The notes beneath the pieces are model-generated. The model was not told where the DNA came from, ran no database searches, and saw only the letters and a program-made list of their open reading frames with translations. From contig JAOKVV010000001.1 in assembly GCA_028336925.1 (NCBI GenBank), positions 1 to 64,000 on the forward strand: a stretch of 64,000 nt of DNA. The letters run 5' to 3'. Made by a program: the position numbers and the translations under genes. Positions 1-64,000 of this stretch are shown here, piece after piece; positions within the stretch are counted from its first letter, which is position 1, and every line of letters begins with the position of its first letter. The stretch is from Vicingaceae bacterium. Lineage in GTDB: Bacteria; Bacteroidota; Bacteroidia; Flavobacteriales_E; Vicingaceae.

Positions 1-3000
1 ACAAGAATTAGCATCCGATACCGTTACTGTATACGTTCCTGCAGTTACTCCTGTGATACTCGCTGTTGTTGCTGAATTACTCCATGCAAAAGTATACGGT
101 GATGCTCCACCTGTTGCACTTGCTGTTGCTGATCCATCTGATAAGCCGTTACAGCTTATTGCTGTATTTACTACTGTAGAAGTTATCGTCGAAGAAATGT
201 TTACCATCACACTATCTTCAGCCGTACATCCGTTAGCATCGGTTACAGTAACTGTATATGTGCCTGAAGCCGTAACTGAAGCTGTTTGTGTAGTTGCACT
301 ATTACTCCATGCATAGCTTGACCAACCTGCTCCTGCATCTATAGTTACAGGACTTGCTCCGCAAGAAATAATGGTGTCTTGTGCGAAAGCAAATGTTGGA
401 TTGTTTACCGTTACGGTTACTGAATCTATACAGCTGCTTATTCCGTCTGATACTGTTACATAATACTTAGTTGTTGCTGATGGAGAAACTGTAATAGTTG
501 ATGTTGTGGCCGCTGTAGACCAATTGTAGGTTAAATTTGAAGCAACACTTGCAGGAGATGGGGTATTATTAAATACTGCATCCCCATTTAATGTAGCAGA
601 TTGGTCGTCCACTAAATTAATTGTACTGCTACCTGAGCCTTCTTCAAAATTCCAATAACCAATCAATCCATTAGATGCAGCACTCACAGATTTGTTATAT
701 GTAGAAGCTATTTCACTTGCTGATCTGGCAACATTCCAAACCCTCACTTCATCCAACTTCCCATCCCAATAATAATTACCATGAGCGGTTCCTCCGCCAA
801 TAGCACCAATTATAGAACCAACAGTACTAGTGTTAATTGCACCTGTGCAAGCGTATGAAGATTTTAGTACACCGTCTACATATATTTTTTTGTTTGCGCC
901 ATCATAAGTTGCAGCTATATGATGCCAATTATTAGGATAAAGACCAATCCCTGTTGAACTCACACTCATTGTGTTAGTTCCAGAAGGGTGAACTGTCCTA
1001 AACTTTAATACCGATCCGATATTGTAAAATAAAACATACTGTGTATTGATGTTTCCTTTTTCAAATATTCCTTGATCTCTATTGAGGTTGCCTGTATACA
1101 CCCATGATTCAATAGTAAGCGTATTGACATTGAATGAATTATCATACGGCACTAGCACAAAATCTCCATTCCCGTCGAAGGTCATCGAGTTATTGTTGGT
1201 AAATGAATCTGTTGTGCTTAATTTAAGCGTTTGTCCTGAACAAATAGTTGTATCGTTCTGAACAATTTGACCATTTATCACCCTCACCACCACATCATCA
1301 GTCGCTGTACATCCATTTGCGTCAGTAACAGTAACTGAATAAGTTCCAGATGAAGAAACACTCGTTGTTTGTGTAGTTGCCGCGTTACTCCATGCATAAC
1401 TTGCCCATCCTGCGCCTGCATCTATTGTTGCAGCGCTTGCTCCGCAAGACTTAATGGTATCTTGTGCGAAAGCGAAAGCTGGTGAGTTTGCCACAACGGT
1501 AATGGTGTCAATTTTTGAAACAGAAGATGCATCTGTAATTGTTACATAATAATCCGTGTTGACTGTAGGCGAAACCGCAGTGCTTAAAGTAGTTGCTGCA
1601 TTTGACCATAAATAAGTAAATGGCCCTACACTTATATTCGTAATTGGAGCGGTTAAAGAAACAAAAGCAGGCGTACTAGAAAATGTACCTGCTACGCCAT
1701 TTACGTTATTAATAGTAGAAGTTCCTGTACCTTCTGGGAAAGTAAGGCTTACTTCTAAACCCTCCTCTAAGGTATAAATTGTTTTATCATAGTTGGCTGA
1801 TATTTGGGCAGCTGTTCTTGCAGTGTTCCATACTCTAACTTCAGCAATTTCACCATCAAAGAAATCCCAGCCTGACGGATATCCTCTGCTCCCATTAGAA
1901 AAGGAAGCTCCAACAGTCATAAAGTTTGCCCAACTGTTATTAACCGTTCCGTTAAAAGTATATAAAAGCACACCATCAACATACATACTAAATGATGTTC
2001 CATTTGATGTTAATGCAACGTGATGGAAATTACCATCATTATAGTTGGTAAAGGATGTAATAGCATTTGTGCTAATATTGGTCCAAAACTCGCCTCTTAT
2101 TTTTCCGTTAACTAATCCTAAAATAGGAACAAACGATGACTGTGAACTTGAATAATTGGTGCCACTATAACCTAACATTGGCCCAGTTGCATCAGTAGTT
2201 TTAAACCACAGCTCTACAGTTTGTGTGTTATTAGAAAAAGCAGTGTTATGAGCAGAACCTGTAAATGAAATGACATCATTACTGCCATCAAAATCCATTG
2301 CATAATGCGAAGTGGTGCTGGCTATTTCTAATGTTTGTCCCGCGCATAAAGTTAACGAATCGGGGGATTCGGTTGTAAACAATGTAGAAAGCCGAAGATT
2401 ATTAAACGAAGTTGTTGGGCCTGCTAAAACTACCGCCTCAAAAATTGCATCATCATTCGGAAACTGCGCATCATCTGCCCCTCCTATATCACTTGCAGAG
2501 CCACCCAAAGAAGAACTAGAAGAACTAGCAGAAGCAAAGGCCATTCGCAATGTGGTGTTTACTGTTATTCCCATATCAGCAAAATCCACATAAAAATCCA
2601 TAAAAACAGGATCATCTTTGCTACCTGTACAACTAGAATTAAGTGCATACGATCTTTGATGCCTTTCAAATGTTGGATATGAAGCTAGAGTAGTAAATTG
2701 ATTTGGAGCAGACTCCCCGTCTACATTTAAGACCTCTACCCCCCCTGAATTTCCTGATGCATATAAAAGTTCAATCTCAAACCCGGGATTCCCTGATACA
2801 GAATTTGGATCACTACTTCCAATTTTAAGGTCTGTGTCTAAAAGCAAGCTATAACCATAAGCAGCATTTGCAGGCTCATTTGCAATTCTCATTCTAATTA
2901 CTAGCTTTTCATCTCCGTCACCCATATTTGAATTTGGATCATGAATTCTAAAATAAGCTGCGTGTTGCCCTGTGTTCGGGTTATCTACAATTTCTGTAGG

Positions 3001-3369
3001 TCCACAAGTTGAGCCAGTTTGTAAATCACTGTTTGGTTCAGTCATCAAATGGAACAAAGTAACCCATCCTGATTGCTCAAATTGATTGATTTCATCGACA
3101 CTTGAGTTATTAAATGCAGCTCCATTAACTGAAATATAGCTGTCGTTGTTAGGATTTAACACAGCGGATGAACCAACTCCTGTGCTAAAATCGAAAATTT
3201 GACCAGGTATTTGACCAAAAACGTTAAAAGATATTAATACGACAGTTACGAAAAAAATAAACCTTTTGAAATTAAATAAATTACTTTGGTAGTTATTTGC
3301 GGTAGTGTTAGAAAAGTCCAATTGTTCAAAAATCTTTACACAAAAAATGAACGAGTATTGTTTAAACAT
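1..3369 (-). CDS. Partial large secreted adhesin-like protein with LamG/concanavalin-like modules and SprB-like 'GTYTVTVTDANGC' repeats; C-terminus lies beyond the window
   Basis: Minus-strand frame (codons ending at position 1) is open across the segments I translated: signal-like RFIFFVTVVLISFNVFGQ, LamG-like 'IAEVRVWNTARTAAQISANYDKT' and 'LDEVRVWNVARSASEIASTYNKS..GLIGYWNFEEGSG', and repeats '(S)GTYSVTVTDANGC'. Not in the ORF track, presumably because the stop is outside the window. Start at 3369 is the only upstream in-frame ATG I found; the true start may be internal. Confidence 0.8.
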   Translation of the reverse strand, partial: MFKQYSFIFCVKIFEQLDFSNTTANNYQSNLFNFKRFIFFVTVVLISFNVFGQIPGQIFDFSTGVGSSAVLNPNNDSYISVNGAAFNNSSVDEINQFEQSGWVTLFHLMTEPNSDLQTGSTCGPTEIVDNPNTGQHAAYFRIHDPNSNMGDGDEKLVIRMRIANEPANAAYGYSLLLDTDLKIGSSDPNSVSGNPGFEIELLYASGNSGGVEVLNVDGESAPNQFTTLASYPTFERHQRSYALNSSCTGSKDDPVFMDFYVDFADMGITVNTTLRMAFASASSSSSSLGGSASDIGGADDAQFPNDDAIFEAVVLAGPTTSFNNLRLSTLFTTESPDSLTLCAGQTLEIASTTSHYAMDFDGSNDVISFTGSAHNTAFSNNTQTVELWFKTTDATGPMLGYSGTNYSSSQSSFVPILGLVNGKIRGEFWTNISTNAITSFTNYNDGNFHHVALTSNGTSFSMYVDGVLLYTFNGTVNNSWANFMTVGASFSNGSRGYPSGWDFFDGEIAEVRVWNTARTAAQISANYDKTIYTLEEGLEVSLTFPEGTGTSTINNVNGVAGTFSSTPAFVSLTAPITNISVGPFTYLWSNAATTLSTAVSPTVNTDYYVTITDASSVSKIDTITVVANSPAFAFAQDTIKSCGASAATIDAGAGWASYAWSNAATTQTTSVSSSGTYSVTVTDANGCTATDDVVVRVINGQIVQNDTTICSGQTLKLSTTDSFTNNNSMTFDGNGDFVLVPYDNSFNVNTLTIESWVYTGNLNRDQGIFEKGNINTQYVLFYNIGSVLKFRTVHPSGTNTMSVSSTGIGLYPNNWHHIAATYDGANKKIYVDGVLKSSYACTGAINTSTVGSIIGAIGGGTAHGNYYWDGKLDEVRVWNVARSASEIASTYNKSVSAASNGLIGYWNFEEGSGSSTINLVDDQSATLNGDAVFNNTPSPASVASNLTYNWSTAATTSTITVSPSATTKYYVTVSDGISSCIDSVTVTVNNPTFAFAQDTIISCGASPVTIDAGAGWSSYAWSNSATTQTASVTASGTYTVTVTDANGCTAEDSVMVNISSTITSTVVNTAISCNGLSDGSATASATGGASPYTFAWSNSATTASITGVTAGTYTVTVSDANSC

Positions 3370-3869
3370 AAGAGTAGGCTTATTACAATGAAAACCCAAA
3401 AGGTTTTTAAAAAGTTAGTTTTTTTATTACATTATTTGAGTCAAAAAAGGCTTGACCCAGATTATTATATATTAATCCTATTTATCTGCAAATATAAGTT
3501 GTTATTCAACAAAATATGATTGATATTCTATGCAAAACAGGCAAATGCAATATATTTTTAAGTAAACGACCTGATTAATAAGGAAAAATACACCAAAATT
3601 GCGCTAAACAACATTTTTTATCGAATGTAATTTTCTAAAAATATTTAAATTAATACCCCCCCTTTTTTAGGTTATAGCTTCTAAGATAAGGCCCTGTTAG
3701 GATTTACCATTTTTTTTGCAGCTAACAAAACCAAACAACTACTATAAAAAAATAGCTATCTACCATTGTTGTTACTGAATTTTTAACCCAAACTCTCCTG
3801 TAAAAAGACCTAAGTAAAACGCTCATTGTGCTATTTGAGAAAAATTAAGCTATTTTTGTAGAAAAAGAT

Positions 3870-5006
3870 ATGCGCGTTTTACTTTACATTTCACTATTTT
3901 TCCTTTTAACAATTGCCTCTCTAAATTCTTTTTCACAAGGAAATTTTTACGCTATTAGTAATACTGTAATCACTGCAAGTCCTAATAATTGTTCTGCTAC
4001 TCAAGTTGATGTTTTAACCTATTTAGGTTGCATCAACTTCGTAAACAATGGCGCCACATTTTCTATATCAAATGATACAATCAAGATTACTGTAAAATAC
4101 ACCAGCTCGCCCATTTGTTTTGGTGCATTAAGCCAGCCGCTTTTTAATGTAATGCTAGATACGTTACCTGCAGCAAATTACATCATTTCAACCAGTGCCA
4201 TACTTGATGCAACTGCCATTAATACCATATATACACCCTTAAGTGTAGCTAGCTGTTGTCCAACAACCTCATCGCTAGAGGCATCTTTTTCGTTAAGCGA
4301 TTCTGTTTTTTGCGAAGGCCAACGAATACAACTCACCAACATTAGCTTAAATGCGCAGTCTTTTAAATGGTATTTAAACAATGTACTAACAACATCACTT
4401 ACACAACCCTTTTTGGATTCGTTAACACCCGGGTCCTATAGCGTAAGATTAGAAGCAGATAGCGCTTTTTGCTCAGATGATACAACACTTTCATTTATCG
4501 TTGCCCCAAAACCAACTATTTCATTGGGTGCTGACACTACAATCTGCCAAGGTAGCTCTATTACTATTAGTGCCGCCTATACAAATGCTGTTAGTTATAT
4601 GTGGCAAGACAGTTCAACTGCTGATACCTTTACAGTTTCTTCAGCAGGTGTTTATTATGTTGAAATAATTGATTCCTTAGGATGCTCTGCAAGTGACACG
4701 ATCAATATTGCTGTTTCTGTATGCACAGGTTTAAATAGCTACATTAATAATAGTAATGATATTATCATTTCTCCAAACCCAATTAAAACAAATCAAAAGC
4801 TATACATTAGTACCACACATAATAAAGTCCTAACGTATGATTTCGAAATTTATACTTTCACCGGAAAACTAGTAACTTCAGGTGAAGTAGAACTATCTAG
4901 TCAACTAAATGAAATAGAAACACAAGGCTTAAACAAAGGAGTTTACTTTATTACCTTAATTAATCAGCAGCAAGGTGTAAAAACTAGAAAGTTTATTATA
5001 CAATAA
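3870..5006 (+). CDS. Secreted PKD/Ig-like protein with T9SS type A C-terminal sorting domain
   Basis: Signal peptide; 'GADTTICQGSSITISA...WQDSSTADTFTVSSAGVYYVEIIDSLGCSASDTI'; C-term 'ISPNPIKTNQKLYI...GKLVTSGEV...LNKGVYFITLINQQQGVKTRKFIIQ'. Confidence 0.85.
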   Translation: MRVLLYISLFFLLTIASLNSFSQGNFYAISNTVITASPNNCSATQVDVLTYLGCINFVNNGATFSISNDTIKITVKYTSSPICFGALSQPLFNVMLDTLPAANYIISTSAILDATAINTIYTPLSVASCCPTTSSLEASFSLSDSVFCEGQRIQLTNISLNAQSFKWYLNNVLTTSLTQPFLDSLTPGSYSVRLEADSAFCSDDTTLSFIVAPKPTISLGADTTICQGSSITISAAYTNAVSYMWQDSSTADTFTVSSAGVYYVEIIDSLGCSASDTINIAVSVCTGLNSYINNSNDIIISPNPIKTNQKLYISTTHNKVLTYDFEIYTFTGKLVTSGEVELSSQLNEIETQGLNKGVYFITLINQQQGVKTRKFIIQ

Positions 5007-5124
5007 TACGCCAGGAGAAAAATTATTAAACATCCTTTAACTCTAAGAGGTTTAACGGATCTCCTCAATTCTTCGGTGCTAGTCAAACTTTCTAAGGCTT
5101 AAATTCGAAATTGTTGAAGTTTTT

Positions 5125-5322
5125 TCAAGGCCGTTCCTCAAATTATATTGGAATTAATATGTTCCTTTAACTCCTTTGGGTTTAAAATTAAAAAGTAAGT
5201 CCCTTTTTAACTTTTCACAGATAGTGATTTAATTTTCCCAAATTATGCGCTTAATATAAAATAGTTATACCTACAAAGCTTAATCATTAGTATGCTTTTG
5301 TTTTTTTATCGCACACTAATGA
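5125..5322 (+). repeat. Dispersed intergenic repeat, copy A (matching sequence continues left to about 5073; second ATCGGACA-like end near 5342-5352)
   Basis: Closely matches 22024..22221 including an identical 45-nt run 'cagatagtgatttaattttcccaaattatgcgcttaatataaaat'. Confidence 0.85.
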
Positions 5323-5499
5323 TTCAAAATATTTATATTTTTTTATCGGACAAAAGAAAATTATGATTCTTTAAAAATAGCTATAATTGCTTGTTCAATT
5401 AAATAAACCTATAAATCAGTATGAAATTATAAAATTCACGCAGGAATTAAGCCTAAAAATGGAAGAATTTAAAGAAATCTATTCATTATTACAAGATTA

Positions 5500-6150
5500 A
5501 TGGAGGTTGGATCAAAACATTTCATTCAAGAAGAAATACTAACCCTTTTACCGGAAAAGGCTATTTATTGGGAATCTAAAGAGGTTTTAATAATAGCCGA
5601 TTTACACCTAGGAAAAGCACGGCACTTTAGGGCAAATGGATTAGCAGTTCCAAAAGCAGTTGAGACGAGCAATTGGGAGACGCTAGCGGGGCTCATTAAA
5701 ACAATACGACCGACACGAGTTTTGCTCTTAGGAGATCTATTTCACAGCTTCTATAATCGAGAAGTAGCCAACTTTAAAGAGTTTATTGCAGATTTCTCTC
5801 ACATTTCTTTTGAACTAATAATCGGAAACCATGACGTACTGGGTGTTGGTACCTACGAAGACCTCAACTTAATCGTACACCACGACGAACTAATTATTCC
5901 GCCGTTTATTTTCACACACGAACCGCTAGAGAAGAGTTCAGGTGATTTATTTAACCTTGCAGGACATATTCATCCCGCTGTTATTATGAAAGGGAAAGGA
6001 AGAGCTCGTCAAAAATTTCCTTGCTTCTATTTTACACAACAGCTAGGATTATTCCCTGCTTTTGGAGCTTTTACTGGAACTGCTGAAATTAAACCTCAAA
6101 AAAATGACAAAATATATATTATTGCAGATCAGGAAGTAATTGCCGTTTAA
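5500..6150 (+). CDS. pdeM: Ligase-associated DNA damage response metallophosphoesterase PdeM
   Basis: 'EEILTLLPEKAIYWESKEVLIIADLHLGKARHFRANGLAVP...LLLGDLFHS...GNHD...FTHEP...LAGHIHPAV' metallophosphoesterase motifs of the PdeM family. Confidence 0.85.
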   Translation: MEVGSKHFIQEEILTLLPEKAIYWESKEVLIIADLHLGKARHFRANGLAVPKAVETSNWETLAGLIKTIRPTRVLLLGDLFHSFYNREVANFKEFIADFSHISFELIIGNHDVLGVGTYEDLNLIVHHDELIIPPFIFTHEPLEKSSGDLFNLAGHIHPAVIMKGKGRARQKFPCFYFTQQLGLFPAFGAFTGTAEIKPQKNDKIYIIADQEVIAV

Positions 6151-7559
6151 TAATGTTTATCCCAATAATTTGGCGTAATCATCGGCAAATAATAGTCTCT
6201 TTCTAAATGAAAGGATTCTGATTGAAATAGACCTTTTGGTTTCGTCCATGGATGATGAATTGTTTCTGTTAATTCCGATAATTCAGGTAGCCAAAAACGA
6301 ATATAATCCCCTTTGGCATCGTATCTTTTGGCTTGTAAAATCACATTAAAATATCGGTCTCTAGGATCGTTTCCTACCCCTGCTATATACATCCAATTTC
6401 CATAATTACTAGTCACATCATAGTCTAGCAACTTTGATTCAAAATAAGCTGCACCCATCCTCCAATCCAATCCTAATTCAGTTACAAAAAAAGAAGCCAC
6501 ATTCTGTCGTCCTCTATTGCTCATAAACCCAGTAAGGTTAAGCTCACGCATATTCGCATCTATAAACGGAATCCCTGTTGTAGCTGTTGCCCATTTGTCA
6601 AATAATACCTTATCCCTTTTCCAATTCTCCGACTTCCCATTTATTCCATTTATTTGAAAGATAGATGATCCATGTTTTAAACCAATGTATTTAAAAAAGT
6701 CTCTCCAGATAAGTTCAAATATTAACCAATAAGTAGATTGATTCTTCTTGACCCTTTTTTCATAATTGAGCACCTCCCAATAAATTCTCCGCGGTGAAAT
6801 ACAGCCATTCCATAGCCACACCGAAAGTTTAGAAGAGTAATCTGCACCAATTAATCCATTTCGGGTTTCCTTATATGTACTGAGATGCTCTGTGTGATAA
6901 AAATAATGATTTAAACGCGCTATAGCTTCATCCTCTCCGCCTTTAAAATTAATTACAGACCTTTCGTCGATTGGTTGATTTTTAAGGCCTAAATCGGCTA
7001 ATTTGGGCAAGCTACCCCAATTTAAATCTATAGGAGTTTTGATAGTCGCAGGAGTTTTGAATAATTCTCTGACATTCGATTGTTTTTCAAGAGCCTTTCT
7101 AAAAGTCGTAAAAACTTTAGGAATATCATTAAAATGAAAAGGCAAATCGTTTACATGAAATAAAGTAGTTCCAAAACTGTAGTTAACTCTAGTTGGTGCT
7201 ACCTTTTCTACTTCTTGCTCTATCTCTTTTTCTTCAGTGGTAATTTCTTTATAGGCAAATACTTCGCTAACATTGGCCGATTTGATTACTTGTTGTAATT
7301 CAGTAGCAGGATTTCCAAAACGTACAACTAAATTACTTCCTAACTTCTGGAGGCTTTCCTTTAAATTTTGAACACTTTCTACTAAAAATTGTGCCCGTAT
7401 AGCATCTGTTTTATGAAACCCATATTGGTCTTTTTTAAACTGATTTTCATCAAAACAATAAAAAGGTATTACTAAATCATGCGATGATATCGCTTTAGCT
7501 AATGCTTCATGATCATGAAGTCTTAGATCATTTCTAAACCAAACTAGTGCAGTGGTCAT
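6147..7559 (-). CDS. DASH family cryptochrome
   Basis: 'TALVWFRNDLRLHDHEAL...' N-terminal photolyase domain and FAD domain 'GFMSNRGRQNVASFFVTELGLDWRMGAAYFESKLLDYDVTSNYGNWMYIAGVGNDPR'. Confidence 0.88.
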   Translation of the reverse strand: MTTALVWFRNDLRLHDHEALAKAISSHDLVIPFYCFDENQFKKDQYGFHKTDAIRAQFLVESVQNLKESLQKLGSNLVVRFGNPATELQQVIKSANVSEVFAYKEITTEEKEIEQEVEKVAPTRVNYSFGTTLFHVNDLPFHFNDIPKVFTTFRKALEKQSNVRELFKTPATIKTPIDLNWGSLPKLADLGLKNQPIDERSVINFKGGEDEAIARLNHYFYHTEHLSTYKETRNGLIGADYSSKLSVWLWNGCISPRRIYWEVLNYEKRVKKNQSTYWLIFELIWRDFFKYIGLKHGSSIFQINGINGKSENWKRDKVLFDKWATATTGIPFIDANMRELNLTGFMSNRGRQNVASFFVTELGLDWRMGAAYFESKLLDYDVTSNYGNWMYIAGVGNDPRDRYFNVILQAKRYDAKGDYIRFWLPELSELTETIHHPWTKPKGLFQSESFHLERDYYLPMITPNYWDKHY

Positions 7560-7702
7560 GGGGTTTTAGTTCTACGGCATCTTTCGCTACAATACTTCAC
7601 GTTGGCCCAATCTTTTGCCCATTTCTTCCGCCATTGAAAAGGTCGATTGCATTGAAGGCATATTTTCCCCTCCAACTCTCCTTTTTTAACCATTTTCCCC
7701 AT
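7556..7702 (-). CDS. DUF2256 family small zinc-binding protein (48 aa)
   Basis: Reading the minus strand gives MGKMVKKGELEGKICLQCNRPFQWRKKWAKDWANVKYCSERCRRTKTP*, with CxxC..CxxxC ligands; stop overlaps the cryptochrome ATG (ATGA). Too short for the ORF track. Confidence 0.88.
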   Translation of the reverse strand: MGKMVKKGELEGKICLQCNRPFQWRKKWAKDWANVKYCSERCRRTKTP

Positions 7703-7709
7703 AATTTGT

Positions 7710-7925
7710 TTAGTCTATTCTGGTATCAGTATGCCCCCCAATCAAACGATAAAAAGGCGAACGACCTGTAAGTCCTACGGCGAAATAAAAAAGACCAAGC
7801 ATAACCAATAGCACCTGAAAAACAATTGAAGAGATTTGGGTAATGCCCAAATAAATGGTTACACCTGACATTAAAAAACGTAGAATCCGGTCGAGTATTC
7901 CCATATTTTTTTTAAATCCAAACAC
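7710..7925 (-). CDS. DUF2892 (YgaP-like) inner membrane protein; start may be the internal Met (MGILDRILRF)
   Basis: 'MGILDRILRFLMSGVTIYLGITQISSIVFQVLLVMLGLFYFAVGLTGRSPFYRLIG'. Confidence 0.8.
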   Translation of the reverse strand: MFGFKKNMGILDRILRFLMSGVTIYLGITQISSIVFQVLLVMLGLFYFAVGLTGRSPFYRLIGGHTDTRID

Positions 7926-7970
7926 AATTAGTCGTTTTTGAGTTTTTGAATAAAGCTGAAATTTAGCTAT

Positions 7971-9419
7971 TTAATCGTAAAAAGCAACCCTTTTGGCCAT
8001 GTTTGTAAAAATAAAGCCATGGAAAGGAAGTACAGCGTACCAATACAACCTTCCTGCAACACCGGTGGGTCTAAAGGTGGCGGTTTGAACCAACACCAAT
8101 TTATTTTCATCAGTTTTATGTGGATTGATTTTAAATTCAAGCCATGCGTCGCCAGGTAATTTCATCTCTGCAAAAAGTAATAATCTTACCTGCTTTTCAT
8201 CCGCTAATAATACCCGCCAAAAATCCAAAGAATCTCCAGGGTTAATATCGGTTGGGCTTCTTCTGCCCCTTCTGAGTCCCACTCCGCCAACCAATTTATC
8301 CATATACCCACGTAGTTTCCATAAAAAATTACCATAATACCAGCCCTTGCTTCCGCCAATTGTCCAAATATTTGACTTTACTTGTGCTTGTCGCTCTTTT
8401 AGAAATTCATAATACTTTATATCTTTAAACGTTCCATTTTGGGGGACTTCAATAAATTCATTGAGCGCAGCATCATGGTTGATAAAACTATCAGAATCTA
8501 CCCAAGAAGAAACCACCATATTCTGCTCTATTCGGTTAAAAGCCAATTTCACAGCATCGGAATACGAAAATAATGGTATGGAAATCACTTGATTTAAATC
8601 GTCTTTTACCACCACCTCATTCTTCATGCTCTCCACTAAATTAACCGCCAATTGGTAAGAGGTTGAGGTTACAAAGTATAACCAATAAGAAGAGATTTTG
8701 GGACTAAAAAGTGGCACTGTTAAAATATATCTTTTAATGCCCCTAACTTTGGCAAACTCTAAAAGCATCTGCCTGTAAGTCAAAACATCAGGACCTCCTA
8801 TATCATAGGTTTTATGGTAAACCGCTTCATTTAAAGCCACTTTTTCTAAATACTGAATTACATTCCTAATTCCGATGGGTTGGCATTTAGTATTTAACCA
8901 TTTAGGAGCAATCATTAACGGTAACTTTTCTACTAAATCTCGAATAATTTCAAAACTAGCCCCTCCTGATCCGATAATAATAGCGGCCCTTAGAACGGTA
9001 ACCGGAACTTTTGCAGCTTGTAATATATGTTCAACATTTTTCCGGCTTTCTAAATGCTTGGATAGCTCATCATCATTTGATATTCCTCCTAAATAAACAA
9101 TTTGTTGCGCAGTAGTGGTGCTAATATAGTTAGCAAAGTTCTCTGCTGCTTTGGATTCCATTTCTGAAAAGTCTCCGGTTGTAGAAGAGAGCGAATGAAT
9201 TAAATAGTAAGCTACATCAAACTCTTTAGGTAAATTGTTTAATGTTTCCGATTCTAAGAAATCAGCAGAAACTTTGGTTACTTGACTAGCTGAAGCATCG
9301 GATATCGTTATTCTATCCGTATCTCTAACTACAGCAATTACTTCATGACCCGCTTTGGTTAAGTGAGTTAATAATCGTTTGCCGATATATCCATTTGCTC
9401 CTGTAAGTAGTACTTTCAA
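7971..9419 (-). CDS. SDR/NAD(P)-binding protein, DUF2867 type (YbjT-like)
   Basis: 'MKVLLTGANGYIGKRLLTHLTKAGHEVIAVVRD' Rossmann N-terminus, DUF2867-like C-terminus 'PGDSLDFWRVLLADEKQVRLLLFAEMKLPGDAWLEFKI'. Confidence 0.85.
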   Translation of the reverse strand: MKVLLTGANGYIGKRLLTHLTKAGHEVIAVVRDTDRITISDASASQVTKVSADFLESETLNNLPKEFDVAYYLIHSLSSTTGDFSEMESKAAENFANYISTTTAQQIVYLGGISNDDELSKHLESRKNVEHILQAAKVPVTVLRAAIIIGSGGASFEIIRDLVEKLPLMIAPKWLNTKCQPIGIRNVIQYLEKVALNEAVYHKTYDIGGPDVLTYRQMLLEFAKVRGIKRYILTVPLFSPKISSYWLYFVTSTSYQLAVNLVESMKNEVVVKDDLNQVISIPLFSYSDAVKLAFNRIEQNMVVSSWVDSDSFINHDAALNEFIEVPQNGTFKDIKYYEFLKERQAQVKSNIWTIGGSKGWYYGNFLWKLRGYMDKLVGGVGLRRGRRSPTDINPGDSLDFWRVLLADEKQVRLLLFAEMKLPGDAWLEFKINPHKTDENKLVLVQTATFRPTGVAGRLYWYAVLPFHGFIFTNMAKRVAFYD

Positions 9420-9640
9420 TTTGGTCTAATTTAATGCTAAAAACCCATTTTTATTTAACATAACTACTCTTACAAAATAAGATTAATTTCTGCAAAAATA
9501 AGAAGCTGATTGTCGCTTATATACAAGTAAAATATCAATTAATAATCCAACCAAATTTGCTGTATATTTTTCTACAACATCCAAACCGGACCAATTAGAT
9601 TTAATGTATCTAAGTTATAAAATAACGGTACACTTCCTAA

Positions 9641-10945
9641 TTAACCATTTAAGGCCTTTTTATAGGTGTTTATGGCTCTTTCTCTGGCCATTTTGTGCTC
9701 AACTATAGGCTCAGGATATCTTTCTGTATTGAGCTCTTTAACCCATCTTCTGAGATAAATTTGGTCTTTATCAAACTTCTTAATCTGCTCTGTAGGATTA
9801 AACACCCTAAAATAAGGTGCAGCATCTACTCCTGTTCCAGCAGCCCACTGCCAATTTCCATTATTTGCCGACAATTCATAGTCTAACAGTTTAGAGGCAA
9901 AGTAAGCCTCACCCCATCGCCAATCAATCAATAAGTGTTTCGTTAGAAAACCCGCAGTTATCATCCGTACACGATTATGCATATACCCTGTTTCATTCAA
10001 CTCTCGCATACCTGCATCAACCATAGGGTAACCTGTTTTGCCTTCGCACCATTTCTTAAACTCTTCTTCGTTATTCCGCCATGGCACAGCATCATACTTT
10101 CGATTAAAATTATTCGTCACCGCATGCGGATAATAAAATAAGATCATCATAAAAAATTCTCGCCAGATCAATTCAGAATAAAACACCTCACTTTTTTGAC
10201 GAGCTCTTGCGGCAATTTCTCTTACACTAACAGTTCCAAAACGCAAATGAATTCCTAATTTACTCGTACTGTCTTTCGCAGGAAAATTGCGCTCAGCTTC
10301 ATATATTTCCATTGTTAGGTCTGTCAACCGATTAGTAGGAATTGCTATAGTAGTGGGCTCAAAGCCAATAAACTTTAAAGATGGTAAATCATAATTGGAA
10401 GGATACCAATTGTCAAAATTCAAAGCAGAGGAAAATTGCTCAAAGTCTTTATCCTCCGCTACCTTTTTCCATATTTTACTAAATGGTGTGTAAACTAAAT
10501 ATGGGGTATCGTCCTTCTTAAGCACCTCTCCTGGCTCTAATATTACTTGGTCTTTAAACGTGTTAAATGCGATATTCTTACTTTCCAAAAATGTCTTTAC
10601 TTCTTGATCTCTTTTGGTCGCATACGGCTCATAATCGCGGTTGGTATAAACAGCAGAAATAACATACTCTTCTGTCAACTCTTTCCATATTGCCATTGGG
10701 TCTCCATGACGAACATCTAAAGACGCTCCTTTATCCCTTAAACTATGATGAATATTTTCTAACTCTTGGTGGATAAAAGACACACGTGCGTCTGTTTTAT
10801 CTTCTAAATCGTTCAGTATATTTTCATCAAAAATAAAAATAGGCTGCACTGGATGATCCCCTGAAAGTGCTGCATGAAGTCCTGCGTTATCTTGTAATCG
10901 TAGATCTCTTCTATACCAAAAAAGGGAAATTTTTTCTTGACCCAT
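9641..10945 (-). CDS. phrB: Deoxyribodipyrimidine photolyase
   Basis: 'ISLFWYRRDLRLQDNAGLHAAL' and 'GYMHNRVRMITAGFLTKHLLIDWRWGEAYFASKLLDYELSANNGNWQWAAGTGVDAAPYFRVFNP'. Confidence 0.92.
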   Translation of the reverse strand: MGQEKISLFWYRRDLRLQDNAGLHAALSGDHPVQPIFIFDENILNDLEDKTDARVSFIHQELENIHHSLRDKGASLDVRHGDPMAIWKELTEEYVISAVYTNRDYEPYATKRDQEVKTFLESKNIAFNTFKDQVILEPGEVLKKDDTPYLVYTPFSKIWKKVAEDKDFEQFSSALNFDNWYPSNYDLPSLKFIGFEPTTIAIPTNRLTDLTMEIYEAERNFPAKDSTSKLGIHLRFGTVSVREIAARARQKSEVFYSELIWREFFMMILFYYPHAVTNNFNRKYDAVPWRNNEEEFKKWCEGKTGYPMVDAGMRELNETGYMHNRVRMITAGFLTKHLLIDWRWGEAYFASKLLDYELSANNGNWQWAAGTGVDAAPYFRVFNPTEQIKKFDKDQIYLRRWVKELNTERYPEPIVEHKMARERAINTYKKALNG

Positions 10946-11580
10946 TATACCTTTTTTAAAGATTCATGCGGTTTCGCATACGAAAGGCGTTGTATCAACT
11001 TTGGCTGATAATACGCATCTAAGCCAACTACAGCAGTAGAGTCATACTTTTGTAAATCAATAAACCCATCGTTATCAATACCATCATCATCTATTTCTAT
11101 CAAGACAACTTCGCCAATAATCAGTATAGTTCCGTTTAATTCTATTGGTGTGATTTGTCGTAGCTCCAAGCCTAATTTTACCTTACTTTCTTTTACGAAA
11201 GGAGCCTTAAATCCGTCAAGGAATTCCGCTGTTAAACCAACTTCATCAAATTCTGATTGATTGACCTCATATCGAGCAGCACTCTGATGTGCTTGATCAA
11301 CAATTTCTGAATGAACATGATTTAACGTGTAGATCCCTGATTTTTTCAGATTAGATAATGTATGCCTATCAACCGTTGCTGGTCGAGAGATCATGCCAAT
11401 TAGCGGTGGGTTAGCACCAACATGGAATATAGAATTAAAGGGCGCTAGATTAGTACCACCATCTTGATTAATAGATCCCACCAAATTCAATGCCTTAAAC
11501 CCTTCTATTGCATTGATGAAGTTTGCTCTATATCGCTGTGGCATTTCAGCAATATCGGCAGAAGTATAAATCTTTTTCAT
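10945..11580 (-). CDS. Flavin reductase family protein (FMN-binding split barrel)
   Basis: 'NLAPFNSIFHVGANPPLIGMISRPATVDRHTLSNLKKSGIYTLNHV' typical flavin reductase-like fold; TAATG overlap with photolyase start. Confidence 0.8.
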   Translation of the reverse strand: MKKIYTSADIAEMPQRYRANFINAIEGFKALNLVGSINQDGGTNLAPFNSIFHVGANPPLIGMISRPATVDRHTLSNLKKSGIYTLNHVHSEIVDQAHQSAARYEVNQSEFDEVGLTAEFLDGFKAPFVKESKVKLGLELRQITPIELNGTILIIGEVVLIEIDDDGIDNDGFIDLQKYDSTAVVGLDAYYQPKLIQRLSYAKPHESLKKV

Positions 11581-12272
11581 TATTTCAATCTACTCATTCC
11601 TCCATCAATATGCAACACCTGACCTGTCATCCAAGATGATTGGTCAGTTAAAAGATACATTGCTGCATTTGCGATATCCTCTGTAGTTCCAATTTTCTTT
11701 AATGGGTGTCGATCTGCATTGGCTTTTCGTTTTTCATCTGAAGATAATAAACTATTAGCCAAAGGAGTATCTGTTAATGATGGGGCCACTAAATTCACTC
11801 GAATTTTTGGAGCTAACTCCGAAGCTAATGCTCTGCCCAACCCTTCTAAGGCTCCCTTTGCCATTGCAACTGAAGTATGAAAAGTTAATCCAGTTTGAAC
11901 TGCAACTGTGCTAAACAACACAATAGATGCGTTATCTGCTTTCTTTAATTTCGGCAAAGCATGCTGAATAACTTTTACTGCTCCCATAGCATTTAATTGA
12001 TATTCAGCTAAAAAGTCTTCTTCTTTAATTCGATGGAATGGCTTTAAATTAATGGAACCAGGGCAGTACGCCAGCCCATCAATAGATTCAGGTAAATCCA
12101 ACTCAATAGATTCATTTACATCTAATTTCTGAAACGTAACATTAGCAAATCCTTCTAAGTTTTTTTCTTCTCTTGATGCTACAATTACATGATTCCCTGC
12201 TGCTGAAAGTTGCTTAACAATAGCGTTCCCGATGCCAGATGTTCCTCCGACGATGAGGTATGTTTTACTCAT
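11580..12272 (-). CDS. SDR family oxidoreductase
   Basis: TGxxxGIG-like 'VGGTSGIGNAIVKQL', 'MTGQVLHIDGGMSRLK'. Confidence 0.88.
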   Translation of the reverse strand: MSKTYLIVGGTSGIGNAIVKQLSAAGNHVIVASREEKNLEGFANVTFQKLDVNESIELDLPESIDGLAYCPGSINLKPFHRIKEEDFLAEYQLNAMGAVKVIQHALPKLKKADNASIVLFSTVAVQTGLTFHTSVAMAKGALEGLGRALASELAPKIRVNLVAPSLTDTPLANSLLSSDEKRKANADRHPLKKIGTTEDIANAAMYLLTDQSSWMTGQVLHIDGGMSRLK

Positions 12273-12282
12273 AAAGTTCGTT

Positions 12283-12319
12283 TTGTTTAATTAACAGAAC
12301 TTGTTACTATTTGTTTAAC
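12283..12319. promoter_or_regulatory. Putative CarH-like operator half-sites upstream of the SDR-flavin reductase-photolyase operon
   Basis: TTGTTTAA at 12283-12290 and TTGTTTAAC at 12311-12319, just upstream of the 12272 start. Confidence 0.45.
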
Positions 12320-12397
12320 GATTTCAATGAATAAATCAGTCCATTAGGGAAACAAACAATCTCATTTCGGAAAAATGAAAGAAATAAATAATAAGTA

Positions 12398-12527
12398 TCA
12401 TTAGTGTCCGATTAAAAGCAAAAGCATACCTAACTATTTAGTCGTTTAAGTATAACTATTTTTAGACGGATTGGCCTTGAAAAATCTTCAAGTATTTGGA
12501 ATTTTAGCCATAGAAAGTTTGATGCCG
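12398..12527 (-). repeat. Dispersed intergenic repeat, copy C (internally deleted, inverted)
   Basis: Reverse complement matches copy A left part (caaactttct..ggct..aaattc..ttgaaga/gttttttcaaggcc) and right end (aatagttatac...tatgctttt...atcggacactaatga). Confidence 0.65.
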
Positions 12528-12652
12528 ATTAACTTCTATAATCAGCTATATTCGTTTCTTTTTGTCATAAAATAAAAGTATTATGCTTACGACAAGATAA
12601 CTCGGCATTTACCAATTACACAACCATTTTTCCATTGTAAGAAGTTGAAAGA

Positions 12653-13177
12653 TTACGCCGCTTTCTCTAACTGATATTGAATTACTCGCTCCCAGCTTAA
12701 TTTAAACCATTCGGTGTATTGTTTGGGGTTAGCCGCTATATCTTTTGACAACCAACGAGGGTTTACCCATTTCCAAGCATTAACCTCCTCTGGATTTATA
12801 TTTGGCAGCTCGTTATAATGACCAATTAAAACATGATCGTACTCATGTTCAATTAGTCCATTAGAAAACTCAGCACGGTATATAAATTCAAATATTTCTT
12901 CTAAATCACAGTCAAAACCCATCTCCTCTCCTAATCTTCTATGGGCAGCTTCTAAGTTAGTTTCACCCATCTGCTGATGACTGCAACAAGTGTTTGTCCA
13001 CAAGCCAGGAGAATGATATTTGGTAAGCGCCCGCTGATGAATCATCACCTGACCTTGATCATTAAAAACAAATACGGAAAAGGCTCGGTGTAATAATCCT
13101 TTTTCGTGCGCTTCCAATTTATCCATAATGCCTAATGGATGATCACTCTTATCAACTAAAATAACGTGTGGATTCAT
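12653..13177 (-). CDS. idi: Isopentenyl-diphosphate delta-isomerase (type 1, Nudix)
   Basis: 'VILVDKSDHPLGIMDKLEAHEKGLLHRAFSVFVFN...PGLWTNTCCSHQQMGE'. Confidence 0.93.
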   Translation of the reverse strand: MNPHVILVDKSDHPLGIMDKLEAHEKGLLHRAFSVFVFNDQGQVMIHQRALTKYHSPGLWTNTCCSHQQMGETNLEAAHRRLGEEMGFDCDLEEIFEFIYRAEFSNGLIEHEYDHVLIGHYNELPNINPEEVNAWKWVNPRWLSKDIAANPKQYTEWFKLSWERVIQYQLEKAA

Positions 13178-13179
13178 AA

Positions 13180-14016
13180 TTAAATTAAATTGAAGCTATG
13201 CTTAATATAAGATCCAAGAAGCAACTGATACTTTTTGTTATTTGGAATTCTAATTCGTTCCGTTAAAATAGTAGATGATGGGGTAGATTGAATCTTTTTG
13301 AAAAGTGCGTAATAATAAACATAAGCTGTATACACTCCAAAGCGGGCAATTGAAGGCAATTCTTTAATTCCAATATATGCTTCCTTAAAATCTTTATCAA
13401 TGTCTGCTTCAATAGCTCTTTTACACTCTTCAGTAAAAGTACTCACATCGATTCCAGGAAAATAACTCCGCCCCATTACCTTAAAATCAGCCTTTAAATC
13501 GCGTAAAAAATTAATCTTTTGAAATGCGGAACCCAACTTCATCGCAGCAGGTTTTAGCTGCTGATATTCTTTCTCATTTCCTTGACAAAAAACACGTAAA
13601 CACATTAAACCAACCACCTCAGCAGAACCTAAAATGTACTTTTCAAAACTTGCCTGATCGTGTTCCTTTTGTTCCAAATCCATTTCCATGCTGTGTAAAA
13701 ATGAATCGATTAATTCTCGTTCAATCTTAAATTCATTAACAGTCATTTGAAAAGCTTGTAAAACTGGATTTAAACTTATTTTTCGTTCTATTGCTTTATA
13801 AGTATCTGCTCTGAATTCATCCAATAATCCTCTTTTATCATATTCGTGAAACGTATCTACAATTTCATCAGCCAACCGTACAAAACCATAAATTCCATAA
13901 ATCGGCTCATGTATACTCTTGTTTAATACATGAATCCCCATAGAAAAGGAAGTACTGTATGCATTGGTTACCTGTCTACTAATATTAAAAGAGACTCTAT
14001 CGTAGATACTTTTCAT
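13180..14016 (-). CDS. crtB: Phytoene synthase
   Basis: 'YSTSFSMGI...IYGFVRLADEIVDTF' and 'FQKINFLRDLKAD' squalene/phytoene synthase motifs. Confidence 0.92.
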   Translation of the reverse strand: MKSIYDRVSFNISRQVTNAYSTSFSMGIHVLNKSIHEPIYGIYGFVRLADEIVDTFHEYDKRGLLDEFRADTYKAIERKISLNPVLQAFQMTVNEFKIERELIDSFLHSMEMDLEQKEHDQASFEKYILGSAEVVGLMCLRVFCQGNEKEYQQLKPAAMKLGSAFQKINFLRDLKADFKVMGRSYFPGIDVSTFTEECKRAIEADIDKDFKEAYIGIKELPSIARFGVYTAYVYYYALFKKIQSTPSSTILTERIRIPNNKKYQLLLGSYIKHSFNLI

Positions 14017-14020
14017 ACTG

Positions 14021-15493
14021 TTAGTTGATTTTTTTTCGAATAAGCTCTGATACTACTTTACCAGAAATAAGCGAAGGAGGCACCCCAGGGCCAGGTGTCG
14101 TTAATTGACCAGTATAAAACAAGTTGGATATTTTGGGGTTTACCATAGAAGGTTTGAATATAGCTGTTTGCTTCAATGTATTTGCCAATCCGTATGCATT
14201 TCCTTTAAATGCGTGGTAGTCCGTTTTAAAGTCAGAGTGAGCATACGACCTGCAATATACCATATTATCTTTAAATGAATGTCCTAATAAACGCTCCATT
14301 CGTTCAAAAATAACTTCTAAATAATCTTTTCGATGTTGTTCAGTATCCACCAAATCAGGTGCTGCGGGAATTAATATAAATAAATTTTCGCCGCCCTCAG
14401 GAGCTACTGATGGATCTATTTTTGATGGACAAGAGACATAAAACAAAGGTTTCGTCGGCCATTTTGGATCCTCATAGATTTCTTCTGCATGTGCAGCAAA
14501 AGACTCATCGAAAAATAAATTATGATGCTCTAAACCTACCACTTTTTTGTTGAACCCTAAGTAATAGATTAAACTAGAAGGTGCCATTGTTCTAGAATCC
14601 CAATAAACCTCATCATACCTTCGGTATTTTTCTTCTAAAAGATGTTGCTCAATGTGATGATAATCGGCACCTCCTACAACTACATCAAATTCATAGGCTT
14701 TGTCATTCACAATAAAATTTGAAACTTTATTGTTGGAGATGTTTATCTTGGTAACCTCTGAATTTAAATGAAATTTAACTCCAAGGCTCTTAGCTAAATT
14801 AGTCATTCCATCTACTATTTTATACATCCCTCCATCAGGATACCAAGTTCCTAACTTAATGTCTGCATAATTCATTAAACTATATAAAGCGGGGGTTTTT
14901 GACGGTTTTGCTCCTAAAAACAAAACCGGAAATTCCATCAATTCAATAATATTCGGGTGGGAAAAATACTTTCTAACATGACTGCTGAAAGAACTAAACA
15001 AATTTAAACGAAGAGATCCTAAAATCACTCGCCAATCAATAAATTCTGTTATAGAAAGAGAAGGTTTTGTAACCAAATCGTTGATACCGACATCATATTT
15101 GTATTGTGCATCAGCTAAAAAACGATCTAATTGGACACCTGCGCCTTTCTCCTTTGATTCCAATAAATTTTTGAATTCTTCATACCTAGCAGGTATGTCC
15201 CACTTGTCGCCATTTTGGAAATAAATGGTGTAGGATGGGTCTAATCTTTTAAGCATGTAGTAATCAGCAGCCTTTTTCCCAAAATCGTTAAAAAAAGATT
15301 CAAAAACATCGGGCATCCAGTACCAGCTAGGTCCCATATCAAATTTAAACCCTTCATAACTAAACTGGCGAGCTCTTCCCCCCGTTTGTTCATTTTTTTC
15401 AAATACTTCTACCTCATAACCCGCTTTAGCCAAATAAGAAGCAGCAGAAAGGGAAGAAAATCCGGAACCTATTACAGCAATACGTTTACTCAT
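14021..15493 (-). CDS. crtI: Phytoene desaturase
   Basis: 'KRIAVIGSGFSSLSAASYLAKAGYEVEVFEKNEQTGGRARQF...FDMGPSWYWMPDVFESFF', C-term 'NLFYTGQLTTPGPGVPPSLISGKV'. Confidence 0.93.
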   Translation of the reverse strand: MSKRIAVIGSGFSSLSAASYLAKAGYEVEVFEKNEQTGGRARQFSYEGFKFDMGPSWYWMPDVFESFFNDFGKKAADYYMLKRLDPSYTIYFQNGDKWDIPARYEEFKNLLESKEKGAGVQLDRFLADAQYKYDVGINDLVTKPSLSITEFIDWRVILGSLRLNLFSSFSSHVRKYFSHPNIIELMEFPVLFLGAKPSKTPALYSLMNYADIKLGTWYPDGGMYKIVDGMTNLAKSLGVKFHLNSEVTKINISNNKVSNFIVNDKAYEFDVVVGGADYHHIEQHLLEEKYRRYDEVYWDSRTMAPSSLIYYLGFNKKVVGLEHHNLFFDESFAAHAEEIYEDPKWPTKPLFYVSCPSKIDPSVAPEGGENLFILIPAAPDLVDTEQHRKDYLEVIFERMERLLGHSFKDNMVYCRSYAHSDFKTDYHAFKGNAYGLANTLKQTAIFKPSMVNPKISNLFYTGQLTTPGPGVPPSLISGKVVSELIRKKIN

Positions 15494-15503
15494 GATTTCA
15501 AAA

Positions 15504-16007
15504 CTAAGCGTAATCTTCTAAAGCTGATGTTAATTTTTTTCGTGCTAAGAAAATTCTACTCTTAACTGTACCAATCGGCATGTCTAATTCATCCGCAATC
15601 TCTTTATACTTGTACCCACTATTGTGCATATCAAAAGGAATCCTAACGTCATCATCTAAACGATCTACTTCTCTTTTAATTTCCTCGTATCTTAAAGCTG
15701 AATCAGGCGACTCGTTATTTGTTGATTTTGGTAAATTTAAAAAGTACGATTCATCTGTTGTATCTATGATTGTTTTCTTTCTAGATGCTCGTCTGTAGTT
15801 ATTGATAAATGTATTTTTCATGATAGTGTACAACCATGCCTTCAGATTAGAAGGGTCTACAAATTTATCTCTGTATTTTAATGCCTTTAATAAAGTCTCC
15901 TGTAGTAAGTCATTGGCATCTTCATTGTCAGCCGTTAATTTTAATGCAAAAAACTTCAATGGATTTTGAAGGGAAACTATTTGATTATTAAACTCTAATG
16001 CTGTCAT
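15504..16007 (-). CDS. ECF-type RNA polymerase sigma factor
   Basis: sigma2 'DANDLLQETLLKALKYRDKF..AWLYTIMKNTFINNYRR' and sigma4 'YKEIADELDMPIGTVKSRIFLARKKL'. Confidence 0.9.
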   Translation of the reverse strand: MTALEFNNQIVSLQNPLKFFALKLTADNEDANDLLQETLLKALKYRDKFVDPSNLKAWLYTIMKNTFINNYRRASRKKTIIDTTDESYFLNLPKSTNNESPDSALRYEEIKREVDRLDDDVRIPFDMHNSGYKYKEIADELDMPIGTVKSRIFLARKKLTSALEDYA

Positions 16008-16028
16008 GATGCGTTGTTTTTAATTGTT

Positions 16029-16060
16029 TTGTTCAACAAATGTATATAATTGTTAAACAA
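16029..16060. promoter_or_regulatory. Two perfect 11-bp palindromes TTGTTNAACAA (putative operator) with a TACATTTG -7-like element (minus strand, 16037-16044) upstream of the sigma factor
   Basis: TTGTTCAACAA 16029-16039 and TTGTTAAACAA 16050-16060, centres 21 bp apart; TAnnTTTG match overlaps the first palindrome. Confidence 0.6.
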
Positions 16061-16150
16061 TATTAATGTTACAACATGATTTTTTTTCTAAAATTTATGT
16101 TAATTTTTGCAATAATTTGATGTAAAAAGTTAGTATACATAGTATTAAAC

Positions 16151-16180
16151 TGTTTAACTATTTTTGTATTTAGTTAAACA
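16151..16180. promoter_or_regulatory. 9-bp perfect inverted repeat TGTTTAACT / AGTTAAACA at the 3' end of the MerR gene (operator pair or weak terminator)
   Basis: TGTTTAACT 16151-16159 and AGTTAAACA 16172-16180, 12-nt loop; centres 21 bp apart, as in the upstream palindromes. Confidence 0.45.
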
Positions 16181-17063
16181 ACATCTCCTTTTCGAGGTGT
16201 TTTATAAAACCTGACGCTTTTTTAAACGTTTTAACATTCGATGGAAGTTTTAATGGGGAATGCTCTATTTGAAAACCGGATACGATTACATTTTTACCCT
16301 TAGCATCTTTGCTAAGTTGATTTAGGTATTCTTGTAGTTCAACAGGATCCATAGGCGCGGTAAACGAACCTATGACATAGTTAATACTTGGATGATCTTT
16401 AAGTATTTTTTGTACATCTTCATAAGGCACAAATTGACCTAAATAATAAACCTTATGACCTCTGCTTCTAATTACATAGTATAAAAATAAGAGGCCTAAT
16501 TCATGCATTTCGTGCTCAGGAAGGTATAATAAAAAAGTTCTTGCTTCAGGATGAACGGATTTACATTGATCTATGGCAACGATTATTTTTTGACGTATAA
16601 TGTGCGTAATAAAATGCTCTTGGGCAGGAGATATAGTATCGGTAAGCCATAATGACCCTACTTTAGTTAAAAACGGATAAATTATTTCAATCATAGTCCC
16701 TTCAAGACCTAGCTCATTCACAAAATCGTCCATTTTACGAACGAATGTTGCTTCATCTAAATCCATTAAAGGTTGGAGTAAACTATCTATTTTAGTAACC
16801 GTTGCTGTGTCTGTATCTAAAAATGTTGCAACTTGTTGAGTAATTTCATCTTGTTCTAAACCAGCTATCTTTGAAATTTTAACACCAGCTTTGTTCAATA
16901 TGGATATATTCAACAATCTCTTTAGTTGCTCATTATTGTAGAGACGAAAATTAGTCTCTGTTCGATCAGGCTGAATTAAATCATACCGTTTTTCCCAAAT
17001 TCTAATAGTGTGGGCCTTAATACCTGTAAGCTTCTCAAGATCTTTTATATTATACTTAGCCAT
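16170..17063 (-). CDS. MerR family transcriptional regulator with cobalamin-binding-like sensor domain (CarH/LitR-like)
   Basis: MerR HTH 'YNIKDLEKLTGIKAHTIRIWEKRYDLIQPDRTETNFRLY'; W-x9-EH motif 'WLTDTISPAQEH'; 'PEHEMHELGLLFLYYVIRSRGHKVYYLG' B12-type domain. Confidence 0.88.
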   Translation of the reverse strand: MAKYNIKDLEKLTGIKAHTIRIWEKRYDLIQPDRTETNFRLYNNEQLKRLLNISILNKAGVKISKIAGLEQDEITQQVATFLDTDTATVTKIDSLLQPLMDLDEATFVRKMDDFVNELGLEGTMIEIIYPFLTKVGSLWLTDTISPAQEHFITHIIRQKIIVAIDQCKSVHPEARTFLLYLPEHEMHELGLLFLYYVIRSRGHKVYYLGQFVPYEDVQKILKDHPSINYVIGSFTAPMDPVELQEYLNQLSKDAKGKNVIVSGFQIEHSPLKLPSNVKTFKKASGFIKHLEKEMLFN

Positions 17064-17116
17064 TATTATAATTTCATAAAATGAATTAATTTAAGAGAAA
17101 CAATGGTTTGATCATA

Positions 17117-17125
17117 TTGTTTAAC
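17117..17125. promoter_or_regulatory. TTGTTTAAC half-site in the divergent merR/uvrC intergenic region
   Basis: Same motif as at 12311 and 16050. Confidence 0.35.
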
Positions 17126-17182
17126 CCTCAATTAAATAATCATTAGCCCTCGCATTTAGCGATCTCTTTGTAATTTTACCCT

Positions 17183-18985
17183 ATGTCTAACGATTCACTC
17201 AAACCTTTAATACAAAGCGCCCCTAAAAAACCAGGAGTGTATCAGTATTTTGATGCTGAGGGCACAGTGATTTATGTTGGTAAAGCAAAAAACTTAAAAA
17301 ATCGTGTAAACTCCTACTTTAATAAAGATAAACACGAAAGCGGAAAAACTAGCGTGCTAGTAAAAAAAATAGCAGACATAAAATACATAATTGTAGAAAC
17401 AGAATTAGATGCGCTACTACTAGAAAATAACCTCATCAAAAAGTATCAGCCGCGCTATAATGTACTTCTAAAAGATGACAAAACATTTCCATGGATTTGC
17501 ATTAAAAATGAACGGTTTCCGAGAGTTTTTCCCACTCGAACAAAAATAAAAGATGGTTCTGAGTATTACGGCCCTTATGCATCAGTAAAAATGATGAATA
17601 CTGTTCTGGAGTTGATTCGGAAACTCTATCCAATCAGAACGTGTAATTATGCGCTAACTCCTGAAAATATTGCTCAATTTAAATTTAAAACTTGCCTAGA
17701 ATACCACATTGGCAATTGTTTAGGTGCTTGCGAGGGATTTCAAGAAGAAGAAAAGTATAACGCTAACATAAAGGAGGTTAGAAATATCATAAAAGGGAAT
17801 GTTTCTGATATCAGCAAGACACTAAAAGACGAAATGAAGATGTATGCTGAGGCACTAGATTATGAAAATGCCTACAAAATCAAGAAGAAACTAGATGCAT
17901 TAGAAAAGTTTCAGAATAGAAGCACTGTAGTAAGCCCAACCATCAATAATGTAGATGTATTCTCTATCCAAAGTGATGAAAAATATGGCTTTGTCAACTA
18001 TATGAAAGTGGTAAATGGAGCCATTGTACAAGCGCATACCGTAGAATTAAAGAAAAAATTAGACGAAACTGACGAAGAGCTGTTGGCCATTGGTATATTA
18101 GAACTTCGAAATCGATACGATTCTGATTCAAAAGAAATAATTGTTCCGTTAGAGCTCGATTTTAATGTTCCAAATTCCTATTACAACATCCCTCAGCGTG
18201 GTGATAAAAAGAAGCTATTAGAACTTTCTGAGCGCAATGCTAAGTTTTACCGTTTAGAGCACAGAAGACAAGCTGAACGCATAGACCCCGAAAGACATAC
18301 AAAACGAATTCTAGAGCAAATAAAATCTGATTTACGCTTAAAAGAGCTTCCGAGGCACATCGAATGTTTTGACAACTCAAACATTCAAGGAACACATCCA
18401 GTAGCAGCTTGTGTGGTATTTAAAAATGCCAAACCATCTAAAAAAGATTATCGTCGCTTTAATATTAAAACGGTAGTTGGCCCTGATGATTTTGCATCTA
18501 TGGAAGAGGTGGTTTATCGACGGTATAAGCGATTAAAGGAAGAAGGAGAGTCATTGCCACAACTTATCGTAATTGATGGTGGAAAAGGGCAGCTTGGAGC
18601 GTCTTTAAAAGCACTAGAAAAACTGGATTTAAGAGGAGAAATTGCGATAGTAGGCATTGCCAAGCGATTAGAAGAAATCTTTTTTCCAGGAGATTCATTG
18701 CCGTTATACTTGAAAAAGACTTCAGAAAGCTTGAAAGTGATACAACAACTCAGAAATGAAGCTCACCGATTCGGCATTACACACCACAGAAATAGAAGAT
18801 CCAAAACGGCTATACGATCAGAATTATCTGAGATTAAAGGAATAGGTGAAAAAACTGCAACAGAACTTTTGCAGCGATTTAAATCAGTAAAGCGAATTAA
18901 AGAAGCAAATCAAAAAGACCTAGAAGAAATAGTAGGATTCAGTAAGGCTAAAATCGTTTTTGATCATTTTAATAGAAATCAATAA
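17183..18985 (+). CDS. uvrC: Excinuclease ABC subunit UvrC
   Basis: 'APKKPGVYQYFDAEGTVIYVGKAKNLKNRVNSYF' GIY-YIG; 'HIECFDNSNIQGTHPVAACVVF' ; C-term HhH. Confidence 0.97.
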   Translation: MSNDSLKPLIQSAPKKPGVYQYFDAEGTVIYVGKAKNLKNRVNSYFNKDKHESGKTSVLVKKIADIKYIIVETELDALLLENNLIKKYQPRYNVLLKDDKTFPWICIKNERFPRVFPTRTKIKDGSEYYGPYASVKMMNTVLELIRKLYPIRTCNYALTPENIAQFKFKTCLEYHIGNCLGACEGFQEEEKYNANIKEVRNIIKGNVSDISKTLKDEMKMYAEALDYENAYKIKKKLDALEKFQNRSTVVSPTINNVDVFSIQSDEKYGFVNYMKVVNGAIVQAHTVELKKKLDETDEELLAIGILELRNRYDSDSKEIIVPLELDFNVPNSYYNIPQRGDKKKLLELSERNAKFYRLEHRRQAERIDPERHTKRILEQIKSDLRLKELPRHIECFDNSNIQGTHPVAACVVFKNAKPSKKDYRRFNIKTVVGPDDFASMEEVVYRRYKRLKEEGESLPQLIVIDGGKGQLGASLKALEKLDLRGEIAIVGIAKRLEEIFFPGDSLPLYLKKTSESLKVIQQLRNEAHRFGITHHRNRRSKTAIRSELSEIKGIGEKTATELLQRFKSVKRIKEANQKDLEEIVGFSKAKIVFDHFNRNQ

Positions 18986-19033
18986 TTCAATATAGCAATT
19001 AATCAAGATAACAATGCATTGGTTCTACCTTCC

Positions 19034-20050
19034 CTAGGTCAACTTATCAGTTAGTATCCTCATTTCTATAGCTGGGCTAATTTTCTCATATAAAATACGA
19101 TACACTGCATCAGCAATTGGGATGTCCACTCCGAATTTCTTATTGATTTCTATGATACTCTTTACAGCATAGTATCCTTCTGCTGTCATGTTCATTTCAA
19201 ACTGTGCCGATTTAACCGAATACCCTTTGCCAACCATGCTTCCAAAGGTTCTATTTCTAGAAAATTGGGAATACGCGGTTACCAACAAATCACCTAAATA
19301 AGCTGAAGACTTCACATCTCTGTGCACAGGATTTACCTCATCTACGAAACGCTCTATCTCTTGAATAGCATTAGCAATGAGTACAGCTTGAAAATTATCG
19401 CCATATCCTAAGCCATGGCAAATACCTGCTGCAACAGCATATACATTTTTCAAAACTGCCGACAGCTCGCTTCCAAAAAGATCATCTGAAGTAGAAACTT
19501 TAATGTATCTACATTCAAACATGCTCGCCATTGTAGCAGCTTTTTCTTCGTCCTGACACGCAAATGTTAAATATGAAAGTCGCTCCAAAGCAACCTCTTC
19601 TGCGTGGCAAGGCCCACAAATAATACCTATATTCTCATAAGGTGTGCCGAATTGCTTGTGAAAATACCTTGCCGGAATAGCATGATACTCCGGGACAATT
19701 CCTTTAATTGCCGAAAAAATAACTTTATTCTCAAGTCCCAAAGAGCCTTTGCCTTCAAACACATCAGATAAAAAAGCAGCAGGTGTTCCCATTACTATCC
19801 ACTCAGAAGAATCCAATACTTCCTCTAAATTATTGCTTACTTCTATCTTTTCCTTTTCAAATTGGATAGAAGAAAGGTAACGTGGATTATGATGGTATTT
19901 GTTGATGTAATTTGCTTTATCAGGATTTCGCATCCACCAATATACCTTACCTTCAATGTTGTTGCACAGCATTTTAACAATAGCCGTAGCCCAACTTCCT
20001 CCACCAATTACGGCAATATTTTTTGGTTTATTCAATTCCATAGTTAACAA
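19034..20050 (-). CDS. gpsA: NAD(P)H-dependent glycerol-3-phosphate dehydrogenase (start likely the second Met)
   Basis: 'NIAVIGGGSWATAIVKML', 'KNVYAVAAGICHGLGYGDNFQA'. Confidence 0.93.
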   Translation of the reverse strand: MLTMELNKPKNIAVIGGGSWATAIVKMLCNNIEGKVYWWMRNPDKANYINKYHHNPRYLSSIQFEKEKIEVSNNLEEVLDSSEWIVMGTPAAFLSDVFEGKGSLGLENKVIFSAIKGIVPEYHAIPARYFHKQFGTPYENIGIICGPCHAEEVALERLSYLTFACQDEEKAATMASMFECRYIKVSTSDDLFGSELSAVLKNVYAVAAGICHGLGYGDNFQAVLIANAIQEIERFVDEVNPVHRDVKSSAYLGDLLVTAYSQFSRNRTFGSMVGKGYSVKSAQFEMNMTAEGYYAVKSIIEINKKFGVDIPIADAVYRILYEKISPAIEMRILTDKLT

Positions 20051-20088
20051 ATATAGCTAAAACACCCTTGATGCCATAAAAACTTATT

Positions 20089-21822
20089 TTAAGCTTCTAT
20101 TAATGTAATTTCTGCTTGACCTTCCGCATTTTTAGCAATGGAAATAACACCCATTTCTCTCAGGGTTTTCAAGCCTTTATCCCACTTTTTATTGCTTATT
20201 TCAGTCGTTGATTGAATCGCATCCTTTGCAGCGCCAATTTCCATCGTTTTGTTGGATTTTAAATACGCTACAATTGCTTTTTCATCATCATTAAGTACCA
20301 GTGCTTTTTCTTTTTTCTGTGCACGCATTTGTGGGAAAAACAACACATCTTGAATCGAATTAGAATTGGTCATAATCATAGAAAGTCGATCGATACCAAT
20401 ACCTAAACCAGCCGTAGGTGGCATTCCGTATTCTATCGCTCTTAAAAAGTCTTCATCCAAAACCATCGCTTCTTCATCTCCTCTTTTACCCAATTCTATT
20501 TGCTCTTCAAATCGCTCACGCTGATCGATTGGATCGTTTAATTCAGAGAATGCATTACAAATTTCCTTTCCATTACAAATAGCCTCAAATCGCTCTACTA
20601 ACCCTTCTTTCTCCCTATGTTTCTTTGCTAACGGCGACATTTCAACCGGATAATCGGTAATAAATGTTGGCTGAATAAGCTTAGGCTCACAAAACTCTCC
20701 AAATATTTCGTCTATTAATTTCCCTCTACCCATTGTTTCATCAACCTCAACTCCTAGCTTTTCAGCAGTAGCTTTCATTTCAGCCTCAGTCATTTCAGAA
20801 ACATCTATGCCTGCAAAATGCTCAATAGCCCCATACATGGTAAAACGCTTCCAAGGTCGTTGGAAATTGATTACATTCTCCCCTACCTGAACTTCTGTTT
20901 TACCGTGAATATCCATGGCTATTTTTTCTACCATTTCTTCCACAAGATTCATCATCCATTCATAATCTTTATAGGCTACATATAACTCCATTTGAGTAAA
21001 CTCTGGATTATGAAAACGACTCATTCCTTCGTTTCTAAAATCTTTCGCGAATTCATAAACGCCATCAAATCCACCAACTATTAACCGCTTTAGATATAAC
21101 TCATTTGCAATTCGCAAATAAAGCGGCATGTCTAACGTGTTGTGATGCGTTTTGAAAGGACGAGCTGCTGCGCCACCATAAATAGGCTGTAGGATAGGTG
21201 TTTCAACCTCCATATAGCCTTTGTTGTTTAGGTAGTTACGCATAGAGTTTGTCAGCTGCGTTCGTTTTATAAAGGCATCCTTTACATGTGGATTTACTAT
21301 TAAATCTACATACCTCTGACGATACCTTGTTTCAGGATCATTGAATCCATCATGAATATTTCCATCCTTATCAGTTTTTACAATAGGAATTGGACGAAGT
21401 GACTTAGTTAACAAAACCAGTTCAGTAGCATGAATGGTAATTTCTCCAACTTGAGTTGTGAAAACATATCCTTTAATTCCAATGATATCTCCAATATCTA
21501 ATAACTTTTTATACACGTCATTGTAAAGTGTTTTATCGTCTCCTGGACAAATTTCATCACGGTTTACATAAACTTGTATACGGCCTGTAGAATCTTGTAT
21601 TTCAGAAAAAGAAGCTTTTCCCATTACGCGGGTTCCCATCAGTCTACCTGCAATACAAATACTTTTATAAGACAATTTGTCACGCTCATAATTCTCATGA
21701 ATGTCTTTGGCGGTAACATCTACCGGAAATAAATCTGCAGGATATGGATTAATGCCTAGATCTTTTATTTTCTTAAGTGCGTCTCGTCTTACAATTTCTT
21801 GTTCTGATAGTTCTCTCTGCAT
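20089..21822 (-). CDS. lysS: Lysyl-tRNA synthetase (class II)
   Basis: '[26 protein letters not shown]', '[29 protein letters not shown]'. Confidence 0.97.
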
Positions 21823-21854
21823 TTGTAATTTTAAATTTTTGCAAAGATATTAAA

Positions 21855-22221
21855 ACATTGTTGTCCGATTAAAATTTGTGAATTGAATATGAATTTGTGT
21901 TGTCGCTTGAATTTAGTTGTTGAAGTAAAATGTTTCTATGATGTTCTTTTGTCTTACCACCTTTTGAACAGGGACGGACAAAGGGCCAAAATCAACCAGC
22001 CTTCCTTGCCGCAGGCAGGAAATTCAAGGCCGTTCCTTAGATTATATTTGAATTGATAGGTTCCTTTAACTCCTTTGAGTTTAAAGTTAAAAAGTAAGAC
22101 CCTAATAACTTTTATCAGATAGTGATTTAATTTTCCCAAATTATGCGCTTAATATAAAATTGCTATACCTACAAGACTTAATAATTAGATATGCTTTTGT
22201 TTTTTTATCGGACACTAATGA
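21855..22221 (+). repeat. Dispersed intergenic repeat, copy B; MITE-like with near-terminal inverted repeats
   Basis: 22024..22221 matches copy A; left end 'acattgttgtccgattaaaa' is inverted relative to right end 'ttttttatcggacactaatga'. Confidence 0.65.
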
Positions 22222-22309
22222 AATTAAAAGAAAGAATACTATTTTCTAGAGCACCGCGCTTAGTAATCTACCATTTTTTCTGTTATTTTGTGAATTAAAA
22301 TTTTTTATC

Positions 22310-23299
22310 ATGATAGATAACTTAATCGCTGATTTTTCTAAACACCTGACACAAGCATTAGAAATTGCAAAAGCAACCCAATTTAAGTCTTCCGACAAAA
22401 CGTTTAACAACGTATTAATTTGTGGACTAGGAGGTTCAGGAATTGGCGGAACAATTGTTTCTCAACTAGTCAATAGTTCAGCTGAGTGTCCGATTGTGGT
22501 CAATAAAAACTATATAATTCCGAATTTTGTAAACGAAAACACCCTAGTGCTTTGTTGTTCTTATTCAGGAAATACAGAAGAAACCCTTGTAATGTACGAA
22601 TCGGCTAAAAAGAAAGGGGCTGAAATAGTTGTTATTAGTTCAGGTGGAAAATTCATAGAGCTTGCAAAAGAATACAATCATAATTATATTCAAATTCCTG
22701 GAGATTTTCCGCCAAGAGCAGCATTTGGTTTATCATTCCCGCAAATAATTCAAGTATTAGCATTTTATAAAATAATTCCAAACAACCATAGATCTGAAAT
22801 TTTAAAGGCAGTTGATTTAATAAATAAAGAAGAATTAGCCATAAAAACAGAGGCTAAAGAAATTGCACGACAACTTGTTGGAAAAACTCCAATTATTTAT
22901 GCTGATGCCACAATGGGAGGTGTTGCTATACGTTTTAGACAACAACTTAATGAAAATGGTAAAATGTTGTGTTGGCACCATGTTATTCCAGAAATGAATC
23001 ACAATGAACTAGTTGGTTGGACTGAAAAGATTGACGACAAAGTTGTTGTTTTATTGAAAACAGGCCTGGATTATACGAGAAATCAAAAGAGAATGGAGTA
23101 TAATAAAGAAAATATTATATCCAACTGCACTAATAACATAATTGAAATTAATTCCAAAGGAGATTCGTTATTAGAAAATTTCATCTATCACATACATCTT
23201 GAGGATTGGGTTTCCTTTTTTGTTGCCGATTTCAAAAAAATTGATGCTGTTGAGGTAAATGTTATCGATGGATTAAAGAACTTCCTTTCTACTATTTAA
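22310..23299 (+). CDS. Bifunctional phosphoglucose/phosphomannose isomerase
   Basis: SIS domain 'NVLICGLGGSGIGGTIV', 'CCSYSGNTEETL', 'PEMNHNELVGW'. Confidence 0.9.
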   Translation: MIDNLIADFSKHLTQALEIAKATQFKSSDKTFNNVLICGLGGSGIGGTIVSQLVNSSAECPIVVNKNYIIPNFVNENTLVLCCSYSGNTEETLVMYESAKKKGAEIVVISSGGKFIELAKEYNHNYIQIPGDFPPRAAFGLSFPQIIQVLAFYKIIPNNHRSEILKAVDLINKEELAIKTEAKEIARQLVGKTPIIYADATMGGVAIRFRQQLNENGKMLCWHHVIPEMNHNELVGWTEKIDDKVVVLLKTGLDYTRNQKRMEYNKENIISNCTNNIIEINSKGDSLLENFIYHIHLEDWVSFFVADFKKIDAVEVNVIDGLKNFLSTI

Positions 23300-23320
23300 A
23301 TTTCTTAAATTGCCTTTAAT

Positions 23321-24481
23321 ATGAAAAAGGTAATAAATGGATTTCTAACGCTTATTGGTTTCATTGGCTTAGTCTGTCTACTAACATTTGTTACTGGTAA
23401 TAGTCATTTGATAAAAGCGGTCACCAATACCTATCTCTTAGGAAGATCTGGACCCAGTATTGATGAATACGCTATTTTTGATAATCGAATAGTACGAAAA
23501 TCAACCCATCCGGTCTCTTGGAAAGAAAAAAAACCCACTGTTTTAAATGGGTTATTACCTAAAGAAGAGGCTTATCATAAGAGTTTTAATACAGCAGCAT
23601 TCCTAGTTATAAAAAGCGATACAATCCTTTTTGAAAAATACTGGGAAAACTACTCTGATAGTAGCTTAACAAACTCATTTTCAGTTGCAAAATCTTTCAT
23701 TGGCTTGACTGTTGGAGCAGCTATACAAGATGGCTATATTAAAAGTGTACACCAGCCTATATATGAATTTTTACCTGAATATAATACTGAAAAAGGAAGA
23801 TTGATTACCATCAAACACCTGCTACAAATGACATCAGGGATTGATTTTGGAGAAAGCTACGGCGATCCATTTGGTTTTATGGCGAAAGCTTATTACGGTA
23901 AAAATTTACACGAAATTACGGTAGAAAAATTGCCAATTAGAATAGCAGGTGGCACATGGGAATACCAAGGAGGAAACACACTACTGCTCAGTTTTATAAT
24001 AGAAAAAGCAACCGGAAAAAAGGTGGCAGAATATTTCAGTGAGAAAATTTGGCAACCGATCGGTGCTGAAAATGATGCTCTTTGGAATTTAGATACAAAG
24101 AATGGCCGAGAAAAAGCTTATTGTTGTTTTTATAGCAATGCGCGCGATTTCGCAAAAGTGGGAAAGTTATACCACCAGAATGGATTTTTCAATCACCTTA
24201 AAGTACTCCCTGAATCGTATATTTTAGACAGCAAAAGAAGTGTTAACTTAGAAGATTCAGAAGGAAACTTGGTAGACTATTATGGTTATCAGTGGTGGAT
24301 AACTGAATTTGAGGGAGAAACAATTCATTATGCTCGAGGAATCTTAGGGCAGTATATCGTGATTTTGCCAGAAGAAGATCTGATATTTGTTCGACTCGGA
24401 AAGTTGCGATCTGAAGAAAAAATCAATCATGTGCCAAGCGATTTAATCGAATACATAAAAATGGCCAAACGACTTAAATAA
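23321..24481 (+). CDS. Serine hydrolase (beta-lactamase class C-like)
   Basis: 'SFSVAKSFIGLTVGAAI' SxxK, 'HLLQMTSGIDFGE', 'YQGGNTLLLSFIIEKATGK'. Confidence 0.88.
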   Translation: MKKVINGFLTLIGFIGLVCLLTFVTGNSHLIKAVTNTYLLGRSGPSIDEYAIFDNRIVRKSTHPVSWKEKKPTVLNGLLPKEEAYHKSFNTAAFLVIKSDTILFEKYWENYSDSSLTNSFSVAKSFIGLTVGAAIQDGYIKSVHQPIYEFLPEYNTEKGRLITIKHLLQMTSGIDFGESYGDPFGFMAKAYYGKNLHEITVEKLPIRIAGGTWEYQGGNTLLLSFIIEKATGKKVAEYFSEKIWQPIGAENDALWNLDTKNGREKAYCCFYSNARDFAKVGKLYHQNGFFNHLKVLPESYILDSKRSVNLEDSEGNLVDYYGYQWWITEFEGETIHYARGILGQYIVILPEEDLIFVRLGKLRSEEKINHVPSDLIEYIKMAKRLK

Positions 24482-24487
24482 ATAAAA

Positions 24488-24727
24488 ATGAAAAATGTAG
24501 TTGATGTAAGAACGACTGAAGAATTTGAAGATGAACATCTAGAAGGAAGTATAAATATACCACTGCATGAAGTGCCAGAACGATTAGAAGAGTTTAAACA
24601 AATGCCACAACCAATTACTTTGGTTTGTAAAAGTGGTTACAGAAGTGGAGAAGCGTCTAATTATCTGAAGCAATTTGACATAGATTGTGAAAATGGTGGT
24701 GGATGGACTGGTTTATTGGAGGATTAA
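24488..24727 (+). CDS. Rhodanese-like domain protein
   Basis: 'VVDVRTTEEFEDEHLEGSINIPLHEV...ITLVCKSGYRSGEASNYL'. Confidence 0.9.
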   Translation: MKNVVDVRTTEEFEDEHLEGSINIPLHEVPERLEEFKQMPQPITLVCKSGYRSGEASNYLKQFDIDCENGGGWTGLLED

Positions 24728-25204
24728 TTGATGAAAAAGAAAATTTTATTAGCAATAGCTGCTGTATTAGTGATTATACAATTTTTTAGAATTGATAAAA
24801 GTGCTCCTGAATACAATTCAGAAGACGACTTTTTTCAGCACCATGTGGCGACTAAAGAAGTGCAACTTTTGATAGAAACTACCTGCTATGATTGCCATTC
24901 ATATAAAACCAACTATACTTTTTACAGTGAAATAGCTCCTGTTTCTTGGTGGTTGGCGGATCATATTGAGGATGGACGAAAACATTTGAATTTTAGCTCT
25001 TGGGGTACTTATGAGTTTAAAAAAGCTGCTCATAAGCTTGAGGAATGTTTTGAAGAAGTAGAAGAAGGTGAAATGCCATTATGGTCGTATAAATTGACTC
25101 ATTTTGATGCGCAGCTAACTGATCAAGAAAGAAATACAATAGTAATTTGGTTTAAATCGCAATACGATTTTATGAAGTCTGCAAATCAATCAGCCAATAA
25201 TTAA
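24728..25204 (+). CDS. Heme-binding domain protein (CxxCH)
   Basis: 'LLIETTCYDCHSYKTNYTFYSEIAPVSWWLADHIEDGRKHLNFSSW'; start probably ATG at 24731. Confidence 0.85.
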   Translation: MMKKKILLAIAAVLVIIQFFRIDKSAPEYNSEDDFFQHHVATKEVQLLIETTCYDCHSYKTNYTFYSEIAPVSWWLADHIEDGRKHLNFSSWGTYEFKKAAHKLEECFEEVEEGEMPLWSYKLTHFDAQLTDQERNTIVIWFKSQYDFMKSANQSANN

Positions 25205-25208
25205 AAAA

Positions 25209-25835
25209 ATGAACGAAATTGGGTTAGATGATCAACCAGAAGAGTCTGGAAAATTTAAAAAAATAATCAAGTACTTTTTGCAAGGGCTGTTTTACTTAAT
25301 GCCTATAGCAATTACTTTATATGTAGTAGTTGAGTCTATTATAATTATCGACAACCTAATTCCAATAGAAATACCTGGTTTAGGCATTGTTATTATTTTA
25401 GTCTTTATCACGCTTATAGGCTACCTATTTTCTACCTATTTGGCAGCTCTACTTCGGCCTTTTGAGCGCCTAATTATGCGTACTCCACTGATTAAACTTA
25501 TCTATACTTCAATTAAGGATTTGATGAGTGCTTTTGTTGGGAGCAAAAAGCAATTTAGCAAACCAGTTTTAGTCACCATTCAAGAAAAGCCACTTATTCA
25601 GCGAATGGGTTTTGTAACCAAAGAAGATGCTTCAGAAATTGGTATAAGTGGTGATAAGGTTGTGGTTTATTTACCATTTTCCTATGCCGTTTCAGGCGAG
25701 GTAATAATTGTTCCTAAAAATGCTGTGCAACTTATTGAAGCAAAGTCGGCAGACATTATGAAATTAATCATATCTGGAGGTGTTACCTCTGTAGAAAATA
25801 ACTCAACAAACGACCATGAAAAAAATAATCATTAG
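25209..25835 (+). CDS. DUF502 family membrane protein
   Basis: 'LMPIAITLYVVVESI...PGLGIVIILVFITLIGYLFSTYLAALL...YTSIKDLMSAFVGSKKQF'. Confidence 0.88.
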   Translation: MNEIGLDDQPEESGKFKKIIKYFLQGLFYLMPIAITLYVVVESIIIIDNLIPIEIPGLGIVIILVFITLIGYLFSTYLAALLRPFERLIMRTPLIKLIYTSIKDLMSAFVGSKKQFSKPVLVTIQEKPLIQRMGFVTKEDASEIGISGDKVVVYLPFSYAVSGEVIIVPKNAVQLIEAKSADIMKLIISGGVTSVENNSTNDHEKNNH

Positions 25836-26469
25836 TGCTATTACGATTATGTTTACTCTCTTTTTAACTGCTCAAAGATCTGTTGCTGTCAGCTCTTCAA
25901 ACTATATTGTAGGCGCAGTTTCAAAAACCTTAGAAGCTCCAATTTTTAATACCTCTCAAAATGAAATAGAAAAAGAATGGAAAACCCTTATGAAAGCGTA
26001 TAATGGTAAAGTAAAAAGCAGCAAATCTGAATTGGCTGCATACAACACCACTTTACCATTGTCCGGTGAAGGTGAACAAACTATATTTTTTAAGACCAAT
26101 GTGCAAGATGATAGCACATGCCATATTATTGTAGGTGCAATGATAGCAGGTAAAGCAATTTATGCCAACAATTCCACTGATTTAAAACAAATTGTAAGAA
26201 GTTTTGCTTACGAGCTTTCTAAAAAAAGCACCGCAGATAAATTGGAAAAAGCAAAATCAGAATTAAACACCTTGACAAGAAAAAAAACTACACTGGATAG
26301 AGATCAAGAGCGGTTATTAAGAAACACTGAGCGGTGGAAACAATCGGTGGCAGATGCTGAGCTAAAGCACAAAGAAAACATCGACGATTTAAATGCAACA
26401 GATATTTCTATTAAAAAGAGTGAAATAGTAATACAGGCTGCTGAAAAGGAGTTAAGTGAAATTAAGTGA
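25816..26469 (+). CDS. Hypothetical secreted protein with C-terminal coiled coil
   Basis: Signal peptide, K/E-rich heptad-like C-terminus; start overlaps the DUF502 end. Confidence 0.65.
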   Translation: MKKIIISAITIMFTLFLTAQRSVAVSSSNYIVGAVSKTLEAPIFNTSQNEIEKEWKTLMKAYNGKVKSSKSELAAYNTTLPLSGEGEQTIFFKTNVQDDSTCHIIVGAMIAGKAIYANNSTDLKQIVRSFAYELSKKSTADKLEKAKSELNTLTRKKTTLDRDQERLLRNTERWKQSVADAELKHKENIDDLNATDISIKKSEIVIQAAEKELSEIK

Positions 26470-27101
26470 TGCGAATAGTTTCTTTTATTCTAATTATCTA
26501 CACTTTAACAATTTACTTAGCCATAATTGCTAGTAGTTTAGTCGATTATTTTTCTGATAAATTTCTCTACTCTTACTTATTAGAAGTCCCCAACAATAAA
26601 GTTGGCGTGCTATTGGGTACCAGCAAATACCTGGCAAACGGAGAAGAAAACTTATATTTCACTTATCGGATGGAAGCAGCTGAAAAACTATATTTCAGTA
26701 ATAAAGTACAGGTAATTTTAGTGAGTGGTGATAATGCTACTATGCATTACAATGAACCAATTACCATAAAAAATAAACTAGTTAAAAGAGGAATACCAGA
26801 AGATAAAATAATACTAGATTATGCCGGTTTTAGGACATTTGACACCATGATAAGAGCAAAAAAGGTTTTTGGTTTAGAATCATTTACTGTTATTTCCCAA
26901 CCATTCCATAACGAAAGAGCTATCTTTATCGCCAGAAAAAAGGGCATCCATGCGATCGGCTATAATGCACAAGATGTAAACTATAAAAATGGTTTTAAAA
27001 CACAACTTCGTGAAAAGTTTGCACGTGTAAAACTCTTATTAAATATTTATATACTCAATACAAAACCTAAATTTTTAGGCGAAAAAATCCTTATTTCATG
27101 A
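26466..27101 (+). CDS. SanA/YdcF-like (DUF218) membrane protein
   Basis: 'VGVLLGTSKYLANGEENLYFTYRMEAAEKLYFSNKVQVILVSGDNATMHYNEP...VISQPFHNERAIFIARKKG'. Confidence 0.85.
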   Translation: MMRIVSFILIIYTLTIYLAIIASSLVDYFSDKFLYSYLLEVPNNKVGVLLGTSKYLANGEENLYFTYRMEAAEKLYFSNKVQVILVSGDNATMHYNEPITIKNKLVKRGIPEDKIILDYAGFRTFDTMIRAKKVFGLESFTVISQPFHNERAIFIARKKGIHAIGYNAQDVNYKNGFKTQLREKFARVKLLLNIYILNTKPKFLGEKILIS

Positions 27102-27928
27102 AAATCAATCACTTCTTATTTATCGGTTCAGTAGTTTTATTAACTGCTTCTTGTAATCAATCCGAGAATACTGAAAACACTCCAATTAATGATAAAAAAA
27201 ATCCCTCAGCATACAGCGCAGGAGCAGTGCTTTGGCAGCAACATGCAGCTGAATATGAAGCACTTTGCTACCAAGCCTACAACTTAGGTGAGCGCAGATT
27301 AGACGAACTAGTTGATACCAATAAAACCTATGAAAAGCCATTGGCTGTGGTAATGGATATTGACGAAACGGTGTTAGATAATTCATCTTATAATGCCACA
27401 TTAATTAAAAATGAGTTACTATACTCTAAAAAATCATGGATGGAATGGACCGCAATGCAAAGTGCCGATTTAGTGCCTGGAGCGTTGGAGTTTATTCAAT
27501 ATGCAAAGAGTAAAAATGTAGAAGTAATTTTTATTTCCAACCGCATGGAAGCAGAATTAAACGATACATACCAAAATGTAATTGATCTGGGAATAGACAC
27601 CGTTTCAAAATCCAATTACTATTTAAAAAGCGCCACCTCAAATAAAGACGAACGGAGAGCCAATGTAGCTGATAAATATGAGGTTATTTTATTTTTTGGT
27701 GACAACTTAGGTGATTTTAATGGTGTTTTTGATGATACTACTGTGATTGAACGTAAAAAACATGTGAAGAATTTTAGACCATTATTTGGTGATAAGCTGA
27801 TCATCTTGCCAAACCCGATGTATGGTGAATGGGAGGGCGCTTTATATAACCACGACTTTAGTGCCACTCCTGAATTTAGAGATAGTTTACGAATGAACGC
27901 ATTAAACATATATAGCATTGGAAAATAA
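27098..27928 (+). CDS. 5'-nucleotidase, lipoprotein e(P4) family acid phosphatase
   Basis: 'AVVMDIDETVLDNSSYNATLIKN', 'VIFISNRMEAEL', 'ILFFGDNLGDF'. Confidence 0.92.
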   Translation: MKINHFLFIGSVVLLTASCNQSENTENTPINDKKNPSAYSAGAVLWQQHAAEYEALCYQAYNLGERRLDELVDTNKTYEKPLAVVMDIDETVLDNSSYNATLIKNELLYSKKSWMEWTAMQSADLVPGALEFIQYAKSKNVEVIFISNRMEAELNDTYQNVIDLGIDTVSKSNYYLKSATSNKDERRANVADKYEVILFFGDNLGDFNGVFDDTTVIERKKHVKNFRPLFGDKLIILPNPMYGEWEGALYNHDFSATPEFRDSLRMNALNIYSIGK

Positions 27929-29159
27929 CTTTATCAAAATCTTTTTTTGGGCCGTTCTATTCGGCCTTTATAGTTGCGGAGATACAACAGATACAATCAC
28001 TCCTACCCTTCTTGCAGGAGATTGGAGAGCAGAGTTGCAATTAGTAGAGGGCGTTAAAATGCCATTTAATGTGACGGTCCGTAAAGAAAATGAAGTATTT
28101 AATTTCTCCTTTAAAAATGGAGAAGAAATATTACCAACTTCTGATGTTGTAGTCAAGGGAGACTCTGTTTTTGTAAAAACGTCCATATTTGATTCTGAGT
28201 TTAAACTAAAAATAGAGAATGATAGTACATTAAGTGGTTTGTGGTATAATTACTATAAAGCGCCTGATTATGCCTTGGCTGTAACATTTAATCGTGGTGA
28301 AAATTTTCGATTTCAAGAAAAACCAACTACCTCCGCTGAGCTAGGAAAAAAGTATGCCATTACCTTTGGAGCAGGAACCGAAGATGAATACAAAGCTATT
28401 GGTCTTTTTGAACAAAATGGAACTCAACTTAGTGGTTCCTTCGCAACAGAAACCGGAGATTATCGATATTTAGAAGGTCAAGTTATCGGCCAAACCATGT
28501 ATTTGTCAACCTTTGATGGTTCACATGCTTTTTTATTCATCGCAGCTGTAGAAGACGATATTATTGACGGAACTTTCTATTCGGGCAATCATTATCAAGA
28601 ATCATTTAATGGCTATATCAATGATTCCATTACATTAAAAGATCCTGACTCATTAACTTTTTTGAAAAAAGATTATTCTCGAATTTATTTTGAATTTGAA
28701 AGCCTAAAAGGAGATACAGTAAAACTAACTGATGAACGTTTCGAAAATAAAGTAGTGCTTTTACAAATTATGGGAAGTTGGTGTCCTAACTGCATGGATG
28801 AATCGGTGTTTTTTAAGCAACTACACGAACAATATTCAAGCCAAGGCTTAGAAGTTGTAGCATTAGCATTTGAACGCGCTAAAACGAAAGAGAAATCGAT
28901 TAAAAATTTAAATAGAATGCAAGAAAAGCTTCAACTACCATATTCAATTCTATTAGCAGGAGAAACCAGGGAGGTAAATGCTGTGGATCAATTACCAATG
29001 CTCAATCAAATTATGTCTTATCCAACAAGTATTTTGATTGGTAAAAATGGTGACATTTTATCCATTCATACTGGTTTTTATGGTCCAAGCACAGGAAGCT
29101 ATTACGATCGATATGTAGAAAAAATGAATCAGAAAATAATAGAGGCGCTAAAAGATTAG
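27918..29159 (+). CDS. TlpA-like thioredoxin-fold lipoprotein (TTG start)
   Basis: 'VVLLQIMGSWCPNCMDESVFFKQLHEQYSSQGLEVVALAFE' CxxC redox motif. Confidence 0.87.
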   Translation: MENNFIKIFFWAVLFGLYSCGDTTDTITPTLLAGDWRAELQLVEGVKMPFNVTVRKENEVFNFSFKNGEEILPTSDVVVKGDSVFVKTSIFDSEFKLKIENDSTLSGLWYNYYKAPDYALAVTFNRGENFRFQEKPTTSAELGKKYAITFGAGTEDEYKAIGLFEQNGTQLSGSFATETGDYRYLEGQVIGQTMYLSTFDGSHAFLFIAAVEDDIIDGTFYSGNHYQESFNGYINDSITLKDPDSLTFLKKDYSRIYFEFESLKGDTVKLTDERFENKVVLLQIMGSWCPNCMDESVFFKQLHEQYSSQGLEVVALAFERAKTKEKSIKNLNRMQEKLQLPYSILLAGETREVNAVDQLPMLNQIMSYPTSILIGKNGDILSIHTGFYGPSTGSYYDRYVEKMNQKIIEALKD

Positions 29160-29173
29160 CCCCTCTTTTTTTT
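29142..29173 (+). terminator. Rho-independent terminator
   Basis: GAGGCGCTA-aaagat-TAGCCCCTC followed by T-run. Confidence 0.7.
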
Positions 29174-30722
29174 ACCAATCTATCGGCATATAATCTTTTA
29201 AAAATTTCCCGCACCAGTGTTTACCACTATTGATCCCATCTAATAAAGGATCTAGAACACGAGCTGCACCATCTACAATATCTAATGGTGGTTGAAAATC
29301 ATGCACAGCTTCTTTATGCTTTGATAATTCAGCTGGATCTTCATCAGTTACCCAACCAGTATCCACAGCATTCATATAGATACCATCTTTAGCAAAACTT
29401 GCTGCAGAAGTGTGCGTCATCATATTTAAGGCTGCTTTGGCCATATTAGTATGTGGATGCCTATCTTCTTTATGAAAACGGTGAAATTTACCCTCCATGG
29501 CCGATACATTAATTATGTGCTTTATACCTGTAATTTCCTTCTTCATCAGGTTAGAAAGCCGGTTACATAAAACAAAAGGAGCTACTGCATTTACCAACTG
29601 CACTTCTATCATTTCAGGTGTTTCAATTTCACCTAATCGCAACCTCCAACTATTGGTTTTCCGCAAATCTACTTGCTGTAAATCAGCATCTAATTTACCT
29701 ACAGGAAAAATCTCTTCGGGAGCGATAGACCGATCAAAGCTATACGGAATCTGTGAAAGCTGAGCTGATGATTTAATTCCAATTCCTAGATCGGGCGCAT
29801 GCCAACTAACGGACAATGTATTATTAGTCTGCTCATCAGCTATCTTTTCTTCATGGCTTCCTAGTTCATTTATGCAGTATTGATGATCCTTTAGGAGCAC
29901 TTGTACATTTTCAGAAAGCTGTTCATAAGGAGTTTTCTCAGACTTCATCAGGTGTTTATAAAAACCTGAAGGTCTTCTAACTGTCTGTGCGGCGTTGTTG
30001 ATCAAAATATCTAATCGGTCATATTTATGCTCTATATAATTACAGAAAAGTTCCACACTAGGGATATGACGTAAATCTAATCCATGAATGTGTAATCGAT
30101 GACCCCACTTTTCAAAATCTTCTTCTTTTGCAAAGCGTTCTGCAGAATCTACCGGAAAACGTGTGGTAGCGACTACTGTTGCTCCTGATCGTAACATTTG
30201 AAGCGATATATAATAACCAATTTTTAAACGAGAACCTGTAACTACGGCAACCTGGTCGGTTAGATCTGCGGTTTGAAAACGCTTGGCATAATTAAAATCA
30301 CCACATTCAGGACAAATGGTATCATAAAAATGATGCAATGTATCATACATTGTTTTACAAACGTAACAGTTCCTCGGAGAGGTTAATTTTTCTGCTTTTT
30401 TATCTGTTAATAAATTTTCTGCTAATAACTTAGGCGCCACAAATACAGATGCTTCACGTGCACTACGGATACCTGTATTATTTCGAGCAGATCGATCTTG
30501 TTCTTTTTGCTTTTTACGCTCCGCTTTTTTTGATTCCTTTCTTCTCTTATGCAATTCTACCCTAGTTGGCCGCGATAAAATACCTGCCGCCTTTAAAAGA
30601 CTTATCCTTTTAGCTTCTGTTAATTCTATAAATAATTCTGGGTAGTTGTTTAATTGTTCAAGTACTTGAAGACATTTATCAATGTCTACGCTCGATAATT
30701 CTTTATTATTTTGATTTTTCAT
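29172..30722 (-). CDS. SDR family oxidoreductase with N-terminal basic region and CxxC-CxxC zinc-ribbon-like insertion
   Basis: '[27 protein letters not shown]' followed by '[32 protein letters not shown]'. Confidence 0.82.
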
Positions 30723-30770
30723 ATCAACTTATGGCAAAATAGAAGGCAAATTTAGCTTTTTGAAGTATAA

Positions 30771-30802
30771 AAAAAGAGCCGCTTTTATAAGCAGCTCTTT
30801 TA
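30771..30802 (-). terminator. Rho-independent terminator of the M28 peptidase gene
   Basis: AAAAGAGCcGCTT-ttat-AAGCaGCTCTTTT. Confidence 0.7.
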
Positions 30803-30808
30803 ATTGTT

Positions 30809-32311
30809 TTATTCTTTTCCTTCAGGTTCTTTATCAATCACTATTCGCTCATCTCTATTTACTAATTCCCAAGCAGTATAAAAGACTAGCTTGGTAATTT
30901 TTTCCATTTTATTGAAATCTATTTTATCTACTGTGTCTGTTGCTTTATGATAATCTTCGTGTACACCACAGAAATAAAAAATAACAGGAATTCCGTTCTT
31001 TGCAAAGTTATAATGGTCTGATCGGTAATAAAACCGATTAGGGTCATTTTCATCATTAAATGTAAAATCCAATTCTAACTTAGTATTATTAGTATTCATT
31101 TCAAGACTAATTTCATGTAAATCAGTACTTAATTTATCAGATCCAATTAAATATACAAAGTTTGGATTATCGGCATGTGCTACATCTAATCGACCAATCA
31201 TATCAATATTTAAATTAGCAACTGTTTCCTCTAATGGAAAAATTGGATTTTTTGCATAGTATTCAGAACCTAATAACCCTTTCTCTTCACCTGAAACAGG
31301 CATAAATAAAATACTTCTTTTTGGTCCATTTCCATTGTCAGCAGCTGTTTTAAATGCTTGAGCTAACTCCATTAATGCAACCGTCCCACTTCCATCATCA
31401 TCTGCACCATTATAAACTAAATCACCTTCTGTTCCAATATGATCATAATGTGCAGTAATAATTACTAACTCTTCAGGAATTTCAGTTCCAGGCATGTAGG
31501 CTATAACATTTTCACCAAACAGTTCACTAGTTTCTTTGTCTATAATTAGTTCTAATTGGGTTGTATTTTGAGCTTTTATTTTATTTTTTTTACGGTACTT
31601 TTTTAACTTTACTCCGTTTGATTTACAAATACTATTTAAAGCGCTATTTCCTATGTTTAAAACCGGTAAAAAATTTGAATTATCAACGTTATCTGCTAAA
31701 GCAGTTCGTGGTTTAGAAAAATAATGCTCGTATTTCTCTATTGTTTGTTTAAACTTATTTGCATGCAATAAAACAGCTTTAGCACCCTTCTCTTTAGCTA
31801 GTTTTACTTTATCGGCTGTGTTCCAATCACCTTTAAATTTATCAGAGTTTTCAGCTAAAATAACTACCGTTTTTCCGTTTATATCTAATCCTTTATAATC
31901 AGCTTCTGTTCCATATCCAACAAAAATTACCTGATTCTTAATTTCTACATTTGGCCATATATCGGGCCTAACATAAAAATCTTTATTCATTTCAAATGCT
32001 TTATTACCTATTTTAAGTGATATACCATTGGATAATTGCTCTACTAATGGAAAAGCCTGCTCATAAGTTCCATTAGGACTTTCAGCAAATTGTAACTCTT
32101 TAAAATACCTAATTAAGTAATCTTTGGCAATTTTTTGACCCTCTTTACCAGTTTCTCTGCCTTGATATTCATCAGAAGCGAGAACATGTAAATGTTTACT
32201 CATATCACCTGCTAAAATAGTCTTAGCTACTTTATCAGCAATTTCTTTATTTGTTTGACCTACTGCTACCGCAGAAAAGTAAATTAATCCTATTAAAAAT
32301 ATCTTTTTCAT
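30809..32311 (-). CDS. M28 family metallopeptidase (secreted)
   Basis: 'VIITAHYDHIGTEGDLVYNGADDDGSGTVALMELAQAF', 'PVSGEEKGLLGSEYYAKNP'. Confidence 0.92.
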   Translation of the reverse strand: MKKIFLIGLIYFSAVAVGQTNKEIADKVAKTILAGDMSKHLHVLASDEYQGRETGKEGQKIAKDYLIRYFKELQFAESPNGTYEQAFPLVEQLSNGISLKIGNKAFEMNKDFYVRPDIWPNVEIKNQVIFVGYGTEADYKGLDINGKTVVILAENSDKFKGDWNTADKVKLAKEKGAKAVLLHANKFKQTIEKYEHYFSKPRTALADNVDNSNFLPVLNIGNSALNSICKSNGVKLKKYRKKNKIKAQNTTQLELIIDKETSELFGENVIAYMPGTEIPEELVIITAHYDHIGTEGDLVYNGADDDGSGTVALMELAQAFKTAADNGNGPKRSILFMPVSGEEKGLLGSEYYAKNPIFPLEETVANLNIDMIGRLDVAHADNPNFVYLIGSDKLSTDLHEISLEMNTNNTKLELDFTFNDENDPNRFYYRSDHYNFAKNGIPVIFYFCGVHEDYHKATDTVDKIDFNKMEKITKLVFYTAWELVNRDERIVIDKEPEGKE

Positions 32312-32312
32312 C

Positions 32313-32756
32313 TTAATTATTTACCGGAATTTTTTCTATTCTCCTTAAATGTCTACCACCTTCAAAACCTTCATTAATAAAAGATTCCATGCATTTTATA
32401 GCATTATTTTCAGTGATAAATCTTGCGGGTAACACTAATACGTTTGCATCATTATGTTGTCTTGCTAATTTAGCTAATTCCTCTTCCCAACAAATAGCTG
32501 CTCTAATTTGCTGATGTTTATTCGCTGTAATTGCTATACCGTTTCCGCTACCACAAATTAAAATTCCTAAATCAGCCTCTTTATTTTCAACAGCTAATGA
32601 TAAAGGATGTGCAAAATCTGCATAATCGCAACTATCTTCTGAATTTGGACCGAAATCTACCACCTCAACTCCTTTATTTATCAATACTTCTTTAAGTTTA
32701 CTTTTTAATTGGAATCCAGCGTGATCCCCTGCAATAGCTAGTTTTTTGATATTCAT
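32313..32756 (-). CDS. rpiB: Ribose 5-phosphate isomerase B
   Basis: 'AIAGDHAGFQLKSKL...DFGPNSEDSCDYADFA..ADLGILICGSGNGIAITANK'. Confidence 0.94.
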   Translation of the reverse strand: MNIKKLAIAGDHAGFQLKSKLKEVLINKGVEVVDFGPNSEDSCDYADFAHPLSLAVENKEADLGILICGSGNGIAITANKHQQIRAAICWEEELAKLARQHNDANVLVLPARFITENNAIKCMESFINEGFEGGRHLRRIEKIPVNN

Positions 32757-33162
32757 TTTTTTAAGTTTATTGACAAAGTTGATGTTAATATTCGTTTAAT
32801 TTGGTTTATAACTAAGCAAAAATAAAGTTGCTTTTGTTAACTTTAATTCCAGGTGCATAAAAGTTTTAATAAACAATCGTTAATTATCATTTTTTACAGG
32901 TAAGTTATACACGGTATTCTACACAAATTTAATTTATAGTTTTATTTATTTTTATGAACATTGAATGATATTGATAAGCTGTTAATAGAAATAAATAATA
33001 ATAATAAATCAATTAATTAAATCTAAATTCAATGTTAGTTAAATGTTAATTACTTTATAAAAGTAACTAAACCTACTAAAGTGAACCTTAATTTTACACA
33101 GAGTTAACGTCTTAATAGTAATAGTAAATTTTTAAATTTTTAAATAATAATAATAGTATATA

Positions 33163-34710
33163 ATGTTTAAAACAAAAATTTACATTTTTCTCACCTTCTT
33201 TTTAACGAATAACTTTCTATATGGTCAAGTTGGAATAGTTGATAGTTCTAGTCAATATTTTACTGTATTTACTTTTGATTCTGGTGCTACATCAAGTTAT
33301 GGTTTATTAATTAATGGGAAGCCCGATGGTTATTGGATGACATTTTACGAAAATAGAAATTTAAAATCAGAAGGAAATAGAGTAAATTTTAAACTTGATA
33401 GTACATGGTATTTTTACAATGAAAATCAGCAATTAATAAAAACTATAGATTATAAAGAAGATTTAAAAAATGGATTAACAGTTACCTATGATAGTATTTT
33501 TGTTATAAGTGAGGAGTATTTTGTTGACAATATTAAACAAGGAATAAACTACACCTTTTATCCTAATAGTTTTAAAACTATAAAAAGTAAGATAGATTAT
33601 ATTAATGGGAAGGAAGATGGATATGCATATTATTTTGGCAAAGATGAACGAGTAATAAGTATAACTGAATATAATAAAGGCTTTATTGTAAGTAAACAAG
33701 AAATTAATAGATATAACAGGGAGAATAAGAAGCAGGGTATTTGGAAAGATTTCTATCCAAATTGGAAGGTAAAGACAGAGCGTACTTATAGAAATGATTT
33801 ATTAAATGGTTATTTGAAATATTACTCTATTGATGGACAATTAACTAAAGCAGAATTATATGTAGATGGAGTTTTACAAAAAGAAGAAGAAAATTCAGTT
33901 AACTTTCAGATTATTCCAACCTACAACAAAATAGGAAATATTATAAAGGAAACAACCTATAATACTTTAGGAGAGAAAGATGGCATAGAAAAAATATTTT
34001 CTTATTCAGGTAACGCAATAAAATCAGTGATTTATAAGAATAATCAACGATTATTAGAAGGAGGAATTATTGATACTAAAGGAAGAAAACAACTAAATTG
34101 GAAAGAGTTTTATAATAATCAATCAATTAAGAGTGAAGGAAGTTATTTTAATAACAAAAAAATAGATAATTGGATATTCTATTATGAAAATGGTCAAGCT
34201 GAACAAATAGGTAAATACAACAAAAATGGTCAACCTATTGGGAATTGGGTATGGTATTATGAAAATGGAGATACACTTAGATTTGAGCAATTTAGAAGAG
34301 GTATTGAAGATGGTTCATTAATTGAAAAAACAGATTCAGGAAATGTAATAAGTAAGGGTGTTTATCTTGATGGATTTAAAGAAGGAGAATGGATTTACGA
34401 ACTAAATGATCATATTGAAAAAGGGTTATATTCATACGGAGATAAAACAGGGGAATGGAAACATTTTAATAAGAATGGAAATTTAATATTTAAAGGTAAT
34501 TACATTCAAGATAGACCTGATGGAAAGCATAAATGGTGGTATTCTAATGGAAAATTAAAGGAAGAGGGAAGTTATGACTACGGTCAAAAAAATGGTACTT
34601 GGAAAAAATACGATATAAATGGTATTCTTAAAATTTCTATAAATTATAAAGATGGGAAGGAATATAAAATAAATGGTAAAAAAATTAAATTTAACAAGAA
34701 GAAAAAATAA
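33163..34710 (+). CDS. MORN-2 repeat (YwqK-like) secreted protein
   Basis: Signal peptide and many G.W..YY.NG....G.Y..G repeats. Confidence 0.85.
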   Translation: MFKTKIYIFLTFFLTNNFLYGQVGIVDSSSQYFTVFTFDSGATSSYGLLINGKPDGYWMTFYENRNLKSEGNRVNFKLDSTWYFYNENQQLIKTIDYKEDLKNGLTVTYDSIFVISEEYFVDNIKQGINYTFYPNSFKTIKSKIDYINGKEDGYAYYFGKDERVISITEYNKGFIVSKQEINRYNRENKKQGIWKDFYPNWKVKTERTYRNDLLNGYLKYYSIDGQLTKAELYVDGVLQKEEENSVNFQIIPTYNKIGNIIKETTYNTLGEKDGIEKIFSYSGNAIKSVIYKNNQRLLEGGIIDTKGRKQLNWKEFYNNQSIKSEGSYFNNKKIDNWIFYYENGQAEQIGKYNKNGQPIGNWVWYYENGDTLRFEQFRRGIEDGSLIEKTDSGNVISKGVYLDGFKEGEWIYELNDHIEKGLYSYGDKTGEWKHFNKNGNLIFKGNYIQDRPDGKHKWWYSNGKLKEEGSYDYGQKNGTWKKYDINGILKISINYKDGKEYKINGKKIKFNKKKK

Positions 34711-34775
34711 TAGTAAATAGTAATAAATACAGCAGACTGCAAATAAATTTTATTTGCATTTTAATTTATAAATTA

Positions 34776-37040
34776 ATGCAGAATTCAACTAAATATACTG
34801 ATTATGATGAAAGTTTAAAATTATCAGATGAGAAGTATAGAGAATTATATGCACGTAATTTATCAGGTATTTATAGGATAAGAATGAATGGCCAAATAAT
34901 AGATTGTAATCAACCTTTTGCTTCTATACTAGGTTATCATTCTGTTGAAGATTTACTACATAATTCAAATAGCTTTCAATTTTATAAAGACAGAAATATA
35001 AGAGAAAACTTATTAAAAGAATTAATTTTAAATAAATCGATTATTTCTAAAAGATTAGAATTAGTAAGACTCGACAAAAAAGAGATTTTTGTACTTATGA
35101 GTGCTTCAATTATTTACAATAATAACAAAATTGATTATATAGAAGGGAATATAATAGATATAACAGATTTAGTAAAGGCAGAAATCTCTCTAGAAGTTAC
35201 CAAACAACAATATAAAAATTTAATTGATCAATCAAGTTTCGGTATATTAATATTATTTGATTTAGAAGTTCAATTTATTAATTCAAAAGGAATTGATATA
35301 CTTAAATACACGAAAGAAAGTGATGTTCTAGGTAAAAAAGTAACCGATATTATACTATTAGAAGATAATTTATTAGAGTCAGATATTAACTACGTTAATC
35401 AAGGAAATATATTAAGTGTTCAAGATAGAATTTTTATTAATAATGATAAAAAACGTTTAGATGTAGAAACTAGAGTTACCTCTATTTATTATAATGAGAA
35501 AGACTGTATATTAATTACCTTTTTAGATGTAACTTCTAAAAAACAAATTGAAGAAGAAAAGAAACGTGCAGAACTAGCAGAAACATCAAATACTCTTTTA
35601 AAAGCAGAAATTAAAGAACGTATAAAAGTTGAAAACCAACTTACTCTTTCTCAATCATACACAAATGGAATTATAGAAAGTTCTATTGATATGATTTATA
35701 CTGCCAGTATTAATGGTACTATAAATGAATTTAATAAAGCTGCTAATAAAGAATTTGGGTATTCTAAATCAGATATTATTGGAAAAAGTTTAAATATATT
35801 ATTTGCTAATGAAAAAGAATGTAATGATGTAATAAAAAAATTAGAAGAAAACGGACAATTTATTGGAGAGGTTATAAGTAAACGCAAAGATAAGTCTTTA
35901 TTTATCAGTTATTTGTAAGTTTCTTATTTATTTAATACAGAAGGTATTGTAATGGGAATAATGGGCATCAGTAGAGATATTACTGAGTTAAAATTAGCAG
36001 AAGAAGAATTTAAAAAAAGTGAAGAATTAAATAAACTACAAGCAGCTAAATTAAATACTGTTATTGAAAGTAGTTCACATTATTTTTTTACGGTAGATAA
36101 AAATCATTGTATTATATCTTTTAATTCAAATTTTAAAAATGATTTAAAATTATTACAACAAGCAAAACTTAAAGAAAATGATGATTTTTTCTTATCAATG
36201 GGTATTAATTCTAAGAGAGAAAAAGTTAAATGGAAGAGGTATTTTAGAATAAGTTTTTCTGGTAAACATTTTCATTTTGAGAATGAACAAAAAGATAGAT
36301 TAGGAAATACCCATTACAGGGAATTTTTTATAAATCCAATTAAAAAAGAGAATGGAGAAATAGATGAATTATCAATTATTGGAAGAGATATAACAGAAAA
36401 AAAATTGGCTGAAAAAAATCTACAAGATTCTTTAAAACAAAAGGAGATTTTATTAAAAGAAGTACATCACCGAGTAAAAAATAATATGCAAGTTATATCT
36501 AGTATTCTTAATTTACAGAGTGCTTATGTAAAGGATATAAAAACGTTACAAATTTTAAAAGAAAGCCAAAATAGAATTAAATCAATGGCATTTATTCATG
36601 AGAGTTTATATACGAATGATGATTTCTCTCAAATAGACTTTTCTGAATATATCACTAATTTAGTTCAAAACCTCTTCAGAACCTACGATGTATTTGATGA
36701 TAATATAATTTTAGATCTACAAATTGATAGAGTTTATCTTAATTTAGATTCAGCAATTCCATGTGGGCTTATTGTAAATGAGTTAATTTCAAATTCTTTA
36801 AAATATGCTTTTGATATTAATTCAGGAGGAATTATAAAGATAATGTTAACTTTGGAGAAAGAAGTTGTTGTTTTGACTGTAGGGGATAATGGTAAAGGAA
36901 TACCCCAAGATTTAAAAATTGAATATTCACAAACTCTTGGATTACAGTTAATTTCAAGTTTAGTTGAACAACTAGAAGGAGAATTATCTTTAGACAGACA
37001 AAATGGTACTATTTTTACCATTAAATTCAAAATGGATTAA
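34776..37040 (+). pseudogene. Multi-PAS HisKA_2-type sensor histidine kinase split by one in-frame TAA (ORFs 34776..35918 and 35952..37040)
   Basis: Both ORFs share a frame; the joined translation 'GEVISKRKDKSLFISYL*VSYLFNTEGIVMGIMGISRDITELKLAEEEF' restores a PAS domain end; HisKA_2 'LLKEVHHRVKNNMQVISSILNLQ', HATPase 'DNGKGIPQD'. Confidence 0.8.
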
Positions 37041-37059
37041 AATTAAAAAAACTTGCACA

Positions 37060-37818
37060 ATGGCCAAAGTGAAAATATTAGTAGTTGAAGATGAAGTAAT
37101 TGTTGCTAGAGATATAAAAGTTTGTTTAAATAAAATAGGATATGAAGTTTTAGGATCTTATTCATCAGGAGAAAAAGCCTTAGAAGCAATTGAAAATAAT
37201 CAACCAGAATTAATTCTAATGGACATTATGTTAAAAGGAAAAATGTCAGGAATTGATACCTCTGCAATTGTTAAAGAAAAATATGGTATACCTATTGTAT
37301 TTTTAACTGCTTATGCTGACGTGCAGACAATTAATAAAGCAAAGATTACCGAGCCTTATGGTTACATTATAAAGCCTTTTAAAGAAATTGATTTGAGAAC
37401 TTCTATTGAAATGGCCCTTTATAAGTTTAAAAAGGAAAAAGAAAAAGAACAGAATACACAAAATAAAATAGAAGTTCTATATTCTTTAGGAATTAAAACC
37501 TCTGATTTTATATATGTAAAATCAAATTCTCGTTTAATAAAAGTACTTCATTCTGAAATTAAGTATATTGAAGCTTTAAAAGACTATGTAACCATCCACA
37601 CTCAAGAGAATAATTTTAAGATACATTCAACAATGAAGGAGATTTTAAAAAAACTTCCGGAAACTGAATTTTTAAGAGTACATCGTTCATTTATAGTAAA
37701 TCTCAAATTAATAAAAACGATAGAATTACCTAATTTAATTCTTGAAAATTCAAATATTACTGTTCCAATTGGCGGTTCTTACAAAGACGATTTATTTGAT
37801 AGATTAAACCTAGTTTAA
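37060..37818 (+). CDS. LytTR family response regulator (start corrected from 37003)
   Basis: 'MAKVKILVVEDEVIVARDIKVCLNKIGYEVLG' receiver; LytTR 'LHSEIKYIEALKDYVTIHTQE..HRSFIVNL'; ATG at 37060. Confidence 0.92.
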   Translation: MAKVKILVVEDEVIVARDIKVCLNKIGYEVLGSYSSGEKALEAIENNQPELILMDIMLKGKMSGIDTSAIVKEKYGIPIVFLTAYADVQTINKAKITEPYGYIIKPFKEIDLRTSIEMALYKFKKEKEKEQNTQNKIEVLYSLGIKTSDFIYVKSNSRLIKVLHSEIKYIEALKDYVTIHTQENNFKIHSTMKEILKKLPETEFLRVHRSFIVNLKLIKTIELPNLILENSNITVPIGGSYKDDLFDRLNLV

Positions 37819-38880
37819 GTAATCTTTATAATATCTATTTAATGCAACTTCTGAATTCATCTGTTTATTTTCTAAGAGATAATTAACAAACTCTTCACCA
37901 AGTTTTGGAGCCATAAATAAACCACGTGAGCCCATTCCGTTAAATAAATGAATGTTTTTATGTTTTGGATGTGTACCTATTAATGGTCTTCGATCTTTAA
38001 CAGCAGGTCTAATACCTACCGTATGTTCTAATACGGTATAATCACAATTAATTAACTCTTCCAGGTTATTTAGTAATTCTTCTCTTTTACCTTCTGTAGG
38101 TAATAAGCTTAAATCCTTCCAGTTATATGTAGCTCCTATTTTATATTTTTTATCTCCAATTGGTAAAATAAATATCTTCTTGTTAAAGATATAGTCATCT
38201 TTTAATTGTTCACTTTGTATCACTAATAACTCCCCTTTTACTGAACTTAGTGGAATCCAATCAAAATAAGGATTGTTAGCAGATTGAAAACCATCACAAA
38301 ATATAAGATTTGTTGCATGAATATCTTGATATATTATTTCATTATCAGTGGTTTTAAGTTTACAATAATCTACTTTCTCAGTTAGTATTAAACCTTTGTT
38401 AATTAGATACATACGATAAGATTCTAAAAGTATTTTTGTATCTATCCAACCAGTTTTTTTAACTAATCCACCATCAAACATATTCTTATGCAAGAAATGA
38501 TACTTCTTTAAATCTTCTAGCTGTTCTGAAATAAAGTTATTTACACCCTCTACCTTACTCCTTTTTTTCCAAAACTCTCGTTCATTATCTGATGAAATTA
38601 ACTTTATGATTGTTTTATCAATTACAAAAGTTGCATTGGTTTCTTTTTCTAATTCTGAGTAAAATTGTTTGTTAAATTGAATGAACTCTTCTGCTCTCCA
38701 TGTTTTAGTGAGGCGTTTTAAAACTAATGGATTGATTAAACCTGCAGCTACTAAAGTGCTAGAAGTTTGATGATGATCATCCATAACCTTTACTTTATAA
38801 CCTTTATTTATAAGCTGATAGCTTAGTATAGTTCCTGCTATTCCTTGGCCAATTATTAAAAAGTCAACAGTATGTTTCAT
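37810..38880 (-). CDS. FAD-dependent oxidoreductase (DAO family)
   Basis: 'DFLIIGQGIAGTILSYQLINKGYKVKVMDD', 'GIRPAVKDRRPLIGTHP'. Confidence 0.87.
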   Translation of the reverse strand: MKHTVDFLIIGQGIAGTILSYQLINKGYKVKVMDDHHQTSSTLVAAGLINPLVLKRLTKTWRAEEFIQFNKQFYSELEKETNATFVIDKTIIKLISSDNEREFWKKRSKVEGVNNFISEQLEDLKKYHFLHKNMFDGGLVKKTGWIDTKILLESYRMYLINKGLILTEKVDYCKLKTTDNEIIYQDIHATNLIFCDGFQSANNPYFDWIPLSSVKGELLVIQSEQLKDDYIFNKKIFILPIGDKKYKIGATYNWKDLSLLPTEGKREELLNNLEELINCDYTVLEHTVGIRPAVKDRRPLIGTHPKHKNIHLFNGMGSRGLFMAPKLGEEFVNYLLENKQMNSEVALNRYYKDYLN

Positions 38881-38954
38881 AGATTCTCCAAAACTAGTTA
38901 TTTCAAGTAATAGGGAATTAAAAATTGCTAATTTTGTTATCTAAATTTAAGCAA

Positions 38955-39152
38955 ATGGATTTAAATATTATTTTAGGGATTATTGGTCCTAATCAAATCA
39001 TTATCATACTAATTATAGTAGTATTACTATTTGGAGCTAAAAAAATTCCTGAGTTAATGAAAGGAGTTGGAAAAGGCATTAAAGAGTTTAAAGATGCTAC
39101 CAATAAGGATGAAGACGGTTCTGACGTTAATGATAAAAAAGAAGACAAGTAA
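38955..39152 (+). CDS. tatA: Twin-arginine translocase TatA/TatE family subunit (start corrected from 38925)
   Basis: 'NQIIIILIIVVLLFGAKKIPELMKGVGKGIKEFKDA'. Confidence 0.88.
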   Translation: MDLNIILGIIGPNQIIIILIIVVLLFGAKKIPELMKGVGKGIKEFKDATNKDEDGSDVNDKKEDK

Positions 39153-39174
39153 TTAACCTATTAATAGCATACAG

Positions 39175-40608
39175 TTGAAGGATTACAAAGCACTTTCGGA
39201 CATTCAAGAAGATTTAAATAAAGGTATTATTACTTGTGAAAATTTAGTTAATAAACTCTTAGAGAAGATATCAAAAGAAACTTCTTTAAATGCCTTTTTA
39301 GAAACCTTTGATGAATCTGCAAAGTTGCAAGCACGTTTAATTGACGAAAAACTATTAAATAATTCTGCGGGTAAGCTTGCAGGAATGGTCATTGGTATTA
39401 AAGATAACATCGTGTATAGGGGGCATAAAGTGTCTGCCTCATCTAAGATGTTAGAAAACTTTGAATCATTATTTTCTGCTACCGTTGTTGAACGATTATT
39501 AGCGGAAGATGCTATTATTATTGGTCGATTAAATTGCGATGAATTTGCTATGGGTTCTTCTACGGAGAATTCTGCTTTTGGTGTTACCAAAAATGCAGCA
39601 AATCAAGCGTATGTTCCTGGTGGTTCTTCTGGAGGTTCTGCAGTTGCTGTTCAAGCCGGTTTATGTTTAGCTTCATTGGGGTCCGATACAGGAGGTTCTA
39701 TTCGTCAGCCTGCTTCTTATTGTGGTATCGTTGGTGTAAAACCTACATATGGAAGAGTATCAAGAAATGGATTGATTGCTTTCGCTTCTTCCTTTGATCA
39801 AATTGGTCCTTTTACGCACACAGTTGAAGACGCAGCCCTATTAACTGAAATCATTTCTGGCCATGACCGCATGGATAGCACTACTTCAAATGTTGAAGTC
39901 CCTAGCTTTTCACAGTCAATTTTCAAATCAGATTCTTCAAAAAAATATAAAATAGCATATATTAAAGACTGTTTAGATCACAATGGTTTAAATGAGGAAG
40001 TAAGATTGGCTGTTACTGCAAAAATAGAAGAGTTAAAATCTGATGGTCATATAGTTGAACCAATTTCTTTTCCATTTTTAGATTATATGGTTCCGGCTTA
40101 TTATGTACTAACAACTGCAGAAGCATCTTCTAATTTGGCAAGGTATGATGGTGTTCATTTTGGTTATCGAAGTCCTAATGCAAAAAATTTAGAAGAAACG
40201 TATGTGTTTTCTAGATCAGAAGGGTTTGGAGCAGAAGTAAAAAGAAGAATAATGTTAGGTACTTATGTGCTAAGTGCAGGTTATTATGATGCTTATTACG
40301 CAAAAGCACAAAAAGTAAGAAGAGTTTTAAGAGATAAGACGAATGAAATCTTTAGTGATTTTGATTTTATACTTTCACCCACTACTACAAATTCTGCTTT
40401 TAAGATTGGTCAAAAAAGTAATGATCCGATAGAGATGTATCTGGAAGATATTTTTACTGTTCAAGCTAACCTGGTAGGAGCACCTGCTATTTCTATCCCT
40501 TTAGGTAAAACAGCTAACAATATGCCTTTTGGACTGCAATTAATGGCAAAGGCTTTTGATGAAAAAAACCTCTTCAATTTTAGTGCTACACTAATGAACA
40601 AGCAATAG
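39175..40608 (+). CDS. gatA: Asp-tRNA(Asn)/Glu-tRNA(Gln) amidotransferase subunit A (TTG start)
   Basis: Amidase signature 'GIKDNIVYRGHKVSASSKML...GRLNCDEFAMGSSTENSAFGVTKNA...PGGSSGGSAVAVQAGLCLASLGSDTGGSIRQPASYCGIVGVKPTYG'. Confidence 0.95.
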   Translation: MKDYKALSDIQEDLNKGIITCENLVNKLLEKISKETSLNAFLETFDESAKLQARLIDEKLLNNSAGKLAGMVIGIKDNIVYRGHKVSASSKMLENFESLFSATVVERLLAEDAIIIGRLNCDEFAMGSSTENSAFGVTKNAANQAYVPGGSSGGSAVAVQAGLCLASLGSDTGGSIRQPASYCGIVGVKPTYGRVSRNGLIAFASSFDQIGPFTHTVEDAALLTEIISGHDRMDSTTSNVEVPSFSQSIFKSDSSKKYKIAYIKDCLDHNGLNEEVRLAVTAKIEELKSDGHIVEPISFPFLDYMVPAYYVLTTAEASSNLARYDGVHFGYRSPNAKNLEETYVFSRSEGFGAEVKRRIMLGTYVLSAGYYDAYYAKAQKVRRVLRDKTNEIFSDFDFILSPTTTNSAFKIGQKSNDPIEMYLEDIFTVQANLVGAPAISIPLGKTANNMPFGLQLMAKAFDEKNLFNFSATLMNKQ

Positions 40609-40710
40609 TGAATAATTGATCGAAGTTTGTTTACCCAATTGAGCTTCTTTATTCACTTTTGTATACCAAATTTAGAACAGTTTCGTTTTATTTAAAAAAT
40701 ACCCACAATT

Positions 40711-42207
40711 ATGCTCAAAGGAGTTTTAACTGCCATCTTAACTGTTTGTTTATTATCCTCAACTAATGCTTTGCATAATGATTCTATTGTGCAATCAACT
40801 GATACTACTTTTATATTATCTGCTGATGATGAAGTGTTGAATATGATCGATAGTATCGTAGCAGCTAAATTTATTGCTCAATTTTCATTAGATTCTTCTC
40901 TTTACCCTAACAATACTGATTCTATTAATTCGTTCGTTTTAGTAGATAATATTCCGGATTCTGTAGTAATGCATCGATTAGAATTATTGAATAGGAACAC
41001 ACCTTTTGATTTAACGTATAATGATTATGTTAAATCCTTTATTAAATTATACTCAGAAAGAAGAAGAGTATTAACTAGTAATATGTTAGGTTTAGCTCCT
41101 TTCTATTTTCCAATGTTTGAAGAAGTGTTGGATAAATATAATATGCCTTTAGAACTAAAATACTTGGCAATTGTTGAATCGGCCTTAAATCCTCAAGCCA
41201 AAAGCAGAGTCGGAGCAATGGGTTTATGGCAGTTTATGTATCGTACTGGTAAAATGTATGATTTAAACATTACTTCGTACTATGATGAACGAATGGATCC
41301 ATATAAAGCAACTGTTGCAGCGTGTGAATTTATGACTGACATGTACAAAATGTATGGTGATTGGAATTTAGTGCTAGCAGCATATAATTCAGGTGCAGGG
41401 AATGTAAATAAAGCGATAAGAAGATCAGGTGGCAAAAAGGATTATTGGGAAATAATCAATCATTTACCACGAGAGACGAGAGGTTATGTTCCTGCTTTCA
41501 TTGCTGTTAACTATATTATGAATTATTCCGTTGAGCATAATATCTACCCAACAAATCCACAATACACTTGTATTAATTATGACACCGTTCATGTTACTAA
41601 GGGTATTCAATTTTCAGAATTATCAGCTTATTTAAAAATGTCAGAAAAGGACATCGCTTATTTTAATCCAATGTATAAATCAGCGTTAATTCCAAAATCA
41701 GACAAACCTTTACCACTTTGTTTGCCCTCTGATAAGGTAGGTTTATATTTAACAAATGAATCTAATATCTTCGCCGACCTGGAGCGAAAAAATGCGGCGG
41801 ATAGCTTAAAATTAGAAAAAGAAGTTGCTGAAATTAGAAATGAATCTTTGGTCATTCATAGAGTTAGAAGTGGAGAATATTTAGGGTACATTGCAAAAAA
41901 ATATAACGTTAGTGTTAGTAACTTGATGTATTGGAACAACTTGAGAAGTACCCGTTTAAACCCAGGAGATCGTTTAACTATTTATGCTAATGGATCTGCA
42001 CCAAAACAAGTAACTTCTGAAGGTGCTAGCACAAAGTTAGCTTCCTCTGATTTTAAATATCATATAATTCAGCCTGGCGACACCCTTTGGGATATTGCAA
42101 AAAAATATAATGGTATATCTGTGAATGATTTGAAATCGATTAATAATAATTTGAATTTTAAATACCTTAAACCTGGGATGAAAATCAAAGTTCCTGTTGT
42201 AGGTTAA
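40711..42207 (+). CDS. Lytic transglycosylase with two C-terminal LysM domains (MltD-like)
   Basis: 'LKYLAIVESALNPQAKSRVGAMGLWQFMYRTGKMYDL', LysM 'HIIQPGDTLWDIAKKYNGISVNDLKSIN'. Confidence 0.92.
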   Translation: MLKGVLTAILTVCLLSSTNALHNDSIVQSTDTTFILSADDEVLNMIDSIVAAKFIAQFSLDSSLYPNNTDSINSFVLVDNIPDSVVMHRLELLNRNTPFDLTYNDYVKSFIKLYSERRRVLTSNMLGLAPFYFPMFEEVLDKYNMPLELKYLAIVESALNPQAKSRVGAMGLWQFMYRTGKMYDLNITSYYDERMDPYKATVAACEFMTDMYKMYGDWNLVLAAYNSGAGNVNKAIRRSGGKKDYWEIINHLPRETRGYVPAFIAVNYIMNYSVEHNIYPTNPQYTCINYDTVHVTKGIQFSELSAYLKMSEKDIAYFNPMYKSALIPKSDKPLPLCLPSDKVGLYLTNESNIFADLERKNAADSLKLEKEVAEIRNESLVIHRVRSGEYLGYIAKKYNVSVSNLMYWNNLRSTRLNPGDRLTIYANGSAPKQVTSEGASTKLASSDFKYHIIQPGDTLWDIAKKYNGISVNDLKSINNNLNFKYLKPGMKIKVPVVG

Positions 42208-42219
42208 TAACTGTTTGCA

Positions 42220-43215
42220 ATGCTTAGACGACTATTTTTAGCTTCTATTTCTTTATCTCTATTTATAATTGGGTGTTCTGATGAATCTTCAAAAAGATCT
42301 CTACCAAGTTCAACTGGTAAGTCAGGAGAGCTTATAATTGTCGTTGATACTGCCTACATGCATAACAAAACGGGAAAAGCATTAGAACAGGTTTTTATGG
42401 AAGAATTGTATGGCGTTCCAAGAAGCGAGCCTCTTTTTAATGTGGTAACAGTTCCACCCAAAGGGTTTACTTCAATGCTTAAGATTGTAAGAAATGTATT
42501 ACAATTGGATATTAATTCGGCAAATAAAACTGAAATTATTGTTCAGAATGATGTCTTTGCAAATGATCAGTTAATAATAACGGTTTCAGCTAAAAATGAT
42601 CAATCTGCAGCAAATATAATTTCAAAGAACAAAGATAAACTCCAACAGCTTTTTGATCAGGAGGAATTAAAACGAACTAAAAGCAGGTTGATTTTGAATA
42701 CAAATAAGGATAAGCGGGATTCATTGTTAATGAAGCACGGTTATACTGTTGCTTTTCCAAAAGAGTATTTTCTTTCAATGGATTCAACTGATTTCTTCTT
42801 TCTTAGGAAAAATAAAGCAGTTGGAGATCATCAAATTTTACAAGGATTGATGATTTATTCATATCCGTACACGGATGATTCTAGTTTTGTTTCTGAAAGA
42901 ATTGTAAATAAAATGGAGGGTTTTATTTCTAACATTAAGGCTCAACCTAAAGGATTCATGCAGGTAGAGCGTCAGTATCCTATTTTAAGTGAAGAGGTAA
43001 ATTATAATGATGCTTATTCCGTTCAATTATCAGGTTTATGGAGAATGGAAGGTATATTTATGGGAGGGTCTTTTTTTAACTACACTGTGGTAAGTGCAGG
43101 TCAAACAAAGTTGATTGGCGCATATGGGTTTGTTTATGCACCAAAATTTAACCACAGAGAGTATTTAAGAGAGCTTAAAGCCCTTTCTTATACATTATCT
43201 CAATCTAAGAGGTAA
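42220..43215 (+). CDS. DUF4837 family lipoprotein
   Basis: 'LPSSTGKSGELIIVVD...LEQVFMEELYGVPRSEPLFNVVTVPPKGFTSMLKIVRNVLQLDI'. Confidence 0.85.
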   Translation: MLRRLFLASISLSLFIIGCSDESSKRSLPSSTGKSGELIIVVDTAYMHNKTGKALEQVFMEELYGVPRSEPLFNVVTVPPKGFTSMLKIVRNVLQLDINSANKTEIIVQNDVFANDQLIITVSAKNDQSAANIISKNKDKLQQLFDQEELKRTKSRLILNTNKDKRDSLLMKHGYTVAFPKEYFLSMDSTDFFFLRKNKAVGDHQILQGLMIYSYPYTDDSSFVSERIVNKMEGFISNIKAQPKGFMQVERQYPILSEEVNYNDAYSVQLSGLWRMEGIFMGGSFFNYTVVSAGQTKLIGAYGFVYAPKFNHREYLRELKALSYTLSQSKR

Positions 43216-43231
43216 GGTTTCTTAGATTTAA

Positions 43232-43948
43232 TTATTCAGAGAAAACAGTTTCTAGAATTTCTTGTGACTTTAGATCACTAAAACCATCTTGATGTATTTT
43301 AAAGTAAAATAAAATTGATTTTAATAATTCTCGTCGATTCTTACTAGAGATAACTACTTTCGATAGGTCTGTTATATCCGTAATTGATAGTTTATAGAAA
43401 GCTTCTGATAGTGTGCCTTCTAGTATTTCTATGGATGATAATTTTGTCGGTTGATAGTTTCCTTCAACCAAATTAAATTTTACTCCTTCTTTCCAACTTC
43501 CTTGTGGGTAAAAACCCAAGTACCTGCTCATCTTTATCATAAAATAGAGATGAAAGTTGGGTTCAAAAGAATTAACTTCATCAAAATAGAGTAAATGACT
43601 TTCGATGAATTCATACAAATCAACGTTTGCCGTTTCTTCTTTTATACATTGATATAATAATTCATTTAGAAATTGAATAACCGATCCTTTAATCCAATTA
43701 GAATGAATAGTTCTATATGGAATGTCTATTTGTGCGCTTTTTATTCGCGCTAATTTATTATTTCCATGTTGTGTTGATTCAAGGTGAATGATATTTAATC
43801 CTTGAAAAGTAGCTACCCTATTTCCTTTTTTTGAGACTCCAACAATGTATGACTTTAGTCCTTCTTCTTTTGTAAATAATTTTACTATCAGAGAATTGTC
43901 CGTGTATTTAGTAGTTTTTAAAACAATTGCTTGAGTTTTTTTATTCAT
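43232..43948 (-). CDS. recO: DNA repair protein RecO
   Basis: 'KKTQAIVLKTTKYTDNSLIVKLFTKEEGLKSYIVGVSKK'. Confidence 0.92.
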   Translation of the reverse strand: MNKKTQAIVLKTTKYTDNSLIVKLFTKEEGLKSYIVGVSKKGNRVATFQGLNIIHLESTQHGNNKLARIKSAQIDIPYRTIHSNWIKGSVIQFLNELLYQCIKEETANVDLYEFIESHLLYFDEVNSFEPNFHLYFMIKMSRYLGFYPQGSWKEGVKFNLVEGNYQPTKLSSIEILEGTLSEAFYKLSITDITDLSKVVISSKNRRELLKSILFYFKIHQDGFSDLKSQEILETVFSE

Positions 43949-43949
43949 T

Positions 43950-46274
43950 TTAATTGATAAACAACAATTTACTTATATCTGTTTTCAAATTTCCTTGTCC
44001 GTCTCCTGATGCACTAAGTATCAAATATATCCCTGTGGCTACACGCTCACCGTTTATATTCTTTCCATCCCATATAGCTTGGCCTCCTAATGATTGTATT
44101 TCTCTTACCAATTTTCCATTTACGTCAGTTATTTTAACTATAGAATTGTTAACTAGTCCTCTAATAGCTATGGGTCCATCATAATCAGGTCGAATTGGAT
44201 TTGGATAGATCTCAACTGTGGTAAAATTTTCGAACCCTTCAGTTGCGTCTCCTTTGTATGAAACTATTCCGACCTCTGTCGCCATAAAAACTTCACCTGA
44301 TTTATCATCTATAGCAAGGCCAAATACATTATTGGAAATGAGCGGACTATTTTGCCTAGTAAAATGCAACAACTCTTCCGTTCCGTCTTCAGAAACTAAA
44401 AATACGCCCTCTCCTTCAGTTGAAATCCACTTTCTGTTTGCTCCGTCTATTTTAATATCTGAAATTTTTATAGCTTCTAATAGAATTTCAACATCGGCTC
44501 CTTGTTGAATTAAAATTCTTTGGGCATCTCTTTCATTTTCGAATATGCCATCTGGGTTGTAGAACACTGCTAAGCCGTCGTCCGTTCCAATCCATAGTTC
44601 ACCATCTTGATCAATAGCCCCAACCATACCTCTTGCTCCAGGTAGACTTCCATTCCCTGGTGCACTAGTTAACAGTAGCTCCCTATCATCTCTCCTGTCA
44701 TCAATTGTTCCACCATCATCAAAGACAAGTATTTCTAGATTGGAACCAGATCGAGGTATTAAAACGTATTTTAATCCACCTCTTGTAATTAGAATATCAC
44801 CTATTGACTTACCTGTGCTTATGTTTGTTGGGAAATTATAACTGTACCAATCTCCTCTTCTTGTGTAAACTGATATGGTAGTGTCAGTATAGGTGTTAGA
44901 TATCCATAAGTTTCCATTTTCATCATAATTAGTTCCGCCAATACCAAACCATTTATATGCTTGCCTTGAAGGGACTTTAGAATTACTACTGTCAAATCGA
45001 TTTATCAGACGGTCATTTTGGAATTCAAGCAATCCTGTACCCCAGGTGCCAATAAAAACATGGTTTTTATCATTTGGATCGATAGTGATGTTAAGTAAAT
45101 CGAAGAATCCATTTAATGGGGGATAGTTTTTACGGTTAAGAGTTTTCCAGTTGCCTTCATCATAAATATTTATCTCTGGTTGTAGGTATAAATTATTGTA
45201 CGGATTATCATAACCTCCTGGAACTGTGTATATTTTTCCGTCTTTAGCTTCAATTTTAAATACTTGTTCTGATATTGGTCCATTTGCAAAGTATGATCTT
45301 ATTCCCTCAGGTGATATTTTAACTAATCCTGACAAATCATCTGCAATCCATTCGGTATTGGTATTATCATCAAAATCGATGTAGTTAGGCTTGAATGATA
45401 TACCTGTTAAATAATTAATTATGGTATCTGCGATTGTTAGTTGATTATTATACCTGAATATTTTAGAAGTGGTTATTACATTTAATTGATTGTTGGAATT
45501 TATGATGTTATCAACTTGATTGGCTTGTGAGTTAGGTAATCTTCGCCATTTACCATCTTCTTTGTAGTAGATACTGTCCGAAGTTCCCGGAAATGCTGTG
45601 CTAACTGCTATTATTTTATTATTAAAGCTTTCAACAAATTTATATGGAAATCTAGATAAGTTCGTCTCTCTTGTCCATACTTGATAATCCGTTAAATTTT
45701 TATTGGTTGCGGCGAATTTTATTCCTGTAGATGTCGCTGCATATATCGTATCATTCTGTATTGTTACGTCAAATACTGATTCGAATGCTCCGTCTGAACC
45801 AATTATGTAACTATCAGAAAATTCTCTTCTGGCTGTATTCAATTTAATTATGCCAAAACCACAAGCAATGTAGACAAACTCATTGTCTACAAAGGCATTA
45901 TGAATTGTTTTGTCGGGTATAGTTAAATTGTCTTTAAGAAACGGAATATTGTATATTCTTTCATTGTTATACAGGTCAATATTTCCGTTGTTGTATACTA
46001 TAACTAAACTGTTTGTATTGTCTATAAATTTTAATTCTGCTATTCCAACATCCGATAATCCATTTACCTTGCTCTTCCTAGATATGGAATTATCTTTAAG
46101 ATCAATATAAAATAATGCTGCTCCTGTTGCACAAAATATAGTATTGTTTCCAACTGCAACCTTTTTGCCGGAAGTGTATGGCAGATGATCTGTCCATGTC
46201 CCTATTGCACTGTTTTGACTATGTGCAATGAATGCAGAAACAACACATAATATGAAAGTTATTATTTTTTTCAT
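43950..46274 (-). CDS. porZ: T9SS protein PorZ-like (beta-propeller, T9SS-type C-terminal domain)
   Basis: 'IGTWTDHLPYTSGKKVAVGNNTIFCATGAALFYIDLKDNSISRKSKVNGLSDVGIAELKFID'; C-term 'VEIYPNPIRPDYDGPIAIRGLVNNSIVKITDVNGKLVREI'. Confidence 0.87.
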   Translation of the reverse strand: MKKIITFILCVVSAFIAHSQNSAIGTWTDHLPYTSGKKVAVGNNTIFCATGAALFYIDLKDNSISRKSKVNGLSDVGIAELKFIDNTNSLVIVYNNGNIDLYNNERIYNIPFLKDNLTIPDKTIHNAFVDNEFVYIACGFGIIKLNTARREFSDSYIIGSDGAFESVFDVTIQNDTIYAATSTGIKFAATNKNLTDYQVWTRETNLSRFPYKFVESFNNKIIAVSTAFPGTSDSIYYKEDGKWRRLPNSQANQVDNIINSNNQLNVITTSKIFRYNNQLTIADTIINYLTGISFKPNYIDFDDNTNTEWIADDLSGLVKISPEGIRSYFANGPISEQVFKIEAKDGKIYTVPGGYDNPYNNLYLQPEINIYDEGNWKTLNRKNYPPLNGFFDLLNITIDPNDKNHVFIGTWGTGLLEFQNDRLINRFDSSNSKVPSRQAYKWFGIGGTNYDENGNLWISNTYTDTTISVYTRRGDWYSYNFPTNISTGKSIGDILITRGGLKYVLIPRSGSNLEILVFDDGGTIDDRRDDRELLLTSAPGNGSLPGARGMVGAIDQDGELWIGTDDGLAVFYNPDGIFENERDAQRILIQQGADVEILLEAIKISDIKIDGANRKWISTEGEGVFLVSEDGTEELLHFTRQNSPLISNNVFGLAIDDKSGEVFMATEVGIVSYKGDATEGFENFTTVEIYPNPIRPDYDGPIAIRGLVNNSIVKITDVNGKLVREIQSLGGQAIWDGKNINGERVATGIYLILSASGDGQGNLKTDISKLLFIN

Positions 46275-46333
46275 GATCGTTTTCTTTGTGAACTTAAACT
46301 ATTCTTTGCTCTTTTTATTGCTCAAATTTACAT

Positions 46334-46341
46334 TATATTTG
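46334..46341 (+). promoter_or_regulatory. Bacteroidota -7 element (TATATTTG) upstream of tRNA-Arg
   Basis: TAnnTTTG match 11 nt before the tRNA 5' end. Confidence 0.55.
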
Positions 46342-46351
46342 CACCCGTTTT

Positions 46352-46428
46352 GGCCCCGTAGTTCAACTGAATAGAATATCAGATTTCGGCTCTGACGGTT
46401 ACAGGTTTGAATCCTGTCGGGGTCACCA
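46352..46428 (+). tRNA. tRNA-Arg (anticodon TCG), CCA encoded
   Basis: Acceptor GGCCCCG/CGGGGTC, anticodon stem TCAGA-TTTCGGC-TCTGA, T-arm ACAGG-TTTGAAT-CCTGT, ACCA end. Confidence 0.95.
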
Positions 46429-46431
46429 GGC

Positions 46432-46468
46432 AAAAGTCCTCTTTGATTATATCGAAGAGGACTTTTTT
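46432..46468 (+). terminator. Rho-independent terminator after tRNA-Arg
   Basis: AAAAGTCCTCTT ... AAGAGGACTTTT TTT. Confidence 0.9.
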
Positions 46469-46600
46469 TCGAAATTATTGTTATGTCTGATCTATTTCGC
46501 TATATACCAATATGTTAATTTTGGCTTTGTTTAATCAGACTTCTCTGTCTACTCTTAGTAGTTTATTCAAATACCAAATTATTGTCTTAAACGAGCTTAT

Positions 46601-47485
46601 TTAAGCTTGTTTTTTGATTTTATAGATAAGACTTGAATAATTCATGCTTTTTGTACCTTTAGAGTTAGATTTTAATCCGGTCAGCAATGCATTTATGTAA
46701 TTGATTTTACCACTTATATATTTTTCACTAAGCATACTTACATAGAACGAATCAAACTTCATTGGTGAAATTGATTCTACTTTCATGCCTTCATTTTCCA
46801 TCAATCGTTTAATATCAGATTTCCCGAAATGGTATAAATGACGAGGTACATCATAAGCAGCCCAATGCTCTTTGTATTTCATTGCATCATATGACTCGTA
46901 GTTTGGAACTGCTATAAAAATTGATCCGTCATCCTTTAGAATTCTTTTCAACTCTTTTACTCTATCCTTTAAGTTATATACATGTTCTAATACATGCCAC
47001 ATGGTGATAACATCTGCTGATTTATCTTTTATTGATGAAAGTCTTTCTTCAGAATTCACCGTTAGATTATAGTTTTCTTTACCTAGTTTACGGGCACTTT
47101 CATCAGGCTCTATTCCTTCTCCCTTCCATCCGTGTAGCACGCAAAAGTTTAAAAATTCTCCTGTTCCACATCCTATGTCTATTAGAATTCCTTTCGATTT
47201 CCCTTCGCTAATTAAGCTCTCTTTTTGTTTTAGAGTAATGTTTCGAACAGTTTGATAGGCTTTATTTACCAAACCTTTGTTTGTGTTGCTGTGTGATATG
47301 TAATCTTCAGACTTATAGTAATCACCAATTTTATTCTCTTCAGGAATAGGATTTGTAAATTTGAAACCACAATTATTGCAAGAAACGATGTTAAAACTTT
47401 CCTTACTTACTGTGTTGTCTTTACAAATTAAAAATGGCGAGTTAGACTCGCCATCACATATTGGGCATTGTTTTCTACTATTCAT
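46601..47485 (-). CDS. Class I SAM-dependent methyltransferase with N-terminal zinc-binding motif
   Basis: 'CPICDGESNSPFLICKDN...CNNCGFKFTNP', 'ILIDIGCGTGEFLNF', 'ADVITMWHVLEHVYNL'. Confidence 0.88.
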   Translation of the reverse strand: MNSRKQCPICDGESNSPFLICKDNTVSKESFNIVSCNNCGFKFTNPIPEENKIGDYYKSEDYISHSNTNKGLVNKAYQTVRNITLKQKESLISEGKSKGILIDIGCGTGEFLNFCVLHGWKGEGIEPDESARKLGKENYNLTVNSEERLSSIKDKSADVITMWHVLEHVYNLKDRVKELKRILKDDGSIFIAVPNYESYDAMKYKEHWAAYDVPRHLYHFGKSDIKRLMENEGMKVESISPMKFDSFYVSMLSEKYISGKINYINALLTGLKSNSKGTKSMNYSSLIYKIKKQA

Positions 47486-47494
47486 TTGTTGGTT

Positions 47495-47510
47495 TGTTTC
47501 ACGTGGAACA
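47495..47510. other. parS: parS-like centromere site 1
   Basis: TGTTTCACGTGGAACA, matches TGTTnCACGTGnAACA; in the spacer between mnmG stop and the methyltransferase start. Confidence 0.75.
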
Positions 47511-47515
47511 TAATT

Positions 47516-49381
47516 TTACCTTCCTAAATGGATCATTAATACGGAAATGTCTGATGGAGAAACCCCGCTTATTCTGCTTGCTTGACCTAATGTTGCAGGT
47601 CTAATTTTATGTAATTTTTCTCTAGCTTCAGATGAAATTGATTGGAATGAAAAGTAATCTATATTGTCACTTAAACGCACCTCTTCAAGACGTGTCATTT
47701 TTTCTGCCATGTCCTTTTCTCTATCAATATATCCTTGATATTTTATTCTTATTTCTGCTTGTTCTATAACCTCCAAAGTATTGTTTTCGATTGCTTGTTT
47801 TATAGAAGGTATTGCCGCCGACATGGTTTCAAGGTCTACTTGAGGGCGAGTAATAACGCTAGATGCTTTCACCTTTTGCTTGATGTTTGCTGTCTTGTTC
47901 TTTTCCAAATATGCATTAGTTTCTTCAGGAGTAATGCTGATATTATCAAGCGTTTTTAGTAGATTTTTTATTGATTTATTTTTGCCTTCTACTCGTTTAA
48001 TCTGCTCGTCGGAAGCCAAACCAATTTTATGCGCAAGTGGTGTTAATCGTGCATCGGCATTATCCTGTCTTAAGAGTATGCGGTATTCTGCACGAGATGT
48101 AAACATTCTATAGGGTTCTTTGGTGCCTTTTGTAATTAAGTCATCAATCAAAACACCAATATAAGCTTCATCTCTTTTTAAGATGAATGCTTCCTCTTCA
48201 CGTATTTTTAAGTGTGCATTTATCCCTGCCATCATTCCTTGGCAAGCTGCCTCTTCATATCCTGTTGTGCCGTTTATTTGTCCTGCAAAATATAGCCCTT
48301 CTACCAGTTTAGTTTCTAGCGTATGCTTTAATTGTGTTGGTGGGAAGTAATCGTATTCTATTGCATACCCTGGTCTAAAAATTTTTGCATTTTCAAATCC
48401 CCTTACTTGCTTTATAGCTTTTTCTTGCACCTCTAAAGGCAAAGATGTAGAGAAACCATTCACATATATTTCAACGGTGTTCCAACCTTCAGGCTCTATG
48501 AATAATTGATGCCTTTCTCGCTCTGCAAATCTTTCTATTTTGTCTTCTATAGATGGGCAATATCTAGGTCCTGTGCCTGCAATTGCTCCGCTAAACATAG
48601 GTGATCGATCAAAGCCTTCTTTTAATATTTCGTGTACCGTTTCATTGGTGTAGGTAATGAAACAACTTTTTTGGGTTTTTAGAGGACTTGTTGAATCTCT
48701 GTATGAAAATTTGGATGGATTCTCATCCCCTTTTTGTTCTTCCATTACAGAATAATCCAACGATCTTCCATCCACTCTTGGTGGTGTTCCGGTCTTCATT
48801 CTTCCTGCTTTGAAACCTAAATTAACTAGATTTTCTGTAATTCCTGTTGCTTTATTTTCTGCCGCTCTACCTCCGCCAAAGTTTTTTTCTCCTATATGAA
48901 TTAACCCATTTAAGAATGTTCCATTGGTAAGAATAACCGATTTTGCATTAAAGGTTATCCCTAGGTTGGTTTTTACACCTGTAATTTTTCCATTTTTAGT
49001 GACCAATTCGGTCACCATGTCTTGCCAGAATTCTACGTTTTTAGTTTGCTCTAGCATTAATCTCCATTCTTGTGCAAACAACCATCTGTCACTTTGTACT
49101 CTTGGAGACCACATGGCAGGTCCTTTTGATCGGTTAAGCATTCTAAATTGAATAGCTGTTTTATCTGATATAATTCCTGAATATCCGCCCATAGCATCTA
49201 TTTCACGAACTATCTGTCCCTTAGCTACACCTCCCATTGCTGGGTTGCACGACATTTGCGCAATCGTTCCCATATTCATGGTAATCAACAACACCCTAGA
49301 ACCCATATTAGCTGCAGCAGCTGTTGCCTCGCATCCTGCGTGTCCACCTCCTACTACTATAACATCATATTCTTTTTCCAT
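47516..49381 (-). CDS. mnmG: tRNA uridine-5-carboxymethylaminomethyl modification enzyme MnmG/GidA
   Basis: '[62 protein letters not shown]'. Confidence 0.98.
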
Positions 49382-49391
49382 TTCCTTTTAT

Positions 49392-49407
49392 TGTTTCACG
49401 TGGAACC
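49392..49407. other. parS: parS-like centromere site 2
   Basis: TGTTTCACGTGGAACC, one change from the palindromic consensus; in the spacer between ybeY stop and mnmG start. Confidence 0.7.
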
Positions 49408-49409
49408 AA

Positions 49410-49853
49410 TTATTTTTTCGGACGCAAAGTTAGATAAAAATCCTCTTTTTGTCTCATTATCAAAGCGTCTTCCTCCTTTTTATCAGGAAATCCACACAAA
49501 TGCAAAATGCCGTGTATACAAACACGTTCTAATTCATCTATAAAGCTTATAGATAATCCTTTAGCATTCTCAAGCACTCGTTCTATGCTAATAAAAATAT
49601 CACTGTTTAATAGATCTTCTTCACAATAATCAAAAGTGATAATATCCGTAAATGTATCATGGTTTAAGTAGTCTTGGTTGACTTTTAGGAGGTAGCTATC
49701 ATCACAAAAAATAATGTTGATCGCACCTATATTTCTTTCTTCATTATTAGCGGATTTAGTTAACCAACTTTTAAGGTAGGGAGATAATTCTATTTTATCG
49801 ATTTCTTCAAAGTGAAATTCAATATCTCCCTTATTTTCATTAGTCATTTGCAT
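49410..49853 (-). CDS. ybeY: Endoribonuclease YbeY (rRNA maturation)
   Basis: 'DIITFDYCEEDLLNSDIFIS...ERVCIHGILHLCGFPDKKEEDALIMRQKEDFYL' with HGxLHLxGxDH-like motif. Confidence 0.93.
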   Translation of the reverse strand: MQMTNENKGDIEFHFEEIDKIELSPYLKSWLTKSANNEERNIGAINIIFCDDSYLLKVNQDYLNHDTFTDIITFDYCEEDLLNSDIFISIERVLENAKGLSISFIDELERVCIHGILHLCGFPDKKEEDALIMRQKEDFYLTLRPKK

Positions 49854-50253
49854 AATTTAAAAAAGTCAATTTTACTAATTTTCCCTCTTCTTCAAAATCT
49901 ACTTTATCGGCCAAGCTTCTCATTAGAAAAACTCCTCTTCCATGTAATTTTTCTAAATTTTCAGGATCAGTAGGGTCAGGCAAATTTGATGAATCAAACC
50001 CATTACCTTCATCTTTTATTATAAAAACAAGGCTGTTTTTTTGGGTGGAGTAAGCTAGAACTATTTGTTTTGATTCGTCTTTTTTATTGCCATGAATAAT
50101 GGCATTGTTGACTGCTTCTGTCACCGAAATCAAGATGGTGCCTACACAACGATCAGCAACGTTTAATACTTCGCAAACCTGCTCTACTTTTTGTTCAGCT
50201 ATTAAAATAGAATCCATTTTGGTTGGCAGTTCCACTTGCTCGGTCAATTCCAT
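49840..50253 (-). CDS. RsbW-like anti-sigma regulatory factor / GHKL ATPase (start corrected from 50310)
   Basis: 'SVTEAVNNAIIHGNKKD...FIIKDEGNGFDSSNLPDPTDPENLEKLHGRGVFLMRSLADKVDFEEEGKLVKLTF'. Confidence 0.87.
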   Translation of the reverse strand: MELTEQVELPTKMDSILIAEQKVEQVCEVLNVADRCVGTILISVTEAVNNAIIHGNKKDESKQIVLAYSTQKNSLVFIIKDEGNGFDSSNLPDPTDPENLEKLHGRGVFLMRSLADKVDFEEEGKLVKLTFLNYAND

Positions 50254-50254
50254 A

Positions 50255-53200
50255 TTACTGTTTAATGTTTTCAAAGTAATTCGTTGTTTTATTTTTGTAA
50301 AAAGGGACAAAACTCGGCGGAAGTGTTTTTAATAACTCTACCTCTTTTTCTTTTTGTCTGTTATACTCAAAAAACTCCTCTGGGTTACGATTAGCAGCAT
50401 CTCTTCCAGATTTTGATTCTCGCTTGTCATCTTTTTCGCGTTCACGTTCGGCTTTTTCTGATTCTAAAAGTCGTGTCAAAATATCTTGTTGTCGCCTTAA
50501 AGTTTCTTGTGTGATGTTCTTGTTAACGATATCAGTTTCGGTTTGCTCCATCATATCAGTTAGCTTCTTAAGTCCACTTCCTTCCGCTTTATCACCACCT
50601 TCTTCTAATGATTCTTGCATGCGTTTTAGTTCTTGACGGATTGCTGCTTGTTTGGCCGCCATTTCAGCTAATTCTTTGCTCATTCCACCTTGTCCGCTAC
50701 CTGGTTTGTCTCCTGGTTTTTTACCTGGCTTATTCCCGGGTTTTTCACCTTGCGAAATACCATCCTTCATTTTCTGCATTTGCTTGTTTAATTGCTCCTG
50801 CATTTTTTTCATTTGTGCAGCAGATGGTTTTTGTCCTTTACCGCCTGGTTTAGAACAGCTACCTCCACCCTTTTGCATTTGTTGCTGCATTTGCTGAAGT
50901 GCTTCATCAAGGATAAGCGCTAAATTATTAATGGAAGTCATCGCGAATTGTTGATCTGAAGCGGCCAATGCCGAGTTCCTGTCGCCCAAATGCTTCAAAG
51001 ATTTATTCATACTTCCCTTTATGGCACTTACTTCTTTATTCACAGTAGCTTCTAATTGCAATACTCGTTTACTCAATGCAAATAGGGAATCTTCAATCGT
51101 TTTAGAATCATCGATTAGTTTCTTTTGTTTCTGACTATAATCTACAAACTTGGGGTCGGTTCTGTTAGCTCCTTTTACTTGGTTAATTAATCCCTCTTGA
51201 TCAAAAGAAAGTGTTACTAGGTTTTCAAGTAGAGCCCTTATGTCTTCCATATCTTCAGCGCTTCCTGCCGATTGCATTTGCATCTGCAATCCCTTCATTT
51301 TGTCAGCCATTTCTTTCATCTTATCGGCGGCCTTCTTTTGTGATTCGCTGGCGTCTTGTTTATCGTCTTCGCGTAATTCGTCAGAACTTTTTTCCATTTC
51401 TTCATCAGCAGCTTTTTCCTCTTCTTCGGTATCTGGAATTTCATTTGGATTTTCTAGTTCATCATTTTTCTTTTCCAGCTCATCCATCTTTTCTTTAAGC
51501 TCATCAAATTCTTTGTTCAGTTCGTCTTGTTCTTTTTTTAACTCCTCACTATCGGCCTTTTTATCTTTAGATTTTTCTGCAAGTTCTTCTTGTTTCTTTT
51601 GCAATTCATCTAATTTATCGATGGTTTCGTTGAGTTTTTGCTCAAACTCTAATTGCTTAAAAATTTCCAAAGATCGATCTAACTCTTTCTCCAACTCTTC
51701 ATTGGATAACTCAATTTTATCTAATTGATCTTTGAGCTTATCTTTATTCATTTCCTCCATCAATTTTTCTAATTCTTCGAAGAGTTCTTTCATTTCAGGA
51801 GTCATTAATTGCTCAAAAAGCTCTTCTAACTTTGCTTGTTTTTCTAAAATGTCTTGATCTAATTCATTGAATTCTTTTTGTTCTTTATTGTTCTTTTTCT
51901 GTTCGTTTTTAGATTTCTCTAGCTGTTCTTGCAACTTTTTCTGAGTTTCTAGTAGTTCTTCTAATTGCTTCTTTTCTTGCCAACCTAGCTTTTCTTTATC
52001 GATCAGATTTTTATTTAACTTTTCAATGTCTTTGCGCATTTTCTCCGCATCCTTTATGCTTTTTTCAAGATCAGCGATGATCTCTTTAGAGGCTTCATCC
52101 GATTTCTTTTCTAATTCCTCTTTGGTAGGAACCTTAAAAACCATTCGACTACTTTTAGTTACTTTACTGCCGTTTACTGCGTCGTTATCAGCAATTTCAA
52201 AGTAGTAAGTTAGTTCGTCACCGGCAGCTAAATCAACGTCTTCAAAATCCCAAACATGGAAAAACTGGCTTTGTGTATTAGAAGTATTAAAGGGAACTGT
52301 AATACGTTTTGATCCTTCTTTTTTATTGGTAGAATAGATAAACGTAAGTCCTGTAAATCCATAATCATCTTTTACATTTCCTTTAAAATATATTCGTTTT
52401 AACGATGCTGTGTCTTGCTGTTGTTCCACGGCAATCATTGGAAATGCATCTTTAATTACTTGTAATTGATAATTTAATGTGTCTTCATCTTTTATCTGGC
52501 TATTTGTAGTAGCTATTCGGTATAATCCACTTCTATTGGTAATTAGGCTAGTAATATATTCATCCAAGTTATTTTGCTGAACTTCTAAGCTTGAATCATT
52601 AAATCCAAAATAAAGCGATTCAGTAGCTGTAGTGCTAAATTTCCACGAAGCTTTAGTTCCTTCAGGCACGGTTACATCGCCGATATCTGAAAGAGTTTCA
52701 TCTTTTAACCCTGTATAAGCAGGATAATCTAGTTGAAGCTGAAAGTTGAGCAACATAGGTTTTGGAAGAGCCTCAATTTTGAATATTTCTGAGTAAAAAC
52801 CGTCTGCTACAAATTGAATGGATGTGTTGGATTGAAGGTTTTTAATGGTATAGTTAAAGTTTACTTTGTCTGACTTATTGATTAGAAATGTGTTGCCATC
52901 TATTTCAATGTAAACTCGTTCTGGAATTACATCGCCTGAAAGGGTCACTTTCAGTTCAAAGTCTTCATTTTTAAAACCTTTTAAGTCATTATTAAGTAAC
53001 TCAAAGTTAAACGGAGCTTGCACGGTGAATTCACTATTATGTGCTACTAGTCGCTGTGTACCATCCTTAAAAACTGCCGGTTGCCATAATCCAATACAGA
53101 TAAATAAAATTGCAGGGACCACTAAATATTTTAAAAACTGCTTATTATTTCTAAAATCAATTGCATTTGAAAAAGGAATGGGTTTTAATGCTGTTATCTT

Positions 53201-53608
53201 TTGATTGATTCCTGCTTCTATCAGTGTTGTATTTTGGGCTGTTGAAGCAAGTTGGGTTTTTAATTGAAGAACATTAAATAATCGATCTTCAATGGATGCA
53301 AAATGTTTTCCAATAATCGCAGCAGCGTCTTCATGAGAAATAACATTTCCTAGTTTATTCAATTTAAAAAGTGGAATCAATACCCATTTTATCAATATTC
53401 CGCCCATAGCGGATAGAAAACCATAAAAAAGAACCGCTCTTGTGGTAGTAGAAAAACGACCAAAGTACTCAAGCGAAGTGATAAGAATAAAGCAAGCTAG
53501 AAAAAGAGCAAGTGTATAAATAAGTCCTTTAATTAGTTGATTCTTATAATACTTTCGTATAAACTCATCAAGCTTTTTAATTAAGATGTCGTAGTTGATT
53601 GTATCCAT
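50255..53608 (-). CDS. DUF4175 family membrane protein with long charged coiled-coil region (start likely MDTINYDIL rather than 53638)
   Basis: Two N-terminal TM segments, Ig-like region, E/K/Q-rich coiled coil, G/P/K-rich linker. Confidence 0.85.
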   Translation of the reverse strand: MDTINYDILIKKLDEFIRKYYKNQLIKGLIYTLALFLACFILITSLEYFGRFSTTTRAVLFYGFLSAMGGILIKWVLIPLFKLNKLGNVISHEDAAAIIGKHFASIEDRLFNVLQLKTQLASTAQNTTLIEAGINQKITALKPIPFSNAIDFRNNKQFLKYLVVPAILFICIGLWQPAVFKDGTQRLVAHNSEFTVQAPFNFELLNNDLKGFKNEDFELKVTLSGDVIPERVYIEIDGNTFLINKSDKVNFNYTIKNLQSNTSIQFVADGFYSEIFKIEALPKPMLLNFQLQLDYPAYTGLKDETLSDIGDVTVPEGTKASWKFSTTATESLYFGFNDSSLEVQQNNLDEYITSLITNRSGLYRIATTNSQIKDEDTLNYQLQVIKDAFPMIAVEQQQDTASLKRIYFKGNVKDDYGFTGLTFIYSTNKKEGSKRITVPFNTSNTQSQFFHVWDFEDVDLAAGDELTYYFEIADNDAVNGSKVTKSSRMVFKVPTKEELEKKSDEASKEIIADLEKSIKDAEKMRKDIEKLNKNLIDKEKLGWQEKKQLEELLETQKKLQEQLEKSKNEQKKNNKEQKEFNELDQDILEKQAKLEELFEQLMTPEMKELFEELEKLMEEMNKDKLKDQLDKIELSNEELEKELDRSLEIFKQLEFEQKLNETIDKLDELQKKQEELAEKSKDKKADSEELKKEQDELNKEFDELKEKMDELEKKNDELENPNEIPDTEEEEKAADEEMEKSSDELREDDKQDASESQKKAADKMKEMADKMKGLQMQMQSAGSAEDMEDIRALLENLVTLSFDQEGLINQVKGANRTDPKFVDYSQKQKKLIDDSKTIEDSLFALSKRVLQLEATVNKEVSAIKGSMNKSLKHLGDRNSALAASDQQFAMTSINNLALILDEALQQMQQQMQKGGGSCSKPGGKGQKPSAAQMKKMQEQLNKQMQKMKDGISQGEKPGNKPGKKPGDKPGSGQGGMSKELAEMAAKQAAIRQELKRMQESLEEGGDKAEGSGLKKLTDMMEQTETDIVNKNITQETLRRQQDILTRLLESEKAEREREKDDKRESKSGRDAANRNPEEFFEYNRQKEKEVELLKTLPPSFVPFYKNKTTNYFENIKQ

Positions 53609-53746
53609 ATTAGTTTTCTTGCTTTCGCAATAATTCAATCGTGTGTTTAGAACATAGAAAAGTACTTAAAAATATTGCGAAAAATTAGCAAGTATATGGT
53701 AACTGTGAACGGAAATATTTTCAAGCTGTTACTTTATGGGTGTCAA

Positions 53747-53778
53747 TTGTGAAAACATCAATGAATAAGCTATCTTTG
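53747..53778 (+). promoter_or_regulatory. Putative promoter of gltX: TTG - 21 bp - TATCTTTG
   Basis: Matches the Bacteroidota -33/-7 (TTTG / TAnnTTTG) layout. Confidence 0.5.
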
Positions 53779-53813
53779 CACCCTTATTTTAGATATAGAA
53801 TTAGTCAAAATCG

Positions 53814-55349
53814 ATGGATAGAAAAGTACGCGTAAGATTTGCACCTAGTCCTACTGGACCATTGCATATGGGAGGAGTAAGAACAGCTCTTTATAATTAC
53901 CTTTTTGCTAAAAAGCACAATGGAGATTTTTTATTGAGAATAGAAGATACCGATCAAACTAGACTGGTAGAGGGAGCAGAGGAGTATATTGTAGAGTCCT
54001 TAAAATGGGCCGGATTAGTACCTGATGAAGGTCAAGGTTTTGGAGGAGATTTAGGTCCTTACAAACAATCAGAGCGAAAAGAACAAGAATTATATAAAAA
54101 GTATGCGCATCAATTAATTGACTCTGGTCATGCGTATTATGCATTTGATACACTTGAAGAATTGGATCAGATGCGTGAAAATTTAAAAGCAGCAGGTGTT
54201 GCTGCTCCTCAGTATAATCACATTACTCGATCAACCATGAAAAATTCTATTTCTCTGTCTACTGAAGAGGTAGAAAAGCGATTAGAGAATGGTGATCCGT
54301 ATGTCATTCGTATTCGAATTCCACGAAATGAAGAGATTAAATTTAAAGATTTGATCAGAGGTTGGGTGGTTGTTCAGTCAACTAATCTTGATGATAAAGT
54401 TTTATATAAGTCTGATGGTATGCCAACGTATCACTTGGCGAATATTGTAGATGATTATTTGATGAATATTTCACATGTTATTCGTGGTGAAGAATGGTTG
54501 CCTTCTGCCCCACTTCATGTCTTATTATATCAAGTTTTAGGTTGGGAAGATAGTATGCCTGAGTTTGCACATTTACCATTGATTCTAAAGCCTGATGGAA
54601 ATGGAAAACTAAGTAAACGTGATGGTGACCGTTTAGGTTTCCCTGTTTTTCCAATTGAGTGGAAAGATCCTCAGTCCGGAGAAATTTCTTCCGGATACAG
54701 AGAGAATGGATATTTTCCTGAAGCATTTATCAATATTTTGGCATTTTTAGGATGGAATCCGGGTACAAGCCAAGAAATGTTCAGCATGGAACAAATGATA
54801 GAAGCTTTTACCTTGGAGCGTGTTGGAAAAGCGGGAGCTAAATATGATCCGGAAAAGGCAAAATGGTTTAACCAGCAATATTTAAGATCTACAGATAATC
54901 AAGAGCTTGCAAAAAAAATTCAACCTAAAGCTATAGAGATGTGCTTAGAAAAATCCAATGATTTGGAATTTTTGGCCGGAGTTTGTGGTATGATGAAAGA
55001 GCGAGCTACTTTTTTAAATGAAATTTTAACTGAAGGAAGTTATTTCTTTTCACGTCCTACTGAGTTCGATGATAAGACTTATCGCAAGAAATGGAAGGAA
55101 GAAACGCCAGCTTTAATGGCTGAATGGAAAGCTGAAATGGCTTCTATTGATACTTTTAACGCTGAAAATTGTGAAACCCTATTCAAATCGTTTTTAGAGA
55201 AAAAGGGAGTTGGTTTAGGTGCTGCTTTGCCTAACTTTAGATTGATGGTAACAGGTTTGGGAATGGGGCCTTCTATGTTTGAAATTGCTGAACTATTGGG
55301 CAAAGACGAAGTTCTTGGCAGAATGGAAGATGCATTAGAAAAGCTATAA
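53814..55349 (+). CDS. gltX: Glutamyl-tRNA synthetase
   Basis: 'VRVRFAPSPTGPLHMGGVRTALYNYLFAKKHNGDFLLRIEDTDQTR', 'KLSKRDGDRLGFPVF'. Confidence 0.98.
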   Translation: MDRKVRVRFAPSPTGPLHMGGVRTALYNYLFAKKHNGDFLLRIEDTDQTRLVEGAEEYIVESLKWAGLVPDEGQGFGGDLGPYKQSERKEQELYKKYAHQLIDSGHAYYAFDTLEELDQMRENLKAAGVAAPQYNHITRSTMKNSISLSTEEVEKRLENGDPYVIRIRIPRNEEIKFKDLIRGWVVVQSTNLDDKVLYKSDGMPTYHLANIVDDYLMNISHVIRGEEWLPSAPLHVLLYQVLGWEDSMPEFAHLPLILKPDGNGKLSKRDGDRLGFPVFPIEWKDPQSGEISSGYRENGYFPEAFINILAFLGWNPGTSQEMFSMEQMIEAFTLERVGKAGAKYDPEKAKWFNQQYLRSTDNQELAKKIQPKAIEMCLEKSNDLEFLAGVCGMMKERATFLNEILTEGSYFFSRPTEFDDKTYRKKWKEETPALMAEWKAEMASIDTFNAENCETLFKSFLEKKGVGLGAALPNFRLMVTGLGMGPSMFEIAELLGKDEVLGRMEDALEKL

Positions 55350-55351
55350 GA

Positions 55352-55705
55352 ATGAATAAAATAGTTATTGAAGAAATGACTTTTTTTGCTCGTCATGGAT
55401 TTTATCCAGAAGAGAATGTCATTGGTGGAAAATTTGAAGTAGACCTTGAATTTGAAACTGTATTTTCAGAAAAGGCACGTGAGAATGATGATTTGGTAGG
55501 TACGGTAAATTATGAGAATGTATACGCTATTGTGAAAGAGGAAATGGCAATTACTTCTAAATTATTGGAGCATGTAGCGGATAGAATTGTTACAAGGCTA
55601 TACCGAGAGTTATCAGAAATAACATTTATTCGACTTAAAGTAAGTAAATTAAATCCCCCGATGGGCGGAGAAATAGGCCGTGTTTCGGTAATTTTAGAGA
55701 AATAG
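55352..55705 (+). CDS. folB: Dihydroneopterin aldolase
   Basis: 'IVIEEMTFFARHGFYPEENVIGGKFEVDLEFE...TVNYENVYAIVKEEM..LEHVADRIV'. Confidence 0.94.
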   Translation: MNKIVIEEMTFFARHGFYPEENVIGGKFEVDLEFETVFSEKARENDDLVGTVNYENVYAIVKEEMAITSKLLEHVADRIVTRLYRELSEITFIRLKVSKLNPPMGGEIGRVSVILEK

Positions 55706-55760
55706 GATTTAATAGAGGAGTTTCTAAAACAAATTGTTAATTTTGCTCCTCGATTAAAAT

Positions 55761-55831
55761 GGTCTCGTGGCCGAGCGGCTAGGCAGTGGTCTGCAAAACC
55801 ATCCACAGCGGTTCGAATCCGCTCGAGACCT
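55761..55831 (+). tRNA. tRNA-Cys (anticodon GCA), CCA not encoded
   Basis: GGTCTCG/CGAGACC acceptor, anticodon arm GTGGT-CTGCAAA-ACCAT, T-arm GCGG-TTCGAAT-CCGC; TAATTTTG -7 element at 55738-55745. Confidence 0.95.
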
Positions 55832-55832
55832 C

Positions 55833-55882
55833 AAAGTTCCATTCATATTCCGTTACTTCGGGATTCGGATGGGACTTTTTTA
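55833..55882 (+). terminator. Rho-independent terminator after tRNA-Cys
   Basis: AAAGTTCCATTC...GGATGGGACTTTTTT. Confidence 0.75.
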
Positions 55883-55891
55883 TATCAACAT

Positions 55892-56458
55892 ATGCGAATT
55901 CTTCTGTTAGATAATTACGATTCTTTTACCCACAACCTGCTTCATTACTTGGAGAAAGTAACTGATGTCCCTGTAGATGTAATTAGAAATGATGTTATTA
56001 GCTTAGCTGAAGTAGAAAAATATGACTCCATTGTTTTATCTCCTGGGCCTGGCTTACCTGAAGAACCGGGAATTCTAATGCCGTTAATTAATCGATTTAA
56101 AGAAGAAAAAAAGATTTTAGGAGTATGCTTAGGTCATCAAGCTTTAGCGATCTCTTATGGAGCTAATTTGACTAATTTACCGCAAGTTTCTCATGGTATA
56201 GCTGCTACTATTGATATAAAAAGCAATACTGGAATTTTTGGTGAGTGCCCTAATCAGCTTAAAGTAGGTCGCTATCATTCTTGGACCGTAAAAGAGGTTG
56301 ATTTGCCATCAGAACTAAATGCTGATGCTATTGACTCTGAAAATAATGTAATGGCATTTTCACATAAATCTCTTCCTCTTTATGGTGTTCAATTCCATCC
56401 AGAATCTATTCTTACTGAGTTTGGGGAGGAAATGATAAGGAATTGGGTGGAGTTGTAA
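55892..56458 (+). CDS. pabA: Glutamine amidotransferase: anthranilate/aminodeoxychorismate synthase component II
   Basis: 'ILLLDNYDSFTHNLLHYLEK', 'LGVCLGHQALAISYGANL', 'YGVQFHPESILTEFGEEMIRNW'. Confidence 0.9.
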   Translation: MRILLLDNYDSFTHNLLHYLEKVTDVPVDVIRNDVISLAEVEKYDSIVLSPGPGLPEEPGILMPLINRFKEEKKILGVCLGHQALAISYGANLTNLPQVSHGIAATIDIKSNTGIFGECPNQLKVGRYHSWTVKEVDLPSELNADAIDSENNVMAFSHKSLPLYGVQFHPESILTEFGEEMIRNWVEL

Positions 56459-56538
56459 GGTTATTTTTGCGTTTTAATGGGTTGAAAGCAAATTAATTTT
56501 ATATTTAGGGCTTATTTATAAAATCAAACTTAAATTTT

Positions 56539-57147
56539 ATGAAGAAATTAAAACAAATTTTAGGGGTTGCACTGGTTGCAACAATGGTTCTTTCATCATG
56601 TACTGCTGAAAAAAGAGTTTATACTAAGGGGTATAATATCAATTGGTATGGTGGAAAATCTAAGGTGAATCAAGTTTCAGCTGAGAAGCTAAAAACAAAT
56701 CATTTAGAGAGTTTAACAGCTTCTTCAGTTACAGGCTTGTCTGATGATCTGAATTATCAAGAAATGAAATTCAGATCAATAGAAGTGATGCCTTATCCTT
56801 TAACTGAAACAAAGACGGATAAAAAAGCAATTTCTGCTTCTGTTATCGCTGCTGTTGAATCAGCTGATATGCCTAAAGTTGTTAAGAAGACAATTATCAT
56901 AAAGGCTAAAAAAATGAACCCAGAAGCAATGCCTGAAAGCGGTGAAAAAAGCCAAGTAGTAGCTTTAATTCTTGCTATTGTTGTTGGTGGCTTGGGTATT
57001 CATAGATTTTACTTAGGATACACTTGGCAAGGTGTAGTTCAATTATTAACTTTAGGAGCATGTGGTATTTGGTCATTAATTGACTTAATTAGAATCGCGA
57101 CAGGTGATTTAGGTCCAAATGGAGGTAAATACGATGAAACCTTATAA
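56539..57147 (+). CDS. TM2 domain-containing lipoprotein
   Basis: Lipobox 'VLSSC'; TM2 'ALILAIVVGGLGIHRFYLGYTWQGVVQLLTLGACGIWSLIDLIRIATGDL'. Confidence 0.9.
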   Translation: MKKLKQILGVALVATMVLSSCTAEKRVYTKGYNINWYGGKSKVNQVSAEKLKTNHLESLTASSVTGLSDDLNYQEMKFRSIEVMPYPLTETKTDKKAISASVIAAVESADMPKVVKKTIIIKAKKMNPEAMPESGEKSQVVALILAIVVGGLGIHRFYLGYTWQGVVQLLTLGACGIWSLIDLIRIATGDLGPNGGKYDETL

Positions 57148-57150
57148 TTC

Positions 57151-57465
57151 TTGAAAAATACTATTCTAAAATTATATTTTGGAGGGTTAATAGCAGTACC
57201 AATAGTATTACTGCTGTTACCCTCCAGTTTTTTTGACAGTGGTCAATCGGTATGTTTGTCAGTATTATTTTTTGATACCACCTGTAACGGTTGTGGTATT
57301 ACGCGAGCAGTTCATCACTTTTTGCATTTTGAATTTGCAGAGGCCTATGCATACAATAAGCTGGTCGTAATAGTGCTTCCTGCTTTAATCTATGGATGGC
57401 AAGATGAGTTACGAAAAACGTATAAAAAGATAAAACGAATGACAGACACAAAAAAAGAGGATTAA
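57151..57465 (+). CDS. DUF2752 family membrane protein (TTG start)
   Basis: 'CLSVLFFDTTCNGCGITRAVHHFLHFEFAEAYAYNKLVV'. Confidence 0.87.
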   Translation: MKNTILKLYFGGLIAVPIVLLLLPSSFFDSGQSVCLSVLFFDTTCNGCGITRAVHHFLHFEFAEAYAYNKLVVIVLPALIYGWQDELRKTYKKIKRMTDTKKED

Positions 57466-57484
57466 CTTAGTTAATCCTCTTTTT
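57452..57484. terminator. Bidirectional rho-independent terminator overlapping the DUF2752 stop codon
   Basis: AAAAAGAGGATTAA-CTTAG-TTAATCCTCTTTTT. Confidence 0.85.
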
Positions 57485-57508
57485 CAAATATTCAATTGGT
57501 TCAAGAAA

Positions 57509-57799
57509 TTACTCTCCCGTAACCTTAGTTCTGAATTTAGTAACAATAAAGCCACTAACTATTTCTTGATCAACAGTTGCAACTTTTGTAATGTTACCTT
57601 TTTTGGCAGCTGTTGTGATGCTTAAGTCTGCATCACCAAACATAATTCCAAAATAAGCTTTCTTTTCTGCGATGCCTACTTTAGTTCCAACACTATTTTT
57701 AGTAACTAATGCTTTTGGGTAGGTATACGGTCCTGAAATAGAACAAGAAGATAGCAAAGCTACAAAGCAACCTATTGTAATTGTATGTATTAATTTCAT
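57509..57799 (-). CDS. TRL-like small lipoprotein (paralog 3)
   Basis: Lipobox 'LLSSCS', 'GTKVGIAEKKAYFGIMFGDADLSITTAAKKGNITKVATVDQ...TKVTGE'. Confidence 0.78.
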   Translation of the reverse strand: MKLIHTITIGCFVALLSSCSISGPYTYPKALVTKNSVGTKVGIAEKKAYFGIMFGDADLSITTAAKKGNITKVATVDQEIVSGFIVTKFRTKVTGE

Positions 57800-57815
57800 A
57801 ATATTTTTGTTTTAA

Positions 57816-58097
57816 TTATTCTCCTGTTACTATTAATTCCTTTTTACCAAATATGAGGTAATTGGTATACTTTACATCTACAGTTGAGATACCACCTTTG
57901 ATTTTACCTCTTTTTGCAGCCTCTGCAACGCTGTAATCTTTGTTCAATTCGATAACACCAAAAATCACAGTAGTTTCACTGATTCCTTTTTTGGGGCCAA
58001 TTGGCAATTCAGTAACAGCTAAAGGAGTTGTTATTGAACAAGAAGATAATAATGCAGCTAGAATTGCTGTACTAGCTAAGTATTTTATATTTTTCAT
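57816..58097 (-). CDS. TRL-like small lipoprotein (paralog 2)
   Basis: 'LLSSCS', 'GPKKGISETTVIFGVIELNKDYSVAEAAKRGKIKGGISTVDVKYTNYLIFGKKELIVTGE'. Confidence 0.78.
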   Translation of the reverse strand: MKNIKYLASTAILAALLSSCSITTPLAVTELPIGPKKGISETTVIFGVIELNKDYSVAEAAKRGKIKGGISTVDVKYTNYLIFGKKELIVTGE

Positions 58098-58125
58098 CTA
58101 GATTCTCTTTAAATTTAATAATTAA

Positions 58126-58380
58126 TTATTCTCCGGTTACAATTGTTTTATAGAAAGGGAAAACACAAATAGTAAGTTTTGTATCAACGCTTCCAATTTT
58201 CTCAATTTTAGCTTTTTTAGCTGTTGTGGCCATTGTAAAATCTTTATCCTTTGAGAAGACTCCTACTCTTGAAACACCTTTCTTTGTTCCAATTGGGTTT
58301 CCTGTAACTGTATGTGATTCATAAACCACACAAGATGACAACGAAAATATAACCGCAGCCAGTAATGTTAATTTTTTCAT
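58126..58380 (-). CDS. TRL-like small lipoprotein (paralog 1)
   Basis: 'LSSCV', 'GTKKGVSRVGVFSKDKDFTMATTAKKAKIEKIGSVDTKLTICVFPFYKTIVTGE'. Confidence 0.78.
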   Translation of the reverse strand: MKKLTLLAAVIFSLSSCVVYESHTVTGNPIGTKKGVSRVGVFSKDKDFTMATTAKKAKIEKIGSVDTKLTICVFPFYKTIVTGE

Positions 58381-58496
58381 AAAATAGATATAATAGATTA
58401 ATAAATTAAAAGGGAACTTAGGTCCATCTTTTACATTTGATACAATGATAGTAAATAAAAATTGATAAAAAAGTTAATACTAAGTTGGGTATTGTA

Positions 58497-58530
58497 TAAA
58501 AAAAAAGAGGCTTAACATGTGCTAAGCCTC
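58497..58530 (-). terminator. Rho-independent terminator of aldehyde dehydrogenase gene
   Basis: GAGGCTTA-ACATGTGC-TAAGCCTC followed on the minus strand by a T-run. Confidence 0.8.
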
Positions 58531-58552
58531 CTAAAATATTTTTAAATCAAAA

Positions 58553-60100
58553 TTATAAGTCAAACTTAATACCTTGCGCTAATGGCAGGTCATTACCATA
58601 ATTAATGGTATTGGTTTGTCTTCTCATGTAAGCTTTCCAAGCATCAGAACCTGATTCTCTTCCACCACCGGTTTCTTTCTCTCCACCAAATGCACCGCCA
58701 ATTTCAGCACCTGAAGTACCAATATTTACGTTAGCTATTCCGCAATCTGAACCTTGTGTAGATAAGAATAACTCCATTTCACGCATGCTTGAAGTCATTA
58801 TAGCAGATGATAGTCCCTGAACTACGCCATTTTGAAGAGCAATAGCTTCATCAAGCGTACTGTATTTCATGATGTATAATATTGGTGCAAATGTTTCATG
58901 CTGAACAATTTCCCAAGAGTTATCAGCTTCAGCAATTGAAGGTTTTACATAACAACCTGACTCATATCCTTCGCCTTCATAAACTCCGCCTTCAACAATC
59001 ACATTGCCACCGCTAGCTTTCACCTTTTCAATTGCAGCTAAGTACGCATTTACAGAATCAGTATCAATTAATGGACCTACGTGATTATTTTCATCCAATG
59101 GATTACCAATTCTCAATTGCTTGTAAGCATTTACTAATTTCTCTTTTACCGTATCATATAGGCTTTCGTGGATAATTAATCTTCTTGTTGAAGTACATCT
59201 TTGTCCACAAGTACCTACAGCACCAAATACCATTGCAGGAATACACATTTCTAAATCTGCTGATTCAGTTATAATAATTGCATTGTTTCCTCCTAACTCT
59301 AATAATGATTTACCTAAACGTTTTGCTACCGTTTCTGCAACTATTTTACCCATTCTGATAGAACCTGTAGCAGAAACTAAAGCTACTCGCTTATCATTGG
59401 TCATTATTTCTCCAATTTTATAATCACCTGTAATTAAACAGCTAATTCCTTCTGGTAAGTTGTTGTCTGCTAATACTTCAGCAATAATATTTTGACAAGC
59501 TACACTACAAAGAGGTGTTTTTTCAGATCCTTTCCAAACACAAACATCTCCTGAAACCCAGGCCAAAGCTGTATTCCATGCCCAAACTGCTACAGGGAAA
59601 TTAAATGCAGAAATAATTCCAACAATTCCTAAAGGATGATACTGCTCATACATTCTGTGATTTGGTCGCTCTGAGTGCATTGTTAGACCGTGAAGTTGAC
59701 GAGAAAGACCTACTGCAAATTCGCAGATATCGATCATTTCTTGAACCTCGCCCAATCCTTCTTGGTATGATTTTCCCATTTCGTAGGACACCAACTTACC
59801 TAAAGCTTCTTTTTTCTCTCTTAATTTATCCCCAAATTGGCGAACCATGTCACCTCTTTTTGGTGCAGGAACAGTTCTCCAACTCTTGAAGGCAGCTTCA
59901 GCCTTAGCAATTACCTCTTGGTATTCTTTTTCGGTTGTAACACCCACTTTACCTATTTCAGCGCCATCTACAGGTGAAAAAGAGGCAATTGGATCTAAGT
60001 CATTTGACATCCACTTACTTCCTGTAGATGTTCCACTATTTAGGGCTTTTAAGCCAAGTTCTTTAAGTTCTTTTGTAATATCGATTACAGTATGAGCCAT
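58553..60100 (-). CDS. Aldehyde dehydrogenase, ALDH7/AmaB-like (L-piperidine-6-carboxylate / alpha-aminoadipic semialdehyde dehydrogenase)
   Basis: 'LGIVGIISAFNFPVAVWAWNTALAWVSGDVCVWKGSEKTPL', 'LELGGNNAIII', 'GQRCTSTRRLIIHESLYD'. Confidence 0.9.
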   Translation of the reverse strand: MAHTVIDITKELKELGLKALNSGTSTGSKWMSNDLDPIASFSPVDGAEIGKVGVTTEKEYQEVIAKAEAAFKSWRTVPAPKRGDMVRQFGDKLREKKEALGKLVSYEMGKSYQEGLGEVQEMIDICEFAVGLSRQLHGLTMHSERPNHRMYEQYHPLGIVGIISAFNFPVAVWAWNTALAWVSGDVCVWKGSEKTPLCSVACQNIIAEVLADNNLPEGISCLITGDYKIGEIMTNDKRVALVSATGSIRMGKIVAETVAKRLGKSLLELGGNNAIIITESADLEMCIPAMVFGAVGTCGQRCTSTRRLIIHESLYDTVKEKLVNAYKQLRIGNPLDENNHVGPLIDTDSVNAYLAAIEKVKASGGNVIVEGGVYEGEGYESGCYVKPSIAEADNSWEIVQHETFAPILYIMKYSTLDEAIALQNGVVQGLSSAIMTSSMREMELFLSTQGSDCGIANVNIGTSGAEIGGAFGGEKETGGGRESGSDAWKAYMRRQTNTINYGNDLPLAQGIKFDL

Positions 60101-60184
60101 AATATATTTTTAATGTAAGTATTCAATTTCCACAAAGGTAGGATTTCAAGAGGTGGTATAAAAGCAAATTTATGGCAAATAAAA

Positions 60185-60214
60185 ATCCCCTCAAAAAATG
60201 AATTTTGAGGGGAT
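60185..60214 (-). terminator. Rho-independent terminator of DUF3078 gene
   Basis: ATCCCCTCAAAA ... TTTTGAGGGGAT. Confidence 0.75.
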
Positions 60215-60230
60215 AAAGATGTTGATATTA

Positions 60231-61142
60231 TTAGAATTTATAAGCTAGTCCAACGCTTAAAACTTGTTTGAATTGAGTTCTTGGTCCTACTTTGTCTACT
60301 GTGCCATCATTATTACTATCAATTTCGATATCAATGTCATCATCATAAATAACTGTTGCAGATACATTTGCAGTAATAAATTTATTTACTTTCATGGATA
60401 GAATTGTTTCCCAGTTTACATCAATGTTTTGTGGATTATTAGCATAGTTAGAAAACAGATCTATTCTTGATTGTAAATTCACATTTTCTAAAATATTTTG
60501 CTTGTATTGTAACCTTGCAAACCCTCCAATTTCTGTCCGCAATACTTCATTTTTTTCTACACCAAATGCACCTATTGCATTTAATGAATCATCAATAACA
60601 ATGGTAAACTTCGCTGTAACAGGAGATAAATAAGCAGAGAATATTTTGTTAGGCTTATAATCCATACCAATAGAAGTTAAAACGTATGCTGGAGCTAAGA
60701 AGTCTGATATCCTAGTAATTTCAGCTGGCGAATTATAACCTGGCGCAAACTGTGATTTAAAGTTCACTAATCCGGTATAGTACCACTTTTCTGATGCTTG
60801 ACGTCCATATTTTGAGGTAAAGTCAATTTTGTCATCACTTTTTATGAAGTCAGCTGTTCCTTGTTGTACAATACCGTAACCCAAGTCTAAGCTGTTTTCC
60901 CAAGTATGAATTCCCTTTTTGTAGTTGGCAAAAAGGTTTACAAATCCATTTAAGGCTGCTGAACTTTGTCCACCACCGGCCCAGTTGCTCAATGCTACTT
61001 GTGATAAATTAAAGGAAGCTAGTCCTCCTTTTGTCCAATTATTGTCTTCTTTTACCTCAGGAGTTGTTTGTCCAAAAACGGATGCGCTAAAAGTAGTTGT
61101 TACTATTGCAGCTACTGCCACTGTTGCTTTAATACTTTTCAT
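60231..61142 (-). CDS. DUF3078 family outer membrane protein
   Basis: 'WTKGGLASFNLSQVALSNWAGGGQSSAALNGFVNLFANYKKGIHTWENSLDLGYGIV'. Confidence 0.9.
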   Translation of the reverse strand: MKSIKATVAVAAIVTTTFSASVFGQTTPEVKEDNNWTKGGLASFNLSQVALSNWAGGGQSSAALNGFVNLFANYKKGIHTWENSLDLGYGIVQQGTADFIKSDDKIDFTSKYGRQASEKWYYTGLVNFKSQFAPGYNSPAEITRISDFLAPAYVLTSIGMDYKPNKIFSAYLSPVTAKFTIVIDDSLNAIGAFGVEKNEVLRTEIGGFARLQYKQNILENVNLQSRIDLFSNYANNPQNIDVNWETILSMKVNKFITANVSATVIYDDDIDIEIDSNNDGTVDKVGPRTQFKQVLSVGLAYKF

Positions 61143-61331
61143 TGAAAAATGGATTGTGGTTAAAATTTGGTTAGTGTTAAAAAAAATTAAATGTATTTCA
61201 GTGTGCGAAATAAACCAATTTAACGTTAAATCAATCTTTAAATTCGCTGAATTGATAAAATTCGCTTATAAGAAGTTGGTTTGGACAATTTTCTGGCCCA
61301 AACTTAATTGAAACCTTTCTGTTTAATAACA

Positions 61332-62594
61332 ATGAATAAACTTGTCCTGATTCCAATAATTGCTTTACTATTTTTACTTATTGATTGGTATGTTTTTCAG
61401 GGGATAAAATTTCTGATTCATTCTTTTTCTGCACCCACACAGCGATTTTTAAAATATACCTATTGGTGTATAACTATTCTAACGCTCATCGCATTTTTAA
61501 TCTATCACTTTGTAAATGTGGATGCATACTCTAAGTCTGCGCGTATGTTTTTACTGGTAGGGGTATTTATCAATTATATAGCTAAGCTCTTTTTTGTTGT
61601 TTTTCTTTTAATTGATGATTTTGTGCGATTAATCCGTTACATAGCAAGTCTTTTTTCATCAGAAACGACTATTTCCGAAGGTATATCAGATCATAGTAGC
61701 AAGATATCTCGTTCTGACTTTTTAGTAAAAACGGCCGCTGTTGCAGCTGTAGTGCCGCTAGTTGGTATGTCATGGGGCATAATTTCTGGTGCTCATGATT
61801 ATAGAGTTAGAAGAATTAAGTTACCATTAGCGAATCTACCAAAGGCTTTTCATGGAATGAAAATAGTACAGGTTTCTGACATTCATTCTGGTAGTTTTTG
61901 GAATAAAACAGCTGTGATGGGAGGTGTAGAAATGTTGATGAATGAAAAACCTGATATGGTTTTCTTCACAGGCGATATTGTGAACAATAGAGCAGAAGAA
62001 ATGGCTGATTGGATTTCTGTTTTTTCCAAAGTAAAAGCACCACATGGAGTTTATTCTGTCTTTGGGAACCATGATTATGGAGATTATGTAGCATGGGATT
62101 CTCCACAGCAAAAGGCAAAGAATTTAATTGATTTAGCCGCTATGCAAAAAGCTATGGGTTGGAAGTTGCTAATGAATGAAAATAAGATTATTGAAGTAAA
62201 CGGGGAGCAAATTGCGGTAGTTGGTATAGAAAATTGGGGAGCAAAAGCACGCTTTCCAAAGTATGGTAAACTTTCAGAGGCTATAAAAGGAACAGAAAAT
62301 ATAGCAATCAAACTACTATTATCTCATGATCCAAGCCATTGGCAAGCTGAGGTGCTTCCGCTATTCCCTGATATATCTGCTATGTTCTCAGGACATACAC
62401 ATGGCATGCAGTTTGGTGTAGATATTCCTGGTATAAAATGGAGTCCTGTACAATATGTTTATGATGAATGGGCAGGATTGTATCAACAAAAAGGACAATA
62501 TTTGTACGTCAATAGAGGTTTTGGCTATATTGGTTACCCCGGTAGAATTGGAATGCCTCCTGAAATAACGACCATAGAACTAGTAAGTGCTTGA
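61332..62594 (+). CDS. Membrane metallophosphoesterase (YkuE-like)
   Basis: 'MKIVQVSDIHSGSFWN...VFFTGDIVNN...GVYSVFGNHDYGDY...LLLSHDPSHW...MFSGHTHGMQFGVDIPG'; internal ATG start preferred to TTG at 61308. Confidence 0.9.
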   Translation: MNKLVLIPIIALLFLLIDWYVFQGIKFLIHSFSAPTQRFLKYTYWCITILTLIAFLIYHFVNVDAYSKSARMFLLVGVFINYIAKLFFVVFLLIDDFVRLIRYIASLFSSETTISEGISDHSSKISRSDFLVKTAAVAAVVPLVGMSWGIISGAHDYRVRRIKLPLANLPKAFHGMKIVQVSDIHSGSFWNKTAVMGGVEMLMNEKPDMVFFTGDIVNNRAEEMADWISVFSKVKAPHGVYSVFGNHDYGDYVAWDSPQQKAKNLIDLAAMQKAMGWKLLMNENKIIEVNGEQIAVVGIENWGAKARFPKYGKLSEAIKGTENIAIKLLLSHDPSHWQAEVLPLFPDISAMFSGHTHGMQFGVDIPGIKWSPVQYVYDEWAGLYQQKGQYLYVNRGFGYIGYPGRIGMPPEITTIELVSA

Positions 62595-62598
62595 ATAA

Positions 62599-63045
62599 AT
62601 GAAACAATTTCTTAAAAGTTTATCTATAATTACCTTTCTTGCACTGGTCATGACTTCACTTACCTCAAATAAGGTTAGTAATCTGACTATTCGTATTGAA
62701 AATATTCAACAGCAAGACGGAACTATTAGTATTATTATTTTCAAAAGTGATGATGGTTGGCTCAACGAGTACAAAAAAGCTTATTTTGCTAAAGGGACAC
62801 CCGCAAACTCCTCCGTTGTAGTTCAGCAAATTAAAGGCATACCCTATGGCACTTATGCTGTAGCTGTTCTCCACGATATAAATGATAATAAAATTGCTGA
62901 TAAATCGATAATAGGGATTCCTCAGGAACCATTCGGTTTTTCAAATTATCCAAAAATTACTTTCGGGGTTCCAGATTTTAAGGATGTTTCATTTCAAGTA
63001 AATGCTCCCAATCAAGAAATTGTTATCAAAATGATGGAGATTTAA
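62599..63045 (+). CDS. DUF2141 family protein
   Basis: 'LTIRIENIQQQDGTISIIIFKSDDGWLNEYKKAYFAK...IPYGTYAVAVLHDINDNKIADKSIIGIPQEPFGFSNYPK'. Confidence 0.9.
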   Translation: MKQFLKSLSIITFLALVMTSLTSNKVSNLTIRIENIQQQDGTISIIIFKSDDGWLNEYKKAYFAKGTPANSSVVVQQIKGIPYGTYAVAVLHDINDNKIADKSIIGIPQEPFGFSNYPKITFGVPDFKDVSFQVNAPNQEIVIKMMEI

Positions 63046-64000
63046 AAACGCGCTATTTTTTTGCTCCATTCTAATTTACCTTCATGGTTATAAATTAGAA
63101 CTTCCATTACTCTTTTCTCCAAACTTCCTGAAAACTCTAATATCGCAAAGTTATTAGCAGCAGTGTGTGTGCCTTCTACTCTTAATGTATTCGGTTCATC
63201 TATGGTGTTATAATACTTAGCCGTAAGTGGTGAAACGGTTAAATCATAAACAGCTGTTGAATCTGTCATTTTTAAATAGCTCAGTTCCGTTTTATGCCGA
63301 TCACCTGTGACAAAAACTACTCCTTTGATTCCTTCTTCTTGAATTCGTTTTAGCAAAAAATCACGTTCTTCTGGGAATGTAGCATAGTTTTCATATACTG
63401 CTGCAGTATTGAGTATTTGACCACCTACTGCAACTAATTTAAAAGGTGCACTGCTGTATTTTAGCGCATCAATTAACCACTCTATTTGTGGGTTGCCCAA
63501 CATTTCTTTTGTGCCTGTAGCTCTATTGTTCGCATTTCTGTGGTATCGATTGTCCAATAGGAAAAAGTCAACATCGTTATATTCAAAAGCTGATGTAATG
63601 CCTGGTTGACCATTCACACCAAAAAATTGGTTTCCCCAGTACGATTTGAATACTTCTAAGCTATTGGCTTTTCCTACATAACTTCCATCCGCATCATTAG
63701 GCCCAAAATCATGATCATCCCAAATGGCGTAATGGTGCGCAGCTGCCAATAGTGGCTGTAATTCTTTGGTAGCTCTATCTGCAGAGAACCGATAGTAGGT
63801 CGCTGCTTTAGAATACAAATCTGCATCTCTTAAATAGAAATTATCACCCAGCCACAGCATCATTTCAGGTTTTTTTTCTACAATTTGATTAAAAATGCCA
63901 TAATTTCTGCCGTATGGCTCGCCTGGCCTATCATATTGTTTTTCATTTAAATAGGCGCAACTTCCTAAGGCCATTTTAAACATAGGTGGATCTGTTCGGT
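63042..64000 (-). CDS. PhoD-like alkaline phosphatase D family protein, N-terminus beyond the window
   Basis: 'MALGSCAYLNE...MMLWLGDNFYLRDADLYSK...YAIWDDHDFGPND...GVVFVTGDRHKTELS'; frame stays open to the window end (..RTDPPMFKMALGSCAY). Confidence 0.88.
   Translation of the reverse strand, partial: RTDPPMFKMALGSCAYLNEKQYDRPGEPYGRNYGIFNQIVEKKPEMMLWLGDNFYLRDADLYSKAATYYRFSADRATKELQPLLAAAHHYAIWDDHDFGPNDADGSYVGKANSLEVFKSYWGNQFFGVNGQPGITSAFEYNDVDFFLLDNRYHRNANNRATGTKEMLGNPQIEWLIDALKYSSAPFKLVAVGGQILNTAAVYENYATFPEERDFLLKRIQEEGIKGVVFVTGDRHKTELSYLKMTDSTAVYDLTVSPLTAKYYNTIDEPNTLRVEGTHTAANNFAILEFSGSLEKRVMEVLIYNHEGKLEWSKKIARF

Follow-up and report, generated by a model that had tools for sequence, protein, structure and literature searches.

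CarH, the model B12 photoreceptor, has also become an optogenetic tool. In the members studied its operators consist of 11-bp direct repeats in tandem, unlike typical MerR palindromes, as PMC8156234 notes (PMC9304148, PMC8156234). In Pseudomonas, class II LitR proteins (PplR1/PmlR2) recognize a TGTACA-N12-TGTACA operator and are controlled by a partner LOV protein (PMC9758184). In Myxococcus, the CarQ/CarR/CarS system brings an ECF sigma factor into the carotenoid light response: CarR holds CarQ, whose release proceeds through singlet oxygen (PMC9304148). Within Bacteroidota, a Chryseobacterium is reported to make light-induced carotenoids under a regulator left unidentified (PMC7064467). Searches of the open-access literature gave neither a CarH operator nor a CarH-ECF relay for this phylum, which is not proof of novelty.

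The island at positions 5500-17063 of our window (the whole analysed stretch, 64,000 nucleotides) is a CarH/LitR-type light-response locus of a known kind, from the genus Acidiluteibacter (Vicingaceae). What appears new for CarH is its predicted operator architecture, an inverted dyad and not tandem repeats, joined by a predicted ECF feedback relay. With the CarH systems of Thermus thermophilus, Bacillus megaterium and Myxococcus xanthus (PMC9304148, PMC8156234) it shares a MerR domain joined to a four-helix/Rossmann cobalamin domain, the Wx9EH and ExHxxG motifs, crt neighbours, a TnnACA-compatible half-site and a putative operator placed over a promoter. Those systems have tandem 11-bp repeats, whereas here inverted TnnACA elements 24 bp apart make up a predicted 32-bp dyad, usually in two copies, and the target operon begins with an ECF sigma gene. 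The class II LitR regulons of Pseudomonas likewise include photolyase, SDR, cryptochrome and folE genes and a two-element operator of fixed spacing, but they involve a LOV partner, lack an ECF relay and differ in operator sequence and spacing, while the AdoCbl residues are intact here (PMC9758184). As with CarQ, an ECF sigma factor appears in a carotenoid context; unlike the Myxococcus case, no CarQ-like anti-sigma gene adjoins ecf in the window, and control is predicted at the level of ecf transcription.

Gene content and putative sensor of the island

The carH-like MerR-B12 gene (16170..17063, minus strand) encodes a 297-aa predicted photoreceptor and repressor. Downstream of it, gene spacing suggests three minus-strand transcription units. 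The first, with intergenic gaps of ~2-10 bp (10 bp between ecf and crtI), comprises the ECF sigma gene (15504..16007; 167 aa; TIGR02937 above cut-off), whose product consists of regions sigma2 and sigma4 only (PF04542, PF08281), crtI for a CrtID-type phytoene desaturase (14021..15493; NCBIfam NF058655 CrtID, 739 bits, cut-off 640), the phytoene synthase gene crtB (13180..14016) and idi (12653..13177), a NUDIX isopentenyl-diphosphate isomerase gene named from sequence and context. The second lies 380 bp beyond idi and runs, starts and stops touching, through a short-chain dehydrogenase (SDR; 11580..12272), a flavin reductase-like protein (10945..11580) and the DNA photolyase PhrB (9641..10945). 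The third, 221 bp beyond phrB, encodes an NmrA-like SDR + DUF2867 protein (7971..9419), a YgaP-like transmembrane protein (7710..7925; called DUF2892 in the first-pass annotation) and a DUF2256 mini-protein (7556..7702; PF10013, E 3e-20), whose stop overlaps the start of the cryptochrome DASH gene, cryDASH (6147..7559; TIGR02765, 555 bits, cut-off 317). An ORF taken for pdeM (5500-6150, plus strand), which returned no match in the Pfam search, is convergent with the island, and uvrC (17183-18985, plus strand) is divergent from carH.

ORF, Pfam and NCBIfam evidence bears out the gene list, order and strands of the first-pass annotation throughout. Conserved synteny, whose absence it had named as a refutation, is also present: in a sample of 40 neighbourhoods, merR-ecf-crtI-crtB(-idi)-SDR-(flavR)-phrB is kept family-wide, with DUF2867 close by and uvrC divergent, and other families show part of it, as merR-ecf-phrB or merR-crtI-crtB. 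The other two genomes of the genus are those of A. ferrifornacis S-15 and one Vicingaceae MAG. The island is real and conserved, and no chance grouping of genes.

The regulator had been read as CarH-like, and fold and photosensing residues agree with T. thermophilus CarH (TtCarH). Its N-terminus matches the MerR DNA-binding domain (PF13411, PF00376), its best PDB sequence match is TtCarH (5c8d, E 2e-17), and the top Foldseek matches of its AlphaFold model (pLDDT 87.7) are all TtCarH. The cobalamin domain superposes at ~3-4 A (TMt 0.75-0.82). Full-length agreement is limited (TM 0.46-0.63, rmsd 10-16 A), presumably due to the domain angle. The Wx9EH motif is present as W139-x9-E149-H150. The D/ExHx2G/P...SxT/V...GG cobalamin motif is matched in part, by E185-M-H187-E-L-G190 and S-F-T 42 residues on, and its final GG reads SG. 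The AdoCbl-contacting W139, E149 and H150 and the lower ligand H187 are kept in 144-145 of 145 homologues, and a PduO-type cobalamin adenosyltransferase is found in all three genus genomes. With 96 bits against the NCBIfam CarH equivalog NF052513 (cut-off 400), the regulator is a CarH homologue outside the NCBIfam-curated CarH equivalog group.

Inverted dyads and their distribution in Bacteroidia

Two copies of the predicted CarH operator, a 32-bp dyad of consensus TTGTTTA-N18-TAAACAA, lie between carH and ecf in the window. O1 (16150..16181, strandless; TTGTTTA-N18-TAAACAG) has one mismatch to the consensus and overlaps the carH stop codon, and O2 (16029..16060, strandless; TTGTTTA-N18-TGAACAA) covers the putative ecf promoter. 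The half-sites TTGTTTA/TAAACAA, counted in 41 sequences, spike only in inverted order with a gap of 18 (71 counts, the mean being 17), and the direct and everted orders gave no comparable spike in the same counting. Across 145 carH loci, 123 dyads fall within ~700 bp of carH, compared with 17 in the other 1.27 Mb of these loci. Among the 81 loci with carH linked to ecf/crt, all but four place a dyad between them (77; shuffled Markov control 1.8, max 4), and in relatives without a linked ecf it stands directly ahead of crtI. The logo of the promoter-proximal copy, corresponding to O2, is symmetric even outside the search pattern (TTTGTTTAAY...RTTAAACAAAA), the inner T-rich positions being the mirror image of the A-rich ones. 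An earlier pattern, the 11-bp palindrome TTGTTNAACAA, was genome-wide no commoner than its control and was replaced by the dyad.

Start-to-start distances of paired dyads cluster at 42-44 bp (9 cases), 53-55 bp (7) and 62-65 bp (13), with few between. These spacings lie near whole helical turns (four, five and six; at period 10.5 the mean resultant length is 0.71, n=37), which suggests that paired dyads would be bound from the same side of the helix. In the genus of the window the spacing departs from the common values: O1 and O2 are 121 bp apart, identically in all three of its members.

We surveyed 396 Bacteroidia genomes for exact dyad sites, with the reversed pattern as control, and counted 374 sites versus 69. 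An exact site occurs in 185 of 275 genomes with CarH and in 16 of 121 without (odds ratio 13.5, p = 1e-24, a nominal value since the genomes are phylogenetically non-independent). The reversed pattern showed no association with CarH presence in these genomes, a control that answers base composition and not ancestry. The other 90 of the 275 CarH-bearing genomes have no exact site, and at least one family (f9) is mostly devoid of it. Genome-wide scans of the own genus at ≤2 mismatches gave counts not above the reversed-pattern control; therefore we kept to conserved sites that match exactly or nearly so.

It could be argued that the dyads are terminators or the sites of another regulator, and that CarH itself binds ordinary 11-bp tandem repeats or has no target close by. 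O1 does overlap the carH stop codon, as might be expected of a terminator, and TTAACA-TATACA-TGAACA in the window could pass for an imperfect tandem array with steps of 10 and 11 bp. Yet the dyads follow CarH presence genome-wide, their arms are A+T-rich, O2 covers a -7 element, and dyads also occur ahead of carH, PTPS and DUF4397 genes. As for tandem repeats, the CarH half-site TnnACA forms inverted pairs at 24 bp 114 times against 1.2 expected, whereas tandem pairs at 11 bp show no clear excess (6 against 2.4); a smaller tandem excess at 21 bp arises because the inner part of the half-sites is symmetric. We consider this reading very unlikely and retain the dyads as predicted CarH operators.

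Promoter motifs and the proposed two-step circuit

Inside O2, TACATTTG (16035..16042, minus strand) matches the Bacteroidota -7 element (consensus TAnnTTTG), and in family members a -7-like sequence overlaps the left half-site of the dyad. A -7 element within the predicted operator fits repression by blocking RNA polymerase.

ECF promoters are expected to carry GAAC or AAAC at -35. A motif of this type, AAAC-N16-TGTT, precedes carH (17099..17122, minus strand), where it is kept in the related loci L031 and L032 and is predicted to act as a feedback promoter, and also the SDR-flavR-phrB unit (12293..12316, minus strand), where L031, L032 and most family members have it at the same place. Upstream of carH, RAAC-N16-TGTT gives a gap-16 peak in 41 of 69 ecf-linked loci (Markov 1.07, max 6) and is also present in 35 of 76 loci without a linked ecf; SDR operons have the gap-16 peak upstream too. 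Its position, ~50 bp ahead of the start codon, and its asymmetric logo are as expected of an ECF promoter, making it a candidate to which we assign ECF specificity by inference. The motif has just eight fixed bases. A third match in the window (14141-14118), within crtI, is probably due to chance.

Taken together, the genes, their synteny, the CarH fold and photosensing residues, and the operators and promoter-like motifs with their controls, all read from sequence, are probably best explained by a two-step B12-based light circuit. We infer CarH binding to the dyads, reading of the motif by the ECF factor, light as the signal, the polarity of repression and the feedback. In the dark, AdoCbl-loaded CarH would bind O1 and O2 and block the housekeeping promoter (TAnnTTTG in O2) of ecf-crtI-crtB-idi. 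Light would break the Co-C bond and release CarH, so that carotenoid enzymes and the ECF sigma factor could be made. The latter would then transcribe the SDR-flavin reductase-phrB operon from its RAAC-N16-TGTT promoter, and also carH, the new CarH resetting the switch by negative feedback.

Alternatively, the island could be an ordinary CarH/LitR light operon, with every operon under direct CarH repression and the ECF gene incidental. Precedents exist, as Myxococcus CarH represses crt directly and Pseudomonas LitR-type proteins adjoin phrB (PMC9304148, PMC9758184), and the dyad directly ahead of crtI in relatives lacking a linked ecf points the same way. We nevertheless judge it improbable: at ≤2 mismatches no dyad is found ahead of SDR-phrB or DUF2867 in the window, the ECF-like motif precedes SDR and carH instead, and merR-ecf-phrB synteny extends to other families. 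Similarly unlikely is that RAAC-N16-TGTT is an additional CarH site with everted half-sites, serving autorepression, and no ECF promoter. AACA and TGTT do look like CarH half-sites turned outward; the logo asymmetry argues otherwise, GAAC and a non-A after AAC being common and nothing being kept after GTT, as do the excess of forward over reverse matches (27 vs 9; 11 vs 1) and the promoter-like position.

The two-step circuit covers part of what had been attributed to a single light-sensing system. One circuit for pigments and photoreactivation appears well supported by sequence, with predicted operators at ecf-crtI-crtB-idi and an ECF-like motif at SDR-flavR-phrB. The suggested extension to dark repair through uvrC found no backing, given that the window's carH-uvrC gap contains no dyad at ≤2 mismatches and the promoter motif there faces carH; among relatives only a few loci (e.g. 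L053) have a dyad in this gap. Control of the DUF2867-DUF2892-DUF2256-cryDASH operon is likewise unsupported: it has no ECF motif ahead of it in the window, although in four family members DUF2867 is preceded by the motif.

The candidate light regulon

We examined 30 exact sites from across the class. About 20 of them lie ahead of or next to carH, ecf, crt, phr, PTPS-folE, SOUL/flavin reductase or DUF4397 genes, and ~6-9, inside long open frames, are probably chance occurrences. The pterin pathway (PTPS-folE) could feed the photolyase antenna. In the genome that the window comes from, the regulon is only partly visible because the assembly is 70% complete.

We give about even chances to a broader model, in which Bacteroidia CarH would adopt a quaternary arrangement on DNA unlike that of all studied CarH proteins: dark dimers would bind, head-to-head, to TnnACA pairs spaced 24 bp, two same-face dyads would be bridged cooperatively, and the operator would mark a light regulon spanning the class (ecf, crt, carH, phr, cry, pterin synthesis, SOUL, fasciclin, DUF4397) through an ECF relay feeding back on carH. 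The inverted dyads predict possible rearrangements of CarH oligomers on DNA, and the putative operator-promoter pair offers a candidate green-light-switchable promoter for Bacteroidota. A precisely defined, distinct operator in 185 CarH-bearing Bacteroidia genomes likewise predicts light-controlled genes in a major environmental class. It places genes of unassigned function, those for DUF4397 and fasciclin-type lipoproteins, in the candidate light regulon; in all three genus genomes an exact site outside the island precedes the gene for a fasciclin-domain lipoprotein, which is divergent from an AMP-nucleosidase-like gene.

Pigment and gene content of the island

The crtI gene of the window (14021-15493) scores above the NCBIfam cut-off for CrtID, a bifunctional phytoene/3,4-desaturase, and on the strength of this match a 3,4-didehydro carotenoid may be the pigment of the island. 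The window's crtI locus has no cyclase gene.

Divergent from DUF2867, four relatives carry a gene for a protein of ~152 aa, apparently SRPBCC/START-like as judged by eye (oriented locus coordinates: L032, 17016-17471; L037, 12714-13175; L056, 12600-13058; L058, 10839-11297), whereas it is absent beside DUF2867 in the window. In the two closest relatives, long secreted-protein genes are inserted within the island at differing points (L031, 9432-16771; L032, 12279-16933; likewise oriented).

CarH-type dyads at DUF4397 and fasciclin-domain protein genes

Exact copies of the predicted CarH operator, the dyad TTGTTTA-N18-TAAACAA, occur in five genomes, each 20-130 bp upstream of a gene whose product is a secreted DUF4397 (PF14344) protein (~1501-1532 in L097, L107, L108 and L111; 1456-1487 in L101), which suggests these proteins as a candidate light-induced surface protein family.

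Within Acidiluteibacter, a dyad is conserved in 3/3 genomes upstream of a gene for a fasciclin-domain lipoprotein, which is transcribed divergently from an AMP-nucleosidase-like gene (L083, 1501-1532, at C11 of the window's own genome, G000; L075/L228 and L227, 2004-2035). The G001 locus has a second, weaker copy at 45 bp distance.

Dyads at pterin and flavin reductase genes

A dyad also precedes 6-pyruvoyl-tetrahydropterin synthase and GTP cyclohydrolase I genes in L095 and L096, in the latter close to cryDASH. In L105 it lies (1501-1532) between genes for a SOUL heme-binding protein and a flavin reductase, the latter resembling that of the window.
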